From IMG/VR virus record IMGVR_UViG_3300023180_000040, positions 1-64,000 of that record: a stretch of DNA of 64,000 nucleotides. One strand, written 5' to 3'. The notes beneath the pieces are model-generated. The model was not told where the DNA came from and did not search any database. It saw only the letters and a program-made list of their open reading frames with translations. The position numbers were made by a program, and so were the translations under genes. Position 1 is the first letter of the stretch, and each line of letters starts with the position of its first letter. The stretch is from a virus. Shown in pieces: positions 1-64,000 of the stretch.

Positions 1-1
1 G

Positions 2-1141
2 CTAAAGAACAGATTTAAAACAAAAAAGAATAAGTATTGGAAAAGTCAGATTAACCCAGACAAGTTTGCTGTTGAAGCGCTTTACTTTGATGTGAGTCAG
101 GCAGGGGAGTCTGTTGCAATAGATGAAATCTTTATTGATCCTCTCACTCCCGGGTGTATAATGCATTTTTATTATTCAACTGATGACTCTTTAACTAGTT
201 GGGAAAACAAATTATGGAATCCCATTCCTCGTCATTATGTTTTATCAAAAGAGAGTTATCAATTACCTAATACTATTTATGCAAAATATATAAAAATTGA
301 ATTTTCTAAACTCGCAACAACTCCGTACAATTTTCCAAATACTCAAGAAAAAATAAAATATCGGTTATTTCCCACTTGGGTTGAAGAACTAGCAAAAGAC
401 TTTATCTCAGTTGTTAACACTCCAACAACGGACTCTAATCAATATTCTGAAGTAAAAACTACTTTTATTAATACCGGAATTGTAACTCCAGAGTCTGATA
501 AATTAACTTCTGAAATTTCAAAAAGTGTTGTTGATTTTATTAAAGAAAACGTAAAAAGCACAGTACTTGATGAATATCAGGTCTGGAAAAACCCAGAACA
601 AGAAACTAGTCGTAGTTCTCAAATATCTGATGTTAATTTTTATCCAAATACTGTTGATAACTTATATCACAATAGTCTTTTACAAACAGTAACAAATCGC
701 GTTTCTGATTCAAAGTTTCAAACATTGTTGCAATCTTTAGACACAAATTCTTGGAAAACAGAGAATTACATACTGCCAAAAACATTAGTTAATGTTTCTT
801 CTAAATCAAATAGAGTTCCTATTGAAGAAGAAAAAAATTGGCCCGATATGTGGTTTATGAAAAAATGTCGTCATGCTTATAAAATTGTCGAATCTCCAAG
901 AAATGCACAAGTTGGTTATTATGTAGGAATTAAAGATATTAAATTTTATAAAAGAGATAAAACTAAAACTTTTGATGATAGAAATTATATAATTACATTA
1001 AATGACGAAAGTTTTATTGAAAAAAATGAATTTTCTGCAAACGATTGGAGATGGACATTAAGCGCAGATTCTTTAATTTCTACAGGAGAAAATGTGATGC
1101 CTGAGTTTGCATCTGAAAATTTTGATGGGGTGGCGTTTTAA
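2..1141 (+). CDS. Tail/baseplate structural protein (5' end outside window)
   Basis: The frame is open from base 2, so the gene starts upstream of the window and at least 379 residues are visible. A GTG at 92 is an internal candidate start, but the residues before it read as normal protein, so I treat the gene as truncated. No domain is recognised with confidence. The stop is followed immediately by the ATG of the next tail protein (TAAATGG), and the downstream genes are a LamG-like protein and a tail-collar protein. That places it by context among baseplate or tail-fibre components. Function is inferred from position only. Confidence 0.75.
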   Translation, partial: LKNRFKTKKNKYWKSQINPDKFAVEALYFDVSQAGESVAIDEIFIDPLTPGCIMHFYYSTDDSLTSWENKLWNPIPRHYVLSKESYQLPNTIYAKYIKIEFSKLATTPYNFPNTQEKIKYRLFPTWVEELAKDFISVVNTPTTDSNQYSEVKTTFINTGIVTPESDKLTSEISKSVVDFIKENVKSTVLDEYQVWKNPEQETSRSSQISDVNFYPNTVDNLYHNSLLQTVTNRVSDSKFQTLLQSLDTNSWKTENYILPKTLVNVSSKSNRVPIEEEKNWPDMWFMKKCRHAYKIVESPRNAQVGYYVGIKDIKFYKRDKTKTFDDRNYIITLNDESFIEKNEFSANDWRWTLSADSLISTGENVMPEFASENFDGVAF

Positions 1142-4100
1142 ATGGCATATTTAGAATATGGATTAGTCTCAGATGGTAGTGGAACTGTAGAATTATTTTC
1201 TGATCCTTCTTATACAGTTAGAGCATGTAATCTTTTTATAAAAGAAGTTTCAATTTCTAACTATGATCAGCAGTACCATACTTATTACCAACAAAAAGTA
1301 GATGGAAAATGGGCAATTAGTAACGAATATTATTTTACTAATGGGTCTGTCCCAACAATAGGAACTGTTTTAACAAAAAACCAAGAAAATTGGGTGTATG
1401 CTGGAATAAATCAGGGAACTTTAAATGACTATACTCAGTTTATAGCAAACTCTCAAAATCAATTTCAATTAGAAACTGGAGTCCCTATCAATAATAATGC
1501 TAATGGAAATTATGACGACGGAATTGCTGTTCCAGTTAATGGAACAGTTGAGTTTGAAACTATTTATGATGATAATTTATTAGAAGGTTCTTTTAGTACA
1601 GGAACTCATTACCTTCAAATGGCATTATGGGACTTACCGGGTACAGCAGATCCTACAACAATAGACTTAAGCGCTAGTACTGTCACTTTTAGTTCTTCTT
1701 TAAATCTAGACCCTGCAAATACTGTTACAATACCATTTGATTCAAGCGAATTAGAGATACCAATAATTGACGCTGGGACCGCAGACCATTTATGGAAAAT
1801 TAATAGAAATGTTTTGACAAATCAATCAATTCCTGATTCTGGAGTCGTTGATCTTTCATCTTTAAAAAGAATTAAATTTAATATAGTTAGCAATGGTGGG
1901 TCTTTTGTATTTAGAACTGGTCAACTAAAAATGGTTCCAACCACATATTCACACTCTTATGCTAATGTAAATAATAAAACTGGAGTTTTGAGTAGAGAAA
2001 CTTGGCCCACTGTATCTCAAAATGATATGCCTGTTTTAATACAAAATGGTTTAAAAGTTAAAGATTTTACATATGTTGCAAAAATTAGTTTGCAGACTGC
2101 GCCGAGTTCTGGAACAACAGAATTTTCCATGTTTGGGAGAGTAAATCCTGATTTTATTTTTGGAACAGCGGCTATTAGTGGTGGTAGTGTTACTTATCCA
2201 AGTACCAGCGGTGTATATCCCGGGACTGCTTTTTATCCTACGATTGCAGCAGACGCTAATTCATATTTACGTTCTAAATTGTTAATTACATCAAATAATA
2301 TAGAAATTAAAATGTATGAAGACCATTTAGGTAATTTAGATAATGAAGTTTTTAATATTATCCACGACGAACCCATAACGCAAGGAGATTATTTTTTTGT
2401 AACAAACTTTGTTGGAAATAAATGGGAATCAATATTATTTTCAAGTGAAGATGGCTCTGGTTTTGTAAAAGAAAGAATTATTGAAACAGGAAAACAAAAT
2501 ATTTCTAATCCTTGGCTTAGAGGCAAAGTCTTAGATATAGATTTAGATGATTATGGTAAAGGGTATGCAGGATATCAATTTAAACCTTCTGAAGTAGGTG
2601 GATTTAATGTAGATTACATTTATTCAAAAGAAGCAGTTCTTGCAGAATATGAATCTAAAACTTTTAATTCTTATAGTCCTGTAAAAGCAGTCAGTTTATT
2701 TTCAAGTTCTGTTCCAGATATTGAATTACTATCTGGAAATATTGAAGATTTTGAAAGAGTACAAAATACTAACAATTTTAATTTTTCAGGAAAAACAGAA
2801 TGCGGCTTTATTGCAAATCCACAAAATGCAGATATTGATGATGTTGTTGTAGAAGAAGATACAAATATATTTTATAGATCAAAATCTCTTAAAATTATTA
2901 AAAAAGAAGATGCAAAAATTGCTGCTGTTCAATATAAGTCAAAATTAAAAATTAATGATTTTTCAAAACTTATATTTAAAACAAAAATAAGATTTAATGA
3001 TTTATTAAATGTTGGAGATTTTAGAATTGTATTTTGGAACGAAAATAAAACAAGAGTTCTTTATCTTCAAGATTTGCCCGATCTTGTACCAAACGAATGG
3101 AATGAAGTTGATATTCCATTATCAACTAATGTGCTTTATAATAATCAATTTGTTTTAGAAATTGGTCATTATGGAGAAATAGAACCTATCCCACCCATTA
3201 CAGATCCCTATGGATATTTTTGGATTGAAGATGTTCAACTAACGCTAGAGGCAGTAGAATGGGAAGCATCAAATAACGACGGAAGAACTTATGTTCCATT
3301 TTTAGATGCAATCAATGGAGAATACAAATCTATCAATTTTGCATCTCAAAATTACTATACATCAATCATTAATAAAAATCCTTATATACTTTGGGAATTT
3401 AATACAGGGGATGCTGGATATGTGCTGCCAAAAGACGACGTTAGTTATACGGTTGGAGAATTTATAACAACAAGTATTGGTAGCCTAAATGACTATCTTG
3501 TGAATACTCCCGGCTGGTTATCTCCAACAGGAGAGTCAATTGCAATTTCTGGAGTAGGTTCTGTTGGAGCAAATGATTATTATATTCCTGAAAGTGTTAA
3601 AAAGTTTAAAAATAACAAAGCAATTGCAATTTATGGAGGTACTGAAAGTTATTTAGAAACAAGAGGAACTGTAACTTTAGGAGAAATATTTGGAATTGGA
3701 GTGGGTTCTGCAACAAATATAACTGGTTCAATAAGATTTTATACAGACACAATTAATAATGATATTACAATTCTTTCTTGTCAAGATGCTCTTGCTTCTG
3801 ATACAAATAGTTGGTCTTTCTCAATTCAAAATACAAACAATTTAGTCTTTACTTCTAATAATGTAGGAACAGTAACTGCAACTGTTCCTACTTGGAACGA
3901 TCAAAATTGGCATACAGCATGTTTTACATATGACTATCACGGAAGTATTTTAACTTTATACTGGGATGGAGATTTGATCGCTAATGAAAACTTGTCATCA
4001 GATCTAATTTTTGATTATAAATTAAAAATACCGGGACCAACAGCAACTATTCCTCATAATACTTTTAATAGTTTTAATCCAGACTACCCGTTTATATTCA

Positions 4101-4393
4101 TAGATAATATCTCTATCCATCAAGAAGTTCTTGATCAAAATGAAATAAATAAGGATTATATTGCAGCAATTTCTGAATATAATAAATTAAAAGTTAGAGC
4201 AAGAGCATACACAACAAACGCTTGGATATATGGATATGAAATAATTCCTCATTATGCAAAGATGGGGAGATTAAGAGAATTGTCTAGCAGATCAATTACT
4301 GTTGACGATTCTTTTTCAGCAACAGAAGATACAAATCAAGGAATTATATTCGATCAGGCTATATTTGATGAGTCTACTTTTGGTAATGATTAG
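1142..4393 (+). CDS. Large tail fibre/baseplate protein with a LamG-like domain
   Basis: 1083 residues, beta-rich and low in cysteine, as in phage fibre proteins. Residues about 840-955 look like a concanavalin/laminin-G jelly roll: a strand pattern ending in WNDQNWHTACFTYDYHGSIL-type sequence and then LYWDGDLI. Such domains often bind sugars at fibre tips. The start codon directly follows the previous stop. A tail-collar gene follows after 21 bases. A role in host-surface contact is inferred from the domain and neighbours; the receptor is unknown. Confidence 0.75.
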   Translation: MAYLEYGLVSDGSGTVELFSDPSYTVRACNLFIKEVSISNYDQQYHTYYQQKVDGKWAISNEYYFTNGSVPTIGTVLTKNQENWVYAGINQGTLNDYTQFIANSQNQFQLETGVPINNNANGNYDDGIAVPVNGTVEFETIYDDNLLEGSFSTGTHYLQMALWDLPGTADPTTIDLSASTVTFSSSLNLDPANTVTIPFDSSELEIPIIDAGTADHLWKINRNVLTNQSIPDSGVVDLSSLKRIKFNIVSNGGSFVFRTGQLKMVPTTYSHSYANVNNKTGVLSRETWPTVSQNDMPVLIQNGLKVKDFTYVAKISLQTAPSSGTTEFSMFGRVNPDFIFGTAAISGGSVTYPSTSGVYPGTAFYPTIAADANSYLRSKLLITSNNIEIKMYEDHLGNLDNEVFNIIHDEPITQGDYFFVTNFVGNKWESILFSSEDGSGFVKERIIETGKQNISNPWLRGKVLDIDLDDYGKGYAGYQFKPSEVGGFNVDYIYSKEAVLAEYESKTFNSYSPVKAVSLFSSSVPDIELLSGNIEDFERVQNTNNFNFSGKTECGFIANPQNADIDDVVVEEDTNIFYRSKSLKIIKKEDAKIAAVQYKSKLKINDFSKLIFKTKIRFNDLLNVGDFRIVFWNENKTRVLYLQDLPDLVPNEWNEVDIPLSTNVLYNNQFVLEIGHYGEIEPIPPITDPYGYFWIEDVQLTLEAVEWEASNNDGRTYVPFLDAINGEYKSINFASQNYYTSIINKNPYILWEFNTGDAGYVLPKDDVSYTVGEFITTSIGSLNDYLVNTPGWLSPTGESIAISGVGSVGANDYYIPESVKKFKNNKAIAIYGGTESYLETRGTVTLGEIFGIGVGSATNITGSIRFYTDTINNDITILSCQDALASDTNSWSFSIQNTNNLVFTSNNVGTVTATVPTWNDQNWHTACFTYDYHGSILTLYWDGDLIANENLSSDLIFDYKLKIPGPTATIPHNTFNSFNPDYPFIFIDNISIHQEVLDQNEINKDYIAAISEYNKLKVRARAYTTNAWIYGYEIIPHYAKMGRLRELSSRSITVDDSFSATEDTNQGIIFDQAIFDESTFGND

Positions 4394-4414
4394 GATAAAT
4401 ATTAAGGAACAAAA

Positions 4415-5011
4415 ATGAGTTACACAACACCATCTACTGCCGTTGGTAACGGAACTTTAACCGTTACAATGTGGAATACAGAAGTAAGAGACAATTTAAA
4501 CCATTTAAATAGTTACGCTAACCCAGTAGGAGCCGTTTTACCTTATGCGGGAACTTCTGCCCCTAGTGGATACTTATTGTGCGATGGAGCATCTATCGGT
4601 ACAGCAGATTACCCAGATTTATTCGCAGTTGTTCAATACAATTATGGTGGTAGTGGTACTGCCTTTAATGTTCCAGATCTTTCTACTCGTATGCCTATCG
4701 GTACGGGAAATGGAAGGTCAGAAGGAGATGCTGGAGGAACAGAAAATGTTACTCTTGATGTAACACAAATACCTTCTCACTCTCACGTTGCAACAGATTC
4801 TGGTCACACTCATACATACCCAACAAGTGCTGGTGGTGATAGTTTAGGTGGTGGTGATACTGGAGCATTTGATGTTGCCACTTATGGAGCAAACGGGTCG
4901 CTAACAACAAATACTGGATACGCAAATGTGACAATTAATAATACTGGTGGGGGATCTTCTCACACAAATATGCCACCCTATCTAGTAATGAATTATATTA
5001 TTAAAACATGA
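4415..5011 (+). CDS. Phage tail collar domain protein
   Basis: 198 residues. Residues about 38-105 carry the tail-collar signature: GAVLPYAGTSAPSGYLLCDG, then FNVPDLSTRMPIGTGNG. A Gly/Ser/His-rich stretch follows, ending SHTNMPPYLVMNYIIKT. This is the short fibre/microcystin-dependent-protein collar family, found near the ends of phage fibres. The protein at 28904-29782 has the same collar and nearly the same C-terminus, so the two are paralogues. Shine-Dalgarno AAGGA lies upstream of ATG 4415. It is the last gene of the left tail block. Confidence 0.88.
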   Translation: MSYTTPSTAVGNGTLTVTMWNTEVRDNLNHLNSYANPVGAVLPYAGTSAPSGYLLCDGASIGTADYPDLFAVVQYNYGGSGTAFNVPDLSTRMPIGTGNGRSEGDAGGTENVTLDVTQIPSHSHVATDSGHTHTYPTSAGGDSLGGGDTGAFDVATYGANGSLTTNTGYANVTINNTGGGSSHTNMPPYLVMNYIIKT

Positions 5012-5017
5012 TATAAT
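5009..5017 (+). promoter_or_regulatory. Extended -10 promoter TGATATAAT (leaderless gene)
   Basis: An exact TGnTATAAT element lies just after the collar-gene stop. The expected transcription start, 6-7 bases downstream, coincides with the GTG at 5024. No Shine-Dalgarno precedes that GTG, so the transcript is probably leaderless. The same motif occurs before several other genes in the window. No clear -35 box is visible. Confidence 0.6.
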
Positions 5018-5023
5018 GTAATA

Positions 5024-5494
5024 GTGATTATTAAATATGGTTCTTTTCAAGAAATAGAAGAACAAATACTTAGTATAGAAGATAAAAAAGGTATTTATCT
5101 TATTGAACCAAAGGGTAAGGGCAACTTACTCATCTCTTCTTTTGCTAATAACCAAACAGAAGAAATACGAGCAGATATGCTTGAGGACTTTCTAAAAGAC
5201 AAAGAAGGAACTCATGCATTTTTTATTGGAGTTCGTCCCCCACGCTGTATTAAGAAGGAACTATCTGATCGTTATAATGTTAAAGAGGCAATAGAATGGT
5301 GTAAAAAAATTATGCATCTATCTATTGGAAACCCCTCTTACGACCAGATAGATTTTTCTTTAGAGAATATTTTAGCCATAATGAGAGAGGTAGAGGAAGA
5401 ATCAGAGCAAACTCTTGAACTTCTTATAGCGAAAGAAGATCCCCAACTGGATATAGATCTTTCTGATCAGGATCTTTCTGATAACCCATTCTAG
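5024..5494 (+). CDS. Hypothetical protein, acidic C-terminus
   Basis: 156 residues, not recognised. The C-terminal third is strongly acidic (EVEEESEQ, DIDLSDQDLSD). The GTG start at 5024 was chosen because it lies 7 bases after a TGATATAAT promoter and no ribosome-binding site is present, which suggests leaderless expression. It has its own promoter and is not obviously part of the tail operon. Its 3' end overlaps a convergent minus-strand gene by 71 bases. Confidence 0.7.
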   Translation: MIIKYGSFQEIEEQILSIEDKKGIYLIEPKGKGNLLISSFANNQTEEIRADMLEDFLKDKEGTHAFFIGVRPPRCIKKELSDRYNVKEAIEWCKKIMHLSIGNPSYDQIDFSLENILAIMREVEEESEQTLELLIAKEDPQLDIDLSDQDLSDNPF

Positions 5495-5672
5495 ACAAAC
5501 TTTTAATGGCGGTCTTTTTTGATGAAAAATTATGCGTGTTGCCAATTTTTACCCATCCGAGGGGTGAGCGTTGGTAAAAATCAAATGCAAATTCTTTAAA
5601 CATTGTGCGCTCTTCTTCATGGACTCTATATAAAAGAGCCACACTTTCATTATCTCTAATCCATACTTCCAT
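5424..5672 (-). CDS. Small hypothetical protein
   Basis: 82 residues with normal protein composition (MEVWIRDNESVALLYRVHEEER), function unknown. A good Shine-Dalgarno (AAAGGAAAGGAT) precedes ATG 5672. That ATG overlaps the stop of a tiny upstream ORF as TAATG, which suggests coupled translation. It converges on and overlaps the plus-strand gene ending at 5494. An extended -10 motif at 5694-5702 could drive it. Confidence 0.6.
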   Translation of the reverse strand: MEVWIRDNESVALLYRVHEEERTMFKEFAFDFYQRSPLGWVKIGNTHNFSSKKTAIKSLSRMGYQKDPDQKDLYPVGDLLSL

Positions 5673-5764
5673 TATTCATCCTTTCCTTTATGTATTATAG
5701 CAGCAGCACCATACAGTATGTCAAGCAAAGCGGCGCTATAAATAATAATAAACTGTCCTATCAT
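5672..5764 (-). CDS. Possible 30-residue membrane peptide
   Basis: Reads MIGQFIIIYSAALLDILYGA and then a short charged tail (HKGKDE), a single hydrophobic helix. AAGAAAGGAG lies 14 bases upstream of the ATG, and the stop overlaps the next start (TAATG). A longer frame exists upstream, but it runs through the terminator hairpin and tRNA, so only this short form is plausible. Small size keeps confidence low. Confidence 0.35.
   Translation of the reverse strand: MIGQFIIIYSAALLDILYGAAAIIHKGKDE
5694..5702 (-). promoter_or_regulatory. Extended -10 promoter TGCTATAAT
   Basis: Minus-strand TGnTATAAT element, 22 bases upstream of ATG 5672 and inside the tiny membrane-peptide ORF. It would start transcription near 5687 and leave a short leader carrying the AAAGGAAAGG ribosome-binding site. 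Confidence 0.4.
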
Positions 5765-5828
5765 CTTCTTATATACTACTCCTTTCTTATATAGTAAGTT
5801 TGCAATTAGTGTTACTAACCCAAAAATA

Positions 5829-5851
5829 AAGGCCCGCTTTATGCGGGCCTT
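5829..5851 (-). terminator. Rho-independent terminator after fMet tRNA/tmRNA
   Basis: Perfect 9-bp GC-rich hairpin (AAGGCCCGC / GCGGGCCTT, loop of 5). On the minus strand it is followed by TATTTTT. It lies 28 bases beyond the 3' end of the tRNA and would end the tmRNA-tRNA transcript. Confidence 0.85.
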
Positions 5852-5879
5852 CTTAATTTTATTTTTGTTATGTAACATA

Positions 5880-5952
5880 TAGCGGGGGAAGGATTCGAAC
5901 CTTCGATCTTCGACGCATGAAGCCGACGAGATAACCACTTCTCCACCCCGCG
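5880..5952 (-). tRNA. tRNA-fMet (CAT), initiator type
   Basis: Folds as a full cloverleaf with anticodon CAT. Initiator features: position 1 is C facing U72 (unpaired end as in bacterial initiators), the D stem has A11-T24, and the 5' half (CGCGGGGTGGAG) matches bacterial initiator tRNA closely. The anticodon stem has only part of the usual three G-C pairs (G29-C41, G30-U40, C31-G39). CCA is not encoded. It lies 5 bases downstream of the tmRNA and is probably co-transcribed with it. Confidence 0.85.
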
Positions 5953-5957
5953 TTGTA

Positions 5958-6239
5958 TGGAGATGACCGGCTCTGCCCCGGTGTCCCATATAGTTCCCTC
6001 AAATCAACTTATACAGCATATTATACTACATTGTACTTCGGTTTACTACTGTGCTTAGTAGTTGTAGACTAAGCGGCTACTCCAGCAAATTCCTCTACCC
6101 ATGAGGCGGGGAAAGTGTCTGGAACGATGACTTCATTTAAGTTGCCATTTATGTTTATTTGCTTATCCAAGCAGGAGTTATGAGGTAACTAACCGCTGAT
6201 TGATTTGGCTTCTCTATAGGTCGAAACTAATTCATCCCC
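5958..6239 (-). ncRNA. ssrA: Transfer-messenger RNA (tmRNA)
   Basis: One-piece tmRNA of 282 bases. The ends pair as an acceptor stem (GGGGATG with CATCTCC) that keeps the G3-U70 pair, the alanine identity element, with discriminator A. The 5' part contains the conserved TTTCGAC. The 3' part aligns with known tmRNAs as GAC, T stem ACCGG/CCGGT, acceptor strand. The T loop, GGCAGAG, departs from the usual TTCNANN. An internal frame (6069-6146) from a GGC resume codon encodes 25 residues ending EEFAGVAA and then TAG. The hydrophobic VAA end suits a degradation tag. The resume codon is inferred. tmRNA rescues stalled ribosomes and tags the stalled peptides for proteolysis. Confidence 0.85.
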
Positions 6240-6252
6240 AAGTAACCACTAT

Positions 6253-7347
6253 TTAATTGTTCGTTTTTTCTTCTTTTTCTAGTTTAGCATATTTCATTGC
6301 TTGTCCAATAACTTGATGCATATCATAGTATTTATAGTTGCCAAGCCTACCTCCAAAAATAACTTTTGGTGCTTTTACCTTAGCCATTTTTCTATATTCA
6401 TTATATAGATCGTTGTTTTTCTTATCGTTTATTGGGTAATAAGGTTCGCCAAACTTTGTAGGAAATTCTCTAGTAATGATTGTTTTGTCTGTTTTTAGTC
6501 CGGGGTAGAAATGCTTATGCTCAACAATTCTCGTATGAGGAATAAACTTTTCTGTATAATTTATTTGGGCACAACCTTGATAATATTCAGACTCATAAAC
6601 TTCATTTACAAGATCTAATGAACGATATTCAAGTTTACCCAGTTCATAATCAAAAAACTCATCAATTGGTCCTGTGTAAACGACTTTATGAGCCAATTCT
6701 TTAAGATGATGAGCATATGGCATATTTGTTAGATATGGAATATCTTTAAGAATATTAGATATCATATCTGTATATCCGTTTACTGGGATACCCTGATAAG
6801 TATCATTAAAATAGTTATCATCAAAAGTCATACGAATAGGAAGACGTTTAATAATATCTGCTGGCAACTCTGACGGAGGTTTGCCCCACTGCTTCTCTGT
6901 ATAGCCTTTAATAAGCGTTTTATAAACTTCTGGACCTACTTGTGATATTGCCCAAGTTTCTAAATTAGATTGTTTGTTTGGTAGTTCGTTCCATTGTTCA
7001 ATCCAACCTTGCAATTGTTTAATACTAGAAGCATTAGCAATTTCATTAAATGTTTTTAAATTGAAAGGTAAAGTATAAAATTTTCTTTTATAGAATGCCT
7101 TAACCCTATGAGTATAATTATTAAACTCTGCATATTTATTTACAAAATCCCAAATATCTTGATTTGATGTATGAAAAATATGAGGACCATATTTATGAAC
7201 ATGAATGCCCTCATGCTTTTCTGTATATACGTTGCCGCCAATATGCTCTCGCTTATCAATTACTAAACAACTTTTTCCAGAATCGGTCATGATGCGAGCA
7301 AACGTTGCTCCAAATAATCCTGCTCCAACCACTAGATAGTCATACAT
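6253..7347 (-). CDS. glf: UDP-galactopyranose mutase
   Basis: 364 residues, normal length for the family. The N-terminal FAD-binding motif is GAGLFGATFAR (8-18), followed by the family signature HIGGNVYTEKHEG and YGPHIFHTSN. Later family motifs include YNYTEKF-like INYTEKFIPHTRIVEHKHF and FGGRLGNYKYYDMHQVIGQA at the C-terminus. The enzyme interconverts UDP-galactopyranose and UDP-galactofuranose. In the host this feeds galactan or other glycan synthesis, so the phage copy may alter surface glycans or serve DNA/virion glycosylation; no glycosyltransferase is visible nearby. The start follows the stop of the deaminase-like gene directly. Confidence 0.92.
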   Translation of the reverse strand: MYDYLVVGAGLFGATFARIMTDSGKSCLVIDKREHIGGNVYTEKHEGIHVHKYGPHIFHTSNQDIWDFVNKYAEFNNYTHRVKAFYKRKFYTLPFNLKTFNEIANASSIKQLQGWIEQWNELPNKQSNLETWAISQVGPEVYKTLIKGYTEKQWGKPPSELPADIIKRLPIRMTFDDNYFNDTYQGIPVNGYTDMISNILKDIPYLTNMPYAHHLKELAHKVVYTGPIDEFFDYELGKLEYRSLDLVNEVYESEYYQGCAQINYTEKFIPHTRIVEHKHFYPGLKTDKTIITREFPTKFGEPYYPINDKKNNDLYNEYRKMAKVKAPKVIFGGRLGNYKYYDMHQVIGQAMKYAKLEKEEKTNN

Positions 7348-7776
7348 CTAATTATTACTCCAATCTTCTGCCGTGCGAGCCTTAATCATCTTGATATCAG
7401 GAAAACCATGCCTAAAATCAATCTCGCCATATTCATCATTACTTACAGAATAATAGACCTTACGAATACCCGCATCGTAAAGGTGGGCCATACAAGACTT
7501 ACAGGGCTTGCTATTAGTGCGATTCTTACTCTTGGCAGATAGAGTTACAAGAAAACAATCTGCTCCTTCAAGGAACTTAGGGTTAGCCCTCCAAAGGGCA
7601 TGAATCTCTGCATGAATAGAAATATAACTCTGCAACTTAAGATCGGACATATGCGCCCATCCGGTACTAATCTCTCCATCTCTATGGATAAGGGCACCGA
7701 CCTGAAAGCGCTTAAGTGTAGAGCGCTCTGCCATATTCTCAGTTACAGCAAGAAACTCTTCAATCTTATTAGCCAT
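7348..7776 (-). CDS. dCMP/cytidine deaminase-like zinc enzyme
   Basis: 142 residues. Zinc motifs of the cytidine/deoxycytidylate deaminase fold: HAE at 55-57 (zinc histidine and catalytic glutamate) and PCKSC at 91-95 (zinc cysteines). In a lytic phage this activity usually turns dCMP into dUMP for thymidylate synthesis, matching ThyX and dUTPase in this window. The substrate is inferred, since other deaminases share these motifs. AAGGAG lies just upstream, within the end of the preceding small ORF. Confidence 0.85.
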   Translation of the reverse strand: MANKIEEFLAVTENMAERSTLKRFQVGALIHRDGEISTGWAHMSDLKLQSYISIHAEIHALWRANPKFLEGADCFLVTLSAKSKNRTNSKPCKSCMAHLYDAGIRKVYYSVSNDEYGEIDFRHGFPDIKMIKARTAEDWSNN

Positions 7777-7779
7777 TAA

Positions 7780-7872
7780 TTACTCCTTATCTGGAAGTTT
7801 TTCTACCCACCAGTCGCAAGCCGATGGAGCCGCATCCAGCCGTGCGCGTATCTCTGCGAGGCGGTCACTCAT
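7780..7872 (-). CDS. Small hypothetical protein (30 aa)
   Basis: Begins MSDRLAEIRARLDAAPSACD and ends WWVEKLPDKE. The start overlaps the previous stop as ATGA, and its last codons carry the AAGGAG site of the deaminase gene. The clean coupling on both sides supports translation. It shares a short N-terminal pattern (R-x-x-EIR) with the upstream 53-residue protein. Function unknown. Confidence 0.5.
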   Translation of the reverse strand: MSDRLAEIRARLDAAPSACDWWVEKLPDKE

Positions 7873-8030
7873 ACTGTTTCCTTTAGCAGACGTTCAAGTT
7901 CATTCAACAACCATTCAATATCGCTTTGCATCTTATCTCGCAACTGCGCGTCTAGATCTGCACTCAACCCTGCTGGATAATAATTAGCCTGTGCCAATGT
8001 AGTGCGAATTTCTTTAATTCGATAACTCAT
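7869..8030 (-). CDS. Small hypothetical helical protein (53 aa)
   Basis: Begins MSYRIKEIRTTLAQANYY and ends in an amphipathic helix (WLLNELERLLKETV). GGAGGTTGATA lies upstream of ATG 8030, and the stop overlaps the next start (ATGA). Function unknown. Confidence 0.6.
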   Translation of the reverse strand: MSYRIKEIRTTLAQANYYPAGLSADLDAQLRDKMQSDIEWLLNELERLLKETV

Positions 8031-8032
8031 TA

Positions 8033-8560
8033 TCAACCTCCAAACTGCTGAATATAAGAATACATTGCGATACCGCTAGCCACTCCAACATTAAGAGAGC
8101 GGGTAGATCCAAACTGAGGAATATAAACAACGTCGTCAGCAAGATCCATAGCCTTGTCGGTAACTCCAATGCTTTCCTGCCCAAAAACCATAATAGTCTT
8201 TTCGTTCCAATCATACTCACGGATATCCTGTGCATTATTGTAGTTTTCAAATACTACCACACGATAGTCAGGATGAGCATCTACCGTATTCTGTAGAGAT
8301 GCACCAAACTTAAGATGCTCATAGTGATGAGTACCGACAGCACCGCGACGGTCCCACCTTCGACGCCCAAGAATCCATACTTCTTTTCCAGTAAAAGCAT
8401 TACAATTACGAATGGTAGTGGAAATATTAAAATCCTTGTCAAAGTTTTCGATTGCAACAACAAACGGAAACCTCACCTTATCTAAAGATGCCTTAATAGC
8501 ATCCTCATTCCAATACTTATAGTAATCAATAACATTACGGCTGTCAGTGGCTGTATTCAA
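8033..8560 (-). CDS. SpoU/TrmH-family (SPOUT) RNA methyltransferase
   Basis: 175 residues, a compact SPOUT enzyme. Family motifs: N-terminal-half NISTTIRNCNAFTGKEVWILG; then MVFGQESIGVTD; C-terminal IPQFGSTRSLNVGVASGIAMY, which forms the knotted SAM site with the conserved Arg/Ser-Leu-Asn. The family 2'-O-methylates tRNA or rRNA riboses. Its place inside the tRNA cluster suggests a tRNA substrate (for example G18), which is inference. The TTG start at 8560 was chosen for AAAGGA 7 bases upstream. Confidence 0.88.
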   Translation of the reverse strand: MNTATDSRNVIDYYKYWNEDAIKASLDKVRFPFVVAIENFDKDFNISTTIRNCNAFTGKEVWILGRRRWDRRGAVGTHHYEHLKFGASLQNTVDAHPDYRVVVFENYNNAQDIREYDWNEKTIMVFGQESIGVTDKAMDLADDVVYIPQFGSTRSLNVGVASGIAMYSYIQQFGG

Positions 8561-8580
8561 ATTACAGTCCTTTCTCTATA

Positions 8581-8745
8581 TTATTTTAATAATGGAGAGT
8601 TATCATATAACGGTCCATGCTCATCTTGAACTATAGCATAAGCATGAAAAATGTCTATGTTATAGATATCACATATAACTTCAATTGAAGATATCATATT
8701 ATCAGGATATTTTTCTATTGCATATAATATTTGTTGATTAGTCAT
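8581..8745 (-). CDS. Small hypothetical protein (54 aa)
   Basis: Reads MTNQQILYAIEKYPDNMISS and ends DEHGPLYDNSPLLK. It starts just after the 3' end of tRNA-Lys. The ribosome-binding site would have to lie in the tRNA's 3' end (weak). Composition looks protein-like. Function unknown. Confidence 0.5.
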   Translation of the reverse strand: MTNQQILYAIEKYPDNMISSIEVICDIYNIDIFHAYAIVQDEHGPLYDNSPLLK

Positions 8746-8746
8746 A

Positions 8747-8820
8747 GTGGCCCCACTAGGATTCGAACCTAGACCTGAAGGATTAAAAGTCCCCTACGCT
8801 GCCATTACGCCATAGAGCCA
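8747..8820 (-). tRNA. tRNA-Lys (TTT)
   Basis: Cloverleaf with anticodon loop CTTTTAA (anticodon TTT), 5-bp anticodon stem and T arm CTAGG-TTCGAAT-CCTAG. Acceptor TGGCTCT pairs with GGGGCCA, including G-U pairs. The discriminator reads C, unusual for Lys. CCA is not encoded. Confidence 0.87.
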
Positions 8821-8824
8821 TATA

Positions 8825-8911
8825 TTAATCTTTAAGTCCCCAATATAAAAACCATAAGAATATTATAACAAGGACTACAAAGAAAAACCAGTCATACCAC
8901 TGCCAATTCAA
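8825..8911 (-). CDS. Possible 28-residue membrane peptide
   Basis: A TTG start directly after the stop of the upstream membrane protein (TAATTG). It reads MNWQWYDWFFFVVLVIIFL and then WFLYWGLKD: one long hydrophobic helix with aromatic ends. No strong ribosome-binding site of its own, so it would depend on coupling. It lies between that gene and tRNA-Lys. Confidence 0.35.
   Translation of the reverse strand: MNWQWYDWFFFVVLVIIFLWFLYWGLKD
8862..8870 (-). promoter_or_regulatory. Extended -10 promoter TGTTATAAT
   Basis: Minus-strand TGnTATAAT element about 42 bases upstream of tRNA-Lys. It could drive tRNA-Lys and the genes beyond it. Confidence 0.45.
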
Positions 8912-9136
8912 TTAGTTTTCTTTCTGTTTCCATCTTTTATAGTTTATCACATAAATCGTTATGTATCCAACGGTGAGTAAGATAAATCCGTATTGTTTAG
9001 TCATTATACCATAAAAAGTCCAAAGGATTTCTAGGCAACCTAAATAAATCCAAGCCCAAAGTCGGTATTTCCCTACATTCCACATTCCAATTAAACTGAG
9101 TACTGCAAGCACCCAAGAAAGTATATAGATATTCAT
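8912..9136 (-). CDS. Small membrane protein, about three helices
   Basis: 74 residues. Hydrophobic segments lie at about 2-18, 28-44 and 49-65, ending in a basic tail (NYKRWKQKEN). AGAGGAT lies upstream of ATG 9136. The arrangement weakly resembles a piece of a PnuC-type transporter, but it is too short to call. It lies between tRNA genes on the same strand. Confidence 0.6.
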   Translation of the reverse strand: MNIYILSWVLAVLSLIGMWNVGKYRLWAWIYLGCLEILWTFYGIMTKQYGFILLTVGYITIYVINYKRWKQKEN

Positions 9137-9182
9137 AATATTATCCTCTATTACTTATGCTTAGTAATAAAAGATAAATAAA

Positions 9183-9253
9183 ATCCGGGACTAGGATTCG
9201 AACCTAGATTAGAAGGTCCAAAGCCTTCTGTCCTACCATTAGACGATCCCGGA
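9183..9253 (-). tRNA. tRNA-Gln (TTG)
   Basis: Cloverleaf with anticodon loop CTTTGGA (anticodon TTG), anticodon stem GAAGG/CCTTC, T arm CTAGG-TTCGAAT-CCTAG and acceptor TCCGGGA/TCCCGGA. CCA is not encoded. Confidence 0.9.
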
Positions 9254-9260
9254 GTAAAAC

Positions 9261-9428
9261 TTATTCAGTAACTTGTACTTCTTCTTGTTTAGTGGGTCGC
9301 AACCCAGCCTTTTTAATATTTTTATGCTCTTCTAGCATTTCTTGATGCTTTCGTTGACGTTCAACTTTATTTATTAACGCCCACATTTGATCACGTTGTC
9401 TACGCCACCGATGCTTTGCTCTTGCCAT
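9261..9428 (-). CDS. Small basic protein (55 aa)
   Basis: Begins MARAKHRWRRQRDQMWALIN and is highly basic and helical. The start at 9428 was preferred over an upstream ATG at 9461 because AGGAGG lies 5 bases before it, and the upstream form would run into tRNA-Glu. It may bind nucleic acid, judged only by charge. Confidence 0.6.
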   Translation of the reverse strand: MARAKHRWRRQRDQMWALINKVERQRKHQEMLEEHKNIKKAGLRPTKQEEVQVTE

Positions 9429-9453
9429 TATTCCTCCTATTTTTAAATAGTGA

Positions 9454-9526
9454 TAGCGCATAGGGGGTTCGAACCCCTGTTGCGGGAATGAAAGTCCCGA
9501 GTCCTAGACCACTAGACGAATGCGCC
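9454..9526 (-). tRNA. tRNA-Glu (TTC)
   Basis: Anticodon loop CTTTCAT (anticodon TTC), stem CGGGA/TCCCG, T arm AGGGG-TTCGAAC-CCCCT, acceptor GGCGCAT/ATGCGCT with a terminal G-U. Discriminator A, no encoded CCA. Confidence 0.9.
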
Positions 9527-9537
9527 CTATAAGTTTG

Positions 9538-9546
9538 ATTATATCA
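9538..9546 (-). promoter_or_regulatory. Extended -10 promoter TGATATAAT
   Basis: Exact minus-strand TGnTATAAT whose predicted start (about 9531) lies a few bases before the 5' end of tRNA-Glu at 9526, as expected for a tRNA promoter. Confidence 0.6.
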
Positions 9547-9561
9547 AAACCAAAATAGTTT

Positions 9562-9768
9562 TTATAGTTCTAAGTTTGGATCTTTTAAAGCATTTTGTAA
9601 TCTTATCCATGCTTTTTCTTCTGCTTCTAGGTATGATTCAGCAGAAAAATAATTTTTATAAGTTTTACTTATATGAATGTAGTCAGATTTAGCCCTTTGG
9701 AACTCATCAAACGGATCATCCATTGGTCTATAATCTATATCATTAGTCATTGTTTCTTCTTCAACCAT
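9562..9768 (-). CDS. Small acidic protein (68 aa)
   Basis: Begins MVEEETMTNDIDYRPMDDPF and is followed by a helical, charged region. AAAGGA lies 8 bases before ATG 9768, a better site than the one before the internal ATG at codon 7. No domain recognised. Confidence 0.6.
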   Translation of the reverse strand: MVEEETMTNDIDYRPMDDPFDEFQRAKSDYIHISKTYKNYFSAESYLEAEEKAWIRLQNALKDPNLEL

Positions 9769-9828
9769 AGTCGCAATCCTTTGTTATTAGTTTCCGTAAT
9801 AGAAAATAATTATGCACTATTTTTTTAG

Positions 9829-9911
9829 TAGGGGCGGTGGGAGTCGAACCCACAAACCTTACAGGTTAAGGATTTTAAGTCCTCTGCGTATGCCAATTCC
9901 GCCACGCCCCC
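9829..9911 (-). tRNA. tRNA-Leu (TAA)
   Basis: Type II tRNA with a long variable arm. Anticodon loop CTTAAAA (anticodon TAA), T arm GTGGG-TTCGACT-CCCAC, acceptor GGGGGCG/CGCCCCT. Discriminator A, no encoded CCA. Confidence 0.9.
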
Positions 9912-9952
9912 TTATTTCTTTTTGTCATGTATGCTCATATTAGTTCTTTTCA

Positions 9953-10024
9953 TCGGCCCACTGGGAATCGAACCCAGATTACGACTTTATAAGAGTCGCG
10001 TCCTAACCGTTGAACGATGGGCCA
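9953..10024 (-). tRNA. tRNA-Ile (TAT)
   Basis: Anticodon loop CTTATAA (anticodon TAT), stem CGACT/AGTCG, T arm CTGGG-TTCGATT-CCCAG, acceptor TGGCCCA/TGGGCCG. It would read AUA directly, whereas most bacteria use a lysidine-modified CAT tRNA for that codon. Discriminator A, no encoded CCA. Confidence 0.87.
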
Positions 10025-10025
10025 G

Positions 10026-10107
10026 TAGGGAAGGAGGGACTTGAACCCCCACGCCTTGCGGCAACGGATTTTGAGTCCGTCGTGTCTGCCAATTTCACCA
10101 CTTCCCC
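10026..10107 (-). tRNA. tRNA-Leu (CAA)
   Basis: Type II tRNA with a long variable arm. Anticodon loop CTCAAAA (anticodon CAA), stem ACGGA/TCCGT, acceptor GGGGAAG/CTTCCCT. Discriminator A, no encoded CCA. Second leucine tRNA of the cluster; together they cover TTA and TTG. Confidence 0.9.
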
Positions 10108-10110
10108 TCA

Positions 10111-10184
10111 TGGGCAAGGAGGGACTTGAACCCCCGACTTCCTGCGTGTAAAGCAGGCACTCTGACCAACTGAGTTACTCGCCC
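10111..10184 (-). tRNA. tRNA-Val (TAC)
   Basis: Anticodon loop TTTACAC (anticodon TAC), stem CCTGC/GCAGG, acceptor GGGCGAG/CTTGCCC, discriminator A, no encoded CCA. Confidence 0.9.
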
Positions 10185-10187
10185 AAA

Positions 10188-10260
<73 letters not shown>

Positions 10261-10267
10261 AGGATTA

Positions 10268-10447
10268 TTAACCTGTTAATCCTATACCGCTTGGTCTATC
10301 CTTTTGCATCTGATCTGCCCACTGTTGGGCTTTCTTAACGCGAGGACGCTCTGCCGAAGGCATGCGATCCTGCTCTGACTTATTTGGATGAAGTACTTCG
10401 GGAGTCCCCTTGCGAGGATCTGTGTTCTTCTTACGCTCATTAACCAT
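10268..10447 (-). CDS. Small basic hydrophilic protein (59 aa)
   Basis: Begins MVNERKKNTDPRKGTPEV, rich in Lys/Arg/Pro and probably disordered. The start at 10447 was chosen because GGAG lies 6 bases before it; an ATG at 10459 has no such site. A TGATATAAT promoter lies 25 bases upstream. Function unknown. Confidence 0.6.
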   Translation of the reverse strand: MVNERKKNTDPRKGTPEVLHPNKSEQDRMPSAERPRVKKAQQWADQMQKDRPSGIGLTG

Positions 10448-10471
10448 ATCATACTCCAATCTGTTTTTTAC

Positions 10472-10480
10472 ATTATATCA
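10472..10480 (-). promoter_or_regulatory. Extended -10 promoter TGATATAAT
   Basis: Exact minus-strand TGnTATAAT between tRNA-Gly and the small protein starting at 10447. It would drive that gene and probably the tRNA run Arg, Val, Leu, Ile, Leu beyond it. Confidence 0.6.
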
Positions 10481-10487
10481 TACTGCA

Positions 10488-10558
10488 AGCGGCTAGTCGG
10501 AATCGAACCGACGAATATGGCTTGGAAGGCCAACGTTTTACCCCTAAACTATAGCCGC
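10488..10558 (-). tRNA. tRNA-Gly (TCC)
   Basis: Anticodon loop CTTCCAA (anticodon TCC), T arm GTCGG-TTCGATT-CCGAC, acceptor GCGGCTA/TAGCCGC, discriminator T as usual for Gly. No encoded CCA. Confidence 0.9.
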
Positions 10559-10561
10559 ATA

Positions 10562-10633
10562 CTCGGGAGGCAGGATTCGAACCTGCGACATATCGGTTAA
10601 CAGCCGACTGTTCTACCACTGAACTACTCCCGA
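10562..10633 (-). tRNA. tRNA-Asn (GTT)
   Basis: Anticodon loop CTGTTAA (anticodon GTT), stem GTCGG/CCGAT, T arm GCAGG-TTCGAAT-CCTGC, acceptor TCGGGAG/CTCCCGA, discriminator G. No encoded CCA. The only tRNA of the set with G34. Confidence 0.9.
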
Positions 10634-10635
10634 AC

Positions 10636-10657
10636 GTTGCTATTTAATTATAGCAAC
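10636..10657 (-). promoter_or_regulatory. TGCTATAAT promoter inside a perfect palindrome
   Basis: Minus-strand TGCTATAAT (10647-10655) whose predicted start, about 10640, lies just before tRNA-Asn. The element sits in an 8-bp perfect inverted repeat (GTTGCTAT, 6-base gap, ATAGCAAC). The palindrome could be an operator, or a weak hairpin at the end of the ribonucleotide reductase transcript, but no T run follows it. Confidence 0.5.
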
Positions 10658-10662
10658 TAACC

Positions 10663-12471
10663 TTATGCAGCAGCAACTTCTTCTAAATCTGGAATATCGC
10701 AAACCCCACCAACACACTCAAGAGAATTAAGTTCAGCAAAGTTAGATCCTTCAATGACAATACCTTGCTCTTCAATAATCTTTTTAGCCTCTGCTACAGG
10801 AATGTGTTCTAGTGGCTCTTCTCCGCGAGAACCTTGACGATAAATAGTTGTTCCCTTGCATGAATCAAGGTATTGTAACCATAAGTCGCTAAGATTGTCA
10901 AGTGGATACTCTTTTGGAAGATTAATTGTCTTTGATACTGCATTATCAATGTGCTTTTGCACAGTCTTCTGCATTTCAAAATGTGCTTCTACAGGAATGT
11001 CATAAGCACCAACGGCAATCTCACCAAACTCCTTATATTCATCTGTAATAACAAGTTCTTGTTTTTTCTGGTCACGACCTTTTTCATCGCTAACACGATA
11101 ACGACGCCAGTATACGGGAGCAAACAAAGGCTCAATGCCGCTAGTTACACCAGATACCATAGAAGTAGTTCCGGTAGGAGCAATAGTCATAAGGGCACAG
11201 TTGCGAAGACCGTGAGCCTTGATCTTGTTACGAATACCACGCTTAAGCGTCTTAGCAAAACCACCTTGCAAATATTTGTCACGATCAAAACCGGGGAATG
11301 GTCCCTTCTCAGCAGCAAGAGTTGCAGAAGCATCATAGGCTACATTCTTGTAAAACTCAAATAGTTTATTAACGAATTCAAATCCTTCTTCTGAATCGTA
11401 ACGAAGACCCAATTTTAAAAGCATAGTGTGAAGTCCCATAACGCCAGCGCCAAGGCGACGGTTCATGTGGCACTTCTCTTGAATCTCAGGAAGAGGAAAA
11501 TGATTAACATCAAGTACATTATCTAAGAAACGAACAGCAAGACGAATTGAAGCATCAAACTGGTCCCAATCAAATTCTCCGTCCTTAACAAATCTTGGAA
11601 GGACCAAAGAGCCAAGATCACAACAATCATATGCGCCTAACCAAATTTCACCACAAGGATTAGTAGAAATAAGTTCTTCATAGTAGTATATGTTGTTCAT
11701 CTTGTTTGCAAGGTGCCCATTAAGAACACCCGGCTCACCAGAATTCCACGCATTTGTTACAAGAGTCTCCCAAACTTCTTTAGCCTTAAGGATTTCACCA
11801 GTTGGGAGTCCATTGAATTCTAATACAATATCACCATCTTCTTGAACTAATCTTACAAATTCTTCTGTTGGCATATTAAGAACAACAGAAATGTTTGCAT
11901 TTTCAAGTTCTTGACGATCTAGTTTAACGTGAAGAAACTCTTCAAGATCTGGGTGATTAATATTAAGGCACTGCATAAGAGCAGCACGACGCCCACCGCC
12001 TTGACGAAGTTCATTAGCGATACCGTCTTGCATCTTCATAGCAGACACAGCACCTGTTGATACTCCACCAGTTCCCTTAATTGCGAATCCGCGAGGACGG
12101 GGCTTTGAATAGTTTGCTCCAATGCCGCCACCTAAACCTGAAATAACAGTAGTGTCATAAAGCATCTTTCCCCAACCTTCTCGGGAATCGTCTACTGGAA
12201 TAACAAAACAGTTAAGTAACTGTCCCTTTGGACGACCAGCCCCGTACCAAATACGACCACCGGGCATAAACCTATTTGTTACCAATTCCTCATAAAATTT
12301 TTCTGAGTACTTGTTAACTTTTCCATTAGTCTCTGCGTCAGCGATATGACGCGCAACTCTTTCGCAGGCTTCTTCCCAAGTCTCTTCTTCATTTCTAGCG
12401 TATCTCTCTTTAAAAATAATCTCTCCAAGTCCAGACGGACTAAACTTTTGCTGCTTCTCGTTCTCTTCCAT
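10663..12471 (-). CDS. nrdJ: Adenosylcobalamin-dependent ribonucleotide reductase (class II)
   Basis: 602 residues from ATG 12471, chosen because AAAGGAG lies 6 bases before it; the frame extends 8 codons further without such a site. The class II barrel is clear: MPGGRIWYGAG, LLNCFVIPVDD, SGLGGGIGANYS, RRAALMQCLNI, then the radical/redox site STNPCGEIWLGAYDCCDLGS, APTGTTSMVSGVTSGIEP, and the C-terminal cysteine pair LECVGGVCD. It makes deoxyribonucleotides from ribonucleotides with B12, independent of oxygen. No NrdB-type subunit is present, as expected for this class. It supplies dNTPs alongside Dut, ThyX and the dNMP kinase. Confidence 0.93.
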   Translation of the reverse strand: MEENEKQQKFSPSGLGEIIFKERYARNEEETWEEACERVARHIADAETNGKVNKYSEKFYEELVTNRFMPGGRIWYGAGRPKGQLLNCFVIPVDDSREGWGKMLYDTTVISGLGGGIGANYSKPRPRGFAIKGTGGVSTGAVSAMKMQDGIANELRQGGGRRAALMQCLNINHPDLEEFLHVKLDRQELENANISVVLNMPTEEFVRLVQEDGDIVLEFNGLPTGEILKAKEVWETLVTNAWNSGEPGVLNGHLANKMNNIYYYEELISTNPCGEIWLGAYDCCDLGSLVLPRFVKDGEFDWDQFDASIRLAVRFLDNVLDVNHFPLPEIQEKCHMNRRLGAGVMGLHTMLLKLGLRYDSEEGFEFVNKLFEFYKNVAYDASATLAAEKGPFPGFDRDKYLQGGFAKTLKRGIRNKIKAHGLRNCALMTIAPTGTTSMVSGVTSGIEPLFAPVYWRRYRVSDEKGRDQKKQELVITDEYKEFGEIAVGAYDIPVEAHFEMQKTVQKHIDNAVSKTINLPKEYPLDNLSDLWLQYLDSCKGTTIYRQGSRGEEPLEHIPVAEAKKIIEEQGIVIEGSNFAELNSLECVGGVCDIPDLEEVAAA

Positions 12472-12535
12472 TCTACGCTCCTTTAAATACAACAAAGTAC
12501 ACTTTACATTACAGTAACTAAAAATAATTTAGATC

Positions 12536-12970
12536 TTACTTTCCAGAAGATCCGAACCCGCCGACACCCCTACCGTCGTGTGAAGGTGGAAGTTCGTTAA
12601 CTTCTTCAAGAGAAACGCGCTCATGTTGAACAATAACTAATTGCGCGATCTTGTCTCCCTTTTTAATCTTATAGATATTGTTAGACAAATTTAAAAGCAT
12701 TACTTTTACTTCTCCACGGTATCCAGAATCAATAAGTCCGGGAGCGTTAGGGATGATAATGCCTTTCTTGCCCATAGAAGAGCGCGGAAGTACTAATCCG
12801 CAATATCCTAATGGAATAGCAATGCCTATCCCGGTACTAACTGAATTTACTTCACCCAAGTATAGAGTATAGTCTTCACAGGCAACCAAGTCAAGACCAG
12901 CATCTCCATTGTGAGCAACTTCTGGGACTACAGCGTTATTATTTGATAAAATAATAGGTAAATGAAACAT
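12536..12970 (-). CDS. dut: dUTP diphosphatase (trimeric dUTPase)
   Basis: 144 residues with all five motifs of the trimeric family: NGDAGLDL, LPRSSMGKKG, PGLIDSGYRGEVKV, KKGDKIAQLVI and the flexible C-terminal RGVGGFGSSGK. It hydrolyses dUTP to dUMP, keeping uracil out of DNA and feeding ThyX. First gene of the minus-strand block, divergent from the plus-strand gene at 13048. Confidence 0.95.
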   Translation of the reverse strand: MFHLPIILSNNNAVVPEVAHNGDAGLDLVACEDYTLYLGEVNSVSTGIGIAIPLGYCGLVLPRSSMGKKGIIIPNAPGLIDSGYRGEVKVMLLNLSNNIYKIKKGDKIAQLVIVQHERVSLEEVNELPPSHDGRGVGGFGSSGK

Positions 12971-13020
12971 TTAAGTAATGACCCCTTTTTCACTAAATAA
13001 GGTTGTTATTCTAAGCCTTA

Positions 13021-13034
13021 AGATATAGATATCT
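13021..13034. promoter_or_regulatory. Palindrome in the dut / 13048 divergent region
   Basis: AGATAT-AG-ATATCT, 6-bp arms, in the 77-base gap between divergent genes and 13 bases before ATG 13048. It could be an operator, but AT-rich palindromes of this size also occur by chance. Confidence 0.25.
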
Positions 13035-13047
13035 AAAGAGAATAATT

Positions 13048-14619
13048 ATGCAATATAGATTTATTTGGAATATAGATCAAGATCAAATTCACTTTGTAAA
13101 TAATTTTGATTTTGAAGAACCCCTAGAAGATAATTATATCACAGGAGACTATCTTCCTGCTGATAAATCTATTTCTTTATATAAAGAAGATGTTAAAGTT
13201 CCAATAAATTTAGATTATTTTGTTCGTCTATGGAAAGCGTCTGAACCAGATAAAGAGATTGTTAGAGAAAGAGTAGAGGTAGTGAGTTTAAATAAAGTTT
13301 CAAACGTTAGACTTGCCTCAAGTCAAGAAGAAAAGTTGGTCGCCCAGTTTTTAATTGCTGAACATGGTCAAGATAGTATGTTAAATCTAGATAAACTTTT
13401 TGAAGCAAATCCTACTCCCGATGATGTAAGAAGATACTTTATTCCTTTTATAAAGAAGTTTAATCAAAACACTTTTAAGCAATTCCCTGACAACCTTCCT
13501 AGAAACGCAAAGCAATGGAGAGCCTTATCAGAAGAAGAAGTTTTTGCTTATGTAGAATATTTTGCAAATAATATATCAAGAGGCGATCAACAACTTGCTA
13601 ATTCTTTAACTCAAGCAATGATGGATAAATGGGAAATGGATGGAGTTCCATTTGATCCTGCGGAATATATCATAGATGAGGGAATGATAAACTGGAATGA
13701 AGTTCGATCTTTACTATTAAGAGAATTTGGCAATTCATTTAATTTGTTTTCTAAATGGGAAAAAGTTTCTGACTATGGAGGCTGGACAAACTGGGAAACG
13801 TTTTTGACAAATAACATTATGGAAAACGAATTTAATATATATAAATATTTTTTAGATTTAGCAAAAAAAGCCATTAGTAAATACCCAAGTGAAACTTTTT
13901 TTGAATTAAAAGAAGTTTGGCGTGAAAAAATTGAAGAAATGGTTATTGATGTACATAACAGAACCTGTGACGAAACAGAACGAATTGATGATATTCTGAA
14001 AGTAGACTTTGATGAAATTTTAGGTCATTGGTTTGAAAAAGTAAACGAAGAATTAGGTTACGATGAAGTTTATTCTTTACAAAGAAAAAATCAAATTCTA
14101 GATAAGTGGGAACCCGAAAGTTGGTGGAAAGGGTCTAAATGGAATAAAATCTCAGATCATAATGGCTGGACAAACTGGGAAACTTGGAACGTTAATCTTA
14201 TGATGGAAAACGATTATGATGACTATTTGTATTTTACGGATTTAGCAAAGAAAAATATTTCTGTTGATGACTTTGCTATGGCAGCAATCGAAAGAGTAAT
14301 TGGTCCATATAATGAACAACTTAGAAACGATTTTGCTGAATATACCGATGAAGAAGAAATTTTAATGCAATTAGAAAATGATGATCAAAAATGGCGAAGC
14401 GATGCTGAAAGAAGATATCCAGACGATCCAGAGGCTCAAGAAGATTATATTAGAAAAATGCGAGAGATTGTTTATGGCCTAATGGGAATTCCTGAACCGA
14501 CAGATATAGCAAATCATTGGCTAGATGAGTCCAAAGTGAACTGGCAAGAAATTTACGAACATTGGATTAACAATACAAAAGAATCAAGTTGGAAGGTATT
14601 GAAGTGGAAGAGAATTTAA
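13048..14619 (+). CDS. Unknown protein with duplicated GWTNWET motif
   Basis: 523 residues. Two copies of a tryptophan-rich unit lie about 120 residues apart: SDYGGWTNWETFLTNNIMEN (about 243-262) and SDHNGWTNWETWNVNLMMEN (about 370-389). Each is followed by a Y-F-x-DLAKK helix, so the middle of the protein is an internal duplication. Similar NW-x-TW modules occur in small phage proteins of unknown role. It also has two INW/VNW-x-E elements and ends SSWKVLKWKRI, a tail shared with two nearby proteins. It overlaps the next gene. Its place beside the lysis and structural genes may mean a virion role, which is inference. Confidence 0.7.
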   Translation: MQYRFIWNIDQDQIHFVNNFDFEEPLEDNYITGDYLPADKSISLYKEDVKVPINLDYFVRLWKASEPDKEIVRERVEVVSLNKVSNVRLASSQEEKLVAQFLIAEHGQDSMLNLDKLFEANPTPDDVRRYFIPFIKKFNQNTFKQFPDNLPRNAKQWRALSEEEVFAYVEYFANNISRGDQQLANSLTQAMMDKWEMDGVPFDPAEYIIDEGMINWNEVRSLLLREFGNSFNLFSKWEKVSDYGGWTNWETFLTNNIMENEFNIYKYFLDLAKKAISKYPSETFFELKEVWREKIEEMVIDVHNRTCDETERIDDILKVDFDEILGHWFEKVNEELGYDEVYSLQRKNQILDKWEPESWWKGSKWNKISDHNGWTNWETWNVNLMMENDYDDYLYFTDLAKKNISVDDFAMAAIERVIGPYNEQLRNDFAEYTDEEEILMQLENDDQKWRSDAERRYPDDPEAQEDYIRKMREIVYGLMGIPEPTDIANHWLDESKVNWQEIYEHWINNTKESSWKVLKWKRI

Positions 14620-17600
14620 TCCATAAAAAGTCTAACATTCTAGATCCGATTCACGATACTTTAGATCAAGATGTATTTAACGGGATGACTCCCAAAAGTG
14701 CTTTTTTTGAATATCACTTAGATCACGTTAGAGAAGTTTTTAGACAAAACAACTTTAACCCATATGCTTTTGATTTCTATTTAACAGGTTCTCTTTGTAC
14801 ATATCAATATTCGGAAAAATCAGATGTAGACATTTCTATTGTTTGTAACGCCGACGAGTTTGATGAAGAAGATCGTGCAGATCTTATTGCTATTGTGATT
14901 GAATCTTTAGACGGCACCTTCTTTCCTAGAACTAAACACCAATATCAACATTTTGTTCAACCAATTGGTGTAGACATTGAAGACCTTTTTATTCTCGGTC
15001 TTAGAAGCGCGTGGGATTTTCAAAAAAACGAATGGGTTCTTAAACCAAAAAGACCAACTACAGATATTAAAAAAGAAAAGCCTGATTGGATTCTAATGGG
15101 GGTTCAGGTATCTGACAAAATTAATACTTTGATTGATAATCATAAATATGAAGATGCTAAGGCAATGTATAAAAAAGTGCATCAAAAAAGAAAAGAAGAT
15201 CAGATTGACTATGGCGATTACAGCGAAGGTAATGTTATTTATAAATTTTTAGATAATAACGGAACATTTGATCGCCTAAAAAATGTTGGACAAAGAATTG
15301 CTTTTCAAAAAGAAGCATTTACAAAAGACGATTTTGTAAATTATTATTATGAATCTACTTTTTATAATAGATCTTTTCGTCAAAAAACACATCTAAACTC
15401 TAAAGGGTATCCTTGCGACTGCACCTTTGGCAAAAAAGACCTAAAAGCAGTTGCTCAATATTATAATAATATAAATAAAACCGATAGTGAAGATTTTAAA
15501 TTCAGTTTTAATAAAAATAGCAACGAGGGTGAAGAATCCAAGATAAAGCAAATCGCTCAAAAAATCCTTGATAAGCAGATCAGTGAAGAATCAAAATGGA
15601 ATAAAAGATACCCCGTTTGGAAAGAGCGTTTACAATCTATTGTTGATATGGGCGTTTTAACGGAAGAAAGCATTAAATTTTGGGGAGGAATTATTTCTTT
15701 GTACAAAAAAGCAGTACAAAGAAATGATGTGATGATCAATAATAATGCATATAGAATGTATCTTTTTAGTGGACCAACTGATCCTTTATATAGAGATAAA
15801 GATTATTTACAATCTTATAAAGAAGATTTTAGAAAACTTTGGACGGGAAACTTTGGTAAAAATACAAAAGTTGGAGATTTTATTAATAGTGAAAACTATG
15901 AGTTTCTTGGCGAATCATATGACTGGAGCGCCGAATCAGAGTTTATTGGGACAATAGATCGCTTACTTTACACAGATATTTCTTTAGATGAAGAAATAGA
16001 TTTTAGTTGGCGCTGGTGGTTTAGTTTACAAAACTCAGACAATAATCAATTAAACAATAAATTGCAAAAAATTGAAAATCTTTTTAATCAAAAAATTAAA
16101 GAAATGAAAAAAGATAATCATTTAGATTTTGGGTTTTTGACTACCTTAAATAAAGTTTCTATGCTATTAACCGATAGATATGGAAACTATGTAGAAAATT
16201 TTGAAAATATATTAGATATGATTTTAGACGGATCAATATTTAAAATGCGTCCAGAAGAAGTTTTAGATTTCTATGTACAAAACAGGTCTAACTATCCGGC
16301 TAGAAATACTATATTTGAAGGTGCCGTAAATGCAATTCAATATATGAACAGTATAAGGCTTCAATATCTCTTAAATGAATATAAAGACTTAAGATTTCCT
16401 ACAAATTTAGAAGGAATGGATAGTTTTAATGAACTAAGCCTTTCTCTTCGTCAGATAGAAACAGAAACAAAAGAAAGAGAAGAATATAAAGAATTATTAA
16501 GACAATTTAAAGAAGGAGAAGTCGCATACGAATCAGATAGTCCTGTTTTTACTTTTGAAGTTAAAAAAGGTAATCCCGAAAAAGCAAAACCGGGAGTTTG
16601 GGGAGTATACCGACTTGAAAGTACAGACGATTTAGAATTAGAAGGAAGGATATGTAACCACTGTATTGGAAGTTGGGAACAGCCTCATATTAGAAGAAGG
16701 GATGAAGATCTTAATACTGTTTATTCTGTGCGCGACCCGGATGGAGTTCCTTGGACAACTTTGGAATTAGATAAAGAAGGGGTGATTCTGGGACAAGCGT
16801 TTGGTCGTCAGGATCATGCCGTAAGACAAAATGAACAAAAGATTTTAAATGCTTTCTTCGGACAAGAAAGTTTTCAAAGACAAAGCAAAAATCCAAATAA
16901 ATATATAGTCAGAACAAGAAATGGTAAAGAGTATGTTTATAACGCATCAAGCACAGAAGATGCAGTCGAACAACACAAAGAGGCAATAAAAAGCATACCA
17001 CTTCCATTTGATTACCCCCGATGGGCTTATGAAGAAGAAATAAAAGGACTCAAAGCAGTTGCGGCATATGGTGCTGGTCACGATTGGTTTGATAAACCAG
17101 AAGGACAAAGAAGTGGTCTTTATTATGAGAGCGATTTGCCCGTTGCAGAAGAAGATATAGAAACAACTGAATATCATATGGAACCAGATGTTTTTTGGGG
17201 ACTTTCAAATATACCCGAAATATCTAGTGGTGATGAATTAGAAACGCTCTGGCAATGGGTAGAAGGTGACTATGGCGAGAGCGCTTATTTGTTTGATATG
17301 ATGAATTATTATTATCCAGATGAAGACACCCCGGTAGAGGAACTAGAAAGAGATGACTATGGATATGCTCTCGTTAGAATAGTAGAGCCATATACTTTTG
17401 ACGGGTCATATTCAAATGTTTTTAATTTTATAAATTCTATTGTAGAAAAATACGAAAATTTGCTTTTTGATGAAGAAAATAATATTTCAGATGAAATATG
17501 GGATTTTTATGAATCAGTAAAAGGACTTGGAACATATATTATTTTAACCTCTATTTCTACAGGACAAATTGAAAAAATTATTAATACCTATGTAAATGCT

Positions 17601-18551
17601 TTTGATTTTTATGTACAAAAACAAACATCTATGTTTTACAAAGAAAACAAAAAAAACAAAATTGCAATTTTAAATGGAATTAGAATAGTTTTAAAAGATT
17701 TAATTTCAAGTGTTGATTATACAACTTCGGTAAATGATATATACCATTTGTTTGATGATTCAGAAATTTCTAAAAGTCTAGAAAGTGAATATGGAAGTTG
17801 GAACTATAATTACGACTTTGAAAATTCTTACGTTGAATTTCAAATAGAGCCAAAATCAATGCCTAAAGAAGAAATTAATCAATCAAGAACATATTTAATA
17901 AATTATGTTCAATATGCAATTAATTTGTCTGAAGAAATAAAAGAATTGACGAGAAATTTTTTTGAAAGAAATTTAAACTCTCCTATTCAAAGAACAATTT
18001 GGTTTAATCAAAATGAAAATACATTAACTGGACCTCCTTTAGAACTTGAAGAAAAACAAATTCAGCCGGGAGATAGTGATTCGGATAAAGAAAGAAAATT
18101 GATACAACAAGACCTTCTGCGAAAAGAAGTTGATGATTCTGGTCTGTATGAAACAAAACTTAGAGAACTAAGAGATATTGTATACTACATTGCTAAAGAA
18201 ACAGGATTAAATGCAATTGTAAATCCAATAAATAAAATGTTCAATGACAGATTTCAACTTGGATCATATAATTCTAGATTTTTGGAAAGAAGCATGAATG
18301 AATTAATTAATTTATTAGAATATGCAAAAAATACTATTTATATGAATGAAAATCCAGACGCTGGAGCAGGAGGAATTGCTGGTGGGCAAATAAACTTTTA
18401 TATGATGCCGCCAGAACCTAGCACAGAAGAATTCGAAAGATGGGAAAGGGTACAAGAAGGTTTATTAGCGACTACAGAACCTTATAAGGGAGAAGATAGT
18501 TGGGGTTCTGAAGGATTTGCCCCAGATACAAGTAGGCGAAGAGGAATTTAA
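14604..18551 (+). CDS. Giant protein: nucleotidyltransferase-like and PcfJ-like domains
   Basis: 1315 residues from GTG 14604 (GGAAGG 7 bases upstream); a TTG at 14589 is the alternative. Residues about 60-75 read YLTGSLCTYQYSEKSDVDIS, the GS...DxD pattern of nucleotidyltransferases. Residues about 660-760 contain RICNHCIGSW, VYSVRDPDGVPWTTLEL and GQAFGRQD, the HCxG...TLE...G-K/R-x-N layout of PcfJ-like proteins. The linkers are helical and low in recognisable features. The C-terminus ends SRRRGI. It overlaps the preceding gene by 16 bases and stops just before the CCA-enzyme gene. Both domain calls come from motif reading; the function of the whole protein is unknown. Confidence 0.7.
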   Translation: MEENLIHKKSNILDPIHDTLDQDVFNGMTPKSAFFEYHLDHVREVFRQNNFNPYAFDFYLTGSLCTYQYSEKSDVDISIVCNADEFDEEDRADLIAIVIESLDGTFFPRTKHQYQHFVQPIGVDIEDLFILGLRSAWDFQKNEWVLKPKRPTTDIKKEKPDWILMGVQVSDKINTLIDNHKYEDAKAMYKKVHQKRKEDQIDYGDYSEGNVIYKFLDNNGTFDRLKNVGQRIAFQKEAFTKDDFVNYYYESTFYNRSFRQKTHLNSKGYPCDCTFGKKDLKAVAQYYNNINKTDSEDFKFSFNKNSNEGEESKIKQIAQKILDKQISEESKWNKRYPVWKERLQSIVDMGVLTEESIKFWGGIISLYKKAVQRNDVMINNNAYRMYLFSGPTDPLYRDKDYLQSYKEDFRKLWTGNFGKNTKVGDFINSENYEFLGESYDWSAESEFIGTIDRLLYTDISLDEEIDFSWRWWFSLQNSDNNQLNNKLQKIENLFNQKIKEMKKDNHLDFGFLTTLNKVSMLLTDRYGNYVENFENILDMILDGSIFKMRPEEVLDFYVQNRSNYPARNTIFEGAVNAIQYMNSIRLQYLLNEYKDLRFPTNLEGMDSFNELSLSLRQIETETKEREEYKELLRQFKEGEVAYESDSPVFTFEVKKGNPEKAKPGVWGVYRLESTDDLELEGRICNHCIGSWEQPHIRRRDEDLNTVYSVRDPDGVPWTTLELDKEGVILGQAFGRQDHAVRQNEQKILNAFFGQESFQRQSKNPNKYIVRTRNGKEYVYNASSTEDAVEQHKEAIKSIPLPFDYPRWAYEEEIKGLKAVAAYGAGHDWFDKPEGQRSGLYYESDLPVAEEDIETTEYHMEPDVFWGLSNIPEISSGDELETLWQWVEGDYGESAYLFDMMNYYYPDEDTPVEELERDDYGYALVRIVEPYTFDGSYSNVFNFINSIVEKYENLLFDEENNISDEIWDFYESVKGLGTYIILTSISTGQIEKIINTYVNAFDFYVQKQTSMFYKENKKNKIAILNGIRIVLKDLISSVDYTTSVNDIYHLFDDSEISKSLESEYGSWNYNYDFENSYVEFQIEPKSMPKEEINQSRTYLINYVQYAINLSEEIKELTRNFFERNLNSPIQRTIWFNQNENTLTGPPLELEEKQIQPGDSDSDKERKLIQQDLLRKEVDDSGLYETKLRELRDIVYYIAKETGLNAIVNPINKMFNDRFQLGSYNSRFLERSMNELINLLEYAKNTIYMNENPDAGAGGIAGGQINFYMMPPEPSTEEFERWERVQEGLLATTEPYKGEDSWGSEGFAPDTSRRRGI

Positions 18552-20534
18552 ATGGATAATCTAAGTGAATATATACTAAGATTAGTAAGAAATAATCCTG
18601 CGGCAAAAACAGTTGTTGAACTATTATCTCCATTTGGAGAAGTTTATGTAGTTGGTGGAGCGGTTAGAGATGTTCTTCTTCAAAAGAAACCAAAAGACAT
18701 AGATTTGGTAGCAAGAGTAGACGAAGATACAATTAAGTCTGTATTAAGTAATTTCCCAAATGCAACATTAAATAAAACTGGAAAACAGTTTCCAGTATAT
18801 AGGTTTAGATATCAAAACGAAGAAGTAGAAATTGCTTTACCAAGAATAGAAACTAAGGTTGGAGAAGAAAGTAAAGATTGGGAATTTAAAAGTGATCCGT
18901 CTATTCGAATTGAAAGAGATTTAGAAAGAAGAGATTTTACTGCAAACGCAATTGCCGTAAACGCTCAAACCGGAGAGATTGTAGATCCTTTAAATGGAAT
19001 TGATGATATTGAAAAGGGATTGTTAAGAGTTATCAATGAAAACTCTTTTAGAGATGATCCTTCAAGAACGCTTAGAGCATTAACTGCAATAAGCAAGCAC
19101 GGTTTACAACCAGATGAAAAAACTAAAGAACAAATGCGTAAATATGGCCCGTACTTGGCTAAAATCGCTCCAGAGATTATGGGCATGGAATTAGATAAAA
19201 TACTCAGCGGAGAACATCCTCATCAAGCAATACAAATTGGTCAACAAACCGGAGTATTAGAACACTTCTTGCCAGAAGTTCATACAACATTTGGTTACGA
19301 TCAAAAAAACAAACATCATAATTATGATCTAGGGACTCACCTGATGGAAGTTGTCAAAAATATGGCTCGCAGATCTGATGATACAGATATGAGACTCGCG
19401 GCTTTGTTTCACGATATTGGCAAACCAGATTCTGTTTGGTACGACGAAGAGGGAAATGGTCACTATTATAAAAATGATTCTGGTCAAGGACAAGACCATG
19501 AAACTGTTGGCGCACAAATGGCTGAAGATATTTTAAGAAGATTAAGATATCCTGCAAACAGAATAGCAAGAATTAAACAATTAATTCAAAATCATATGTT
19601 CCCCATTTTTAATTCATCAAAGGGAGCAAGAAAGTTTCTTAATCAAGCCGGTTCTTACGAAATTGCTCATAATTTACTTGATCTTAAAGAGTCAGATTAT
19701 TTAGGTAAAGGCAATGATAGTGCTACAAGAGAAATGTCTGATTTAATGAGGCAATTAATTGATGCTGAATATGAAGCACAAAATGCTTTTACTCCCAAAG
19801 ATTTAGCAATTAATGGCAACGAAGTTATGCAACTTTTAGGCATTGATAGTGGCCCTCAAGTGGGAGAAATACTGAAATCTTTGATGGATATTGTTGTTGA
19901 CAATCCTGAAATGAATACAAAAGATAACTTGTCTTCATTTATTAATAACTTCTATAAAAGTTCATCAAATGTAGAGTCAGCAATTCTTGAAATATCAAAG
20001 CAAATTAGAAGAGAAGCCGCTTGGCGCGACGTTGAAATGAAAGCAAAACGTCTAAAAGATGGCGGTCAAGTAGTAATAAACACCAATGCTGAAAATGCAG
20101 TTGAAGGAGTAGTACAGGGTGATAATGGTATTTACGAATGCATAATATATAGAGAAGACCCTAGCAGTCAAAGAATTACGCATTGGAACTGTGAGTGTAA
20201 ATGGGGTCAGTATGCATACGGAAGAACAAGAAAATATAAGAAATTTGAAGGTCGGCCATGTTCTCACGTTATGGCAATGTTTTGGGAGTCAAGATCCTTA
20301 CCAGTAGGGTATTTTGGAGCAGAGTTTGATCCTAATCAAACTTACAGTTTTGAACCAGATGCTCCAAACTATCAAGTTGTTCAACAAGATGTTTCTCAAG
20401 CAGGTAATCCGTTAGAGTTAGAAAATCAAAATTCTGAGTTTCCTCCTATGCCGCAAGGACAATCTCCTGCTCCACCTAATTTTGAAGAGGGGGAAAGAAG
20501 ATCGTCAATTAAAAATAAATGGAAAAGGATTTAA
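18552..20534 (+). CDS. CCA-adding tRNA nucleotidyltransferase with HD and SWIM domains
   Basis: 660 residues. The N-terminal class II nucleotidyltransferase carries VVGGAVRDVLL (33-43), metal site DID (49-51), RRDFTANAIAVN (126-137) and RDDPSRTLRAL (167-177). A helical region and an HD domain follow (ALFHDIGKPDS, about 286-296). The C-terminal third adds a SWIM zinc finger, CEC near 548 and RPCSH near 569, which is not a usual part of this enzyme. The enzyme adds or repairs the 3' CCA of tRNAs, and all phage tRNAs here lack encoded CCA, so the match is functional. The tail ends KNKWKRI. It could also act as a poly(A) polymerase. Confidence 0.88.
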   Translation: MDNLSEYILRLVRNNPAAKTVVELLSPFGEVYVVGGAVRDVLLQKKPKDIDLVARVDEDTIKSVLSNFPNATLNKTGKQFPVYRFRYQNEEVEIALPRIETKVGEESKDWEFKSDPSIRIERDLERRDFTANAIAVNAQTGEIVDPLNGIDDIEKGLLRVINENSFRDDPSRTLRALTAISKHGLQPDEKTKEQMRKYGPYLAKIAPEIMGMELDKILSGEHPHQAIQIGQQTGVLEHFLPEVHTTFGYDQKNKHHNYDLGTHLMEVVKNMARRSDDTDMRLAALFHDIGKPDSVWYDEEGNGHYYKNDSGQGQDHETVGAQMAEDILRRLRYPANRIARIKQLIQNHMFPIFNSSKGARKFLNQAGSYEIAHNLLDLKESDYLGKGNDSATREMSDLMRQLIDAEYEAQNAFTPKDLAINGNEVMQLLGIDSGPQVGEILKSLMDIVVDNPEMNTKDNLSSFINNFYKSSSNVESAILEISKQIRREAAWRDVEMKAKRLKDGGQVVINTNAENAVEGVVQGDNGIYECIIYREDPSSQRITHWNCECKWGQYAYGRTRKYKKFEGRPCSHVMAMFWESRSLPVGYFGAEFDPNQTYSFEPDAPNYQVVQQDVSQAGNPLELENQNSEFPPMPQGQSPAPPNFEEGERRSSIKNKWKRI

Positions 20535-20536
20535 AA

Positions 20537-20893
20537 ATGTCAAGCAGTTTTCCCGAAATGAATGGTCAACCTTCTTATGTTAACTATAGAGAATTTGAAG
20601 ATTTTAGACAGGAAAGCAGAGATGCGTTTGATAGTTTGACAATAGCACTAGATGAAAAGTTTTCAGGGTTGGGGGAACAAATCGAAAGTATAAAAAATGA
20701 AATTCAAGCATTACAGATTGATCAACTTAAGTATCAACTAAATCAAACTGAAAAGAAAATGTTTGAAGAAAAAACAGAAACAACAGAAGATAGAAATTAT
20801 AGAAGAACCTTGACAGTTGCAATTATTGCTGCTATGATAGGTCCATTAGTAGGTGCTGTCTTAGGACTAGTACTAGGCTATATGATTCCATAA
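20537..20893 (+). CDS. Coiled-coil protein with C-terminal membrane anchor (lysis region)
   Basis: 118 residues from ATG 20537, with AAAAGGAT 7 bases upstream inside the end of the previous gene; the in-frame ATG 20519 has no such site. The N-terminal two thirds is a charged coiled coil (IESIKNEIQALQIDQLKYQL). The last 28 residues are one membrane helix (LTVAIIAAMIGPLVGAVLGL). This layout resembles XhlA-type holin-associated proteins. It directly precedes the endolysin. Confidence 0.65.
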   Translation: MSSSFPEMNGQPSYVNYREFEDFRQESRDAFDSLTIALDEKFSGLGEQIESIKNEIQALQIDQLKYQLNQTEKKMFEEKTETTEDRNYRRTLTVAIIAAMIGPLVGAVLGLVLGYMIP

Positions 20894-20902
20894 AGGTGTA
20901 AA

Positions 20903-21661
20903 ATGACAAAAGGTGAAAAAGTAGTAAAAAAAGCATTTCAATATTTAGGAGTCAGAGAAGTACCCTATGGCTCAAACCGTGGAAAAGATATTGACCGCTG
21001 GGAAGCCAGATGGGGCATGAAAGGCGAACCTTGGTGCGGAATGTTTTCAGACGCAATGTTTTCAGAAGCAGGAGTTGATGATGCAGGAATCAATCACCCT
21101 TCTACTGCTGTTATTTGCCAAAAAGGTAAAAAATATAAGTGGAATGGAAAAGGGAAGATCCCGCCCGGATCTTTGTGGGTAAATTGTGGTACTCACGTTG
21201 CTATTATCACTGCTCACAACAGCGACGGAACAGTATCAACAATAGAAGGTAATAAAAATAATATGGTAGCAACAGGTCGTAGACCGATTGCTGGAGCAAC
21301 AATTATTGTACCTCCTGCTGTAGATGATTATGTTCCAAATCCAGTTCGTCGTAAATATTGGCTAGAAGATTTAGGAGCGCAACAAAAACTTCTTACAGTC
21401 AATGGTAAGATTGCACGCTGGAAGAAAAAAGAATATCGTGATAAGGTACTAAATCAAATTAAGAATAGCCCACTTTATCGTGGAACAACTCTCGCTCCAG
21501 TCAGTCGTGGAGAGGGAAGAAATAAAAGATACTTTATCCGAGTAGGTGACTTGCGTTATTACGGTCCTTGGAATAAGATAGAGTATAGAAATGCGGCGCA
21601 AAAATCTCTAGAGAAGCGCTTAGGTAGAAGATTGCGTCGTTTTAGTAAGAAAGTTAATTAA
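20903..21661 (+). CDS. Endolysin, CHAP-like cysteine peptidase/amidase
   Basis: 252 residues. The N-terminal catalytic domain looks like CHAP: PWCGMFSDAMF with Cys45 as nucleophile, CGTHVAIIT with His98, and IEGNKNN with Glu115/Asn117. The C-terminal third is strongly basic (RRKYWLED, RLGRRLRRFSKKVN) and may bind the cell wall. It would cut peptidoglycan at lysis. It sits between the coiled-coil membrane protein and the holin, with AAGGTG upstream. No signal peptide is seen, so it needs the holin for release. Confidence 0.85.
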   Translation: MTKGEKVVKKAFQYLGVREVPYGSNRGKDIDRWEARWGMKGEPWCGMFSDAMFSEAGVDDAGINHPSTAVICQKGKKYKWNGKGKIPPGSLWVNCGTHVAIITAHNSDGTVSTIEGNKNNMVATGRRPIAGATIIVPPAVDDYVPNPVRRKYWLEDLGAQQKLLTVNGKIARWKKKEYRDKVLNQIKNSPLYRGTTLAPVSRGEGRNKRYFIRVGDLRYYGPWNKIEYRNAAQKSLEKRLGRRLRRFSKKVN

Positions 21662-21675
21662 CTTAGGAGATTAAA

Positions 21676-22047
21676 TTGAACACACCAAACATTAGCGTTG
21701 GTTGGGGTCCAGTAACTATTACTGGTATTATTACCGCAGTAACTGCTGGTTTGCTTTCTGTAGCAACTTTTCTAACAACGCTTACTGGCGCTTTGCCAGC
21801 AGAAGTATCTGATAAGTACGGTTTTTGGTTAGCGACTATCGCAGGTATTGTTTCTGCTCTTTCTCAGGCTATTGTAGCAGCATCACGTTCATACTTTGCT
21901 AATTCAAAGGTGCAACTTGCTAGTGCTGAAGCCTATGCAAATCCTGCATCTTTGACCGCAGATGTTGGCAATGATGTGGAAGTATTTGTTGACGATCCTG
22001 TAGTTTCAGATACAGATCTTAGTCCACCGATTACTCCAGAACAGTAA
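21676..22047 (+). CDS. Holin, two transmembrane helices
   Basis: 123 residues from a TTG start with TAGGAG 6 bases before it. Two hydrophobic helices lie at about 12-39 (VTITGIITAVTAGLLSVATF) and 48-70 (GFWLATIAGIVSALSQAIVA), followed by an acidic tail. Size, topology and position just after the endolysin fit a holin, which forms the membrane lesion that releases the endolysin. A strong terminator follows. Confidence 0.8.
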   Translation: MNTPNISVGWGPVTITGIITAVTAGLLSVATFLTTLTGALPAEVSDKYGFWLATIAGIVSALSQAIVAASRSYFANSKVQLASAEAYANPASLTADVGNDVEVFVDDPVVSDTDLSPPITPEQ

Positions 22048-22060
22048 TAAATTAAAAGAA

Positions 22061-22088
22061 ATGAGCCTCCATTGTGAGGCTCATTTTT
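22061..22088 (+). terminator. Rho-independent terminator after lysis cassette
   Basis: ATGAGCCTC / GAGGCTCAT hairpin (9 bp, 6-base loop) followed by TTTT and ATT. It ends the transcript that includes endolysin and holin. Confidence 0.85.
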
Positions 22089-22105
22089 ATTGTATGACTT
22101 TGACT

Positions 22106-22111
22106 TAATAT
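22106..22111 (+). promoter_or_regulatory. Possible -10 box TAATAT, start near ATG
   Basis: TAATAT ends 5 bases before ATG 22117, just after a terminator. No Shine-Dalgarno is present, so a leaderless start is possible. No TG extension and no -35 box. Confidence 0.3.
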
Positions 22112-22116
22112 AAGAG

Positions 22117-22494
22117 ATGAGTGCATTTAAAAGCGGGGAATACGTTAAAAATTTAGTTGAGATTGAGGGTACTGTAGTTGAGTATCGTCCACAGGATCAT
22201 CCAACAGATCCTACAGTTAATCCCGGTAAAAGCGGGCCAACTCCAGATACTCAAATTAATCAAAAAGTTAGGATACGAGAAGGTCAAGTCGGAACAGTTA
22301 TGTATTCTGACGATATAACTACTATTGTTACTTACGATTTACATACAACGGGACCACTTGAACCTCATCTTATTAAAGCAGAAAGTTTTACTTCTAATTT
22401 TAAAAGAGTTGTTAGAGGGACTAGACCCTCTAGAGGACCAAGTTATTTCCCAGATCGTAGACCTCCAAGAACAAATCCAACAGGAATGAATTAA
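22117..22494 (+). CDS. Hypothetical protein, SH3-like beta fold possible
   Basis: 125 residues. The N-terminal half alternates short strands (VEIEGTVVEYRP, VRIREGQVGTVMYSDD), a pattern seen in small beta-barrel proteins. The C-terminus is Pro/Arg-rich and probably disordered (RPSRGPSYFPDRRPP). It starts a new transcript after the lysis terminator. Function unknown. Confidence 0.6.
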   Translation: MSAFKSGEYVKNLVEIEGTVVEYRPQDHPTDPTVNPGKSGPTPDTQINQKVRIREGQVGTVMYSDDITTIVTYDLHTTGPLEPHLIKAESFTSNFKRVVRGTRPSRGPSYFPDRRPPRTNPTGMN

Positions 22495-22495
22495 T

Positions 22496-23371
22496 ATGTG
22501 GAAAAAATCTATGCCAAGGGGACTTGGGCCTTCAATTGAAGAAGGTGCAAATATAATTAGACAATTTGCGCTAACAAGAAACCATGCTAATGGCGAATTT
22601 GGTTTTTCAACTGAAGACTTATGGCAAAGTGAAAATTGGCGCAACTATTGGTATGGGTTTGAACAACCAAATTATCAACAAATTAATGCTAGAATTGCAA
22701 GAGCAAAACAAAACAACTACATAGCGTCAGTCGGTGGCCTTTTTTGGTGGAAAGAAAACAGTAAGTATACGATATTTGAATTTGCAAAAGTTATGAATAC
22801 TTATTCAATTGATTTACCAAAATATGTTCATGACTTGTTTTATAACAGAATTTCACAAGAAATATTTAAAACTGATAAAAAACTTAATGATTCTCTTTAT
22901 TATCTTCAACTTCTACAAGAACGTTTACAAAATCAAAATAGAAACTTAACTTTCGACGAATATTTAAATATTAATAATCAATATAATAAATTTTATATGG
23001 AAAATATTGAAGCAAAAAAAACTTTTATTGATAATAAATACTATAAAGTGCTAAAAGAAATTGAACAGGCACAAGAAAAAGAAGTAGAAAATTTTAAAAA
23101 AAGTTCAACTCCACAAGAATGGCTCAAAACAAACTTTTCTAAAAATACTAGTCTTTATCTTCAACAAATAGTTGAAATGTTCTTAAAAGTTCCAGAAGAA
23201 ACCTTAGAAGAATACAATAAAACTTTTTCTGCACAAAATCAAACACCACAAAATATACAATCATTAGAAGAAAGTCCTGTTCTTGATATAGTAAGTCCTA
23301 AAAAACAACATGAACAATATTGGATGAATTATTTTAACACTACATCAAAAAGCAAATGGAGAATTATTTAA
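22496..23371 (+). CDS. Unknown protein with W-R-I-I tail
   Basis: 291 residues, mostly helical, with many Asn/Gln/Lys. The N-terminus (MWKKSMPRGLGPSIEEGA) may be a short targeting segment. It ends TSKSKWRII, resembling the ends of the 13048 and 18552 products. Its start follows the previous stop by one base, and its end abuts ATG 23372. No domain recognised. Confidence 0.6.
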   Translation: MWKKSMPRGLGPSIEEGANIIRQFALTRNHANGEFGFSTEDLWQSENWRNYWYGFEQPNYQQINARIARAKQNNYIASVGGLFWWKENSKYTIFEFAKVMNTYSIDLPKYVHDLFYNRISQEIFKTDKKLNDSLYYLQLLQERLQNQNRNLTFDEYLNINNQYNKFYMENIEAKKTFIDNKYYKVLKEIEQAQEKEVENFKKSSTPQEWLKTNFSKNTSLYLQQIVEMFLKVPEETLEEYNKTFSAQNQTPQNIQSLEESPVLDIVSPKKQHEQYWMNYFNTTSKSKWRII

Positions 23372-23767
23372 ATGAGTAATTCAAAAGTACCAAAAAGCAG
23401 ATTAGGCCCTCTAAATATAGAAGATGCAGATATCGGCACTGCTGGTTTAAGCGTTTCTAACCTATCTGCTGGTTCAGCAACTTCTGGTCAAGCGTTGATT
23501 TTTAACGGAACAGCATATGTGCCAACAGCATTACCAACATCAACTACTTTTGTTGATAACGAAGTTCCTTCAGGAACTAAAAATAACGTAAATGTGACCT
23601 TTACGCTTGCGGGAACTCCAACTCCCCCAGAAAGTCTAAGACTTTATGTAGGAGGACTTTTGATGACTTCAGGAACGGCTGGAGATTATACACTAGGAAC
23701 GTCTACTATTACAATGGCAACCGCTCCGGGTGTAAACGATTCAATAATTGCTTATTATAGGAAATAA
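23372..23767 (+). CDS. Fibre-associated protein, beta-rich
   Basis: 131 residues, rich in Gly/Ser/Thr/Ala. The N-terminus (RLGPLNIEDADIGTAGLSVS) resembles phage fibre peptides that begin by listing field-like segments. The second half reads like a small beta sandwich (NNVNVTFTLAGTPTPPESLR ... DYTLGTSTITMATAP). First of a run of fibre-like genes. Role inferred from composition and context. Confidence 0.65.
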   Translation: MSNSKVPKSRLGPLNIEDADIGTAGLSVSNLSAGSATSGQALIFNGTAYVPTALPTSTTFVDNEVPSGTKNNVNVTFTLAGTPTPPESLRLYVGGLLMTSGTAGDYTLGTSTITMATAPGVNDSIIAYYRK

Positions 23768-23768
23768 A

Positions 23769-24320
23769 ATGTCAGATTCTTTTAAGTGGAAAGTTAATTG
23801 GGAAGTTAATAAATATAAAGCAGATTCTATTGAGATAGTTAAAAAACAATTAATAGAACCTTATGAAACTGTTAAAAGACAAGGAAATCTATTGCTACAC
23901 GGTGGAGCATCTGCTATGTGGGAATTCATGCTAGGAAATGGAATTAGTGGTGGAGGTTCTGCTTTATCATACTTTGATGCAAATAATGCCTATATTGGAA
24001 TTGGAACATCTATTCTTCCGGCAACTGCTAATCAAACAGATTTAGACACTGGGGCTTTAGGAACAACAGACACCTATAGAGCATATGGTACGATGGAAAC
24101 AGGGTATCCACTTCATTCAGACGGAACGGGTTCTGCTAATTCAACGATATCTTTTAGAAGTTCTTTTGGAAGTGCCGCTGCCGTGTTTCCTTGGAATGAG
24201 TGGGGAATATTGAATGGAACAGTTGCAACAAGTCGTGTATTGAATAGAAAAGTTGATTACATCGGGACAAAGCAAGTTGGCGAAACTTGGGAAATTACTA
24301 TCAATATTACATTGAGTTAA
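23769..24320 (+). CDS. Fibre-region protein, paralogue of 28239-28811
   Basis: 183 residues from ATG 23769 (AGGA 6 bases upstream); the frame extends 7 codons further into the previous gene without support. It shares a collinear pattern with the 28239 product: KWKVNWEVNKY / QWKARWKVEKY, EPYETVKRQGNLLLHGGAS / EPYEVVEKEGNLLMNGGAS, SYFDANNAYIGIG / TYFDNTNAHIGVG, YPLHSDGTG / YPQHSDGTG and the closing LNRK. The pair flanks the other fibre genes. Probably a structural fibre or baseplate component. Confidence 0.7.
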   Translation: MSDSFKWKVNWEVNKYKADSIEIVKKQLIEPYETVKRQGNLLLHGGASAMWEFMLGNGISGGGSALSYFDANNAYIGIGTSILPATANQTDLDTGALGTTDTYRAYGTMETGYPLHSDGTGSANSTISFRSSFGSAAAVFPWNEWGILNGTVATSRVLNRKVDYIGTKQVGETWEITINITLS

Positions 24321-24324
24321 AAAT

Positions 24325-24861
24325 ATGAGTTACGATTCTTTAAGAACACCAATAACTAGAAAAGTATTAGATTTAAATGGTAACGCTATTGAGGGGGCCA
24401 CTGCAAACATTACCACCGTCCCCGGCGCTAGCGTAGCGACTGTTTATGATGCTGAAACTGGTTCGGGCACAGTCACTCAACCACTTATTTCTAATGCTGA
24501 CGGATCGTTTGATGGTTGGCTCACAATTGGTGTATATGATATAGAAATATCTTCTTCTTTTGGAACTGCAACTTCTCGTTATTATGTAGATCATCCACAA
24601 CAATCATTACTTCAAGGAACTGCTCTTGATGATAATAATTTCCAGATAAAAGACGATGATGATAGTAATCCTCGTTTAACAATTGATGCTGGTGGTACGG
24701 TTGAGTGGGGTTCAGGTTCTGCGACAGAAGATACAAAATTATATCGTTCAGGTTCTGCTGAATTAACAACAGATGGAACATTTGTTGTTGGCACGAATCT
24801 TAATGTAGGAGGGGATGATTTAGCCCTCTTAGTCAAACTTAACAAAGAGGTATTCGGATAA
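24325..24861 (+). CDS. Fibre-like protein with carboxypeptidase-regulatory-like N-terminus
   Basis: 178 residues. The first ~90 residues (TRKVLDLNGNAIEGATANIT ... ISNADGSFDGWLTIGVYDIEI) follow the 'novel-insert then display' pattern of Ig-like carboxypeptidase-regulatory folds in fibres. The later half (DDNNFQIKDDDDSNPRLTID, GSGSATEDTKLYRSGSAELT) resembles the repeat that links phage fibre heads. The stop overlaps the next start. Likely a fibre component. Confidence 0.7.
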   Translation: MSYDSLRTPITRKVLDLNGNAIEGATANITTVPGASVATVYDAETGSGTVTQPLISNADGSFDGWLTIGVYDIEISSSFGTATSRYYVDHPQQSLLQGTALDDNNFQIKDDDDSNPRLTIDAGGTVEWGSGSATEDTKLYRSGSAELTTDGTFVVGTNLNVGGDDLALLVKLNKEVFG

Positions 24862-25214
24862 TGGCATCTATTAGCAAACTTTTACTATCTGGATCTACTA
24901 ATGGTAGGTTTATTCAAATAACAGGAACATCAACTGCTGGGGCTAATACAATCCATACTGCCGTATCCGGCACCGATGACATTGATGAACTTCACATTTT
25001 TGCAACCAATTATCACACTAGCGATGCAACTCTAACAATTGAGTACGGTGGAACTGGTGCAAATAATGAAGTTTCATTCACACTTCCTCCAGATGTGGGT
25101 CTTATTGAAATTATCCCGTCTTTTGTTTTACAAAATGGACTTGTTGTGAAAGCATATGCCGACGTTGGATCAGTTGTTAATGTCGGTGGATTCGTGAATA
25201 GGATTACAGCATAA
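24861..25214 (+). CDS. Small fibre-region beta protein
   Basis: 117 residues, beta-sandwich-like (DELHIFATNYHTSDATLTIE, LIEIIPSFVLQNGLVVKAYA). The start overlaps the stop of the previous gene and the end overlaps ATG 25214 (TAATG). Probably a fibre subunit or fibre chaperone; not identified further. Confidence 0.65.
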   Translation: MASISKLLLSGSTNGRFIQITGTSTAGANTIHTAVSGTDDIDELHIFATNYHTSDATLTIEYGGTGANNEVSFTLPPDVGLIEIIPSFVLQNGLVVKAYADVGSVVNVGGFVNRITA

Positions 25215-26098
25215 TGGGCGCTCCAATTGTAGTAAATACCGTTAAGGTTCAAGGTACAGTAACTGCTGATCCGTCAACAACGGTTCCTGTGCTTGGTACG
25301 GTTTATCAAAACGCAACATGGAATGTAAATGCTATTCAATCTGGAGTGTGGAATGTAGGTGGAACCGTCAATCAAGGTGGCGCTTGGACTGTAACTGCTG
25401 ATGTTGGTTCTGGAACTTGGCCCGTCACTGCAATCCAATCAGGTAACTGGTTTGTTGGCGGAACTGTTGAGGCAACCAATGCTGATACTGGCGCACTTTA
25501 TGTGCAAGGAACAACAACTGCAACGATACCAAACACAGCCCCTGCTTATGTTGCAGGAACAACAACTGCAACTAATGCTGATACTGGCGCTTTGTATATA
25601 CAAGGTACTACAACAGTTACAAATCCATCAACTGACGCACTTTATGTACAGGGGACTACTACTGCAACAATACCAAACACTGCTCCCGGATATATTGCTG
25701 GTACAGTAACTATTCCAGCCTCTGCTCCCGCTTATGTCGCTGGAACAACTACCGTTACTAACGCAGACACAGGCGCTATATACACTCAGGGTACAGTTTC
25801 TGTTGCGGGAACTGCAAATGTTATTGAACGTGGTTCGACAATTGATCAAGGATCTGCTAGTATTACTACTAGTATGGGAACAGTATTAACAGCAGATGCA
25901 AACAGAAGAACAATTTTACTCCAAAATCTTGGGAGTGACTATGTATGGATTGGCGGATCAACTGCAATTGTTGTCAATACAGGCGCCAGACTTGCTCCCA
26001 GTCAATCATTAGTAATTGATAAGGCTCCAACCTCTGCAATATATGCTATAGCGTCTAGCGGAAGTCAAGTTATTAGTTATTTTACGGAGGCTGACTGA
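25214..26098 (+). CDS. Repeat-bearing fibre shaft protein
   Basis: 294 residues. Residues about 83-198 hold seven or eight tandem units of about 16 residues (GTTTATIPNTAPAYVA, GTTTATNADTGALYIQ and variants), typical of a beta-solenoid or triple-stranded fibre shaft. The N-terminal part has WNV.../WTV... repeats (NATWNVNAIQSGVWNVGG). The C-terminal ~90 residues are non-repetitive and end IYAIASSGSQVISYF. The stop overlaps the start of the high-GC gene (TGATG). Confidence 0.8.
   Translation: MGAPIVVNTVKVQGTVTADPSTTVPVLGTVYQNATWNVNAIQSGVWNVGGTVNQGGAWTVTADVGSGTWPVTAIQSGNWFVGGTVEATNADTGALYVQGTTTATIPNTAPAYVAGTTTATNADTGALYIQGTTTVTNPSTDALYVQGTTTATIPNTAPGYIAGTVTIPASAPAYVAGTTTVTNADTGAIYTQGTVSVAGTANVIERGSTIDQGSASITTSMGTVLTADANRRTILLQNLGSDYVWIGGSTAIVVNTGARLAPSQSLVIDKAPTSAIYAIASSGSQVISYFTEAD
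25460..25807 (+). repeat. Tandem ~48-bp coding repeats (16 residues)
   Basis: Seven to eight units starting at GTVEATNADTGALYVQ and ending around GTVSVAG. Units alternate between a TIPNTAP-YVA type and a TNADTGALY-Q type, so a 96-bp super-period is also present. One unit (GTVTIPASAPAYVA) is shorter by two residues. The DNA copies have diverged at third positions. Confidence 0.85.
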
Positions 26099-27129
26099 TG
26101 GCGAACCTGTCAGCGTTCGGCGGGGCGCAGCCCATCACTCCGGGTGGACTGGTGGAGTTGGGGTACTCGGAGAACGATAACGCCGTCACCCTCACTGCTA
26201 CATCGTCTGCGTCACCCGACTGGCTTACGCCGGAAATGACGTTGGTTTGCGACGGCTCACCAGTTCTTGTCGAATACTACGCGCCAATCGCTAGGGCAAC
26301 GCAGGACGCTGCGGGAACCGGCGACCAACTCAACTTCTCTCTTGTCTATGACGGTTCTGTGCAAGAGGACAGTTGGGGAAGGGTCGCCAACCGCACGAAC
26401 GCTATTGGGCATCTTGTCCCTGTGGCGCTGCAATACCGCATGACCCCGGCTGTTGGTTCGCACACTTTTAGGGTTGGCGGCTACGTCAGCAACGCATCAA
26501 GGAACGGATACGTTGGAGCAGGTTCGCCATACCCTCCGCAGTTTCTCCGCGTCAGCAAGATCGTCCAGCAGAACGACGGCCTCAAGCCCTTCTGGACCCC
26601 GCCTATTGTGACGCAGTTGCCTTCGAATCCAGAAAACGGCGACGTTGTTCACTACAGGCACTCTGCTGCGGGGAACATTGGCGCGGTGCTTCCAATGCAG
26701 TACGACGGCACCAAGTGGCTACCGCTTGGACAGGCGACTCTTTGCCGATGGTCATCCGGCTCTAACAGAATGACCTTGACCACATCCAGCATCGTCCAGC
26801 AGACAGGTGGTGACTACAACAGTCTGACCTTTACTCCGCCGTGGGACGGATGGTACGAGATTTCTCAAAGGTCGGGGATGATTGAACTGAACACCGGCAT
26901 TGGCATCTACATTCACTTTGGAGCAACTGACGGTTCTCAGTACATCCAGTTGAACTACTGCCAAGACTTCAACGGCTACTACTACCACACGCGGTTTAGC
27001 ACTCCGAACCCAATGACCGCGTACCTGTACGCAAGCAAGTCGTATCGCTTCTACGTTCAGTTGAGTTATCCGAATACTGCGTACCTCAACACCTTTGGAA
27101 ACGCATACGTCAAGGCGGTGTCCGCATGA
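26098..27129 (+). CDS. High-GC fibre/receptor-binding protein, C1q-like head
   Basis: 343 residues. The N-terminal ~165 residues (LVELGYSENDNAVTLTATSS, VCDGSPVLVEYYAP, VGSHTFRVGGYVSNAS, FLRVSKIVQQ) are shared with the next protein. The C-terminal ~130 residues (FTPPWDGWYEISQRSG ... YVQLSYPNTAYLNTFG) look like a C1q/TNF-type jelly roll, common at phage fibre tips. The DNA is strikingly GC-rich against its neighbours (41 of 60 bases in 26101-26160), so it has been gained recently. It overlaps the previous stop (TGATG) and the next start. Confidence 0.8.
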   Translation: MANLSAFGGAQPITPGGLVELGYSENDNAVTLTATSSASPDWLTPEMTLVCDGSPVLVEYYAPIARATQDAAGTGDQLNFSLVYDGSVQEDSWGRVANRTNAIGHLVPVALQYRMTPAVGSHTFRVGGYVSNASRNGYVGAGSPYPPQFLRVSKIVQQNDGLKPFWTPPIVTQLPSNPENGDVVHYRHSAAGNIGAVLPMQYDGTKWLPLGQATLCRWSSGSNRMTLTTSSIVQQTGGDYNSLTFTPPWDGWYEISQRSGMIELNTGIGIYIHFGATDGSQYIQLNYCQDFNGYYYHTRFSTPNPMTAYLYASKSYRFYVQLSYPNTAYLNTFGNAYVKAVSA

Positions 27130-28103
27130 CCTCACTCACAGACACACAGGTAGTGACGGCGAGCGGCGGGCTGGTGGAGTTGGCCCATCTTGACCTGACA
27201 AGCGCGGTTGTCGTTACGTCAACAACTGGTCAGAACGTGGGCGGTTCCGTAACGGCGGTGTGCGATGGCTCGCCAATCATTGTAGAAATGTTCTGCCCTT
27301 ATTCCGTTATCGGTAACTACTACTTGGTGTCGTCCCTTTACGTTGACGGCTCATTTCAGCAGCGTGTCGGTGTGCAGGTCAACGACACAACGCCGTTCTA
27401 CGCGAAGGTTCGCCTCACACCACCAGCCGGTTCGCACACTTTCCAGTGGAGCGCACTTGTCAACGCTAGTTCTGGAACATTCCAGTTTGACACCGCCCCC
27501 ACGACAAACGGCGGTCCCGGTTTTATCCGCGTCAGCAAGATCGTCCAAGCAACCCAGTGGCCCGCCGTCACCACAAGCACCATCATCTGCACTTCCTCCA
27601 CGCGGCCCGCGAGTCCGTTTGAGGGGCAGAAGATTTACCAGACTGACAACGACCGCGAGTTGACTTACGACTCAAGCGCGTGGGTGCAGACCAACTCTCT
27701 TGGCGGCTGGTCAACGTGGACGCCGCAGTTGTACCAAAACGGCAACCTGACCAGCACCACCCCTCACGCCCGCTACACCCGCATCGGTGACACTGCAATC
27801 GTGCAGGCGAAGGTCAGCGCGACTCAGGCAGGAGTTGCTGGGCAGCAGATAGAGATTCGCAACCTCCCCTACTCGGCAGAAGCCGCTGGCGACTACACCG
27901 TGATTGGCAACGCCGTTTACTGGGACGGAACGCTCCGCTGGCAACTCAATGTAGAAACGCTGCCAACTGCAACCTCAATCGCTTTCGGCTATGACTCTGC
28001 ACCGTTTGCTGCCTATGGCGGCGGTCGGTTTGGTGCAAGCCCAAGTAAGGCCGTCGCGTCTGGCGACTTTATCTCGTTTACCACGACATACGAGATTGCC
28101 TAG
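27126..28103 (+). CDS. High-GC fibre/receptor-binding protein, paralogue of 26098-27129
   Basis: 325 residues. The N-terminal ~155 residues align with the previous protein (GLVELAHLDLTSAVVVTSTT, VCDGSPIIVEMFCPYS, AGSHTFQWSALVNAS, FIRVSKIVQA). The C-terminal half is different (GGWSTWTPQLYQNGNLTSTT, YTRIGDTAIVQAKVSATQAG), a pattern found in phage fibre heads. Conserved anchor with a changed head suggests alternative receptor-binding tips. The start overlaps the previous stop (ATGA). Same high GC. Confidence 0.8.
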   Translation: MTSLTDTQVVTASGGLVELAHLDLTSAVVVTSTTGQNVGGSVTAVCDGSPIIVEMFCPYSVIGNYYLVSSLYVDGSFQQRVGVQVNDTTPFYAKVRLTPPAGSHTFQWSALVNASSGTFQFDTAPTTNGGPGFIRVSKIVQATQWPAVTTSTIICTSSTRPASPFEGQKIYQTDNDRELTYDSSAWVQTNSLGGWSTWTPQLYQNGNLTSTTPHARYTRIGDTAIVQAKVSATQAGVAGQQIEIRNLPYSAEAAGDYTVIGNAVYWDGTLRWQLNVETLPTATSIAFGYDSAPFAAYGGGRFGASPSKAVASGDFISFTTTYEIA

Positions 28104-28238
28104 CGCATAAGCATCCTGTTCCTATTCGCCGGTTTTTGTTCTTGTATTTTTATCCCTTTATTACAAACTTTTCCTTATTCTAATATAAGAAAGGTTTAAA
28201 CTCTTTTTATGCGCGTAAAAAGAAAGGAATTATTTAAA

Positions 28239-28811
28239 ATGAATGAATCAGCAAAAATGGGTGAGGCTAGCGTAATTGGCGCTAATTATGAGACTCACCA
28301 ACCTGTTCAATGGAAAGCCCGTTGGAAGGTCGAAAAGTATCATGGCAACGATTTATCTGAGCCTTATGAAGTTGTTGAAAAAGAGGGCAATCTTCTTATG
28401 AATGGTGGGGCTTCTTGCATTTGGCAAACTCTTATTGGAAATGGCGATGCATCAAGTGGTCAAAATCTAACTTACTTTGACAATACTAATGCTCACATTG
28501 GAGTAGGAAATGGTACAATTGCCGCTGCTGCTACTCAAAATGATTTACAAGCGTCAGCCGGAACTGCTAATCAAATTCGTGTAGGAATGGATGCAACATA
28601 TCCACAACACTCAGACGGAACTGGTGCAGGAGCCGGTACGATTACTTTCCGTTCTACGTTTGGAACCGCAGATGCAAACTTCACTTGGTATGAGTGGGGT
28701 GTATTTAATGGCTCATCTGGTGGAAGAATGCTCAATCGCAAGCAAGAAGATCTTGGTTCAAAAACTTCTGCTTCAACATGGACATTTTCTGTATCACTTT
28801 CATTGGCTTAA
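28239..28811 (+). CDS. Fibre-region protein, paralogue of 23769-24320
   Basis: 190 residues from ATG 28239, with GAAAGGA 10 bases upstream; an in-frame ATG at 28209 has no such site. It matches the 23769 product along most of its length (EKEGNLLMNGGAS, TYFDNTNAHIGVG, MDATYPQHSDGTGAGAGTIT, WYEWGVFNG, MLNRK). GC is back to the phage level. A 105-base AT-rich gap separates it from the high-GC island, so it probably has its own promoter (candidate TAATAT near 28181). Confidence 0.7.
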   Translation: MNESAKMGEASVIGANYETHQPVQWKARWKVEKYHGNDLSEPYEVVEKEGNLLMNGGASCIWQTLIGNGDASSGQNLTYFDNTNAHIGVGNGTIAAAATQNDLQASAGTANQIRVGMDATYPQHSDGTGAGAGTITFRSTFGTADANFTWYEWGVFNGSSGGRMLNRKQEDLGSKTSASTWTFSVSLSLA

Positions 28812-28839
28812 GTCAAACTAAATAAATTTAATATCAGTT

Positions 28840-28867
28840 ACCCGCTACGGCGGGTTTCTGTGTTTTC
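28840..28867 (+). terminator. Rho-independent terminator
   Basis: ACCCGC-TACG-GCGGGT hairpin (6 bp, tight 4-base loop) followed by TTCTGTGTTTTCC, 29 bases after the stop at 28811. The T run is interrupted, so termination may be partial. Confidence 0.65.
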
Positions 28868-28903
28868 CGACAATTTAATTAATAGGAATTCCAAGGAGAA
28901 AAA

Positions 28904-29782
28904 ATGGCATATAGTAGAACTACATGGGAAGATTCACCAAGCACAAATACTCCCATTTCATCGGCCAATCTTAATAATATAGAAGAAGGCATTCTTGATG
29001 TTGAAAGCGAATTAAATTATGTAGCAGGGACAGTTACAACAGTATCTAATTCAGTTACTGCTATTGCTGGAAGCGTAACTAACGCTCAAGGGTCTGTAAC
29101 TGCAACTCAAGGGTCTGTAACTGCAACTCAAGGGTCTGTAATTACTCATAACGCTGCTACAACATCCGTTCATGGGATTACAGACACAAGCAACTTAGTC
29201 TACACTGATAATGCCACGCTTGGCTCAGTTTCTTCAATTGCAGGTTCAGTTTCAAACTTATCTACTGATGAAAGATTTAATCCAACAGGAGCAGTTTTGT
29301 CTTTTGCGGGTACAGTTGCCCCATCTGGTTATTTATTATGTGATGGAACAAGTTATGGAACGGCAGATTATCCCGGGCTTTTTGGTGTAATTGGATATAC
29401 TTATAGTGGTACTGCTAGTGGTACTGCCTTTAATGTCCCAGATCTTTCAACTAGGATGCCAATTGGCACAGGAAATGGAAGAACAGAAGGTGATTCAGGT
29501 GGAACAGAAAATGTTACCTTATCAACTAGTCAACTTCCCTCCCACAGCCACCCAATTACCGATCCCGGTCATGGTCATACAATGACTATAAATTATACAA
29601 CTAGTAACAGTCCCGGTGGCGCGACTTCTCTCCAAGGTGCTGGTCAATCACCAAATAGTAGTTTTCCCGGTCAAGTAGTTGATAGTAATACAACTGGTAT
29701 ATCTGTTGGAAATACTGGTGGGAACTCACCGCATACAAATATGCAGCCCTATCTTGTAATGAATTACATTATTAAAACTTAA
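28904..29782 (+). CDS. Tail collar fibre protein with short tandem repeats
   Basis: 292 residues. The N-terminal ~130 residues form a coiled or solenoid stalk with G-S-V-T repeats (GSVTNAQGSVTATQGSVTAT). Then comes a phage tail-collar domain (VLSFAGTVAPSGYLLCDG, FNVPDLSTRMPIGTGNG) and a His-rich loop (LPSHSHPITDPGHGHTM), ending NMQPYLVMNYIIKT. It shares collar and C-terminus with the 4415-5011 protein and is its longer paralogue. AAGGAG lies 8 bases before the ATG. Likely a short tail fibre. Confidence 0.88.
   Translation: MAYSRTTWEDSPSTNTPISSANLNNIEEGILDVESELNYVAGTVTTVSNSVTAIAGSVTNAQGSVTATQGSVTATQGSVITHNAATTSVHGITDTSNLVYTDNATLGSVSSIAGSVSNLSTDERFNPTGAVLSFAGTVAPSGYLLCDGTSYGTADYPGLFGVIGYTYSGTASGTAFNVPDLSTRMPIGTGNGRTEGDSGGTENVTLSTSQLPSHSHPITDPGHGHTMTINYTTSNSPGGATSLQGAGQSPNSSFPGQVVDSNTTGISVGNTGGNSPHTNMQPYLVMNYIIKT
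29085..29147 (+). repeat. Three 21-bp tandem repeats in collar gene
   Basis: CTCAAGGGTCTGTAACTGCAA occurs twice without change (29085-29105, 29106-29126) and once with a changed 3' third. Perfect copies suggest recent slippage and possible length variation of the stalk. Confidence 0.85.
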
Positions 29783-29792
29783 TTAAATAAAC

Positions 29793-31208
29793 ATGACTAC
29801 TAATTTTACATTTATTGATGATGTAATTACTATTCCATATAAAACAGTTACATCTTCAGATTCTGCTGTATTAATAGATAATGTTTCATCAATCTTTTTA
29901 GATTCTGTTGTTGATTCTTTATCTTTAACAGATATTTTACTTACACTTTCTGTTTCAGTTGCAAACATAGATAGTGTAACTTTTAATGAATTCATTGATA
30001 TAAGACTATCTTCTAGCGATAGTTTATCGTTGTCAGATTCAAACGGTGGCTTGTTTCTTACAAATCAAGATAGCATAGCCCTTTCTGAATCTATTGCAGC
30101 ATCATTGAGTTCTAGTGATAGTTCTCTATTAGTAGAAATAACTCAAATATTATTAGACAATATACAAGATTTTTCTACATTATCTGAGTTTGTCAACACA
30201 ATAGATCTAAATGCTCTTGACTCAGGAATTGAATCTGAAAACGTTCAAGTCTTTACAGATCTAGTAGCCTCTGATTCAGATGGTTTTCTACTAGAATCAA
30301 GCAATTTTGTTGCAGCAGAAGCGCCCGGAACTGATAATATTTCTACAACGGATATTCCTTTAATATCTGCTGAATTGTCATCTGATGACCTTTCAAATCT
30401 TTTTGAAGATACTTCTAACATCGGGTTTAGATCGCAAGATCAGTCAAATCTTGCAGAGTTTGTTGAAATAGCCCCTGAAATCAGCGACGATGCACAACTT
30501 TCAGAATCTACTTTGTCAAATGTAAATGCTGAAAGTTCAGATTCTTCATCTTTAATAGAAACACCTAATATATCTAATGATATTGGAAGTTCAGATACCT
30601 CGTCAGCATCAGATCAATTTGATTCATTAGAAGCCGATGCTATTGGGTTGGAGCAAATTCAACTATCTGAAAATGTATCAATTGAAGTTTATGTAATTGA
30701 AAATATTACACTATTTGAAGCAGTTTCTAATTCTTTATCATCTTTAGATGAATCAAATCTTACAGACACTCCAATAATTGGAGCGATTGCTTCTGATATC
30801 AGCACATTGCAAGATTTTGTCGGAGTCGAAGTATCCGCATCAACAGATGATGTTGGACAATTGACAGAAATTAATAATGGATTGTTATTAAACGTTAAAG
30901 AAACAGCAACATTAATAGAAATCCCATATTATGATGCAAATTATTCAAGATTAGACTATTTTTTCTTAATATCTGAAATTGCTCGGGCAACAATTCTTAA
31001 AGAAGATTTTGATATTTTTGTAGTCACTGATTTTAATATAAGTATAAGCCCAAACACTATCCAATTGATTACATTTAAAGAAAAAACTGCAATTGGAACA
31101 GCCGCTCCTATTGTATTAAATGTTAATGACACTCCAACTGTTCATGGCAGCGTAACGGGTGATATAATTGATATATCTGTTGGTGGTACGGAACCTGTAT
31201 TGTTGTAG
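29793..31208 (+). CDS. Ser/Asp-rich repeat protein, fibre-like
   Basis: 471 residues, about half Ser, Asp, Leu, Glu and Ile. Degenerate units of about 20 residues recur (SSSDSLSLSDSNGGLFLTNQ, DSIALSESIAASLSSSDSS, DESNLTDTPIIGA), each with a D-S-x-x-L-x-E core. This is the pattern of beta-solenoid adhesion or fibre shafts. The last ~80 residues differ (VVTDFNISISPNTIQLITFK, SVTGDIIDISVGGTEPVLL). No ribosome-binding site is obvious before ATG 29793, 10 bases after the collar gene. Confidence 0.75.
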   Translation: MTTNFTFIDDVITIPYKTVTSSDSAVLIDNVSSIFLDSVVDSLSLTDILLTLSVSVANIDSVTFNEFIDIRLSSSDSLSLSDSNGGLFLTNQDSIALSESIAASLSSSDSSLLVEITQILLDNIQDFSTLSEFVNTIDLNALDSGIESENVQVFTDLVASDSDGFLLESSNFVAAEAPGTDNISTTDIPLISAELSSDDLSNLFEDTSNIGFRSQDQSNLAEFVEIAPEISDDAQLSESTLSNVNAESSDSSSLIETPNISNDIGSSDTSSASDQFDSLEADAIGLEQIQLSENVSIEVYVIENITLFEAVSNSLSSLDESNLTDTPIIGAIASDISTLQDFVGVEVSASTDDVGQLTEINNGLLLNVKETATLIEIPYYDANYSRLDYFFLISEIARATILKEDFDIFVVTDFNISISPNTIQLITFKEKTAIGTAAPIVLNVNDTPTVHGSVTGDIIDISVGGTEPVLL

Positions 31209-31251
31209 TTTCCTGATAATAAAGGGTAGATCTTCATAACAAGGAGTTAAA

Positions 31252-34200
31252 GTGTCTGATTTCGCGTTTAAAATGTCCAAGAAAGATAGAAAATTAGCAA
31301 TGGGTGAAAAAGTAAGTCCAGCCGATGAAAATTATGATCCAGAGGGAGAGGAATGGCCCGACCCCCTAAGTGAGCCAGATAGTTTTGTTCAGCAACTTTT
31401 ACAGAATGTAAACTCTCTTCGTAGAAAAGAAGAGTTTAAGACTGAAGATGTTGATGAATTTGAGGGCTATCTTATGGACTTCTTAACTACTTGTTCAGAC
31501 CCAGAATTGGGAGAAGAAGATCTACCCGGAACTGGTTTTATTATTGAAGTGATGAATACGCAAGATAAAAATTATAACGGAATTAGTTCTGTTTCTAATT
31601 ATCAAAAAGAGTCTGCTCTACCCCTAGCGGCTGCTGCCGCCGTATTTGGCCCACAATTGGTTAAATCTGGTTTGCCCAAAATTATGCCATATGTAAAAAA
31701 GGGTCTTTCAGCAGTAGGTCTTAGTAATGCTCTTCGTAACGTTCCAATTGTTGGTAATTTGTTTGGTGGTGGTGGACAAGAGGAAGCCGTTCAACCAATT
31801 CAAATGATGAATACAACAGCCCCGGGTATGGCTCCACAAGCATCAGTAAGCCGTTCTGATATGCCATTTGATCACATCTCAGATAATTTAATGTTTGAAG
31901 CCGCTTCAGGAATTAAGAAGAAGGATTCAGATATTGAATCATTAAGAGCGCAAGTTAATTCTGCGTTAACTCAATGGGCAAAATCTGGTGAAGTTACAGA
32001 GAACCGCGCTGTCTGGTGGGCACTTTATAGTTATGCTCACGAAGCGGAAACAATTGCTGAACTTTCTTCTATTTTAACTGCTGTTCCAGAACAATATCAC
32101 AATTCTGTTTTGAATACCCCTGTTGGGTTAGAGGAAGAGGCTCCCCCAGAAGGAAATACTGGATTGCCAGAACCATCATCTCCCACAGATGCTATGTCTC
32201 CAACAAATACAAATATGAGTCCTATTCCGATTGATGGAGTAGGAACGCCACCTAAGATGCCTCAAAACCAACAAACTCTTATTCCCGGAGCAGTAGCGGC
32301 ATCTCACGATTCTCTTAGAGTAAAGCCAGTTTTTGCTTCTCTTGATGAATCAAAATTTGATGGTTATGTAGAAGAAGACCGTCCAGTTCTCGCAAGAGTA
32401 GCGGCTTTTATGGAAGCGGGAACTCACGAAAGCGATATTATTAATACTCTTTATCCATCATATGGGCACGAATATACTATTTGGGCGCTTGAACAGGTAA
32501 AGAGAGTAGCCAGCAATGATCCGCTAGTAGATCCTTCAATTGTTAATATGGGAATTGAATGGAAAGAAGCAGGGAATGACCCGCATGATTTACCAGAAGG
32601 TATGCATCAGATGGATATCATGGAAGTGCTTGAAGATGTTGAAAAAGAGAAAAAAGAAAAAGCAAAGAAAGAAAGAACTAATAACAAATTCCCCTCAAAA
32701 GGAGAAAATGTAGGAGCAAATTCTGAAGAAAAGATTAATCAGCAAGAAACTTCTGGAATGATTACTCCGCAACAAGAAAAAGTTGCTGCTGCTGATTATC
32801 TTCTTATGAATCAAGAATTGCAACATGATGAAGATGCATTGCAATTAATGCCTCAAGCGTATTTAGAAAAAAAATTGTTCTATCCTTACCATTTTCTTGC
32901 ACAAGAAGTCGTAAATACTGGAGATTCAAGAAAGGCTATGGCCGATCTAGAAAATATTGAAGCATTTATTGAAGATTATGCTGAAAACTATCTTGAAACT
33001 GCAATAAATAATGTTTATTCAGATGAAGTAGTTGAAGAATCTATCGAACAAAGTGGAAGAGATATAGACCCTATGGAAGCAAAAGAGTTAGTTGAAGAAG
33101 TTTTTGTGTTAGCCATTAGAAGTCTTCAGGCACAAAATGAAAGAATAAAACAAGGACTTCAAATGCTTGCTGAAGTTATGCCTCCAGAGATAATGGGTAA
33201 TACAGACGCTATGATGCAACAGTTAGACTCATTAGGCATGGGTGTAGAAGAGTTTAATGCTGGAATAAAAGCAATAATTGATGAAATTCAAGGAGTTTCT
33301 GGAATGTTTAAAGACAACATTGGTCCAGAAATTGGTTTTCTTCCTGAAGATATCGAAAAGTCAGAAAGACTGCAAGAAGAGCAAGGTGTTTTTGCAGATC
33401 CCAGAACAATTATTAAAGACCCAGAAGATTTTCAAATGGATGAAAGAGACAGAAGAGCGTTAGGGCAGTTTGGAATAGATTTACCAAGAGAATCTAAAAA
33501 AAAAGAATCTGATTTCACATCATTACCCAACAATACGTTAGCACAAACTCCATCTCCTTACGATCAATCGTATAATCAGACAATGGGGATTGCTCAACAA
33601 ACATCTCAAATGGGCGATGCTGTTATGACACAGCAAGCCTATCAAGCAGGTTCTGATGCGACTCCAGATCCCGGCGTTCTTGGGCAACTTCAACAGCAAC
33701 AAGAAGAAGAGGCGCAATTGCAAGAAATGTATCCAAACGTGCCAACTGATATGACAAGACAGTGGTTGCAAAGACAACAACAGCAACAACAGTCATCGGG
33801 GCACCCAATGCAAACTGCTGAACAACAGTCTTCTGCCGGTCAAACAGCCACTAACGCTGGTCAAGGGCTTTCTTCAGCAACAACTTCAAAAGTTGCTGCA
33901 TGGAAAGACGTAAGAGGAAATGTTTTAGTTAAAGATAAATTGTATAAGATGACTTCATCTGATTATGAAATTCCTGACTATGTTAGAATAGTAAACAATG
34001 GAACTCGTTTGGATCTATATATCCCAAGAGGCGACTTAGATGTAAGTCTTAGTGAATCAGAAATAAGGCAATCAAATTATAGTTTTGAGCCAATTGAAAA
34101 AGATTCTCAAAAAACTTCTTTCCTATCTGAGTCCACCTTAAGTACAAACGAGCAAAGGGCGCTTATTGAAGAACAAGGTATTGCTCGCAATATGGATCGC

Positions 34201-34320
34201 TTAAATTTAGAAGGTACGCATTATCCAACATTGATGCAAACAAGCAAAAATGATAAAATAGATCTAGAAGAAATTCCTCTAAAAGATTTTTTTATAGAAG
34301 ATTTTGATTTATTTATCTAA
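31252..34320 (+). CDS. Large structural-type protein of unknown function
   Basis: 1022 residues from GTG 31252 with AAGGAG upstream. The N-terminus is charged. Residues about 125-180 hold a hydrophobic stretch (LPLAAAAAVFGPQLVKSGLP, LRNVPIVGNLFGGGG) that could be a membrane or peptidoglycan-hydrolase-like signal. Long acidic helical and Gln/Met-rich regions follow (about 780-880, QLQQQQEEEAQLQEMYPNVP). The C-terminus includes KVAAWKDVRG, recalling AAWRDV in the CCA-enzyme fusion. Likely a virion or head-assembly protein, by size and neighbours. Not identified. Confidence 0.6.
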   Translation: MSDFAFKMSKKDRKLAMGEKVSPADENYDPEGEEWPDPLSEPDSFVQQLLQNVNSLRRKEEFKTEDVDEFEGYLMDFLTTCSDPELGEEDLPGTGFIIEVMNTQDKNYNGISSVSNYQKESALPLAAAAAVFGPQLVKSGLPKIMPYVKKGLSAVGLSNALRNVPIVGNLFGGGGQEEAVQPIQMMNTTAPGMAPQASVSRSDMPFDHISDNLMFEAASGIKKKDSDIESLRAQVNSALTQWAKSGEVTENRAVWWALYSYAHEAETIAELSSILTAVPEQYHNSVLNTPVGLEEEAPPEGNTGLPEPSSPTDAMSPTNTNMSPIPIDGVGTPPKMPQNQQTLIPGAVAASHDSLRVKPVFASLDESKFDGYVEEDRPVLARVAAFMEAGTHESDIINTLYPSYGHEYTIWALEQVKRVASNDPLVDPSIVNMGIEWKEAGNDPHDLPEGMHQMDIMEVLEDVEKEKKEKAKKERTNNKFPSKGENVGANSEEKINQQETSGMITPQQEKVAAADYLLMNQELQHDEDALQLMPQAYLEKKLFYPYHFLAQEVVNTGDSRKAMADLENIEAFIEDYAENYLETAINNVYSDEVVEESIEQSGRDIDPMEAKELVEEVFVLAIRSLQAQNERIKQGLQMLAEVMPPEIMGNTDAMMQQLDSLGMGVEEFNAGIKAIIDEIQGVSGMFKDNIGPEIGFLPEDIEKSERLQEEQGVFADPRTIIKDPEDFQMDERDRRALGQFGIDLPRESKKKESDFTSLPNNTLAQTPSPYDQSYNQTMGIAQQTSQMGDAVMTQQAYQAGSDATPDPGVLGQLQQQQEEEAQLQEMYPNVPTDMTRQWLQRQQQQQQSSGHPMQTAEQQSSAGQTATNAGQGLSSATTSKVAAWKDVRGNVLVKDKLYKMTSSDYEIPDYVRIVNNGTRLDLYIPRGDLDVSLSESEIRQSNYSFEPIEKDSQKTSFLSESTLSTNEQRALIEEQGIARNMDRLNLEGTHYPTLMQTSKNDKIDLEEIPLKDFFIEDFDLFI

Positions 34321-34328
34321 GGATTTTT

Positions 34329-34616
34329 ATGTCTGAAGAAGACCATAATGAAGATTGTGGTATTAAAAAATTTTCTCCATCAAAAGGAGATGTTTTATTA
34401 GAACTCAAAGGTCAAAAAACACAAGAGTTTGGTAAAACATTTGTGTGGAGAATGATTGCAACCGACTCTAATTTAAAAAAAATTTGGCCTAACGATGAAA
34501 CAGAAAAGTGTTCTCATGACGATGTTCTTTGGGCTATAGATTCTAAAAATAGATTTATTTCTTTATGCGAAGAGTGTGGAGAATTTGCATTCGGACATAA
34601 AACGGAGGAAAAATAA
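34329..34616 (+). CDS. Small protein with Cys/His pairs
   Basis: 95 residues. Cysteines and histidines (KCSHDD, LCEECGEF) suggest zinc binding in the C-terminal half. AAGGAT lies 6 bases before the ATG. First of five small genes before the replication module. Function unknown. Confidence 0.65.
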   Translation: MSEEDHNEDCGIKKFSPSKGDVLLELKGQKTQEFGKTFVWRMIATDSNLKKIWPNDETEKCSHDDVLWAIDSKNRFISLCEECGEFAFGHKTEEK

Positions 34617-34617
34617 A

Positions 34618-34728
34618 ATGAACGATCAAAACAGTATTGTTTGCTCCAAGTGTAATGAATTAAATCCAATGTACTGTGGCAATACAGACTGTCCATTTGA
34701 AGACCTTTTTTGGGAAGAAGATGAGTGA
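34618..34728 (+). CDS. Small zinc-ribbon-like protein (36 aa)
   Basis: Four cysteines in 17 residues (CSKCNELNPMYCGNTDC), a compact zinc-binding arrangement, then an acidic tail. CGGAGG lies 9 bases before ATG 34618. Its last codons overlap the ATG of the next gene (GATGAGTGA). A real but very short gene is likely. Confidence 0.6.
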   Translation: MNDQNSIVCSKCNELNPMYCGNTDCPFEDLFWEEDE

Positions 34729-35098
34729 AATAATAGAACAAAAAACTTTATTTGAAATTTCAAAAAAAACTCTCACTACGTTAGAAAACTTGTTGAACTC
34801 TAAACAAATAGACCTTCCAGTTAAATTTAATGTGCTTTTAGATATTGCTGTTGGGGCTTTGTTTGAATCTGAAATTATAGAACAAGTAAATTTACTTGAT
34901 GTTGTTGTAGAAGATAAAGATATGATGTATGATATAGTTGAATTTGAACAAGGTGGAAAATATAATTTACATGATATTGTTAGTCAAATTATAACTTTCA
35001 GATTAATTACGCTTATGCAAGAATATTTAAAACATATTAATGTAAAATACGAATCTTATAAAGAGACTGTACTTGAATCAAAAACCGAAAATAATTGA
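34721..35098 (+). CDS. Hypothetical helical protein
   Basis: 125 residues from ATG 34721, which overlaps the preceding stop; an in-frame ATG 45 bases upstream would overlap that small gene fully. All-helical and acidic (LLNSKQIDLPVKFNVLLDIA). Overlaps the SWIM protein downstream by 26 bases. Function unknown. Confidence 0.65.
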   Translation: MSEIIEQKTLFEISKKTLTTLENLLNSKQIDLPVKFNVLLDIAVGALFESEIIEQVNLLDVVVEDKDMMYDIVEFEQGGKYNLHDIVSQIITFRLITLMQEYLKHINVKYESYKETVLESKTENN

Positions 35099-35261
35099 AG
35101 ATTATCCAAATGAAGTAAAAGTCGTTTCTCCAAGAGGAAACGTATATACAGTTGTAGGTATAGGCTACCCCTTGTGCGATCCTTTTTGTGATTGCCGGGG
35201 GTTTCGCTTTAATGGAACTTGTTCTCATGTTAAAAAAATTTTGGAGGAAGATTATGAGTGA
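35073..35261 (+). CDS. SWIM zinc-finger protein (62 aa)
   Basis: Consists of little but a SWIM motif: CDCRGFRF followed by CSHVKKILEE (C-x-C...C-x-H). SWIM fingers bind DNA or protein. The TTG start at 35073 lies within the end of the previous gene. A SWIM finger is also fused to the CCA enzyme in this window. Confidence 0.7.
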   Translation: MNQKPKIIEDYPNEVKVVSPRGNVYTVVGIGYPLCDPFCDCRGFRFNGTCSHVKKILEEDYE

Positions 35262-35784
35262 ACAAAATGATATTTACGAAAAAATCAAAGAACTTCAAGA
35301 TAAAAAATCTGAAATTGATAAAGAAATAAAAACATTTAAAAAAGAACTTGAAGAATTGGTAGATTCAGCAAGAGATGCTGAAATTAAAGTTGTTTTTATT
35401 CCAGAGTTTGTAGAAAATACAAATTCATATCTTGAAGGAAGATTTCCTTCATATGAAATTGTAAAAATTAATGAAGACAATAGAACTGCTACAATAAAAG
35501 AGAAAGATGAGTTTGTTCCTAAAAAGATGGAATTTTCAGATGGAGGGCAGGCTTATCGAAGAATATCAAAAGGAAAGGTTAGGGTAGACCTTTGGGAATT
35601 ACAAAAAGGCTATCCAGAAATCTTTTCAGATATTGTAATGATGGTTCCTGAAATAAACGAAGAAAAAATCAATCAAAGATTGGAAGAAAATCCAGAATTT
35701 CTTAATGTGTTAGAAGAAACTATTAAAATGGATAAGCCTTCTGTTTCTTTTGTTGTTTCTAAATCAAGGAAAAAAGAAGACTAA
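35254..35784 (+). CDS. Hypothetical protein with N-terminal coiled coil
   Basis: 176 residues from ATG 35254 with GGAGG 7 bases upstream; the frame's earlier ATGs lie inside the SWIM gene. The first ~45 residues are a coiled coil (IKELQDKKSEIDKEIKTFKK). The rest is mixed alpha/beta (FPSYEIVKINEDNRTATIKE). Overlaps the next ATG by one base (TAATG). Function unknown. Confidence 0.65.
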   Translation: MSEQNDIYEKIKELQDKKSEIDKEIKTFKKELEELVDSARDAEIKVVFIPEFVENTNSYLEGRFPSYEIVKINEDNRTATIKEKDEFVPKKMEFSDGGQAYRRISKGKVRVDLWELQKGYPEIFSDIVMMVPEINEEKINQRLEENPEFLNVLEETIKMDKPSVSFVVSKSRKKED

Positions 35785-36260
35785 TGAAGATTTTAATGTT
35801 AGGTGCGCCCGGAAGCGGGAAAAGTAAGATGGCTAAAAAAATAAGTCAAGAAAGAAATTTAAAAATCTTAGATCGGCTTCCTCAAAAATTTGTAAAAAAG
35901 ACTGATCTTGCATTAGGTCAATTTAGTGATTATAGAACAGATTTTATATTCGCTGGAGATGTTCTTCTTAAGGAATATAAATATGAAAAAGAAGATTATA
36001 TAATAACAGCCGGGCCACTATATACATATTGTCATTTTGCATATAAAGCAACTCTTATAGAAGATACAGAGAAAAAATTTGATATTTTATGGCATATGAT
36101 GGCGATGGGTAGAATAGCACTAGACTCTTTGTGGTATGATAAGATATATTATCTGCCTTATAAAAAAGAAGAGGATACTTTTTCTTTCTATATGGACAGA
36201 TGTATTAAGAATGCAATTAAAGAGTTTTATCTTAAGGAGAAGATAATAACAATTGACTAA
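35784..36260 (+). CDS. P-loop nucleotide kinase-like protein
   Basis: 158 residues. N-terminal Walker A GAPGSGKSKMAK at 7-18, followed by a kinase-like layout. TDFIFAGDVLL near 50-60 and a C-terminal basic region complete a small P-loop fold. It may be a nucleotide or nucleoside kinase, but no substrate signature is seen. It overlaps the helicase loader by 8 bases. Confidence 0.65.
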   Translation: MKILMLGAPGSGKSKMAKKISQERNLKILDRLPQKFVKKTDLALGQFSDYRTDFIFAGDVLLKEYKYEKEDYIITAGPLYTYCHFAYKATLIEDTEKKFDILWHMMAMGRIALDSLWYDKIYYLPYKKEEDTFSFYMDRCIKNAIKEFYLKEKIITID

Positions 36261-37029
36261 TATAGTATGGAGAAATATTTCAAACAGTGAATATGAGAAT
36301 CTTTGGGAAAGATTCCCCACTTTAAGAGCGACAGCAAATGTTTGCCCAACTTGTAATGATAATGAAAAGTATGTTTTCGAAGGTGAAGAACATATATGTG
36401 ATTGTGATGTTCAGAGGGGCCTAAGAAGACATTATCTTTATGCAAATATCGGGATCAGATATCATTCTCTTTCTTTTGATGATCTATATGAAGAAAAAGA
36501 TGATCTTAGACTCTTCTTGGAAGAGTACATAGAAAACTTTGATTCTAATGCAAGATATGGCCGTGGTGTAACTTTTTATGGACCACTAGGAACAGGCAAA
36601 ACGTTTGCTCAAATACTTATACTCAAGTCTCTTATCAAAGAAGGTTATAAGGCTTGGTTTGATTCCTTTACAAACGTTGTTACCCAATACTCTGAAGTGG
36701 ATAGTAAGAAGTATTTAATGAACAACGTTCGTTCTGCTGAAATTTTTGCACTTGATGAGGTTATTGAACCTATGTCTTCTCGTCAGCACGAATATTTTTC
36801 TGAAGTATACGAAAGTGTGATAAGATACAGAGTAGAAAACTCTTTGCCAACGCTTATTGGCACGAACTTGGATACAGAACAGCATGAAAAATGGTATCCT
36901 AGAGTATGGAGTCTACTGAATATGGTTCAGATTCCGATACAAGTTTCTGGTTCAGATGTTAGAGCATCACAAGCAAAAGATATAGTTGATATGTTAATTA
37001 CAAACAAAGAGGTAAGGCCCATTCGATGA
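36253..37029 (+). CDS. DnaC-like AAA+ helicase loader
   Basis: 258 residues from TTG 36253. An N-terminal zinc-binding region (CPTC at 31-34, CDC at 49-51) is followed by an AAA+ core: Walker A GPLGTGKT (110-117), Walker B region IFALDEV. The layout is that of DnaC/IstB-type loaders, which open and place the replicative helicase. It lies directly before the helicase gene and overlaps it (ATGA), which supports the pairing. Confidence 0.85.
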   Translation: MTNIVWRNISNSEYENLWERFPTLRATANVCPTCNDNEKYVFEGEEHICDCDVQRGLRRHYLYANIGIRYHSLSFDDLYEEKDDLRLFLEEYIENFDSNARYGRGVTFYGPLGTGKTFAQILILKSLIKEGYKAWFDSFTNVVTQYSEVDSKKYLMNNVRSAEIFALDEVIEPMSSRQHEYFSEVYESVIRYRVENSLPTLIGTNLDTEQHEKWYPRVWSLLNMVQIPIQVSGSDVRASQAKDIVDMLITNKEVRPIR

Positions 37030-38267
37030 GTGATAGAATTGATCTTGATAACGAACTTGTTCAACAAATTCTAGTTCCAGAAAACCTTATTGAACTTAAG
37101 AATGCTGGTGTTGGTCCTCATATGGTTAGAGATACCAACCTGAAACCATTTGTACAATTCATCTTTAACTATCTAACAGAGTATGGAACTCCACCTAATG
37201 AAAAGGTTATTGATTACGAGTTTGAGAATATCCAAAAGACAGGCCCAAGCGTAGAGCCTGCTTTTCTTGCGGATAAACTTAAGGAGAGGTTTATCCGTTC
37301 TCGTCATAAGTCTATTCTTAATGACTTGGCAGACGCTAGAGAGCCAGAGCATTTTGTTGAAACTCTAATCTCTAATGCTCACAATATGTGGTCACAAGTA
37401 AGCAGTAAGAAGCATATTCTTTCTTCTGAAGACTATAAAGAGGTTATTGAAGAGTTTAAGCAGTCTGCTGAAAATAGCGAGCAAGGCGCTACATATGGAT
37501 TCCCGGATGTTGATGAGCATACAGGTGGCGCAGGCCCGGGCCATCTAACATTCTTTGTGGCTCGTCCTAAAAGATTTAAGTCTTGGTTTTTACTAAATGC
37601 TTTTGTTGAACAGAGAAGACAAGGGCTTGTGCCGATCTTATTTACTCTAGAACTCACTGAAAAAGATATGTATAAGCGTTTGATGTGCATGGTAAGTGGA
37701 GTAAGTTATAGCAGGATGGTAAAGAATTCATTGATGCCTTCAGAATGGAAAAAGATTGAAACAGCAATGGAAGAGTTCAATGCTCTTGGTCCCGCTTATA
37801 TTGTTCACCCCGGATTTGAAGAGCGTAAGGTTTCGAATTTTGTTCTTGAATCAACTAAGGTAGATGCCGATGTTGTTCTAGTTGATCAACTTTCTTTTGT
37901 CCATCCAGAAAATAACTCTGGCAGAACAGACGAGAATACCAAGTCAATTGTTCATGCAATGAAGGTTGCTGCTACAAAACAAGAAATTCCATATATTTGT
38001 GTTTGTCAGTTTAATCGTGAAGCCGCTCAAGTAGAAGATCTTGCTGGCGCAGATAAGATCGGTTTGTCTCGTTCAATTGAAGAAACAGCAGATCTTCTTA
38101 TTGCTCTTCATAGAAATGAGGACGAAGCAGATTTGAATATGGTAAGAATGAGAATCCTTGAAGGAAGATACTGTAAAAGTAACGCTATGTGGGGTATAAA
38201 GATAAACTTGCAAAACAAAACAGAATTTACATTCAATGGCCCGGTTGTTTCAAGAGCATCGGAATAA
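37026..38267 (+). CDS. DnaB-like replicative DNA helicase
   Basis: 413 residues. The RecA-like C-terminal domain has a GGAGPGHLTFFVARPKRFKSWF P-loop region, a Walker B-like ADVVLVDQLSFVHPE, and QFNREA and LSRSIEETADLLIAL (family motifs H3/H4). The Walker A site (about 179-186, ARPKRFKS) lacks both glycines usual in DnaB but keeps K-S. The N-terminal part is shorter than in bacterial DnaB. It unwinds the fork, with the loader upstream and primase overlapping downstream by 32 bases. Confidence 0.88.
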   Translation: MSDRIDLDNELVQQILVPENLIELKNAGVGPHMVRDTNLKPFVQFIFNYLTEYGTPPNEKVIDYEFENIQKTGPSVEPAFLADKLKERFIRSRHKSILNDLADAREPEHFVETLISNAHNMWSQVSSKKHILSSEDYKEVIEEFKQSAENSEQGATYGFPDVDEHTGGAGPGHLTFFVARPKRFKSWFLLNAFVEQRRQGLVPILFTLELTEKDMYKRLMCMVSGVSYSRMVKNSLMPSEWKKIETAMEEFNALGPAYIVHPGFEERKVSNFVLESTKVDADVVLVDQLSFVHPENNSGRTDENTKSIVHAMKVAATKQEIPYICVCQFNREAAQVEDLAGADKIGLSRSIEETADLLIALHRNEDEADLNMVRMRILEGRYCKSNAMWGIKINLQNKTEFTFNGPVVSRASE

Positions 38268-39213
38268 AATCCCGGTAGAAAATATTGTTAAAGATATCCT
38301 TCCTGACGAAGAGTTTTATGAAGACTCTCGCGGCGAACTATGGTGCCGTTGTCCTTTTCATGATGATAGTAATCCAAGTTTTAGTATAAACATTAATCCA
38401 ACTTCTAATAAGTATGGTTTGTACCACTGTTTTGCATGTGGCGGTGGAAACATTGTTAATATGGTTTATCAAATCAAAGGATTCGATTCTTATGATGAAT
38501 CGGAAAAATGGATTGAATCTAATTATTTTAATATACTTGATGATGATTGGGATAAAGAAGAACTTCTTGCTAGAGTTTTAGAAGAAGAGCCTCCAAGAAA
38601 AACTATTGGGAAAAGAGAACTTCCTTTTTATAAAATATCACACGAAAATAAAAAGCATCCGTGGATGTATACCCAAGGTTTAACAGACGAGGCAATAGAG
38701 CATTTTATGATTACCTATGATGAAAAGCAAGACGGTGTTATTTTCCCTCATATGGTTAATAATCAAATTGTCGGTTGGCAAACGAGAGATTTGAGCGGAA
38801 CAAAAAGAGCAAAGTATATAAATACTCTTGATTTTCCAAAGGCAACTACCCTTTATCATAAAGATTGTAAATGCAATAATGATACAGATTATATAATTGT
38901 TGTTGAGTCACCAAAGACGGCTGCAATAATGTGGGGTGTTGGTTATCATAATGTTGTAGCCACTTTTGGGGCTTCAATAACAGAAGAGCAAATGTCTTTG
39001 TTGTGGGACTATAAGAATATATTTTTATGGTTTGATAACGATGAAGCAGGAGCAAAAGCCACTTTAACGGCACTTAATTATCTGAAGGACTATTGCGAAG
39101 TTTATATAGTCCCTCCTGTTGAAGTACCGAAGGGCGACCCTGCTGATATCCCCTACGATGAGTGGGAGAAGTATTTGAACAAAGCAGAATATTACGTCCA
39201 CTGGAGGAAATAA
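38236..39213 (+). CDS. DnaG-type DNA primase
   Basis: 325 residues. The N-terminal CHC2 zinc finger has C39-P-F-H42 and C65-F-A-C68, with the DDSNPSFSI signature between. The TOPRIM domain shows IIVVESPKTAA (catalytic glutamate) and LWFDNDEAGAKA (metal-binding DxD). Shorter than bacterial DnaG, with no C-terminal helicase-interaction domain evident. It makes RNA primers for the phage fork. It overlaps the helicase gene, and its stop overlaps the next start (TAATG). Confidence 0.92.
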   Translation: MARLFQEHRNKIPVENIVKDILPDEEFYEDSRGELWCRCPFHDDSNPSFSININPTSNKYGLYHCFACGGGNIVNMVYQIKGFDSYDESEKWIESNYFNILDDDWDKEELLARVLEEEPPRKTIGKRELPFYKISHENKKHPWMYTQGLTDEAIEHFMITYDEKQDGVIFPHMVNNQIVGWQTRDLSGTKRAKYINTLDFPKATTLYHKDCKCNNDTDYIIVVESPKTAAIMWGVGYHNVVATFGASITEEQMSLLWDYKNIFLWFDNDEAGAKATLTALNYLKDYCEVYIVPPVEVPKGDPADIPYDEWEKYLNKAEYYVHWRK

Positions 39214-39368
39214 TGGCTTTTACAAAGTTTACAAATTCTGAATCTCTTACAGTCAAAACTGAAAAAGTTCAAAATTACTTTAGAAGAGTTGGTAAAGTAA
39301 ATTATGATCAATTGACTAAGGAAGAAAAAGAAGAACTTAATAAAGAATTAAATGAAAATAAAGAATAA
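39213..39368 (+). CDS. Small charged protein (51 aa)
   Basis: Begins MAFTKFTNSESLTVKTEKVQ and ends in a Lys/Glu helix (KEEKEELNKELNENKE). The start at 39213 was chosen because GGAGG lies 6 bases upstream and it overlaps the primase stop. Last gene before a promoter. Function unknown. Confidence 0.6.
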   Translation: MAFTKFTNSESLTVKTEKVQNYFRRVGKVNYDQLTKEEKEELNKELNENKE

Positions 39369-39372
39369 ATTT

Positions 39373-39381
39373 GATATAATA
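39373..39381 (+). promoter_or_regulatory. Extended -10 promoter TGATATAAT
   Basis: Exact TGnTATAAT in the 55-base gap before the SSB-like gene. The predicted start, near 39388, leaves a leader of about 36 bases with GAAAGTGAG before ATG 39424. Confidence 0.65.
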
Positions 39382-39423
39382 TGTTTTATGGCAAGTCAAA
39401 AACACGAAAGAAAGTGAGACATA

Positions 39424-40275
39424 ATGCCGACATTTAAAACAGGTAGTGATTTGATTAAGCAGAAGAGTCAAGGTGGCGGTGGTGCAAGAACCCATCGTGC
39501 AACTGACTTTGTTCCCTTCCTTTCCCTTAAGGATGGAGAAGAGGCTTTCCTTCAATTTTTTACTGATATTGATGAAGTGCCTCTAGTGAGCCTTCACCGT
39601 TATGTGAAGGTTTCTTGGGAACAGAATGGAGAAACAAAGACGGGTTATCGTGATTTTGCCTGTCGCAAGATGGATGCTTGGGATGATGGAGATGGTTCCT
39701 GTATTCTTTGTGACAAGATTGGTCACGTTCCGAAGGAAAATTTTGCTGCTGTAGCGGTATTGCTTGATCCTGTATACGATTCATCTGCGTCAACTAAAAG
39801 AATTTCAGATATTGCTTCTTTTAACATTCGTGGAAATGAGTATACTACTAAGGATGGTACAGAAATCTTTTTCCCTGAGTACGTCGTTGTATTTCAGGCT
39901 GCTCAAAACTTCTGGCAGCAGTTCACTAGCCACAGTGATCAGATTGGCCCTATTACTGCCAATCCTTGGAAGATCATTCGTGAAGGAGCAGATCAGTCAA
40001 CAACTTATCATGGGTATGAAGTTGATAAGGCAGAATTGATTGACTATCGTGATATAAACATTCCCTCAATTAATGAGATTCTTGAAGGACTTGGTTCTAA
40101 GGAGAGGTATGAGATGTATCTTGGAAACGAAGACCTTTGGCAAACTCAAAAGCAAATGTATGTAAACAAGGAAGAGAATAATAGTGGTCCAATCCGCAAG
40201 AAGGAAAACGCAGAAGCAGAAGAGGATGCAGAATCTGCTTTCGAACGGATTAAGCGACAAGCAGCAGCAAAGTAA
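39424..40275 (+). CDS. Probable single-stranded DNA-binding protein
   Basis: 283 residues. The N-terminal ~200 residues hold a beta-rich core with aromatic residues and a Cys pair (CILCDKIG) and possible zinc site (YRDFACRKM). It ends with an acidic, Glu/Ala-rich linker and basic tip (KKENAEAEEDAESAFERIKR). The layout recalls T4 gp32-like proteins (zinc core, acidic C-tail for partner binding). It has its own promoter, as expected for an abundant protein, and lies between primase and polymerase. Assignment is by layout and context. Confidence 0.65.
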   Translation: MPTFKTGSDLIKQKSQGGGGARTHRATDFVPFLSLKDGEEAFLQFFTDIDEVPLVSLHRYVKVSWEQNGETKTGYRDFACRKMDAWDDGDGSCILCDKIGHVPKENFAAVAVLLDPVYDSSASTKRISDIASFNIRGNEYTTKDGTEIFFPEYVVVFQAAQNFWQQFTSHSDQIGPITANPWKIIREGADQSTTYHGYEVDKAELIDYRDINIPSINEILEGLGSKERYEMYLGNEDLWQTQKQMYVNKEENNSGPIRKKENAEAEEDAESAFERIKRQAAAK

Positions 40276-40768
40276 AAACAAAAAGAGGGGGAGGCAAGAC
40301 CTCCCCCTCTACTATTTATATACAGACGGTTCTTCTTCGCATGTTACCAATGAAGGTGGTTGGGCTTATATTATTTTAGGCGAAGAAGGCTTTATTAACC
40401 AAAACTATGGCTATGAGATTGGTGCTACAAATAACAGCATGGAACTTAAAGCAGCAATTGAGGGCATAAAGTCTCTTGTAAATCAAAAGTGTCAAATAGA
40501 ACTTTACTCTGATTCTGCTTATATGATTAACACCCTTAAAAATTCTTGGTGGAAAGACTGGGAAAAAAATAATTGGGTTAAAAGAAATGGATTGGCTACA
40601 CCAAATGCCGTTCTTTGGAAAGAGTTAATTTATTTGTTGAATATAAACGATGTTGAGTTTATAAAAGTAAAAGCCCATAGTGGTGATAAGTTAAACGATT
40701 ATTGTGATAAACTTGCTAAAGAGGCTCGCAAGAGTCAAGGTGATCCAATCCCAATAACTAATATCTAG
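40184..40768 (+). CDS. Ribonuclease H (type I)
   Basis: The RNase H domain starts around residue 43: YLYTDGSSS (first catalytic Asp), NNSMELKAAIEGIKSL (Glu), IELYSDSAYMINTL (Asp) and KVKAHSGDKLNDYCDKLAKEA (basic and final Asp). It removes RNA primers. No usable start exists close to the domain; GTG 40184 with AAGGA upstream gives 194 residues and overlaps the SSB-like gene by 92 bases. The 5' part also spans a strong hairpin, so the true start remains uncertain. Confidence 0.8.
   Translation: MVQSARRKTQKQKRMQNLLSNGLSDKQQQSKNKKRGRQDLPLYYLYTDGSSSHVTNEGGWAYIILGEEGFINQNYGYEIGATNNSMELKAAIEGIKSLVNQKCQIELYSDSAYMINTLKNSWWKDWEKNNWVKRNGLATPNAVLWKELIYLLNINDVEFIKVKAHSGDKLNDYCDKLAKEARKSQGDPIPITNI
40284..40310 (+). 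terminator. Strong hairpin, terminator or translational switch
   Basis: Perfect 11-bp stem (AGAGGGGGAGG / CCTCCCCCTCT, 5-base loop), 9 bases after the SSB-like stop. A T run is absent (ACTATTTATATA follows). It lies inside the RNase H frame and holds a buried AGGGGGAGG. The 9-bp core (AGAGGGGGA) is repeated in the terminator at 63674. Confidence 0.6.
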
Positions 40769-40776
40769 GAGAAAAC

Positions 40777-43700
40777 TTGGCCGTACCACTTCATCAACAC
40801 AGCCATTATTCTATTTTTGATGGTTATGCAACAGTAGAAGAAATTCTTGATCGTGTTCAAGAGATTGGTTCTAACGCTGTTGCATTAACTGATCATGGAA
40901 CTGTGGCTGGGCATGTGGAGTTTTATAGAAAAGCAACAGAGCGTGGAATAAAGCCAATCCTCGGTATTGAGTCGTATCAGGCTAGAGATAGCAGATTAAA
41001 TCATCACAAATCTGATCTTAAAGGTAATCGTCCAAAAAATGATAGAAGTCATTTGATTATTCTTGCTTATAATCAAGAAGGCGTTAATAATCTTTGGACA
41101 CTATCAACTCGCGCATACCTTGAGGGGTTTTATCATAAGCCTCGCGTTGACTGGGAGATTCTTGAACAACACAAAGAGGGGCTTATTCTGACTTCTGCTT
41201 GTATGGGCGGTAAAGTATCTTCTGCCATTCTTGAAGAAGCAAATGCAGAGTCAATATTAGATCAATATTTAAATATTTTTGATGATAAATTTTACATAGA
41301 ACTTCATACATATGACAGTGATAATCAAAGAGAAGTAAATACTGAATTAGTACGTCTTGGACAAAAGAAGGGGATTCCTTTTGTCTATGCTACTGATGCT
41401 CATTATGCTTGTGGTGATCAATATCATAATCACGAAGCATTTGTCAATATGTCAATGAGAAAGAAGATTTCAGAAGTAGATAGAAATCACCCACCTTGCA
41501 TGTGGATCATGGATGAAGATGGGATTCGTGAATCTTTAAACTACCTTCCAAAAAGTGTGGTTGAAGAGTCAATTAATAATACTCATATTATTGCTGAAAT
41601 GAGTGAAGTTGAACTTCCAATGAAAAGAAAAAGAATTCCAACTTGGGGGCAAGACGGTCCTTCAAAACTGGTTGGTCTTGTAGAAGAAGGTTATTATCAG
41701 AAGGTGTCAGAATTAGATACTGAAAGTATTTACATGCAAAGAGTTGAAAAAGAACTTGACGCTATTTTTGAAGCAGAACTGTCTGATTTCTTTTTGATTG
41801 AACATCTTGTTAATGAATATGCTGAAAATAGCGATGTTCTTAGAGGTCCGGGTCGTGGTTCTGTAGGCGGCAGCCTTGTCGCATATCTTCTTGGGATTAC
41901 AGATATTGATCCAATTAAGTATGGACTTATCTTTGAGCGCTTTTATAATAAAGGTCGTGAAAAGGGTGGTCTGCCTGATATTGATACAGATTTTGCTATT
42001 GAAGATCGTGACAAGATCAAGCAATTTATGCGTGATACCTTTGGCGAAGATTGTGTAACTCATATCGGCACTGTTATGAAGTTGCATGGTAAGTCTGCCC
42101 TAGAAAGGGTTGGTAAATTTCTAGAAATACCTATTAGAGATATTGAAGAAATTAAAAACATTGTTGATACAACTACAGATGCTGGCCTTATGGCTGATTG
42201 GGATGATATTGTAGAAGTTGGCGAACTACAAGGCTGGATTGCAAAGTATCCAGATCTATTTAATCTCGCAGGAGACTTGCATGGTCGAATATTTGCCAGC
42301 AGTGTTCATGCTAGTGGTTTTGTTGTTGGCGATGAACCTCTTGCTGCTATTTGTCCTCTTAGATTAGATAAAAGCGCGGGTCGCAAAGATGGCGAAATTG
42401 CAACTCAATTCGATATGCATGAAATTGAAAGTCTTGGGTTTATGAAATTAGATTTTCTTGCCCTTAAGAATCTTTCTGTTCTTAAAGAAGCACAGATGTT
42501 AATTAAAAGAAATCATGATGTTGATTGGGATTTCAAGAAGTTACATCATAACGAAGATCTAGAGAATAAAAAGTTTTGGGATCTTCTAGATCGTGGTCTA
42601 ACTATTGGAGTTTTCCAAGTAGAAGATGGAGGTATTGCAAAAAGGATTGCTTCTCATATGAAGTGTCGAAATATTGAAGACCTCGCTGTGCTTGTTGCAC
42701 TTAACCGACCCGGCCCCCTTAGAGCCGGATATGTTGATATGTATATAGACAGAAGAGGGGGAACTGATTATGAAGTTCTTCATCCCTTTATTGCAGACAT
42801 TGTTGAAGATACATACGGCGTTTTTGTATATCAAGAGCAGGTAATCTCTTTGTTTACAAAGATGGGTTTTACTCTTGAAGAGGCAGATGATGTGCGTCGA
42901 ATTATGGGTAAAAAGAAAGTAAAAGAAATGGAAGAGTTCTATCCTCGTTACATGGAAAAGGCCATCCAAAACATGGATGAAAAGTCTGCAAACGAGTTGT
43001 GGAACGAACTTCTTGGGTTTTCTAAGTATGCCTTTAATAAAGCACATTCTGTTGCGTATGGAATTATCACTCTTTGGACTCTTTGGACTAAATATATGTA
43101 TCCTGCTGAATATTTACTTGCATGTATTCGAAAGGAAGATACAAGAGATGATGTTCCTCGCTTCATCGCGGAAGCACAACGTATGGGTATTAAAGTAAAC
43201 CCACCAGATGTTAATAAGTCTATGTTTCAGACGGATATTATTGACGGAGAGATTTATCTTGGTTTAAAAGATATTAAGGGAGTATCAAAGGGCGCAGAAT
43301 GGGTAATTGAGAATCGTCCATTTGAATCTTATGACCAAATGCTTGCTTTGTTAGAAAGTCAAAACAAAGAGTTTCTTTCTAAAAAGAAGAACGGTGAAGT
43401 AGATGGTCCTTCTCCTAAGCAGCGTCTTGGCGCAAATAAAGCAAAAGCATTGTTTAATGCTGGAGCGTTTGATTTTCTTGAAACAAGACAACTTTCAAAA
43501 AGAGAAAGAAGAGAATTTGAAAAAGAGTTACTTGGTATCATTTTAACTAATGATGCACCTAAAGTCTTGGATAAATATAAAGAAGTTATTCAGCAAGAAT
43601 GTGTTATTGATTTTGGTGAGTTAAAAACTCCGGGCAATTATATTGTTGCGGGTGAGATTAAATCAATAAGAGAATTAAAAACAAAAAAGGGGCAAGATAT

Positions 43701-43866
43701 GGCTTTCGTTACTCTAGAATATGGTGATCAGACTCTGGAGTTTGCGGTATTTGAGCAACATCTATTGGCATTTTCTGATATACTACAGGAGTGTACTCCG
43801 GTAATTGCAAGCGTTAAATCAACCAACCGTGGAGTTAATCTTACTAATTTGGAGGAACTTGTGTGA
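40777..43866 (+). CDS. DNA polymerase III alpha subunit (DnaE type)
   Basis: 1029 residues from TTG 40777 with AGGAG upstream. The PHP domain opens with PLHQHSHYSIFDGYATVEE and has TDHGTVAGHVEFY. Palm motifs: GPGRGSVGGSLVAYLLGITD, PDIDTDF (about 401-407, two catalytic Asp) and FMKLDFLALKNL (about 556-567, third). Then IMGKKKVKEM and the C-terminal OB-fold (NYIVAGEIKSIRELKTKKGQ). Shorter than bacterial DnaE, so some C-terminal parts are reduced. Replicates the phage genome with the helicase and primase. Overlaps RecA by 4 bases. Confidence 0.95.
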   Translation: MAVPLHQHSHYSIFDGYATVEEILDRVQEIGSNAVALTDHGTVAGHVEFYRKATERGIKPILGIESYQARDSRLNHHKSDLKGNRPKNDRSHLIILAYNQEGVNNLWTLSTRAYLEGFYHKPRVDWEILEQHKEGLILTSACMGGKVSSAILEEANAESILDQYLNIFDDKFYIELHTYDSDNQREVNTELVRLGQKKGIPFVYATDAHYACGDQYHNHEAFVNMSMRKKISEVDRNHPPCMWIMDEDGIRESLNYLPKSVVEESINNTHIIAEMSEVELPMKRKRIPTWGQDGPSKLVGLVEEGYYQKVSELDTESIYMQRVEKELDAIFEAELSDFFLIEHLVNEYAENSDVLRGPGRGSVGGSLVAYLLGITDIDPIKYGLIFERFYNKGREKGGLPDIDTDFAIEDRDKIKQFMRDTFGEDCVTHIGTVMKLHGKSALERVGKFLEIPIRDIEEIKNIVDTTTDAGLMADWDDIVEVGELQGWIAKYPDLFNLAGDLHGRIFASSVHASGFVVGDEPLAAICPLRLDKSAGRKDGEIATQFDMHEIESLGFMKLDFLALKNLSVLKEAQMLIKRNHDVDWDFKKLHHNEDLENKKFWDLLDRGLTIGVFQVEDGGIAKRIASHMKCRNIEDLAVLVALNRPGPLRAGYVDMYIDRRGGTDYEVLHPFIADIVEDTYGVFVYQEQVISLFTKMGFTLEEADDVRRIMGKKKVKEMEEFYPRYMEKAIQNMDEKSANELWNELLGFSKYAFNKAHSVAYGIITLWTLWTKYMYPAEYLLACIRKEDTRDDVPRFIAEAQRMGIKVNPPDVNKSMFQTDIIDGEIYLGLKDIKGVSKGAEWVIENRPFESYDQMLALLESQNKEFLSKKKNGEVDGPSPKQRLGANKAKALFNAGAFDFLETRQLSKRERREFEKELLGIILTNDAPKVLDKYKEVIQQECVIDFGELKTPGNYIVAGEIKSIRELKTKKGQDMAFVTLEYGDQTLEFAVFEQHLLAFSDILQECTPVIASVKSTNRGVNLTNLEELV

Positions 43867-44861
43867 GTGCTGTTGAAGAATTATTGAAGAAAGCAACGAA
43901 AGAGTTTGGAACAGACTATGTTAGAATTGCGAGTCAAAAAGTGGACATAGAAGCCTCTTCAAGTGGTATCCCTTCTCTTGATTATGCATTAGGAATTGGT
44001 GGATACCCTAAAGGTGGTATTACGATGGTATTTGGCCCAGAAAGTGTGGGTAAATCCGTAATGGCATGTATGGCTATTGCTGAAGTTCACAAGAAGGGTG
44101 GCTATGCTGGCTATGTAGATCTTGAAGGCTCTTTTGATCCTGTGTTTGCTAGACATTTTGGAGTAGATACTGACAGATTAATTGTTAGCACCCCCAAGTC
44201 AGCAGAAGATACTGCAAAGCAAGCGGTTTACTTTGCAAACGAGCCTGCATTAGACATAGTTGTAGTAGACTCCATTGGAGCAATGGCTTCAGAAAGAGAA
44301 TTAGATGAAGATGGGAAAAAGCAGGCTTATGGACAATCTGGGTTGATTACTCAGATGGTCAAGCAATTACTTCCTCGCGTTGCTGAAACTAAAAAAGTAT
44401 GTCTATTATTAAACCAAGTTAGAGATACTGCAAATCGTCAAGGACTTCCAATTGTACACGCTCCGGGTGGTCACGCCCTTCATCATGCTTGCGCTGTAAT
44501 TATTCAAGTTAAGAAGGGGAAGAGCGAGGGAATCAAGAAGGCAAAAGTTCCCGGCGAAACTGAACCAGTTGAGATTGGGTTTAGGCCAGTTGCTACTGTG
44601 ACAAAATCAAAAGTAAGTCCTCCAAAGAGAAACGCTGAATGGGATTTATATCATACTAAAACAGAAGATAACGAAGTTGGCATAGATATAATTGAATCTA
44701 TTGTTAGTGTTGGTCTTAGATCTGGAGTTATTAATCAGCGTGGTGCTTGGTATGACATTGCAGACAAATCTTTTCAGGGCAGAAATGCAGTTGTTGAGTT
44801 TTTTAAGGAAAACCCAGATCAGGTAGATAAACTAAAAGAAGAAATCTTTTTAGAAAAATGA
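43863..44861 (+). CDS. RecA-like recombinase
   Basis: 332 residues from GTG 43863. Walker A GPESVGKS at 58-65, GYVDLEGSFDP, Walker B IVVVDSIGAM, and an L2-like region (NQVRDTANRQGLPIVHAPGG) identify a RecA. Later parts (VTKSKVSPPKRNAEWDLYHT) also fit the family. Drives strand exchange in repair, recombination and possibly replication restart. It sits after polymerase and before three nuclease candidates. Confidence 0.93.
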   Translation: MSAVEELLKKATKEFGTDYVRIASQKVDIEASSSGIPSLDYALGIGGYPKGGITMVFGPESVGKSVMACMAIAEVHKKGGYAGYVDLEGSFDPVFARHFGVDTDRLIVSTPKSAEDTAKQAVYFANEPALDIVVVDSIGAMASERELDEDGKKQAYGQSGLITQMVKQLLPRVAETKKVCLLLNQVRDTANRQGLPIVHAPGGHALHHACAVIIQVKKGKSEGIKKAKVPGETEPVEIGFRPVATVTKSKVSPPKRNAEWDLYHTKTEDNEVGIDIIESIVSVGLRSGVINQRGAWYDIADKSFQGRNAVVEFFKENPDQVDKLKEEIFLEK

Positions 44862-45052
44862 TTTATTATTATGACTCTAGCCAGATAAAAGAAATAAATA
44901 AAAATACTTTAAAATTTTTTAAAAACTTAACAAAAAACTCAAATTATGATAATATGTTAATAGAATATAAAAAAGAAAACAAGTATTGGACAGAAGATTA
45001 TCCAACCCAACTATTAAATTGGGCAGATGATGGGGGACAAAATCTTGAGTAA
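44858..45052 (+). CDS. Small hypothetical protein (64 aa)
   Basis: Begins MIYYYDSSQIKEINKNTLKF. It starts in an ATGA overlap with RecA and overlaps the next gene by 8 bases at its end, so translation is probably coupled. No domain recognised. Confidence 0.55.
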   Translation: MIYYYDSSQIKEINKNTLKFFKNLTKNSNYDNMLIEYKKENKYWTEDYPTQLLNWADDGGQNLE

Positions 45053-45386
45053 AACAAAAACGCTTAGAGCGCAAAATCATGAAAACTATATAGCAAAAAT
45101 GTATAAAGGAAAGCGCTCTCCATCATCCGGGGCTTCTTGGGTAGATCGGGGAGATGTTCGTTTTGAAATAGAAACGTATAATTATACTGCTGAATGTAAA
45201 ACAACTGAAAAGAAATCTTTTTCTATTAAAAAAGAGACTTGGAATAAAATTGTTGAAGAAGCGCAAGAACAAGGCAGGAGGCCATGTATGTTTATACGGT
45301 TTGAAGATGAGTCTGGCAAAATGATTGATTTAGTAGTTAGATCAATTCACGATGACTTAGAAATGGTGGAAGATGTTAGACACTAA
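45045..45386 (+). CDS. Possible Holliday-junction-resolvase-like nuclease
   Basis: 113 residues from TTG 45045 (GGGGGA 7 bases upstream); an ATG at 45027 in the same frame is the alternative. RSPSSGASWVDRGDVRFE followed by YTAECKTTEKKSF gives the E/D...D...E-x-K pattern of PD-(D/E)XK enzymes of the archaeal Hjc type. The later GRRPCMFIRFED also fits. It would cut branched DNA made by RecA. Call rests on the motif spacing and the RecA neighbour. Confidence 0.6.
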   Translation: MSKTKTLRAQNHENYIAKMYKGKRSPSSGASWVDRGDVRFEIETYNYTAECKTTEKKSFSIKKETWNKIVEEAQEQGRRPCMFIRFEDESGKMIDLVVRSIHDDLEMVEDVRH

Positions 45387-46065
45387 ACTCATGAAAAAAT
45401 TGTCAGATGGAAGTATCTTAGCCTCTAGAATTGAGATGTATCAGAATAAGGGGGAATTCCCTGACAAATGGATCATTGAAATAGAAAATGATCGTCGCAA
45501 AGAACCAGATCAATGTTTTCACCCTTCTGGTGATTGCTTTGCTTCAGAGGAAGAATTATACAAAAGGCTTACAGGAAAAGAGTCTAAAAGAATATCAGCA
45601 GGATTAAGAAGAGTCTTTGATTGTGGTCATTTCTGGCACGCTTACTATCAAAATATTATTGTTGATATGGGTTATGCAAAACCAGAAAATGTAGAAAGAA
45701 CATATACATATCATCATGAATCTGGATGGACAGGGAAGGGCACTGTAGATACCATTGCAGAATTCCCAAACAAAGGAACGTTTATAGTGGATATGAAAAC
45801 TATGAACGATATTGAATTTGATACTGGCCCCTATCCTCCAACATTAGCAAAATGGACAGCCCAATTAAATTGCTATATGCATTGGACAGGAATAGATCAG
45901 GCTTTTATTCTTGCTATTAGGAAAGGTGGAACTCCCGGTAAAGGTGGTTTACCTGCTCACGATATCAGAGAAATAAGCATTCAATATGATCAGTCTCTTT
46001 TGGATGACATATATGCAAAATGGACTAGAGTTTGGGAACGAATAATTACAGAGGGGAGCCAATGA
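45373..46065 (+). CDS. PD-(D/E)XK nuclease, RecB/Cas4-like
   Basis: 230 residues. GTVDTIAEFPNKGTFIVDMKTMN holds the metal-binding Asp and D-x-K, and LAKWTAQLNCYMHW holds the Q-x-x-x-Y of RecB-type nucleases. An earlier RRVFDCGHFWHAYYQ supplies the His/Glu-like helix. Probably an exonuclease acting with RecA. It overlaps both neighbours. Confidence 0.75.
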   Translation: MLDTKLMKKLSDGSILASRIEMYQNKGEFPDKWIIEIENDRRKEPDQCFHPSGDCFASEEELYKRLTGKESKRISAGLRRVFDCGHFWHAYYQNIIVDMGYAKPENVERTYTYHHESGWTGKGTVDTIAEFPNKGTFIVDMKTMNDIEFDTGPYPPTLAKWTAQLNCYMHWTGIDQAFILAIRKGGTPGKGGLPAHDIREISIQYDQSLLDDIYAKWTRVWERIITEGSQ

Positions 46066-46607
46066 GACTACTTTCGATTGACCCCGGATTTAAAAGATTC
46101 GGGTATTGTATCTTTGATGAAGGTACTGTTATTAAAAAACATGGAGTCTACTCAACTAGAGAGAGAAAGAAAGAAGAAAAGTATCAAGAGTATTTAAATT
46201 CTGGTATATATGATATGTACCACTGGTTTGGAGACTTGTTAGAAGAAAATAATATAACAAGAGTGATATCTGAAATTGTTCCTCCAATTTCAAATAAAGG
46301 GAATTTTGGTGTTTCTCCACAAGTCCCATTAGTTCTATCTGTTATGGCAGTTTGTAAGGTGATGGCATATGAAGATGAATTAGAGTGGATAGATATATCT
46401 GCCAGATCAGTTAAAAATGTTTTAACTGGAGATTCTTCAGTAAGTAAAGCAATTATCAGACGATTAGTTATAGATCAATACCCTGAAATAGTGCAGGGGC
46501 GGAAGTTAACTGATATACCCTTTGACGAAACAGACGCTATTGCTGTTGGCATGAGTTACTTTCCTAGATTTCATTTTGAGGTAAAGGAGAGTAATGAAAA
46601 AGTCTAA
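46062..46607 (+). CDS. RuvC-like Holliday junction resolvase
   Basis: 181 residues from ATG 46062 (GAGGGGAG close upstream, overlap with previous stop). RNase H-fold nuclease: MRLLSIDPGFKRFGYCIFD (first Asp), VISEIVPP (Glu) and FDETDAIAVGMSYF (Asp pair) follow the RuvC pattern. It resolves recombination or replication junctions before packaging. Overlaps the sigma-like gene by 14 bases. Confidence 0.8.
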   Translation: MRLLSIDPGFKRFGYCIFDEGTVIKKHGVYSTRERKKEEKYQEYLNSGIYDMYHWFGDLLEENNITRVISEIVPPISNKGNFGVSPQVPLVLSVMAVCKVMAYEDELEWIDISARSVKNVLTGDSSVSKAIIRRLVIDQYPEIVQGRKLTDIPFDETDAIAVGMSYFPRFHFEVKESNEKV

Positions 46608-46932
46608 AAAAAGAAAAATAGAACCAGTTAGTAAGCATAAAGTTATGAGAGAATTGTATAGAAACTATATGCAATTTAGAGAGTATGTTAGGTCAACTGG
46701 GGAAACAGTAATTGAACATCAAAATGTTGCAATTTCTTTTTATGACTTAGGAATGGGTCTTAATGAATTGAGTCCAAGAAAGAAACAGGCTTTTTATTTA
46801 AATGTTATTTTAGATAAAAAACAAAAAGATGTTGCTGAAATTATGGGTATAACTACAGTGTCTGTCGGGCAGTATGTTGAAGCGGCATCAAAGCAGTTAG
46901 CGGATATATACTTTGGAGAGTCTGATGAGTGA
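46594..46932 (+). CDS. Sigma-70 region-4-like regulator
   Basis: 112 residues. The second half (LSPRKKQAFYLNVILDKKQK then DVAEIMGITTVSVGQYV) is a sigma region 4.2-like helix-turn-helix; a basic N-terminus (KKSKKRK) precedes it. No region 2 is visible, so it cannot bind a -10 by itself in the usual way. It may be a small sigma or anti-sigma-like late regulator, or a terminase-type HTH. It lies just before the packaging genes. Confidence 0.65.
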   Translation: MKKSKKRKIEPVSKHKVMRELYRNYMQFREYVRSTGETVIEHQNVAISFYDLGMGLNELSPRKKQAFYLNVILDKKQKDVAEIMGITTVSVGQYVEAASKQLADIYFGESDE

Positions 46933-47263
46933 AGAAGTTAATAATAAATTTGAAGATTTAACTTTTGAAGAAGAATATTATGAATTTGATATTAATGATC
47001 CTACTCTAACTCCTGCTCAATTAGATTACATTACCGATATGATCTTAAAAGCAGATGTAAGAGCAGGTAACAGAATTCATCATAAGAATCCTATTCTTTT
47101 TAAAGAACATATGAGAACTAGGTATAGGAGAGAAATCTATCCTAATAGTGGGGTGCCAGATCCTTCTGTAGAACAAGGAATGTATAATAGAACTCATCCT
47201 GAAGGTCGCAAAGTTAACAGCGAACATCAGCGTAAAGTTAATGGTGCAAGTTTTTATAGGTAA
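46925..47263 (+). CDS. Hypothetical protein
   Basis: 112 residues from ATG 46925, which overlaps the previous gene; the frame's earlier in-frame ATG lies 4 codons upstream. Acidic N-terminus (NNKFEDLTFEEEYYEFDIND), basic C-terminus (RKVNSEHQRKVNGASFYR). No domain recognised. It sits between the sigma-like and small terminase genes. Confidence 0.6.
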   Translation: MSEEVNNKFEDLTFEEEYYEFDINDPTLTPAQLDYITDMILKADVRAGNRIHHKNPILFKEHMRTRYRREIYPNSGVPDPSVEQGMYNRTHPEGRKVNSEHQRKVNGASFYR

Positions 47264-47269
47264 TTAATT

Positions 47270-47995
47270 ATGCCAAAGATTCCAAATAATAAGCCAGAAA
47301 AAAAGAATAATAAAGATGGAGGAAAACTACCAGCAGCAGGAGATAATGAACTCTTTGATGTTTTCACATCTAGTCGTTGTAAAGTATGTCAATCTAAATG
47401 GCGCGTTAATGTTGATATGATGTTAATTCGTGGATTTAGTGTTCGCAAAATTGCTGAGTCTTTGCAATCAGCAGGAGAAGATATTAGTTATCGTTCTGTG
47501 CAACGGCATAAAGAATCTCATCTTAATTTAGAAAAGTCTGCTTATCGTGCGATTATTGATAAACATGCAGAAGAATATGAAAAGGCAAATGCCGAAAATG
47601 ATATTCGAATTATTTCTGGGAAGGCTTACTTAGATGTTTTTATTCAAAAAGGATGGGATCAATTAATATATGAAGACTTTCATGTAGAACCTAAAGATAT
47701 TATTAAAGCAATTGAATTGCGTGAAGAATTAATGAGTGGAGGGTATTCTGTTCTTGAAGAAAAGATGATGCTTCAAGTTAAGTCAATGGTTCAAGCAATT
47801 AGGGAAATAGTCCCTCCAGAACTACATGCTGAAGTAGCGGCAAGAGCAAAAGAAATTGCTCAAGGAGAGACTTTAGCCATTGAAGCAGAGAATACTAAGG
47901 CTTCCATAGGAGAGCCAGAAATGCCACAAGATTTGGGTGACTATAAAGAAATAGTCACAGTAGAACAGGAAGAGGTTGATGATGGAACAGAGTAG
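47270..47995 (+). CDS. Probable terminase small subunit
   Basis: 241 residues. CKVC at about 37-40 followed by an HTH (GFSVRKIAESLQSAGEDISY, SVQRHKESHL), then an extended helical region and acidic C-terminus (TVEQEEVDDGTE). DNA-binding HTH plus coiled oligomerisation region is the usual small-terminase design, and the large terminase follows after one small gene. No further signature. Overlaps the next gene by 14 bases. Confidence 0.65.
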   Translation: MPKIPNNKPEKKNNKDGGKLPAAGDNELFDVFTSSRCKVCQSKWRVNVDMMLIRGFSVRKIAESLQSAGEDISYRSVQRHKESHLNLEKSAYRAIIDKHAEEYEKANAENDIRIISGKAYLDVFIQKGWDQLIYEDFHVEPKDIIKAIELREELMSGGYSVLEEKMMLQVKSMVQAIREIVPPELHAEVAARAKEIAQGETLAIEAENTKASIGEPEMPQDLGDYKEIVTVEQEEVDDGTE

Positions 47996-48308
47996 TGCGA
48001 TTAATCTTTATGATGAAGAGATTATAAAAATCAAAGATGTGGTTGGCAGAATTGAATATAAATATAAAGATGCCACTGGTAACTTTGAAAATATGTGGAA
48101 TATGATTGTTGAGTTAGAAGGTAAACTTCATGACGCCGGGTTTGAAGCAGACGCAGATTGGCACCTTGAAGAAGGAGATGACTACCCGAAACTTATTGTT
48201 AATATAATTGATCGGGTTGATCCTATATCTGGCTTTGATTTCGATAAAAAGCAGTATGAAGTCAAGAAAGCAAAAGAATTAAATGAAGACATTGAGGAAA
48301 TTGAATAA
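47982..48308 (+). CDS. Hypothetical acidic protein
   Basis: 108 residues from ATG 47982 (AGAGG 6 bases upstream, inside the end of the small-terminase gene); two near starts lie just upstream. Acidic, mixed alpha/beta (NMIVELEGKLHDAGFEADAD). The stop overlaps the large terminase ATG (TAATG). Unknown role in packaging, if any. Confidence 0.6.
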   Translation: MEQSSAINLYDEEIIKIKDVVGRIEYKYKDATGNFENMWNMIVELEGKLHDAGFEADADWHLEEGDDYPKLIVNIIDRVDPISGFDFDKKQYEVKKAKELNEDIEEIE

Positions 48309-50242
48309 TGGGAACTGATCTTATTGATTTCTTTTCTTTAAATCTTAAAGACAAGAAAGTTTCAATTGTAGAATTTGCTGAATCAGATGAGTACTGTAAT
48401 AAACCTCTTTATCCAAGACAAAGAGTTTTATTAAAATTAATCTTTTTAGAAGAACTTACTCCTTTTGAGGAAGATATCCTTGACGAATGGGTTTATAATA
48501 AGTCTGGCGAAGTTATGCTTTCTCCGCAGATAAGAGAAAGAGTTGGAATTCTAAGGGACCGTGGATATAATCATTTTAGAGAAGTGATGTTGATTGGAGG
48601 GCGTCGTTCTTCTAAGGGCCACATAACAGGTCTTGCCGTTGCTAAAAAGATTTATGATTTAATTAACATGGACAATCCTCAAGATAAGTATGGTATTGAC
48701 CGAGATAAAGCAATTTGGGTAACAACGATTGCTGCATCAGAAGACCAAGCAAAAAGATATCAGTTTGCAGATATCACAGGATCTATCACATCATGCGATG
48801 CATTAAAACCTTATTGGTCTAAATTTCTTGAAAAAGAAATTAGTCTCATGACTCCCGCAGATATTGAAAAAGCAAATCAATTAAAAGCAAGAAGTGCTTT
48901 TAAAAGTGAACGCGATTTGGCTTCGATTAGAATAAAACCATCGGCTGCTAACGCTTCTACTATTCGTGGAGAGGCTACAATGGTTCTTATTATGGATGAG
49001 ATGGCTCACATGATGGAAGGAATTAATAGTAAATCGGGAGCAGATGAAATCATAGAAGCAGCGCGACCCGCTCTTGACCAGTTTAAAGAAGATGCTCTTA
49101 TCTTTGAAAATTCTTCTCCATATACAAAAGTCGGTAAGTTTTATAATAATTATCTTGTTGCAATGGATATTTTGCCTGAACAAGAACAAAAGTCTTCTGA
49201 AATTTTGGACTATAGAATGATGGGTTTTCAATTTCCTTCTTGGGAATTGTATAAAGATTGGGACAAAGATCCCGAAAGAAGATTTAAAAATGCAATCGTG
49301 CTTTCTCCAGTAGAGGATGAGGCAATGGCTCTTGAAGAAGAGCGTAACCCAGAAAAGTTTTCAGTTGAACGTCGTTCCAAGTTTGCAGAAGTTGTAGATG
49401 GATTCTTAGATCCTAATAAAGTTGACGATGTGTTTAAGACTTGGAATGGAAGAACATTAAAGACAAAGCAAGATCGTTCTGGTTATGGTCCAGAAGTTCT
49501 TTTTAAGGGACATTGTGACCCTTCAACAACTACTGCTAATTTTGGTCTTGCTATTGGGCATGTTGAACATCATTTAGATGATCAGGGAAGAAATGTACCT
49601 CATGTATTTTTTGATTATATCCATGCGTGGATTCCTGCTGACTTTCCAGATCATACTATTAACTATTTGGATGTTCAAGATGAAATTCTTGAAAATATTA
49701 TTAATTTTAGACCAAAAGATTTTAGTTTCGACCAATTCCAATCAAAAGGTTTAATTCAATGGTTAAGAAAGCAGACTCGTAGAAACCAAGTTGGCGATAC
49801 TATGATTAGAGAGGTTGTCGCTACTGAAAAACTTAATTATGCTAGAGCGGAAAGATTTAAAACTGCTATCAATTTAGGTCTTGTACATGCTCCTGCTGAC
49901 TTTCCTCTTCTAGAACTTACTAAAAATGAATTAAAGTTCTTGCAGCAAAAGGGAAATCGTGTCGTAAAACAAAATGTTGGTCCTGTTACCACAAAGGATA
50001 TCGCAGACTGTTTAATGGAAGTTGTAGACTACCTAGTAGGTGATTTTATTAATCTAGAAGGTCTATCTTCGGGGATGGCGATGGGTGCTATGGGAGGTTA
50101 TACTAAAAACGCAATCGGTGCTGAAACTCCCGAATCTTTTGCTCATTTTTATTCAAAAAAGCCTAAACCTATGAGAACAAGAAGTGCAAAACAAACTCCT
50201 AGTAGGTTCGGTTACAGTAAAACCCGTCGTCCGACACTATAA
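48308..50242 (+). CDS. Terminase large subunit
   Basis: 644 residues. ATPase: Walker A-like LIGGRRSSKGH (96-105) and Walker B VLIMDEMAHM (226-235, D230-E231). The nuclease domain carries FKGHCDPSTTTANFGLAIGH (first Asp) and later VFFDYIHAWIP and QIKDI-like regions. It cuts and pumps DNA into proheads. Normal length for the family. Start overlaps the preceding stop. A 33-base gap and a good site precede the next gene. Confidence 0.93.
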   Translation: MGTDLIDFFSLNLKDKKVSIVEFAESDEYCNKPLYPRQRVLLKLIFLEELTPFEEDILDEWVYNKSGEVMLSPQIRERVGILRDRGYNHFREVMLIGGRRSSKGHITGLAVAKKIYDLINMDNPQDKYGIDRDKAIWVTTIAASEDQAKRYQFADITGSITSCDALKPYWSKFLEKEISLMTPADIEKANQLKARSAFKSERDLASIRIKPSAANASTIRGEATMVLIMDEMAHMMEGINSKSGADEIIEAARPALDQFKEDALIFENSSPYTKVGKFYNNYLVAMDILPEQEQKSSEILDYRMMGFQFPSWELYKDWDKDPERRFKNAIVLSPVEDEAMALEEERNPEKFSVERRSKFAEVVDGFLDPNKVDDVFKTWNGRTLKTKQDRSGYGPEVLFKGHCDPSTTTANFGLAIGHVEHHLDDQGRNVPHVFFDYIHAWIPADFPDHTINYLDVQDEILENIINFRPKDFSFDQFQSKGLIQWLRKQTRRNQVGDTMIREVVATEKLNYARAERFKTAINLGLVHAPADFPLLELTKNELKFLQQKGNRVVKQNVGPVTTKDIADCLMEVVDYLVGDFINLEGLSSGMAMGAMGGYTKNAIGAETPESFAHFYSKKPKPMRTRSAKQTPSRFGYSKTRRPTL

Positions 50243-50275
50243 TTGGTAGTAAATGCATTTATTTAAGGATTCTTA

Positions 50276-53116
50276 ATGGCTAAATACGATTTATCTAGCG
50301 CAATAAATTATGCTAGTCAATTGCCCGAAATTAGATATAGTAATATTGGTAACATTTCAAATGAAATGGTAGCAGCAGGTTTTGATCCCAAAATAGCAAA
50401 AATGGCTATAATGCTTGTATTTAAAGAAAATCCTCATATTAAAGAAAACTTAAAGTCTTCTGGGGTAAACGCACTACAAGCAGCCAAAGCCATGTATGAG
50501 GCTAATATAGATATGGGAGAAATCTTAGATAAATTACTTGAAATAGGATATCTAAGAGATGAGGCCGTAGATGCTATTAAAAATATTAATCTTGATGAAG
50601 GTGATCAAGATGTAAATAAGTTTACAGAAAAACCTCATGAAGATAATGCTTATGCTGATTATGCTGATCCCGGTTATAAATATGACGATATTCCTCCAGA
50701 GGCAATTAAAGAATTAATCAATTCTGCTGAAGAAGACAAGGCTAATATGAATCCTGAAACTTTAAGAAATATCCTTGAAAAGTTTGATGTTTCTCAAAAC
50801 TCCATATCACAACTCAATAAAGAACTTTTTGCTAAAGAAGCCGCCTCAAATGATAGTACAGAGATGATCAAAGATCTTATTATGGGCAAAGGGGACGCCT
50901 TAAACCCAGATGTTGAGGCTATTATGATGGGTGGAATGAACGGCGGCTCTCGCCCCTATGATGTTTTATTTGCTATGATCACTAATCATATGATTAGAAA
51001 CCCAGAAGATTTTGTAAAAGAAGTAATGCATATGGCGGTAGAGCCATATAATCAATCTGTTGAAGAAACACACCCTCAACATGCTATTCAAGAAAATATG
51101 ATTAATTGGCAAGAAATCTGGGAATGGATGATTGATCATGTTCAAAGATATTGGGCTTCACAAAAACAAAAGTTTGAAAATCGTCTTGTAGAGCCAGAAT
51201 TTGACGAAGAGGGTAATAAAAAACAATTTTTGTATATGGGGGCAGACCCAGAATTTTATGATCGTTACTATGAAGAGCCTTGGAGATTTTCAAGTGTAAA
51301 AACTTCAGTTGATCTATCATGGAGAGAAATTGGTTTAGCCCTACAAGATTCTGGAGTTGATAAAGATCAAATTATTACAATTCTAAAAGAAAATGGGGCT
51401 TCTGATGAAGAGGCTCATGCTGCTGCTATTCCAAGAGATGGAGCAGAAGGTGCGGGTGAAGAAGAAATGTCAGGCGCTCCAAGCGATGCCCCAGAAGATT
51501 TAGATTTGGGTGCAAGTGGAGATTTCCCATATAGTGCTGGTATGGATATAGATGGTCCGGGTGGTCTGAATGATAGTTTAGAGGGCGCTCCCGGTCCAAA
51601 CGATTTTAGCGGAACTGGTGGCGGATATATGAGTGCCCCGGGTGACACTGCTGATGGAGACTTTTTTGCTGAATCTGATTCGGATGGATTCTTTGAAGAT
51701 ATGGCAAAAGATTATGTTGCAAAAGATCCTCAAATGACTAGAGGGGATATTGTAGAAATATTAAAAAATGAAGGCGCTGATAAACAGGAGGCAGATGAAG
51801 TGGCTGACAAACTAAAGTTGGAAGATGATCCTTCCATCAGACCGGGAGTATTTGTCAGATCCAACGTCGGAGTCGGCAAGGTTTCAAATGTTTGGGAAAC
51901 CCTGTATGGCAAAATGGCAAGTGTTGTATCTGAAAATGGTTCCGAATATGAATTTATGCTTGAAGATGTAGAAGTTGTAGAGGATCAAAAAGTATCTTCT
52001 GCAAACGAAGATTTATTTATTAAGATAACCTCTCATCTAGATGGAGAGTGGTTTGATTCTTTGCAGAATTCTAAGAACCGTAATACTTACTCAGATAGAA
52101 TTAAGGAATCACGCGCTTTACTTAGCGAAATCAATAATAAACTTGCCATTACTAAAAATGTTGGCGAAGTAGGAATGCTTGTTGAAGCAAGAGATGCTAT
52201 TAATAATGAAATCCTATTTTGTCAAGCAAGCCTTTCTAATGATCAATTTATGGGCGAGCAAGAATATGTAGACTCTTTGCCGAAATACGAATTTGCCAGA
52301 GAAGCCTCCCTCGGCAGTCAAGTCGGTCCCGGTGGTGGAGAATCTATGGTTATTATTGCTGATGAGATGGAAAAAGAAGCCGCTTCAATTGATTGGAATC
52401 AGGTAGTAATTACAGATTCAATTGGGTTTGTTAATAATCTATCTACATCAATTCTTAGCGATGCTCAAGAAGTTGCTAAGATGGCATTTAATGAATTTTC
52501 ACAAAAGGTTGCTTTTGTAGAAGATGGTAAGAGACAAGATCTTATATCTGAATTTATGAAAAATGTAGAAAATGTCAGAAGAAAAGTTGTTGCAGATGTT
52601 AAGACTGCCTCTCGGGGGCCTGAAGAAGTTGCATTTATGCTTATTAATGGAATTATTAAAAGAGGAAAAGAAGTGGGATTAAATCAAGAAGAAGCCATTC
52701 AAAATGCTGTACTAAAAATTCAGTCCTTAAATCCTAAGTATAATAATATAACTTCTATTCAAGAACTTGAAAACCTTTTGCCCGGTATTAATAATTTTGC
52801 AATTGAGTCTTACGCAGGAGAAAAAAGTTTGATGGATCTTTTGAATGAATATCTTGGAGAACTTTCAGATAGTGAAATAACTCCAGAAATGGAAGCCGCA
52901 AATAGGGCTTGGGATGAAGAACACGAAAGACGACTTGAAGAAGATCCTTTATATAGAGCAGAACATGAAGAAATGGAAGAACAGTGGCGAAAAGATGATG
53001 AATTTAGAGACAGTCCAGAAGGTAAATATAAAGACTATTGGGATTCATACGAAAGATTAAATAATTCTGATTTTTATAAAAATGATGATGAAGAAGACGA
53101 AGGATGGTTACTATAA
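50276..53116 (+). CDS. Large head-region protein of unknown function
   Basis: 946 residues. Helical N-terminus (NEMVAAGFDPKIAKMAIMLV), a Gly/Pro/Asp-rich low-complexity zone near 390-460 (APGPNDFSGTGGGYMSAPGD), then a helical acidic C-terminus. It shares NMINWQEIWEWM (about 278-290) with the 13048 protein's INW-x-E elements. Position between terminase and portal points to head assembly or a capsid-associated role. It may include UBA-like repeats (ALQDSGVDKDQIITILKENG). Not identified. Confidence 0.65.
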   Translation: MAKYDLSSAINYASQLPEIRYSNIGNISNEMVAAGFDPKIAKMAIMLVFKENPHIKENLKSSGVNALQAAKAMYEANIDMGEILDKLLEIGYLRDEAVDAIKNINLDEGDQDVNKFTEKPHEDNAYADYADPGYKYDDIPPEAIKELINSAEEDKANMNPETLRNILEKFDVSQNSISQLNKELFAKEAASNDSTEMIKDLIMGKGDALNPDVEAIMMGGMNGGSRPYDVLFAMITNHMIRNPEDFVKEVMHMAVEPYNQSVEETHPQHAIQENMINWQEIWEWMIDHVQRYWASQKQKFENRLVEPEFDEEGNKKQFLYMGADPEFYDRYYEEPWRFSSVKTSVDLSWREIGLALQDSGVDKDQIITILKENGASDEEAHAAAIPRDGAEGAGEEEMSGAPSDAPEDLDLGASGDFPYSAGMDIDGPGGLNDSLEGAPGPNDFSGTGGGYMSAPGDTADGDFFAESDSDGFFEDMAKDYVAKDPQMTRGDIVEILKNEGADKQEADEVADKLKLEDDPSIRPGVFVRSNVGVGKVSNVWETLYGKMASVVSENGSEYEFMLEDVEVVEDQKVSSANEDLFIKITSHLDGEWFDSLQNSKNRNTYSDRIKESRALLSEINNKLAITKNVGEVGMLVEARDAINNEILFCQASLSNDQFMGEQEYVDSLPKYEFAREASLGSQVGPGGGESMVIIADEMEKEAASIDWNQVVITDSIGFVNNLSTSILSDAQEVAKMAFNEFSQKVAFVEDGKRQDLISEFMKNVENVRRKVVADVKTASRGPEEVAFMLINGIIKRGKEVGLNQEEAIQNAVLKIQSLNPKYNNITSIQELENLLPGINNFAIESYAGEKSLMDLLNEYLGELSDSEITPEMEAANRAWDEEHERRLEEDPLYRAEHEEMEEQWRKDDEFRDSPEGKYKDYWDSYERLNNSDFYKNDDEEDEGWLL

Positions 53117-55530
53117 TGAGCGATTTATTTGAAAATATAGAATTGCAAATGCAAGCAGACGCAAAAGAGAAAAATCCTCGTAGTGCTATCCTTGCATCTC
53201 AGATGGAAACAGAAAAAAGGTTTGGCAACTTTATTGATGAAAATGTTAACAGAGTTAGTATTATTGAAAAGGAAATTAAAGACGTTACTGATAAGTTTGC
53301 TTATCAATATGATGTAGATCCTAAAATGGTTTACGAAGCCACTGTTTCTTACTTAACTAAAAATGCAGAGAACTTTATGCCCGAAGAAAATGAAGGACCA
53401 GTTATTGCCCCGGGTATTGAAGATTATCTTAAAGTAATGAAAGAAGCAGGATTTGAAGAGTTAGCAACAGACTGGGAACAAAAGTTATCTTCACTAGATA
53501 TGCAAAATCAAGTAGATCTTTATGGAGAGATAGTTGATTCTTTTGTTGAGGCTGTAGAATCTCGCCCTGTAACTGATATGTGGGAAAACGATCCTAATCA
53601 ATACGAAGAATGGGACAGAACTGCTTCTGCTCATAAAGATCTTTCTGATGAAGAATTGCTGAATAAAATTAAAAACCTTGTTCAACAATTAAAGAGACTT
53701 GAAGAGCCTATGGGTGAAGATCTAGAAGAACTCCATCAAGAACTTTGGGACCGCTCGGGTCACGGAGATAAGTGGAGAAATCGCAACAAGTCTTCTGAAG
53801 AAACTGATGAAGAAAATAAGGAAGAGAAGACCGCTGGTGCAGGTAATTATGCTGCTTATCAGATCAAAGGTAACGATCACTTCCTCTGTCCTCATTGCGC
53901 TCAAGAAATGACAGGAGATAATTTAGAATGGGAAGATTCTTTATCTCCAATAAGTCAAATGGAAATGTCAGACATTTCTAAATACACAGGACATTCAGGC
54001 AAGTGTGATCAATGTGGCATGGATTTGATTGATAAACAAAGAGAAGCGAGTGTAGAAAACTCGCTTCTTCCTATCGGTCAAAAATTAATTTCTATGGCAG
54101 AACAGTCTGGTCACTCTAAACTTGCAGACAAATGGGTTGAAGATTGGATGAACCCTGAAACAAGCGCAGAAGGCGCTCATGAAAAAATTGCAAGTGCTGC
54201 TAGACAACTCTGGGAAGTTCTTAAAGGAGATAGGCGTCCTGAAGTTAGAGAATTTTATAGCAATAATAAAAATGAACTAGTAGATTTAATGACAGAAGCA
54301 AACTTAATTGCTTATGAAATTAATCCTCAAAGAATCTCAACTAGAGAAGCGTCTGTTTCAAAGTTTATTGGAATTGAAGACGAGTTTATCAAAAAAGAAG
54401 CAATGCAGTTATACAGTGGTCCTATTTGGGATGAACTCAAAAGAAGATGGCAATCATATCCAGTAGGTCCAGACGGGCGCCAACCTCTTCAAGAAGTTGA
54501 AAAGTCCGTTGGTAGACCAGACCCATATCCTGCTGGAGCCAATAAGAGACAACAGTATGAAATTCCTAATCAAACATGGCATGACTATATTATGAGAAGT
54601 AATCTTTATGGACAAAAAGGTTATCCTTTGCGTTCAAAGGGAGTTGATGCAGATAGAGGGCCACTTCCTCCAAATATGAATAATAACCCAAATGTAAACA
54701 ATAATAATCCAGACGATCAAATAACACAAGATATGTCTGGTGCTGGAGGACAAGGTGACGGTAGAAATAATGATCAAATGGTAAAAGGTCTACAAGGAAA
54801 CCCGCCACCAAATCAAACAATGAATCCTAAAAGAAGAAAGAAGATGATGGAAGGTTTAACTGCCACATCCTCACTCACTCCAATTGAAGAGAAATTAATA
54901 GAGGTTTACATGAATAAAGGCTTAAATGAAAAATACGCTTCAATTATTGTAGAATCAGTAGGCGAAATGGCTCAACTTCAAGTAAGTGCGCCCGGCCTGC
55001 CTGTTGCTTCTGAAGATTCAGATAGCGTAAACATTGATAAGGAAATCGGTGGCAAAGAAGGAGATAAGTATCGCAACATTAATGTTGAAGAAACTTCAAA
55101 GGCTATCGGTGTAGAACATCAAGACCCCGGCCCTGAGTATGAAGATGTTCGTGAGTTTGTACAGCCGGGTGGCGAAGCCCCATACGCTGACAACGATGAA
55201 CGTACTGAAAAGAATAAAGATAAGTACAAGGGTGAAGCCGACCGTTCAAAGATGGATGGTAAAGGTGTTAAGCAAGAGGATAATGTCCCAAAGCAATCTT
55301 CTAGAAAAATATCAGATTCTAGCGAAGAATGGATGGACTACTACAACGAAAGATATCCAGAACTTATAGAAGAGGGGCATGGGGAAGATGATGCTCATGA
55401 TCTTGCAATAGAATATGCAGATTATATGATAGATAAGAAGCAAGGTGTCGAAGACGATTACTTCCTTGATCACCAATCTCCACAGGAAGTATACGATGAG
55501 GTCTATCGCTCTCCTTATGAAGAGCGTTAG
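53116..55530 (+). CDS. Large head-region protein with zinc ribbon
   Basis: 804 residues from ATG 53116 (TAATG overlap); an in-frame ATG 4 codons earlier lies within the previous gene. Residues about 256-312 carry two Cys pairs about 46 residues apart (CPHC, CDQC), a zinc ribbon-like site. The middle is rich in Asn/Pro/Gly (PNMNNNPNVNNNNPDDQ), the end acidic. Probably a structural or head-assembly protein beside the portal; function unknown. Confidence 0.65.
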   Translation: MSDLFENIELQMQADAKEKNPRSAILASQMETEKRFGNFIDENVNRVSIIEKEIKDVTDKFAYQYDVDPKMVYEATVSYLTKNAENFMPEENEGPVIAPGIEDYLKVMKEAGFEELATDWEQKLSSLDMQNQVDLYGEIVDSFVEAVESRPVTDMWENDPNQYEEWDRTASAHKDLSDEELLNKIKNLVQQLKRLEEPMGEDLEELHQELWDRSGHGDKWRNRNKSSEETDEENKEEKTAGAGNYAAYQIKGNDHFLCPHCAQEMTGDNLEWEDSLSPISQMEMSDISKYTGHSGKCDQCGMDLIDKQREASVENSLLPIGQKLISMAEQSGHSKLADKWVEDWMNPETSAEGAHEKIASAARQLWEVLKGDRRPEVREFYSNNKNELVDLMTEANLIAYEINPQRISTREASVSKFIGIEDEFIKKEAMQLYSGPIWDELKRRWQSYPVGPDGRQPLQEVEKSVGRPDPYPAGANKRQQYEIPNQTWHDYIMRSNLYGQKGYPLRSKGVDADRGPLPPNMNNNPNVNNNNPDDQITQDMSGAGGQGDGRNNDQMVKGLQGNPPPNQTMNPKRRKKMMEGLTATSSLTPIEEKLIEVYMNKGLNEKYASIIVESVGEMAQLQVSAPGLPVASEDSDSVNIDKEIGGKEGDKYRNINVEETSKAIGVEHQDPGPEYEDVREFVQPGGEAPYADNDERTEKNKDKYKGEADRSKMDGKGVKQEDNVPKQSSRKISDSSEEWMDYYNERYPELIEEGHGEDDAHDLAIEYADYMIDKKQGVEDDYFLDHQSPQEVYDEVYRSPYEER

Positions 55531-55547
55531 ACAAAAACTATTATATC

Positions 55548-55556
55548 TGATATAAT
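55548..55556 (+). promoter_or_regulatory. Extended -10 promoter TGATATAAT
   Basis: Exact TGnTATAAT, 33 bases before ATG of the portal gene. Predicted start near 55563 gives a leader of about 27 bases with only a weak ribosome-binding site (TTTGGATA). Confidence 0.6.
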
Positions 55557-55589
55557 AAATTTGTAAACTACAGTTTGGATATAAGATAG

Positions 55590-57710
55590 ATGCCAGAATT
55601 CCCTAAATTAACTCCAGAAGAGCAAGCAAGAGTAATTAAAGAATTAGGTGGTACGCTTCCCAAGCATGATATTCGTAAGAAAATGGCTGCTTGGGAGGCT
55701 TATAACCTTGCAGGAAGTGACCCAAACGGCCCAGATGGACTCCAAGCAACAATTGGAGATATGAGGGCTAATAGAGCGCTTGCCTCTGAATTTGCTCGCA
55801 ATCGAAGAGTATCTTCTGTTCAAAAGACAGCAGCCGGTGGTGGTGATTATATTGCTGCTATCCCTCGTTTCTATGATCCTGTAGAGTATTGGGAACTTTC
55901 TGGGATTCCGTGGAATATTCAAAACGATACTCACCGTCGTAAATTGTATCAGTGGTTGCGTCTGTATTATATGACACACTACTTAGTTCCTATTCTTATT
56001 GATATTTTTACTAGATTCCCCCTAGTAGGAATTGAACTAACATCAAAAGATCCAAAACTTACTCAATGGTATGAAGATCTTTTCTTTGACCGTCTTGATT
56101 ACCAAGAGTTTCTTGTACGAATGGGTCGTGAATACTGGACCGTAGGACAGGCTTTCCCGCTAGGATCTTTTAATGATACTTTAGGTATTTGGGAAAGGGA
56201 AGAACTGATTAACCCAGAAGATGTTGTTCTTAAACAATATCCGCTTCTTGGTACTCAACAGTTTGAGATTAAGCCTCCTGAATTCTTAAGAGAACTAGCA
56301 ACAAAGAAAAGCCCTACTCAAGATTATACTACTCTTGAAAGAGATTGGCCGGAACTAATCCCTTATCTTACTAAGAATGAAAACATTCCTGTTTCTAATA
56401 TTCTTATGAAGCAAGTAGCATTTAAAATTAATGATTGGGATGTTCATGGCACTCCGCTTCTGTTAAGAGGATTGCGTACACTTATCCATGAAGAGAAGTT
56501 AATGGCTTCACAGGATGCTATTGCTGAACGTCTTTATTCTCCGCTGATTCTTGCTAAGTTGGGTGTTCAAGATATCGGTGATGGTGTGCCGTGGATGCCC
56601 GGTCCAGATGAGTGTGAAGCATTCCGTGATGATATTGATATCGCTCTTGCTTCTGATTTCCGAGTTCTTGTTCACCACTTTGGAGTAGATATTCAAAACG
56701 TATTTGGTCGTGAACAAATGCCAAATCTAGGCGAGGATTTTGATCGTATTGAGCGTAGATTGATGCAGTTGTTTGGAGTTAATCCAAGTCTACTATCTGC
56801 TGGTTCTAATTCTCAACCATACGCATCTTCAGCATTGCAGGCTGAGTTCTTAAATCAAATTCTCCGCACATACCAAAACTTCCTAAAAAGACATTTTATG
56901 GAAAGAGCAAGAGTTGTTGCTGAAGCAAATGAACATTATGACTATGAACAACGCGGAGATACTAGAGTCCCAATAATGGAAGAGCATGTTGAATATGATG
57001 AAGAAGGAAACATCATGGTTGTTGAAAGACACAAATTGCTCATTCCAGAGATTAATATGAAAGTTCTTGATCTTCGTGATGAAGCAACTCAACGTCAATT
57101 CCTTGCACAACTCAAGTCTTCTGGTGTTCCAATATCAGATCAAACATTCATGGTTGGCTTGCCCTATACATTCAAAGAAGAACTTGCTAAATTTGAAGAA
57201 GAAGCAATTGAAAAGACAGTTGCACAACAAGAAGCCAAAGTTAAGATTTACAGATTACTTAAGGCTAAGAACCTACCTATCCCTGCGGATCTATTACAAG
57301 AAATTATGGCAGCAGGACTTGATCCAAATGCTGGATTAGATCCAAATGAATTCCCCGCAATGGATCAGGGCTTGAATCAAATGGGAATGGATGCTATGAT
57401 GGGTGATATGGGTCAGGCTGGTCCTGTCTCTGGTCCTATGGGTATTGAGATGCCTCCAGAGCCGGGTGGATTACCTCCAGCAGCAGCACCTATGTCAACA
57501 ACTCCGGGTGGAATGCCAGAAATTTCTAATGAAAGAACTCCGATTCAACCTCCCGGTGGTAGATCTAGTATGAGTAAAGTCGTTGAAGAAAAAGAAGGAA
57601 GATTGGTAGAGAAGTTAAATCTACCTAAGAATTCTAAGAAAATTTCTTTAATTAGAGAAGATATAAAACCCGAAAAACCTCAAGAAGAAACTAATAACAC
57701 AAACGAGTAA
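55590..57710 (+). CDS. Portal protein
   Basis: 706 residues. The central region (HYLVPILIDIFTRFPLVGIE, WYEDLFFDRLDYQEFLVRMG, REYWTVGQAFPLGSF) shows the DUF/portal clip-and-wing arrangement of large phage portals. LFGVNPSLLSAGSNSQPYAS followed by LQAEFLNQILRTYQNFLKRH is a typical portal crown/stem motif. The C-terminus is Met/Gly/Pro-rich and then Lys/Glu-rich. Twelve subunits would form the DNA channel at the capsid vertex. Its own promoter lies upstream. The next gene starts 9 bases after the stop. Confidence 0.88.
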   Translation: MPEFPKLTPEEQARVIKELGGTLPKHDIRKKMAAWEAYNLAGSDPNGPDGLQATIGDMRANRALASEFARNRRVSSVQKTAAGGGDYIAAIPRFYDPVEYWELSGIPWNIQNDTHRRKLYQWLRLYYMTHYLVPILIDIFTRFPLVGIELTSKDPKLTQWYEDLFFDRLDYQEFLVRMGREYWTVGQAFPLGSFNDTLGIWEREELINPEDVVLKQYPLLGTQQFEIKPPEFLRELATKKSPTQDYTTLERDWPELIPYLTKNENIPVSNILMKQVAFKINDWDVHGTPLLLRGLRTLIHEEKLMASQDAIAERLYSPLILAKLGVQDIGDGVPWMPGPDECEAFRDDIDIALASDFRVLVHHFGVDIQNVFGREQMPNLGEDFDRIERRLMQLFGVNPSLLSAGSNSQPYASSALQAEFLNQILRTYQNFLKRHFMERARVVAEANEHYDYEQRGDTRVPIMEEHVEYDEEGNIMVVERHKLLIPEINMKVLDLRDEATQRQFLAQLKSSGVPISDQTFMVGLPYTFKEELAKFEEEAIEKTVAQQEAKVKIYRLLKAKNLPIPADLLQEIMAAGLDPNAGLDPNEFPAMDQGLNQMGMDAMMGDMGQAGPVSGPMGIEMPPEPGGLPPAAAPMSTTPGGMPEISNERTPIQPPGGRSSMSKVVEEKEGRLVEKLNLPKNSKKISLIREDIKPEKPQEETNNTNE

Positions 57711-57719
57711 GGAGTTTTA

Positions 57720-59018
57720 ATGGGTACTAATGAACCTTCAGGTGTGTCAGGTTCGCCTCTTGATGATTTCAAAGATATCATCATAGATGCTCACCTAGCC
57801 GGAATGGGAATGACTGCTATTGCGCGGCTTCTTGTTGATCGTTATGGCATTTCAACGTCAGAGCGTTCTGTTCGCAGGGCTATTGATCGTTGGGATAGTG
57901 AGATTTATACATTTGATGTAAATAAGTCTCCTATTGCTTCTGCTAATAGGCGTCTTAATAATGAAGATACAGAACAAGATCGTTTGCGTCGTGAGTTAGT
58001 TGAAGCAAACCGTGAACTGCTTAGACAGTCAACTGACATAAAGCGTTCTGTTAAACTTATTAAAGATTATGAATCAGTCTTAGATGCAGATGATCGTGTC
58101 GCTCAAAAGATAATCGGTGCTATGGAAACTAATCCTTATGAACCAATCTTTAGAGCCGGTCCTTCTCCAACAGAAGGTGATGACCCACACACGATGGTTG
58201 CGCTTATCTCCGATGCTCATTACGGAGAGACTGTAGATATGTATGACATTAGATATAACATGGATGTTTGTGAGCGTCGTATAGAGTTTCTTACTCAGAA
58301 AATTATACGTTTTCGTCAACTTAACAGTCAAGATCATCCAATCAATAAGATTGTCGCTGTGTTTCTTGGCGATATGATTAGTGGTAATATTCATGAAGAG
58401 TTGGCTGAATCAAATGAGTCTCCTGTTTCAGATCAACTAGTTCGCATGGCGCATCTGATGGTTGATGTTATTGGTTCGCTTTCTGAGAACTTTCCAGAGG
58501 TTGAGGTTATTGTTATGCCCGGTAATCACCCACGCTTAACAAAGAAGCCACGCCATAAGCGAAAGTATGATAACCTAGAATATATCATGGGTGAAATGGT
58601 TAAGGCCATTGTCCGTGATATTGATAATGTAAAAGTTATCGTACCAAAGGATTTGATTTATGTTCACGACATTGAGGGACACAAGGTTGGGTTCACTCAT
58701 GGCGATGGATATAAGTCTACAAGTTTCGCAGGCATTCCGTTTTACGGTCTTGCGAGAAAGCGGGCGGCATTCCAAGAAGGTCTTAAGAGTCTTGGAATGC
58801 CTCCCGTAGATATGCTCATGATGGGGCATTTCCACCAATTGCTTTGGTGGCCCGGTCGTGGGTGTGATCTTATTGTCAATGGTTCTATTAAGGGGCCAGA
58901 TGAGTATGCATTCGATACAATGCATGCTGGCGATGAGGCACAACAGGCGCTTATTACTATTAATCGGCGTCATGGTATTACATCTTTCGAACGTATTAAT
59001 CTCGGTTCAATTAGTTAG
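57720..59018 (+). CDS. Calcineurin-like phosphoesterase with N-terminal HTH
   Basis: 432 residues. Residues 29-57 form an HTH (GMTAIARLLVDRYGISTSER, SVRRAIDRW). The metallophosphoesterase core has D165-x-H (ISDAHYG), GDM at 217-219, PGNHPR at 267-272, THGDG near 326 and GHFHQ at 369-373, all metal ligands present. It may cleave phosphodiester bonds in DNA or nucleotides; SbcD/Mre11 relatives act on DNA ends. The HTH resembles that of the probable small terminase, which may hint at a packaging-linked job. Substrate unknown. Confidence 0.85.
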   Translation: MGTNEPSGVSGSPLDDFKDIIIDAHLAGMGMTAIARLLVDRYGISTSERSVRRAIDRWDSEIYTFDVNKSPIASANRRLNNEDTEQDRLRRELVEANRELLRQSTDIKRSVKLIKDYESVLDADDRVAQKIIGAMETNPYEPIFRAGPSPTEGDDPHTMVALISDAHYGETVDMYDIRYNMDVCERRIEFLTQKIIRFRQLNSQDHPINKIVAVFLGDMISGNIHEELAESNESPVSDQLVRMAHLMVDVIGSLSENFPEVEVIVMPGNHPRLTKKPRHKRKYDNLEYIMGEMVKAIVRDIDNVKVIVPKDLIYVHDIEGHKVGFTHGDGYKSTSFAGIPFYGLARKRAAFQEGLKSLGMPPVDMLMMGHFHQLLWWPGRGCDLIVNGSIKGPDEYAFDTMHAGDEAQQALITINRRHGITSFERINLGSIS

Positions 59019-59026
59019 GAGTTATA

Positions 59027-59236
59027 GTGAGTAATAATAACAATAATCGTAAGCGTCGTAAGAACGAAGGTTGGACAGCATACAAACAGTACCCTCGTTC
59101 TGTCTGTATTACAGTTTACGATATGCAAGGGAATCCAATTTCAGATGATATTGTAAAAAAGATTGTTTCCCACGCAGAAGATTCAATTAAGTCAGATAAT
59201 TTTAATAGTCTTGCTATTGCTGTAAACAAAGGATAA
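59027..59236 (+). CDS. Small hypothetical protein (69 aa)
   Basis: GTG start at 59027 with TAGGAG upstream. Basic N-terminus (NNNNNRKRRKNEGWTAYKQY), then a small alpha/beta segment (SVCITVYDMQGNPISDDIVK). No domain recognised. Confidence 0.6.
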   Translation: MSNNNNNRKRRKNEGWTAYKQYPRSVCITVYDMQGNPISDDIVKKIVSHAEDSIKSDNFNSLAIAVNKG

Positions 59237-59242
59237 GTAAAA

Positions 59243-59515
59243 ATGACAGTTATTAAAGTTAGTGTTGGGTTAACTTCAAAGGTTACAAATCCTCGTAATC
59301 AGTATGAGAATGTTGTTTTTTCAAGGACATTTGGGCACGAAGAGCCTTTGGCTCCTAGACCTGATGATCCAGAGGATCAAGTAACTTATGATGAGTATGT
59401 TCGTGTTCGTCGTGCAGAGATTGAAGAAGAACTTAGGGTTCATGCTGAACAATCTATTCAGAATGAAATTGATGACTTTTATGAGAACATGACTGCGGGT
59501 GAGAGCGAAGAATGA
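59243..59515 (+). CDS. Small hypothetical protein (90 aa)
   Basis: Beta-rich N-terminus (VIKVSVGLTSKVTNPRNQYE) and a long acidic helix (YDEYVRVRRAEIEEELRVHA). The stop overlaps the dNMP kinase start (ATGA). Function unknown. Confidence 0.6.
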   Translation: MTVIKVSVGLTSKVTNPRNQYENVVFSRTFGHEEPLAPRPDDPEDQVTYDEYVRVRRAEIEEELRVHAEQSIQNEIDDFYENMTAGESEE

Positions 59516-60078
59516 TAATCGGATTGCATGGGGTGCAAAGAGCAGGAAAAGATACTGTGTATAATTTAATACAGTCAGAGTATCCTGATGCAATTAGATT
59601 TGCTTTTGCAGATAAGATTAAAGAAAGTCTAGCGGCTCTGTTTGGAATTTCAGTTAGAGAAATTGATATTCTAAAAAGAGAAGGCGCAATGTTTAAAGTT
59701 GAAAGTGAAAACTACGAACATTCATATACTTGGAGAAGTTTTGCTCAAAGATATGGAACCGAAGCACATAGAGAAATCTTTGGTGAAGATTTTTGGGTAG
59801 ATAAAGTTTTGCCTCGCCCTAATAAAAGAGGAATAAAATCTCATAATAATAAATTGTGGATCATTACTGATGTTCGTTTTTCTAATGAAGCGTTAAGAAT
59901 TAGAGAACTAGGTGGGAAGATAGTTAGTTTAAAAAGACCTGATCTACAAAATATTGACAATCATGTTTCAGAGAACAGTTTAAATAACTACTTTGTTGAT
60001 TATGAATTGGTAAACGATGGTTCTTTGGAGCAGTTAAAAGAAAGGGCAATTAAAATAGTTGAGGATATTATGGATTGA
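59512..60078 (+). CDS. Deoxynucleoside monophosphate kinase
   Basis: 188 residues. N-terminal P-loop GLHGVQRAGKDT (4-15) in the form used by T4-type dNMP kinases, then FADKIKESLAALFGI, SFAQRYGTEAHREIFGEDFW and WIITDVRFSNEALRIRELGG, all family landmarks. It phosphorylates dNMPs to dNDPs for DNA synthesis. It belongs to the nucleotide supply set with NrdJ, Dut and ThyX. Confidence 0.88.
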   Translation: MIIGLHGVQRAGKDTVYNLIQSEYPDAIRFAFADKIKESLAALFGISVREIDILKREGAMFKVESENYEHSYTWRSFAQRYGTEAHREIFGEDFWVDKVLPRPNKRGIKSHNNKLWIITDVRFSNEALRIRELGGKIVSLKRPDLQNIDNHVSENSLNNYFVDYELVNDGSLEQLKERAIKIVEDIMD

Positions 60079-60104
60079 TTCAATTATTTATCTAGGTACT
60101 TACA

Positions 60105-60491
60105 ATGTCTATAGATGGAAATGAATTCGATAAAATGTTTGATCCAGAAATGGTTCATGAGTTTAGAAGTCAATTTAATGAATTACAACTAGAAAGACAA
60201 AAAGAGATTTATGAAAACAATCCTGAAGAAAAATGGTTTGTAGATTTTGCTTCTGCACTAGGTACTCAGGGTGTTGTTTTTCATAGGACAGAAGAACAAG
60301 AAGATATTATCTTTGTTCAACTCTTGACAAGAATAAAAGATAAAGAATCAGTAGAACAAATTAGTATAAATGAAATTGAAGAATATATGTCAATTGGTGT
60401 GCCAGCCGAAGCAGTTGCCGCTGCTATTCGCGCTGGCCTTTTAAGTTCGGTATTCCAATTTTGGAGAAATGTTGGAGAGGATTATGCGTAG
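60105..60491 (+). CDS. Hypothetical acidic protein (128 aa)
   Basis: Helical and acidic (EFDKMFDPEMVHEFRSQFNE), with an Ala-rich helix near the C-terminus (SIGVPAEAVAAAIRAGLLSS). Overlaps the next gene by 8 bases. No domain recognised. Confidence 0.6.
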   Translation: MSIDGNEFDKMFDPEMVHEFRSQFNELQLERQKEIYENNPEEKWFVDFASALGTQGVVFHRTEEQEDIIFVQLLTRIKDKESVEQISINEIEEYMSIGVPAEAVAAAIRAGLLSSVFQFWRNVGEDYA

Positions 60492-60708
60492 AATAAATAT
60501 TGTTGTTGATAATCAATTAGATGATGAACTACCTCATCACTTGACTGTAGATGCCACAGACCGTATTGAAGTTATTATAGATGAATATGGTGTAAGAGCA
60601 AGGTCAGATGGTGAAAAATTTGATACAATAAAAGAAGAGGCTGTTTATCCAGATGTTGTTTTTGACAATCAGTTGGAATTGTTTTCAAGCAAGCCTTGGC
60701 AGATATAA
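60484..60708 (+). CDS. Small hypothetical protein (74 aa)
   Basis: Starts at ATG 60484 with GGAG 6 bases upstream; an in-frame ATG at 60469 has no such site. Beta-rich (RINIVVDNQLDDELPHHLTV). Function unknown. Confidence 0.6.
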   Translation: MRRINIVVDNQLDDELPHHLTVDATDRIEVIIDEYGVRARSDGEKFDTIKEEAVYPDVVFDNQLELFSSKPWQI

Positions 60709-60720
60709 AGAAAGGTAAAT

Positions 60721-60981
60721 ATGTCAGAAGAAGAGAACAAGGAAGAGTTAGGCGGTAAAAACGTTTCCGTAGGCATTACAGAACATCCTCTGTACGGATT
60801 AGGTGTAAGGCTTATGGTTACAGATATAAATAATAATAAGAGCGAAGTATTTCTTACTGTTGATGAAGCAATAAACCTTGCTGGAAGATTTTCAAGTGTT
60901 GCAAATCTTTCATTTGTGTTAAGTCAAATTGCTTCATTGATGCAAGGAGTAGGCGCAGACCCTAAAATTATTTCACCATAA
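60721..60981 (+). CDS. Small hypothetical protein (86 aa)
   Basis: Acidic start (MSEEENKEELGGKNVSVGIT), then a beta segment and a hydrophobic helix (FSSVANLSFVLSQIASLMQG). GAAAGG lies upstream. Unknown function. Confidence 0.6.
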   Translation: MSEEENKEELGGKNVSVGITEHPLYGLGVRLMVTDINNNKSEVFLTVDEAINLAGRFSSVANLSFVLSQIASLMQGVGADPKIISP

Positions 60982-60990
60982 GGAATTAAG

Positions 60991-61263
60991 ATGAGTGATA
61001 AAGAGATTAGAGTAAGAGACATAGATCCTGTTAGGGATGGTATTCCAGAAGGAACTACTAATGGTCCTTTGAAATATCTTGGAACAGATATGCATTCTCG
61101 CAAGATTATGGAAGGTAAATTCTTTTCTAATGTTGCTCCCCGTAATTTTGGTAAAGATGCTCTACCTAAAGAAGAATGGTTTTGTAACAGAGAGGACTGT
61201 GCTGGACCACACAGACATTATTTAACTCGTTGTTCTAAATGTGGCGATAGGAGGCCATTTTGA
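60991..61263 (+). CDS. Small zinc-finger-like protein (90 aa)
   Basis: The C-terminal third carries four cysteines and two histidines (WFCNREDCAGPHRHYLTRCS, KCGDRRPF), a likely zinc-binding module. AAGGAAT lies upstream. Its last codons provide AGGAGG for the ThyX TTG. Function unknown. Confidence 0.65.
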   Translation: MSDKEIRVRDIDPVRDGIPEGTTNGPLKYLGTDMHSRKIMEGKFFSNVAPRNFGKDALPKEEWFCNREDCAGPHRHYLTRCSKCGDRRPF

Positions 61264-62114
61264 TTTGGGATAAGTTCATTAATAATAAAAAACTGAATTA
61301 TTCTAAACATATTGAATCAGATATTTATTCAGATACAAGTCCTATAACATATAGAACTGTTATTGAAGGAAAATATTCTAGAATCTTTATGGGGCATCCT
61401 AGAATTGTTCCTATTCAAACTTCAAGACCTTATTGGGATCTAAATGAAATCCCTTCATCTTTTAAACAGTTGTCGGCAGAGTTTGATCATAGCATTGAAT
61501 ATGATGCCACTCTAGAAGAGCAGGTTCCTGTATTTGCCGGAAGGGTTTGTTATCAATCCTTTGGGGACAAGGCAGGACGCAAAAGTGCTTCTGAATATCT
61601 AGAGCATATTATGGAAGTTGGTCATTACTCTATTCTAGAGCATTCAAGTGTTACATTATATTTTGATCGTGTTCCTAGATTTTGGAGCCATGAACAAGTA
61701 AGGCATCGTCATTTCAATTATTCTCAGTTGTCTCAAAGGTTTTATGTTCCAGACAAGGTTGAGTTAGTTATCCCTCCTGCTTTGTGGGAAGAAAAAGATA
61801 TTGAACAGGAGTTTCATGAATATGGGGAAAGTTTGGGCAAGAAGTATTTTGGTAAACTTAATGATCTTTATAACCTTATTGGTACGGAGTCTTTTTCTCT
61901 CAAAAAGAAGAGTAGAGAAGCAGCCAGAGCAATATTACCAGAATGTACAGAAACTAAAATCGTGGTCACAGGAAACTTCCGATCATGGTACGAGTATCTA
62001 CAAAAAAGAAATACACCGGAAGCAGACGCAACCTTCCAAGAAGTCGCAAGAATTGTACAATCGCGCCTCGCAAGAATTGCGCCTCACATATTTAAGGAGG
62101 AAGAACGTGGGTAA
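61260..62114 (+). CDS. thyX: Flavin-dependent thymidylate synthase
   Basis: 284 residues from TTG 61260 with AGGAGG upstream. The ThyX motif reads RHRHFNYSQLSQR (148-160). Before it, AGRVCYQS and SILEHSSVTLYF are family features, and ARAILPECTETKIVVTGNFR follows. It makes dTMP from dUMP with FAD, NADPH and methylene-folate. About 75 residues precede the usual family start, an N-terminal extension without known features. Works with Dut and the deaminase. Confidence 0.93.
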   Translation: MIWDKFINNKKLNYSKHIESDIYSDTSPITYRTVIEGKYSRIFMGHPRIVPIQTSRPYWDLNEIPSSFKQLSAEFDHSIEYDATLEEQVPVFAGRVCYQSFGDKAGRKSASEYLEHIMEVGHYSILEHSSVTLYFDRVPRFWSHEQVRHRHFNYSQLSQRFYVPDKVELVIPPALWEEKDIEQEFHEYGESLGKKYFGKLNDLYNLIGTESFSLKKKSREAARAILPECTETKIVVTGNFRSWYEYLQKRNTPEADATFQEVARIVQSRLARIAPHIFKEEERG

Positions 62115-62379
62115 TATGATGGAACCTATGGGAGAAGGTAGGAACCCAGAAGAAGAGTTAAAGGGATGGATGAACAGAAGTGCTTGGCAGGCAGACGAAA
62201 GGCATATCCCCGGTAAGTGTCATATCAAGGGAGATAAACTTCATGTAATCGCCAAGACAAAGAAGAAGGGTCTTTCTATTTGGGCTTCCGAAAAGTCAGA
62301 TGGTGATTTATATAAACTTGCTTCTCGTTCTGATCAAGAAAAACAACATTGGAATGAGAATAACGAATTCTTAAAGTAA
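62107..62379 (+). CDS. Small hypothetical protein (90 aa)
   Basis: GTG start at 62107 with AAGGAGG upstream, overlapping the end of thyX by 8 bases; a longer open frame upstream runs inside thyX and is not used. Basic, with a small beta core (GKCHIKGDKLHVIAKTKKKG). Function unknown. Confidence 0.6.
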   Translation: MGNMMEPMGEGRNPEEELKGWMNRSAWQADERHIPGKCHIKGDKLHVIAKTKKKGLSIWASEKSDGDLYKLASRSDQEKQHWNENNEFLK

Positions 62380-62658
62380 ATGTCAGAAGATAATCCTTGG
62401 CGGTTCTATACTGCTGAACATCTTTGGAATAGATTGATAGAAGTTTCAGAAAAAAAAGAAATTATTGAGAACAAGTTGTTCATATATTCTCAACTAATCA
62501 ATCTATTTATCCAAAGGGATGAAGCCATGAGAAGGCTTGCAACAGCAGAAACAGAAAGAATAAAAGAAGTTATACTTGACAATGTTGGGATAATAAATCA
62601 ACAAATAGAAAGTCTAATGGTTAATTTAGAAATAAGTGAGGAACAGAATTATGAATGA
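62380..62658 (+). CDS. Hypothetical helical protein (92 aa)
   Basis: ATG directly follows the previous stop. All-helical (IENKLFIYSQLINLFIQRDE, ETERIKEVILDNVGIINQQI). No domain recognised; it may oligomerise. Confidence 0.6.
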   Translation: MSEDNPWRFYTAEHLWNRLIEVSEKKEIIENKLFIYSQLINLFIQRDEAMRRLATAETERIKEVILDNVGIINQQIESLMVNLEISEEQNYE

Positions 62659-63106
62659 TGATTTTCAAAACGAAGATAGTGAACCACAAATTGGCCCACT
62701 AAATCAAGAACAGTTTATGATGTTTGTCAAGGCTAATTCAGATGAAGCGAAAACTATGTCTATGGAAAAGACAAGTGCTGTTGTTGCTGAAGGCATCTAT
62801 CGCCTCTGCATGAGCGTTGGAGAAGAGATAGACTCATTTATTATGCAAGTTGATGCTGAAGAAATGTCTGAAATAGCCAAGACAAAGCCGGGCAGCGAAA
62901 TGATGCGCCTTGTTTCTATCTTTGGAGACTCAATAGTAATGATTATTGAATCTATAAATCATCTAAAAGAAAACTTTGATGAATTCGATCAGTTCGTTAA
63001 AGAGTTCAGAACAAATGTCAAACAAAGACTACATGAACAGGAAGAAAGTTTTATACAAGAATTCGTAGACTCTATTCCTGATTCTCCTGATGAATTATTA
63101 AGTTAA
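62651..63106 (+). CDS. Hypothetical helical protein (151 aa)
   Basis: Starts at ATG 62651 with GAGG 8 bases upstream (an earlier in-frame ATG lies inside the previous gene). Acidic and helical (GEEIDSFIMQVDAEEMSEIA, VKQRLHEQEESFIQEFVDSI). Last plus-strand gene; its stop directly abuts the stop of the next minus-strand gene. Confidence 0.6.
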   Translation: MNDDFQNEDSEPQIGPLNQEQFMMFVKANSDEAKTMSMEKTSAVVAEGIYRLCMSVGEEIDSFIMQVDAEEMSEIAKTKPGSEMMRLVSIFGDSIVMIIESINHLKENFDEFDQFVKEFRTNVKQRLHEQEESFIQEFVDSIPDSPDELLS

Positions 63107-63355
63107 TTATGCTCGTCTAATTACTTGCACGTTGGGAATCATACCATCTGCCACGCAATAAAAGTTATTATATCTATCAATTGAATCTTCTTTTAAAGAC
63201 TTGCAAGCAAGAGTTCCACTTATTTTAACTTCCCGATTTTTTGGGTTAAAAGATTCTGTGGTCTTTTTATTTGTCACAAAATACTTTATCTCTTCACTAA
63301 AACCCTTATAGATAATTGTATCTCCAGCATTAATGTTTCTAATTGACTCACTCAT
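63107..63355 (-). CDS. Hypothetical beta-rich protein (82 aa)
   Basis: Starts at 63355 with AAGGAGG upstream; a longer frame upstream is inside the next gene. Beta-rich (AGDTIIYKGFSEEIKYFVTN, NREVKISGTLACKSL). Overlaps the upstream gene (ATGA). Function unknown. Confidence 0.6.
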   Translation of the reverse strand: MSESIRNINAGDTIIYKGFSEEIKYFVTNKKTTESFNPKNREVKISGTLACKSLKEDSIDRYNNFYCVADGMIPNVQVIRRA

Positions 63356-63642
63356 TTCTTTTCCTCCTTTTTGAGTTCTATCCATATCTTAAATGCATTA
63401 TCTCTAGTATTCTCTAGTGTTTTATATCGTGTTTTGTAAAAACGTAGACGCTGATTTAGTTTGCTGTATATCTGATATTGGACAGCAATAATATTATTAT
63501 CAACGGTCGGGTCATTGAAAGATGGTTTCTTTACAAGACTAACAATGTCAGATGCAACAACGTAATCAGCATAAGCCGAGTCTGTTAGTTCTACAAACTT
63601 TTCCCATGCTTTATAGAAGTGATTTGCTTTACTTGAATTCAT
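63352..63642 (-). CDS. Hypothetical helical protein (96 aa)
   Basis: Helical and basic (NHFYKAWEKFVELTDSAYAD, LNQRLRFYKTRYKTLENTRD), ending KKEEKK. GAAGGAC lies upstream of ATG 63642. Function unknown. Confidence 0.6.
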   Translation of the reverse strand: MNSSKANHFYKAWEKFVELTDSAYADYVVASDIVSLVKKPSFNDPTVDNNIIAVQYQIYSKLNQRLRFYKTRYKTLENTRDNAFKIWIELKKEEKK

Positions 63643-63673
63643 ATAAAGTCCTTCTCAATTAAAATGACATAAA

Positions 63674-63695
63674 AGAGGGGGATTGCTCCCCCTCT
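63674..63695 (-). terminator. Rho-independent terminator
   Basis: Perfect 9-bp hairpin (AGAGGGGGA / TCCCCCTCT, 4-base loop). On the minus strand it is followed by TTTTATG, so it ends the transcript of the gene at 63712. The plus-strand side also has a T-rich run (CATTTTATACTTTT), so it may work both ways. Confidence 0.75.
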
Positions 63696-63711
63696 CATTT
63701 TATACTTTTAT

Positions 63712-63999
63712 TTACTCGCCGTATGTGCGTCCAGCAACGCGATAATTGGTTCCCCTCTTCTTGCCAGCCTTAATGATCTTGTGGCCTCCGATAACCTTCT
63801 TCATAACAAGAGAATAGGTAGTGGGGTTCATCTTGACAGAATTAACAATATCGTTCTTATACATAGGCTTGTCTGACTTCTCAATCAGTTCTGTCACGGC
63901 CTTGACAAGTTCTGAGACTTCTTGTGCGCGGTTAGGCTCCATGCGGGCCACCTTACCCTTGCCGTTAGAACGCTTCTGAGAGGCTTCTGCCTTGGCCTC
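63712..63999 (-). CDS. Basic winged-helix-like protein, 5' end outside window
   Basis: 95 residues visible and open to the right edge; a GTG at 63951 is an internal candidate start. The N-terminal visible part is Lys/Ala/Ser-rich (EAKAEASQKRSNGKGKVAR), the rest a compact helix-strand domain (MYKNDIVNSVKMNPTTYSLV, MKKVIGGHKIIKAGKKRGTN) that may be a winged helix. GC is higher than in neighbours (33 of 60 bases in 63901-63960), as in codon-optimised highly expressed genes. It may be an abundant DNA-binding protein, which is inference. Confidence 0.65.
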   Translation of the reverse strand, partial: EAKAEASQKRSNGKGKVARMEPNRAQEVSELVKAVTELIEKSDKPMYKNDIVNSVKMNPTTYSLVMKKVIGGHKIIKAGKKRGTNYRVAGRTYGE

Positions 64000-64000
64000 C

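Follow-up and report, generated by a model that had tools for sequence, protein, structure and literature searches.

The window analysed here, a 64,000-nucleotide stretch of DNA belonging to a virus record of 77,080 bases, carries on its minus strand (6239–5958) a one-piece tmRNA gene of a tailed phage, whose 5′ half comes ahead of its 3′ half (i.e., unpermuted) and whose mature body comprises 282 bases without CCA. Read along this strand, the gene has the form GGGGATG-AATTAGTTTCGAC ... GGGAC-ACCGG-GGCAGAG-CCGGT-CATCTCC-A. Here, the 5′ strand of the acceptor stem (GGGGATG, 6233–6239) joins CATCTCC (5965–5959) in seven pairs, including G3-U70, which close the tRNA-like domain and are kept in all relatives, with A5958 as the discriminator; the original prediction had read the acceptor stem, this pair and the coordinates of the gene correctly. 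CCA is not encoded, with TAC coming next, and the tRNA genes of the same phage likewise lack it.

Searches with a tmRNA model and ARAGORN, named beforehand as a check on the prediction, gave a divided answer. In a permissive Rfam scan, RF00023 aligned end to end with 5955–6239 of the minus strand (model positions 1 to 374) at 39.1 bits and an E-value of 5e-14. This score is below the RF00023 gathering score of 47, and a scan of the window at gathering scores reported the tRNAs and missed the tmRNA, as did ARAGORN. Moreover, an RF00023 search over the whole record of the phage's own genome first missed the gene and gave tRNAs and fragments, so that failing to find a tmRNA in this way counts for little. 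The permuted alphaproteobacterial model RF04321 scored only 12.7 bits on the gene, which does not have the circularly permuted order (3′ half before 5′ half). When annotated phages were searched with the tmRNA DNA, no homologue was found, only tRNA-Met and chance matches. The fold of the single sequence is only mildly better than that of shuffles (z −1.44), as expected for a pseudoknotted RNA. A 105-residue open reading frame at 5672–5989, spanning the T arm and the adjacent tRNA, was judged spurious.

Identical copies of the tmRNA gene occur in several IMG/VR contigs, and diverged ones in two related phages, L026 (88% identical) and L079 (84%), such that the lineage comparison comprises three distinct sequences only; the contig of a further relative, G002, stops short of the tRNA region and says nothing on the tmRNA. 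The proposed structure contains 50 pairs, distributed over the acceptor stem, helix 2 in three parts, two hairpins, the T stem and a pseudoknot at the stop codon. In the three-sequence alignment, all 50 pairs are standard in every sequence and six have both sides changed, while none of 500 shuffles was as good and slid controls were 29–43% paired with no double change. As we drew this structure by eye on the same three sequences, the double changes outweigh the percentage paired. Judged by this covariation, the shared fold exceeds chance and, together with the RF00023 match, confirms that a phage tmRNA lies at 5958–6239.

The outer part of helix 2 (CCTATAG, 6214–6220, with CTATATGG, 5993–5986) is invariant in the three sequences, and its inner part (AAATCAA, 6200–6206, with TTGATTT, 6007–6001) has two compensatory pairs. 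Over the tag stop (6046–6074), a pseudoknot is formed by GCTTAGT (6074–6068) with ACTAAGC (6059–6053), a stem having two double changes, and by CTAC (6067–6064) with GTAG (6049–6046). The long helix 2 and the pseudoknot surrounding the tag frame and its stop, which are traits of a standard tmRNA, are hence both present and covary. In the T arm (5966–5982), the stem ACCGG/CCGGT encloses the loop GGCAGAG (5977–5971). Its counterpart in L079 has the stem TGCGG/CCGCA, with two double compensations, and the loop GGCAGTA, in which the GGCAG core is kept.

Five bases downstream of the tmRNA lies a tRNA with a CAT anticodon (5880–5952, minus strand), a probable co-transcript, followed by a hairpin resembling an intrinsic terminator (5828–5852, minus strand) that ends the tmRNA-tRNA unit. 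Both the gene order and the hairpin are kept in L026 and L079. Just upstream of the tmRNA, a sigma-70 promoter consensus is absent, so the gene is likely transcribed by read-through from the genes before it. In all three phages (window 5880–5952, minus strand; L026 7388–7462; L079 9275–9348), the C1-U72 end of the CAT tRNA is unpaired. In initiator tRNAs, the first position is likewise unpaired and the anticodon stem has three G-C pairs; these three pairs are missing in the tRNA beside the tmRNA, which looks like an altered initiator tRNA. A SpoU-family RNA 2′-O-methyltransferase (PF00588; 8033–8560, minus strand; no PHROG match) adjoins the tRNA cluster. The best identities of this cluster were similar in Actinomycetes and Alphaproteobacteria and not decisive for the host. 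Among annotated phages, the nearest terminase and DNA polymerase belong to Rhodococcus phage E3 and related actinophages (31–38% identity).

Farther along, at 18552–20534 (plus strand), the phage encodes a tRNA nucleotidyltransferase of the CCA-adding type (phrog_2244, E 1e-71; PF01743, PF12627, PF01966 and PF13735), possibly the maker of the tmRNA CCA. This protein has an extra C-terminal part with a CxC...CxH motif resembling a SWIM zinc finger. Its tail, KWKRI, is similar to those of two otherwise differing proteins of the plus strand, at 13048–14619 (KWKRI) and 22496–23371 (KWRII), as if the tails were a shared targeting or processing signal. An almost identical stretch resembling a tail collar, SGYLLCDG...GTADYPxLF...FNVPDLSTRMPIGTGNGR, recurs in the proteins at 4415–5011 and 28904–29782 (plus strand), which are probably duplicated tail proteins.

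Within the tmRNA, the tag reading frame runs from GGC at 6146 to TAG at 6069 (minus strand) and reads GNLNEVIVPDTFPASWVEEFAGVAA. We infer GGC 6146 as the resume codon because the frame upstream of it is broken in L079 by a one-base indel, and the preceding TAAAT fits the UA that is usual at −5/−4 before a tmRNA resume codon. The frame, predicted as 25 residues ending VAA, is open and kept in both relatives, whose tags are GNLNEVIVPDTFPASWIEEFAGVAA (L026, 25 residues, ending VAA) and GNVEEVIVPDTFPAEWVEMAGVVA (L079, 24 residues, ending VVA, after an in-frame loss of three bases, i.e., one codon). Between the window and L026, we counted five synonymous changes and one replacement (17.8 and 57.2 sites; Fisher p 0.0025), and between the window and L079 five synonymous changes and eight replacements (p 0.15, not significant on its own). 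The stretch EVIVPDTFPA is identical in all three sequences. These comparisons indicate that the tag is kept as protein, with a hydrophobic end. In line with the expectation of unusual tag length, tags in a curated database most often have 10 residues (PMC11915505). Bxz1-type phage MoMoMixon carries a tmRNA whose tag reads ATDTDATVTDAEIEAFFAEEAAALV, likewise of 25 residues, as anticipated for actinophages, and in Mesoplasma florum Lon reads a long tag (PMC9382460). The tag is therefore long, yet has precedent.

The long tag could, in addition to serving ordinary trans-translation, have a specificity of the phage's own, by which unfinished proteins would be passed to a protease or adaptor different from that of the host tag, or be degraded more slowly, and so be redirected. 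We regard this as a speculative addition, and the predicted steering of degradation by the phage as likewise conjectural. Its favourable points are the conservation of the whole length rather than just the end (with EVIVPDTFPA unchanged), the missing ANDN start that is usual in the tags of other phages, and the Lon-read tag of M. florum. On the other hand, the ends EEFAGVAA and MAGVVA are an ordinary hydrophobic degron, and RNA structure may account for part of the conservation. A role without tagging, with the RNA acting as a decoy that sequesters stalled ribosomes or the SmpB of the host, seems improbable. The tmRNA of mycobacteriophage DS6A, which consists of the tRNA-like domain only and for which such a role was suggested (PMC4131195, PMC11915505), offers a precedent, and no smpB was found in the phage contigs. 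However, DS6A has no tag region whatever, while the window gene has an open, conserved tag frame with a pseudoknot around its stop codon.

As had been predicted, the T loop GGCAGAG is without the TTCNA core, and the two double compensations in L079 show its stem and loop to be real. In the D-loop segment (AATTAGTTTCGAC, 6220–6232, minus strand), A6228 and G6227 occupy the positions of the GG found in most one-piece tmRNAs. The window gene thus has the alphaproteobacterial-type combination of T loop GGCAGAG and D-loop AG, and not T loop TTCRA with D-loop GG, the standard form of RF00023. We do not take the latter as defining for tmRNA, since natural tmRNAs with GGCRG and AG appear to abound. 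In fact, a T-arm pattern blind to the D-loop (GGAC, GGCAG and the 3′ acceptor strand fixed) matched numerous viral contigs and also numerous genomes, the latter mainly of Pelagibacteraceae, among the matches listed; here and below, pattern-scan counts refer to such matches and are not frequencies. Among those listed, a 5′ half was found for 212 of the 219 with a paired T stem, nearly all permuted, and the D-loop was AG in 212/212, at the place where the RF00023 consensus is GG. Recruitment by D-loop GG gave 39 unique complete genes, each with T loop TTC. Recruitment by D-loop TAG gave GGC-type T loops with two exceptions, L322 (TGCGATT) and L324 (TTCGACT, with a mismatched acceptor), besides four matches with no recognisable T arm. 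When only C56 of the loop was fixed, 39 fully paired T arms were obtained from 240 alphaproteobacterial genomes, and every one had GGCGG or GGCAG; TGCGA was not found in these genomes. In 346 Actinomycetes genomes, the GGCAG T arm had two matches, both with unpaired T stems and hence ascribed to chance.

These scans show two matched sets of tmRNA loops, GG with TTCRA and AG with GGCRG. In alphaproteobacterial tmRNA, GGCRG is the usual form of the T loop, and many phage tmRNAs have it too. Having D-loop AG and T loop GGCAG, the window gene has loops that match each other. Published observations include GG at these T-loop positions in Reclinomonas mitochondrial tmRNA and G in Caulobacter (PMC1168896). 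In a partial literature search, we found no paper stating the D-/T-loop covariation, and we make no claim that it is unknown. The permuted viral tmRNA of L322 (about 6400–6540) pairs T loop TGCGATT with D-loop AG, which suggests that the 55-with-18 and 54-with-58 exchanges are separable, with this form as a possible intermediate. The claim that the altered T loop should affect folding or partner binding finds no support: no such defect would be expected, since GGCRG is usual in alphaproteobacteria and matched by D-loop AG in essentially every case. The loop does, however, lack the U54 and U55 modification targets. That the gene is a decaying remnant of a captured tmRNA, with the T loop as damage, might be read from the low Rfam score, the missing CCA and the non-canonical loop, but is hardly credible and already contradicted by the compensatory changes, the mostly synonymous changes against L026, the conserved and matched type of the loop, and the lack of CCA in this phage's tRNAs too.

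We consider it highly probable that the gene encodes a functional one-piece phage tmRNA performing ordinary trans-translation during infection, with a compensated elbow; of this reading, the sequences directly show the gene itself, its fold, the conservation of its tag and the loop covariation. The tmRNA would be transcribed with upstream genes and the downstream CAT tRNA, excised by tRNA-processing enzymes, probably in processing shared with that tRNA, and given its CCA by a nucleotidyltransferase, such as the phage encodes. Presumably charged with alanine by way of G3-U70, it would, together with the SmpB and EF-Tu of the host, enter ribosomes that have stalled on broken mRNAs in infection. 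Alanine and the 25-residue tag, with its hydrophobic AA/VA degron at the end, would be appended, and the tagged stub would be degraded by a protease and the ribosome freed. At the elbow, G54/G58 within the T loop and G55 facing D-loop A18 would replace U54-A58 and G18-U55, and in this manner the T-loop change may be compensated. As no smpB gene was found in the phage, host SmpB is probably used and would have to accept this elbow; a passage of PMC3968760, citing Barends 2002, has SmpB requiring the contact between the D- and T-loops.

These results reveal a class of phage tmRNA that standard finders miss or place below threshold. They also illustrate how a T loop that looks "broken" can make up one side of a co-evolved pair, with GG/TTCRA and AG/GGCRG swapping over some 250 genes in our sample. 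Given the matched loop pairs, the loop contact relevant to SmpB is testable with four simple constructs, and the conserved tag of 24–25 residues is a ready reporter for phage redirection of the proteolysis of unfinished proteins.

Compared with known systems, the window gene shares with the standard RF00023 tmRNAs, including that of MoMoMixon, the one-piece form, the acceptor stem with G3-U70, the TTTCGAC segment and the internal tag frame, and with MoMoMixon also the phage setting beside tRNAs and the 25-residue tag. In contrast, MoMoMixon has D-loop GG, T loop TTCGAGT and about 437 bases, against AG, GGCAGAG and about 285 bases in the window; the two tags are unrelated, and the Rfam score of the window is sub-threshold. 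With the permuted two-piece tmRNA of alphaproteobacteria (RF01849 / RF04321), the window gene shares T loop GGCRG and D-loop AG, though it is unpermuted, with its low RF04321 score. Caulobacter-type tmRNA tags end in EEFAVAA, which the window's EEFAGVAA resembles. The two-piece tmRNA of the marine OM43 phage Melnitz, described as closest to alphaproteobacterial tmRNA (PMC9004378) and reported with a glutamine riboswitch, is likewise phage-borne but differs in gene form from the one-piece gene of the window, in which no riboswitch family reached its Rfam cut-off.

Alike in elbow and gene form are the one-piece viral tmRNAs of L156/L177/L333, L332, L345 and L109, which are also unpermuted with D-loop AG and T loop GGCAG. 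However, they are longer (334–436 bases), mostly have an encoded CCA, and bear ordinary tags of 13–14 residues, e.g., ANNNNHFEQRLAA and ANDNVEIDYAIAA; L332 and L345 score above the RF00023 cut-off. Because these unpermuted viral contigs share the GGCAG/AG elbow, elbow type and gene permutation are not coupled. More tentatively, one-piece phage tmRNAs with a GGCRG elbow might descend from two-piece ones by reversed permutation (or keep an unpermuted ancestor), with the elbow as a module that can be transferred and that consists of two linked exchanges (54-58 and 18-55) dispensing with m5U54 and pseudouridine-55, and with a lineage-specific tag having its own protease address; we regard this as possible but speculative. 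What is unusual in the window is that a one-piece gene combines an elbow of the alphaproteobacterial type with a long tag lacking the usual ANDN start.
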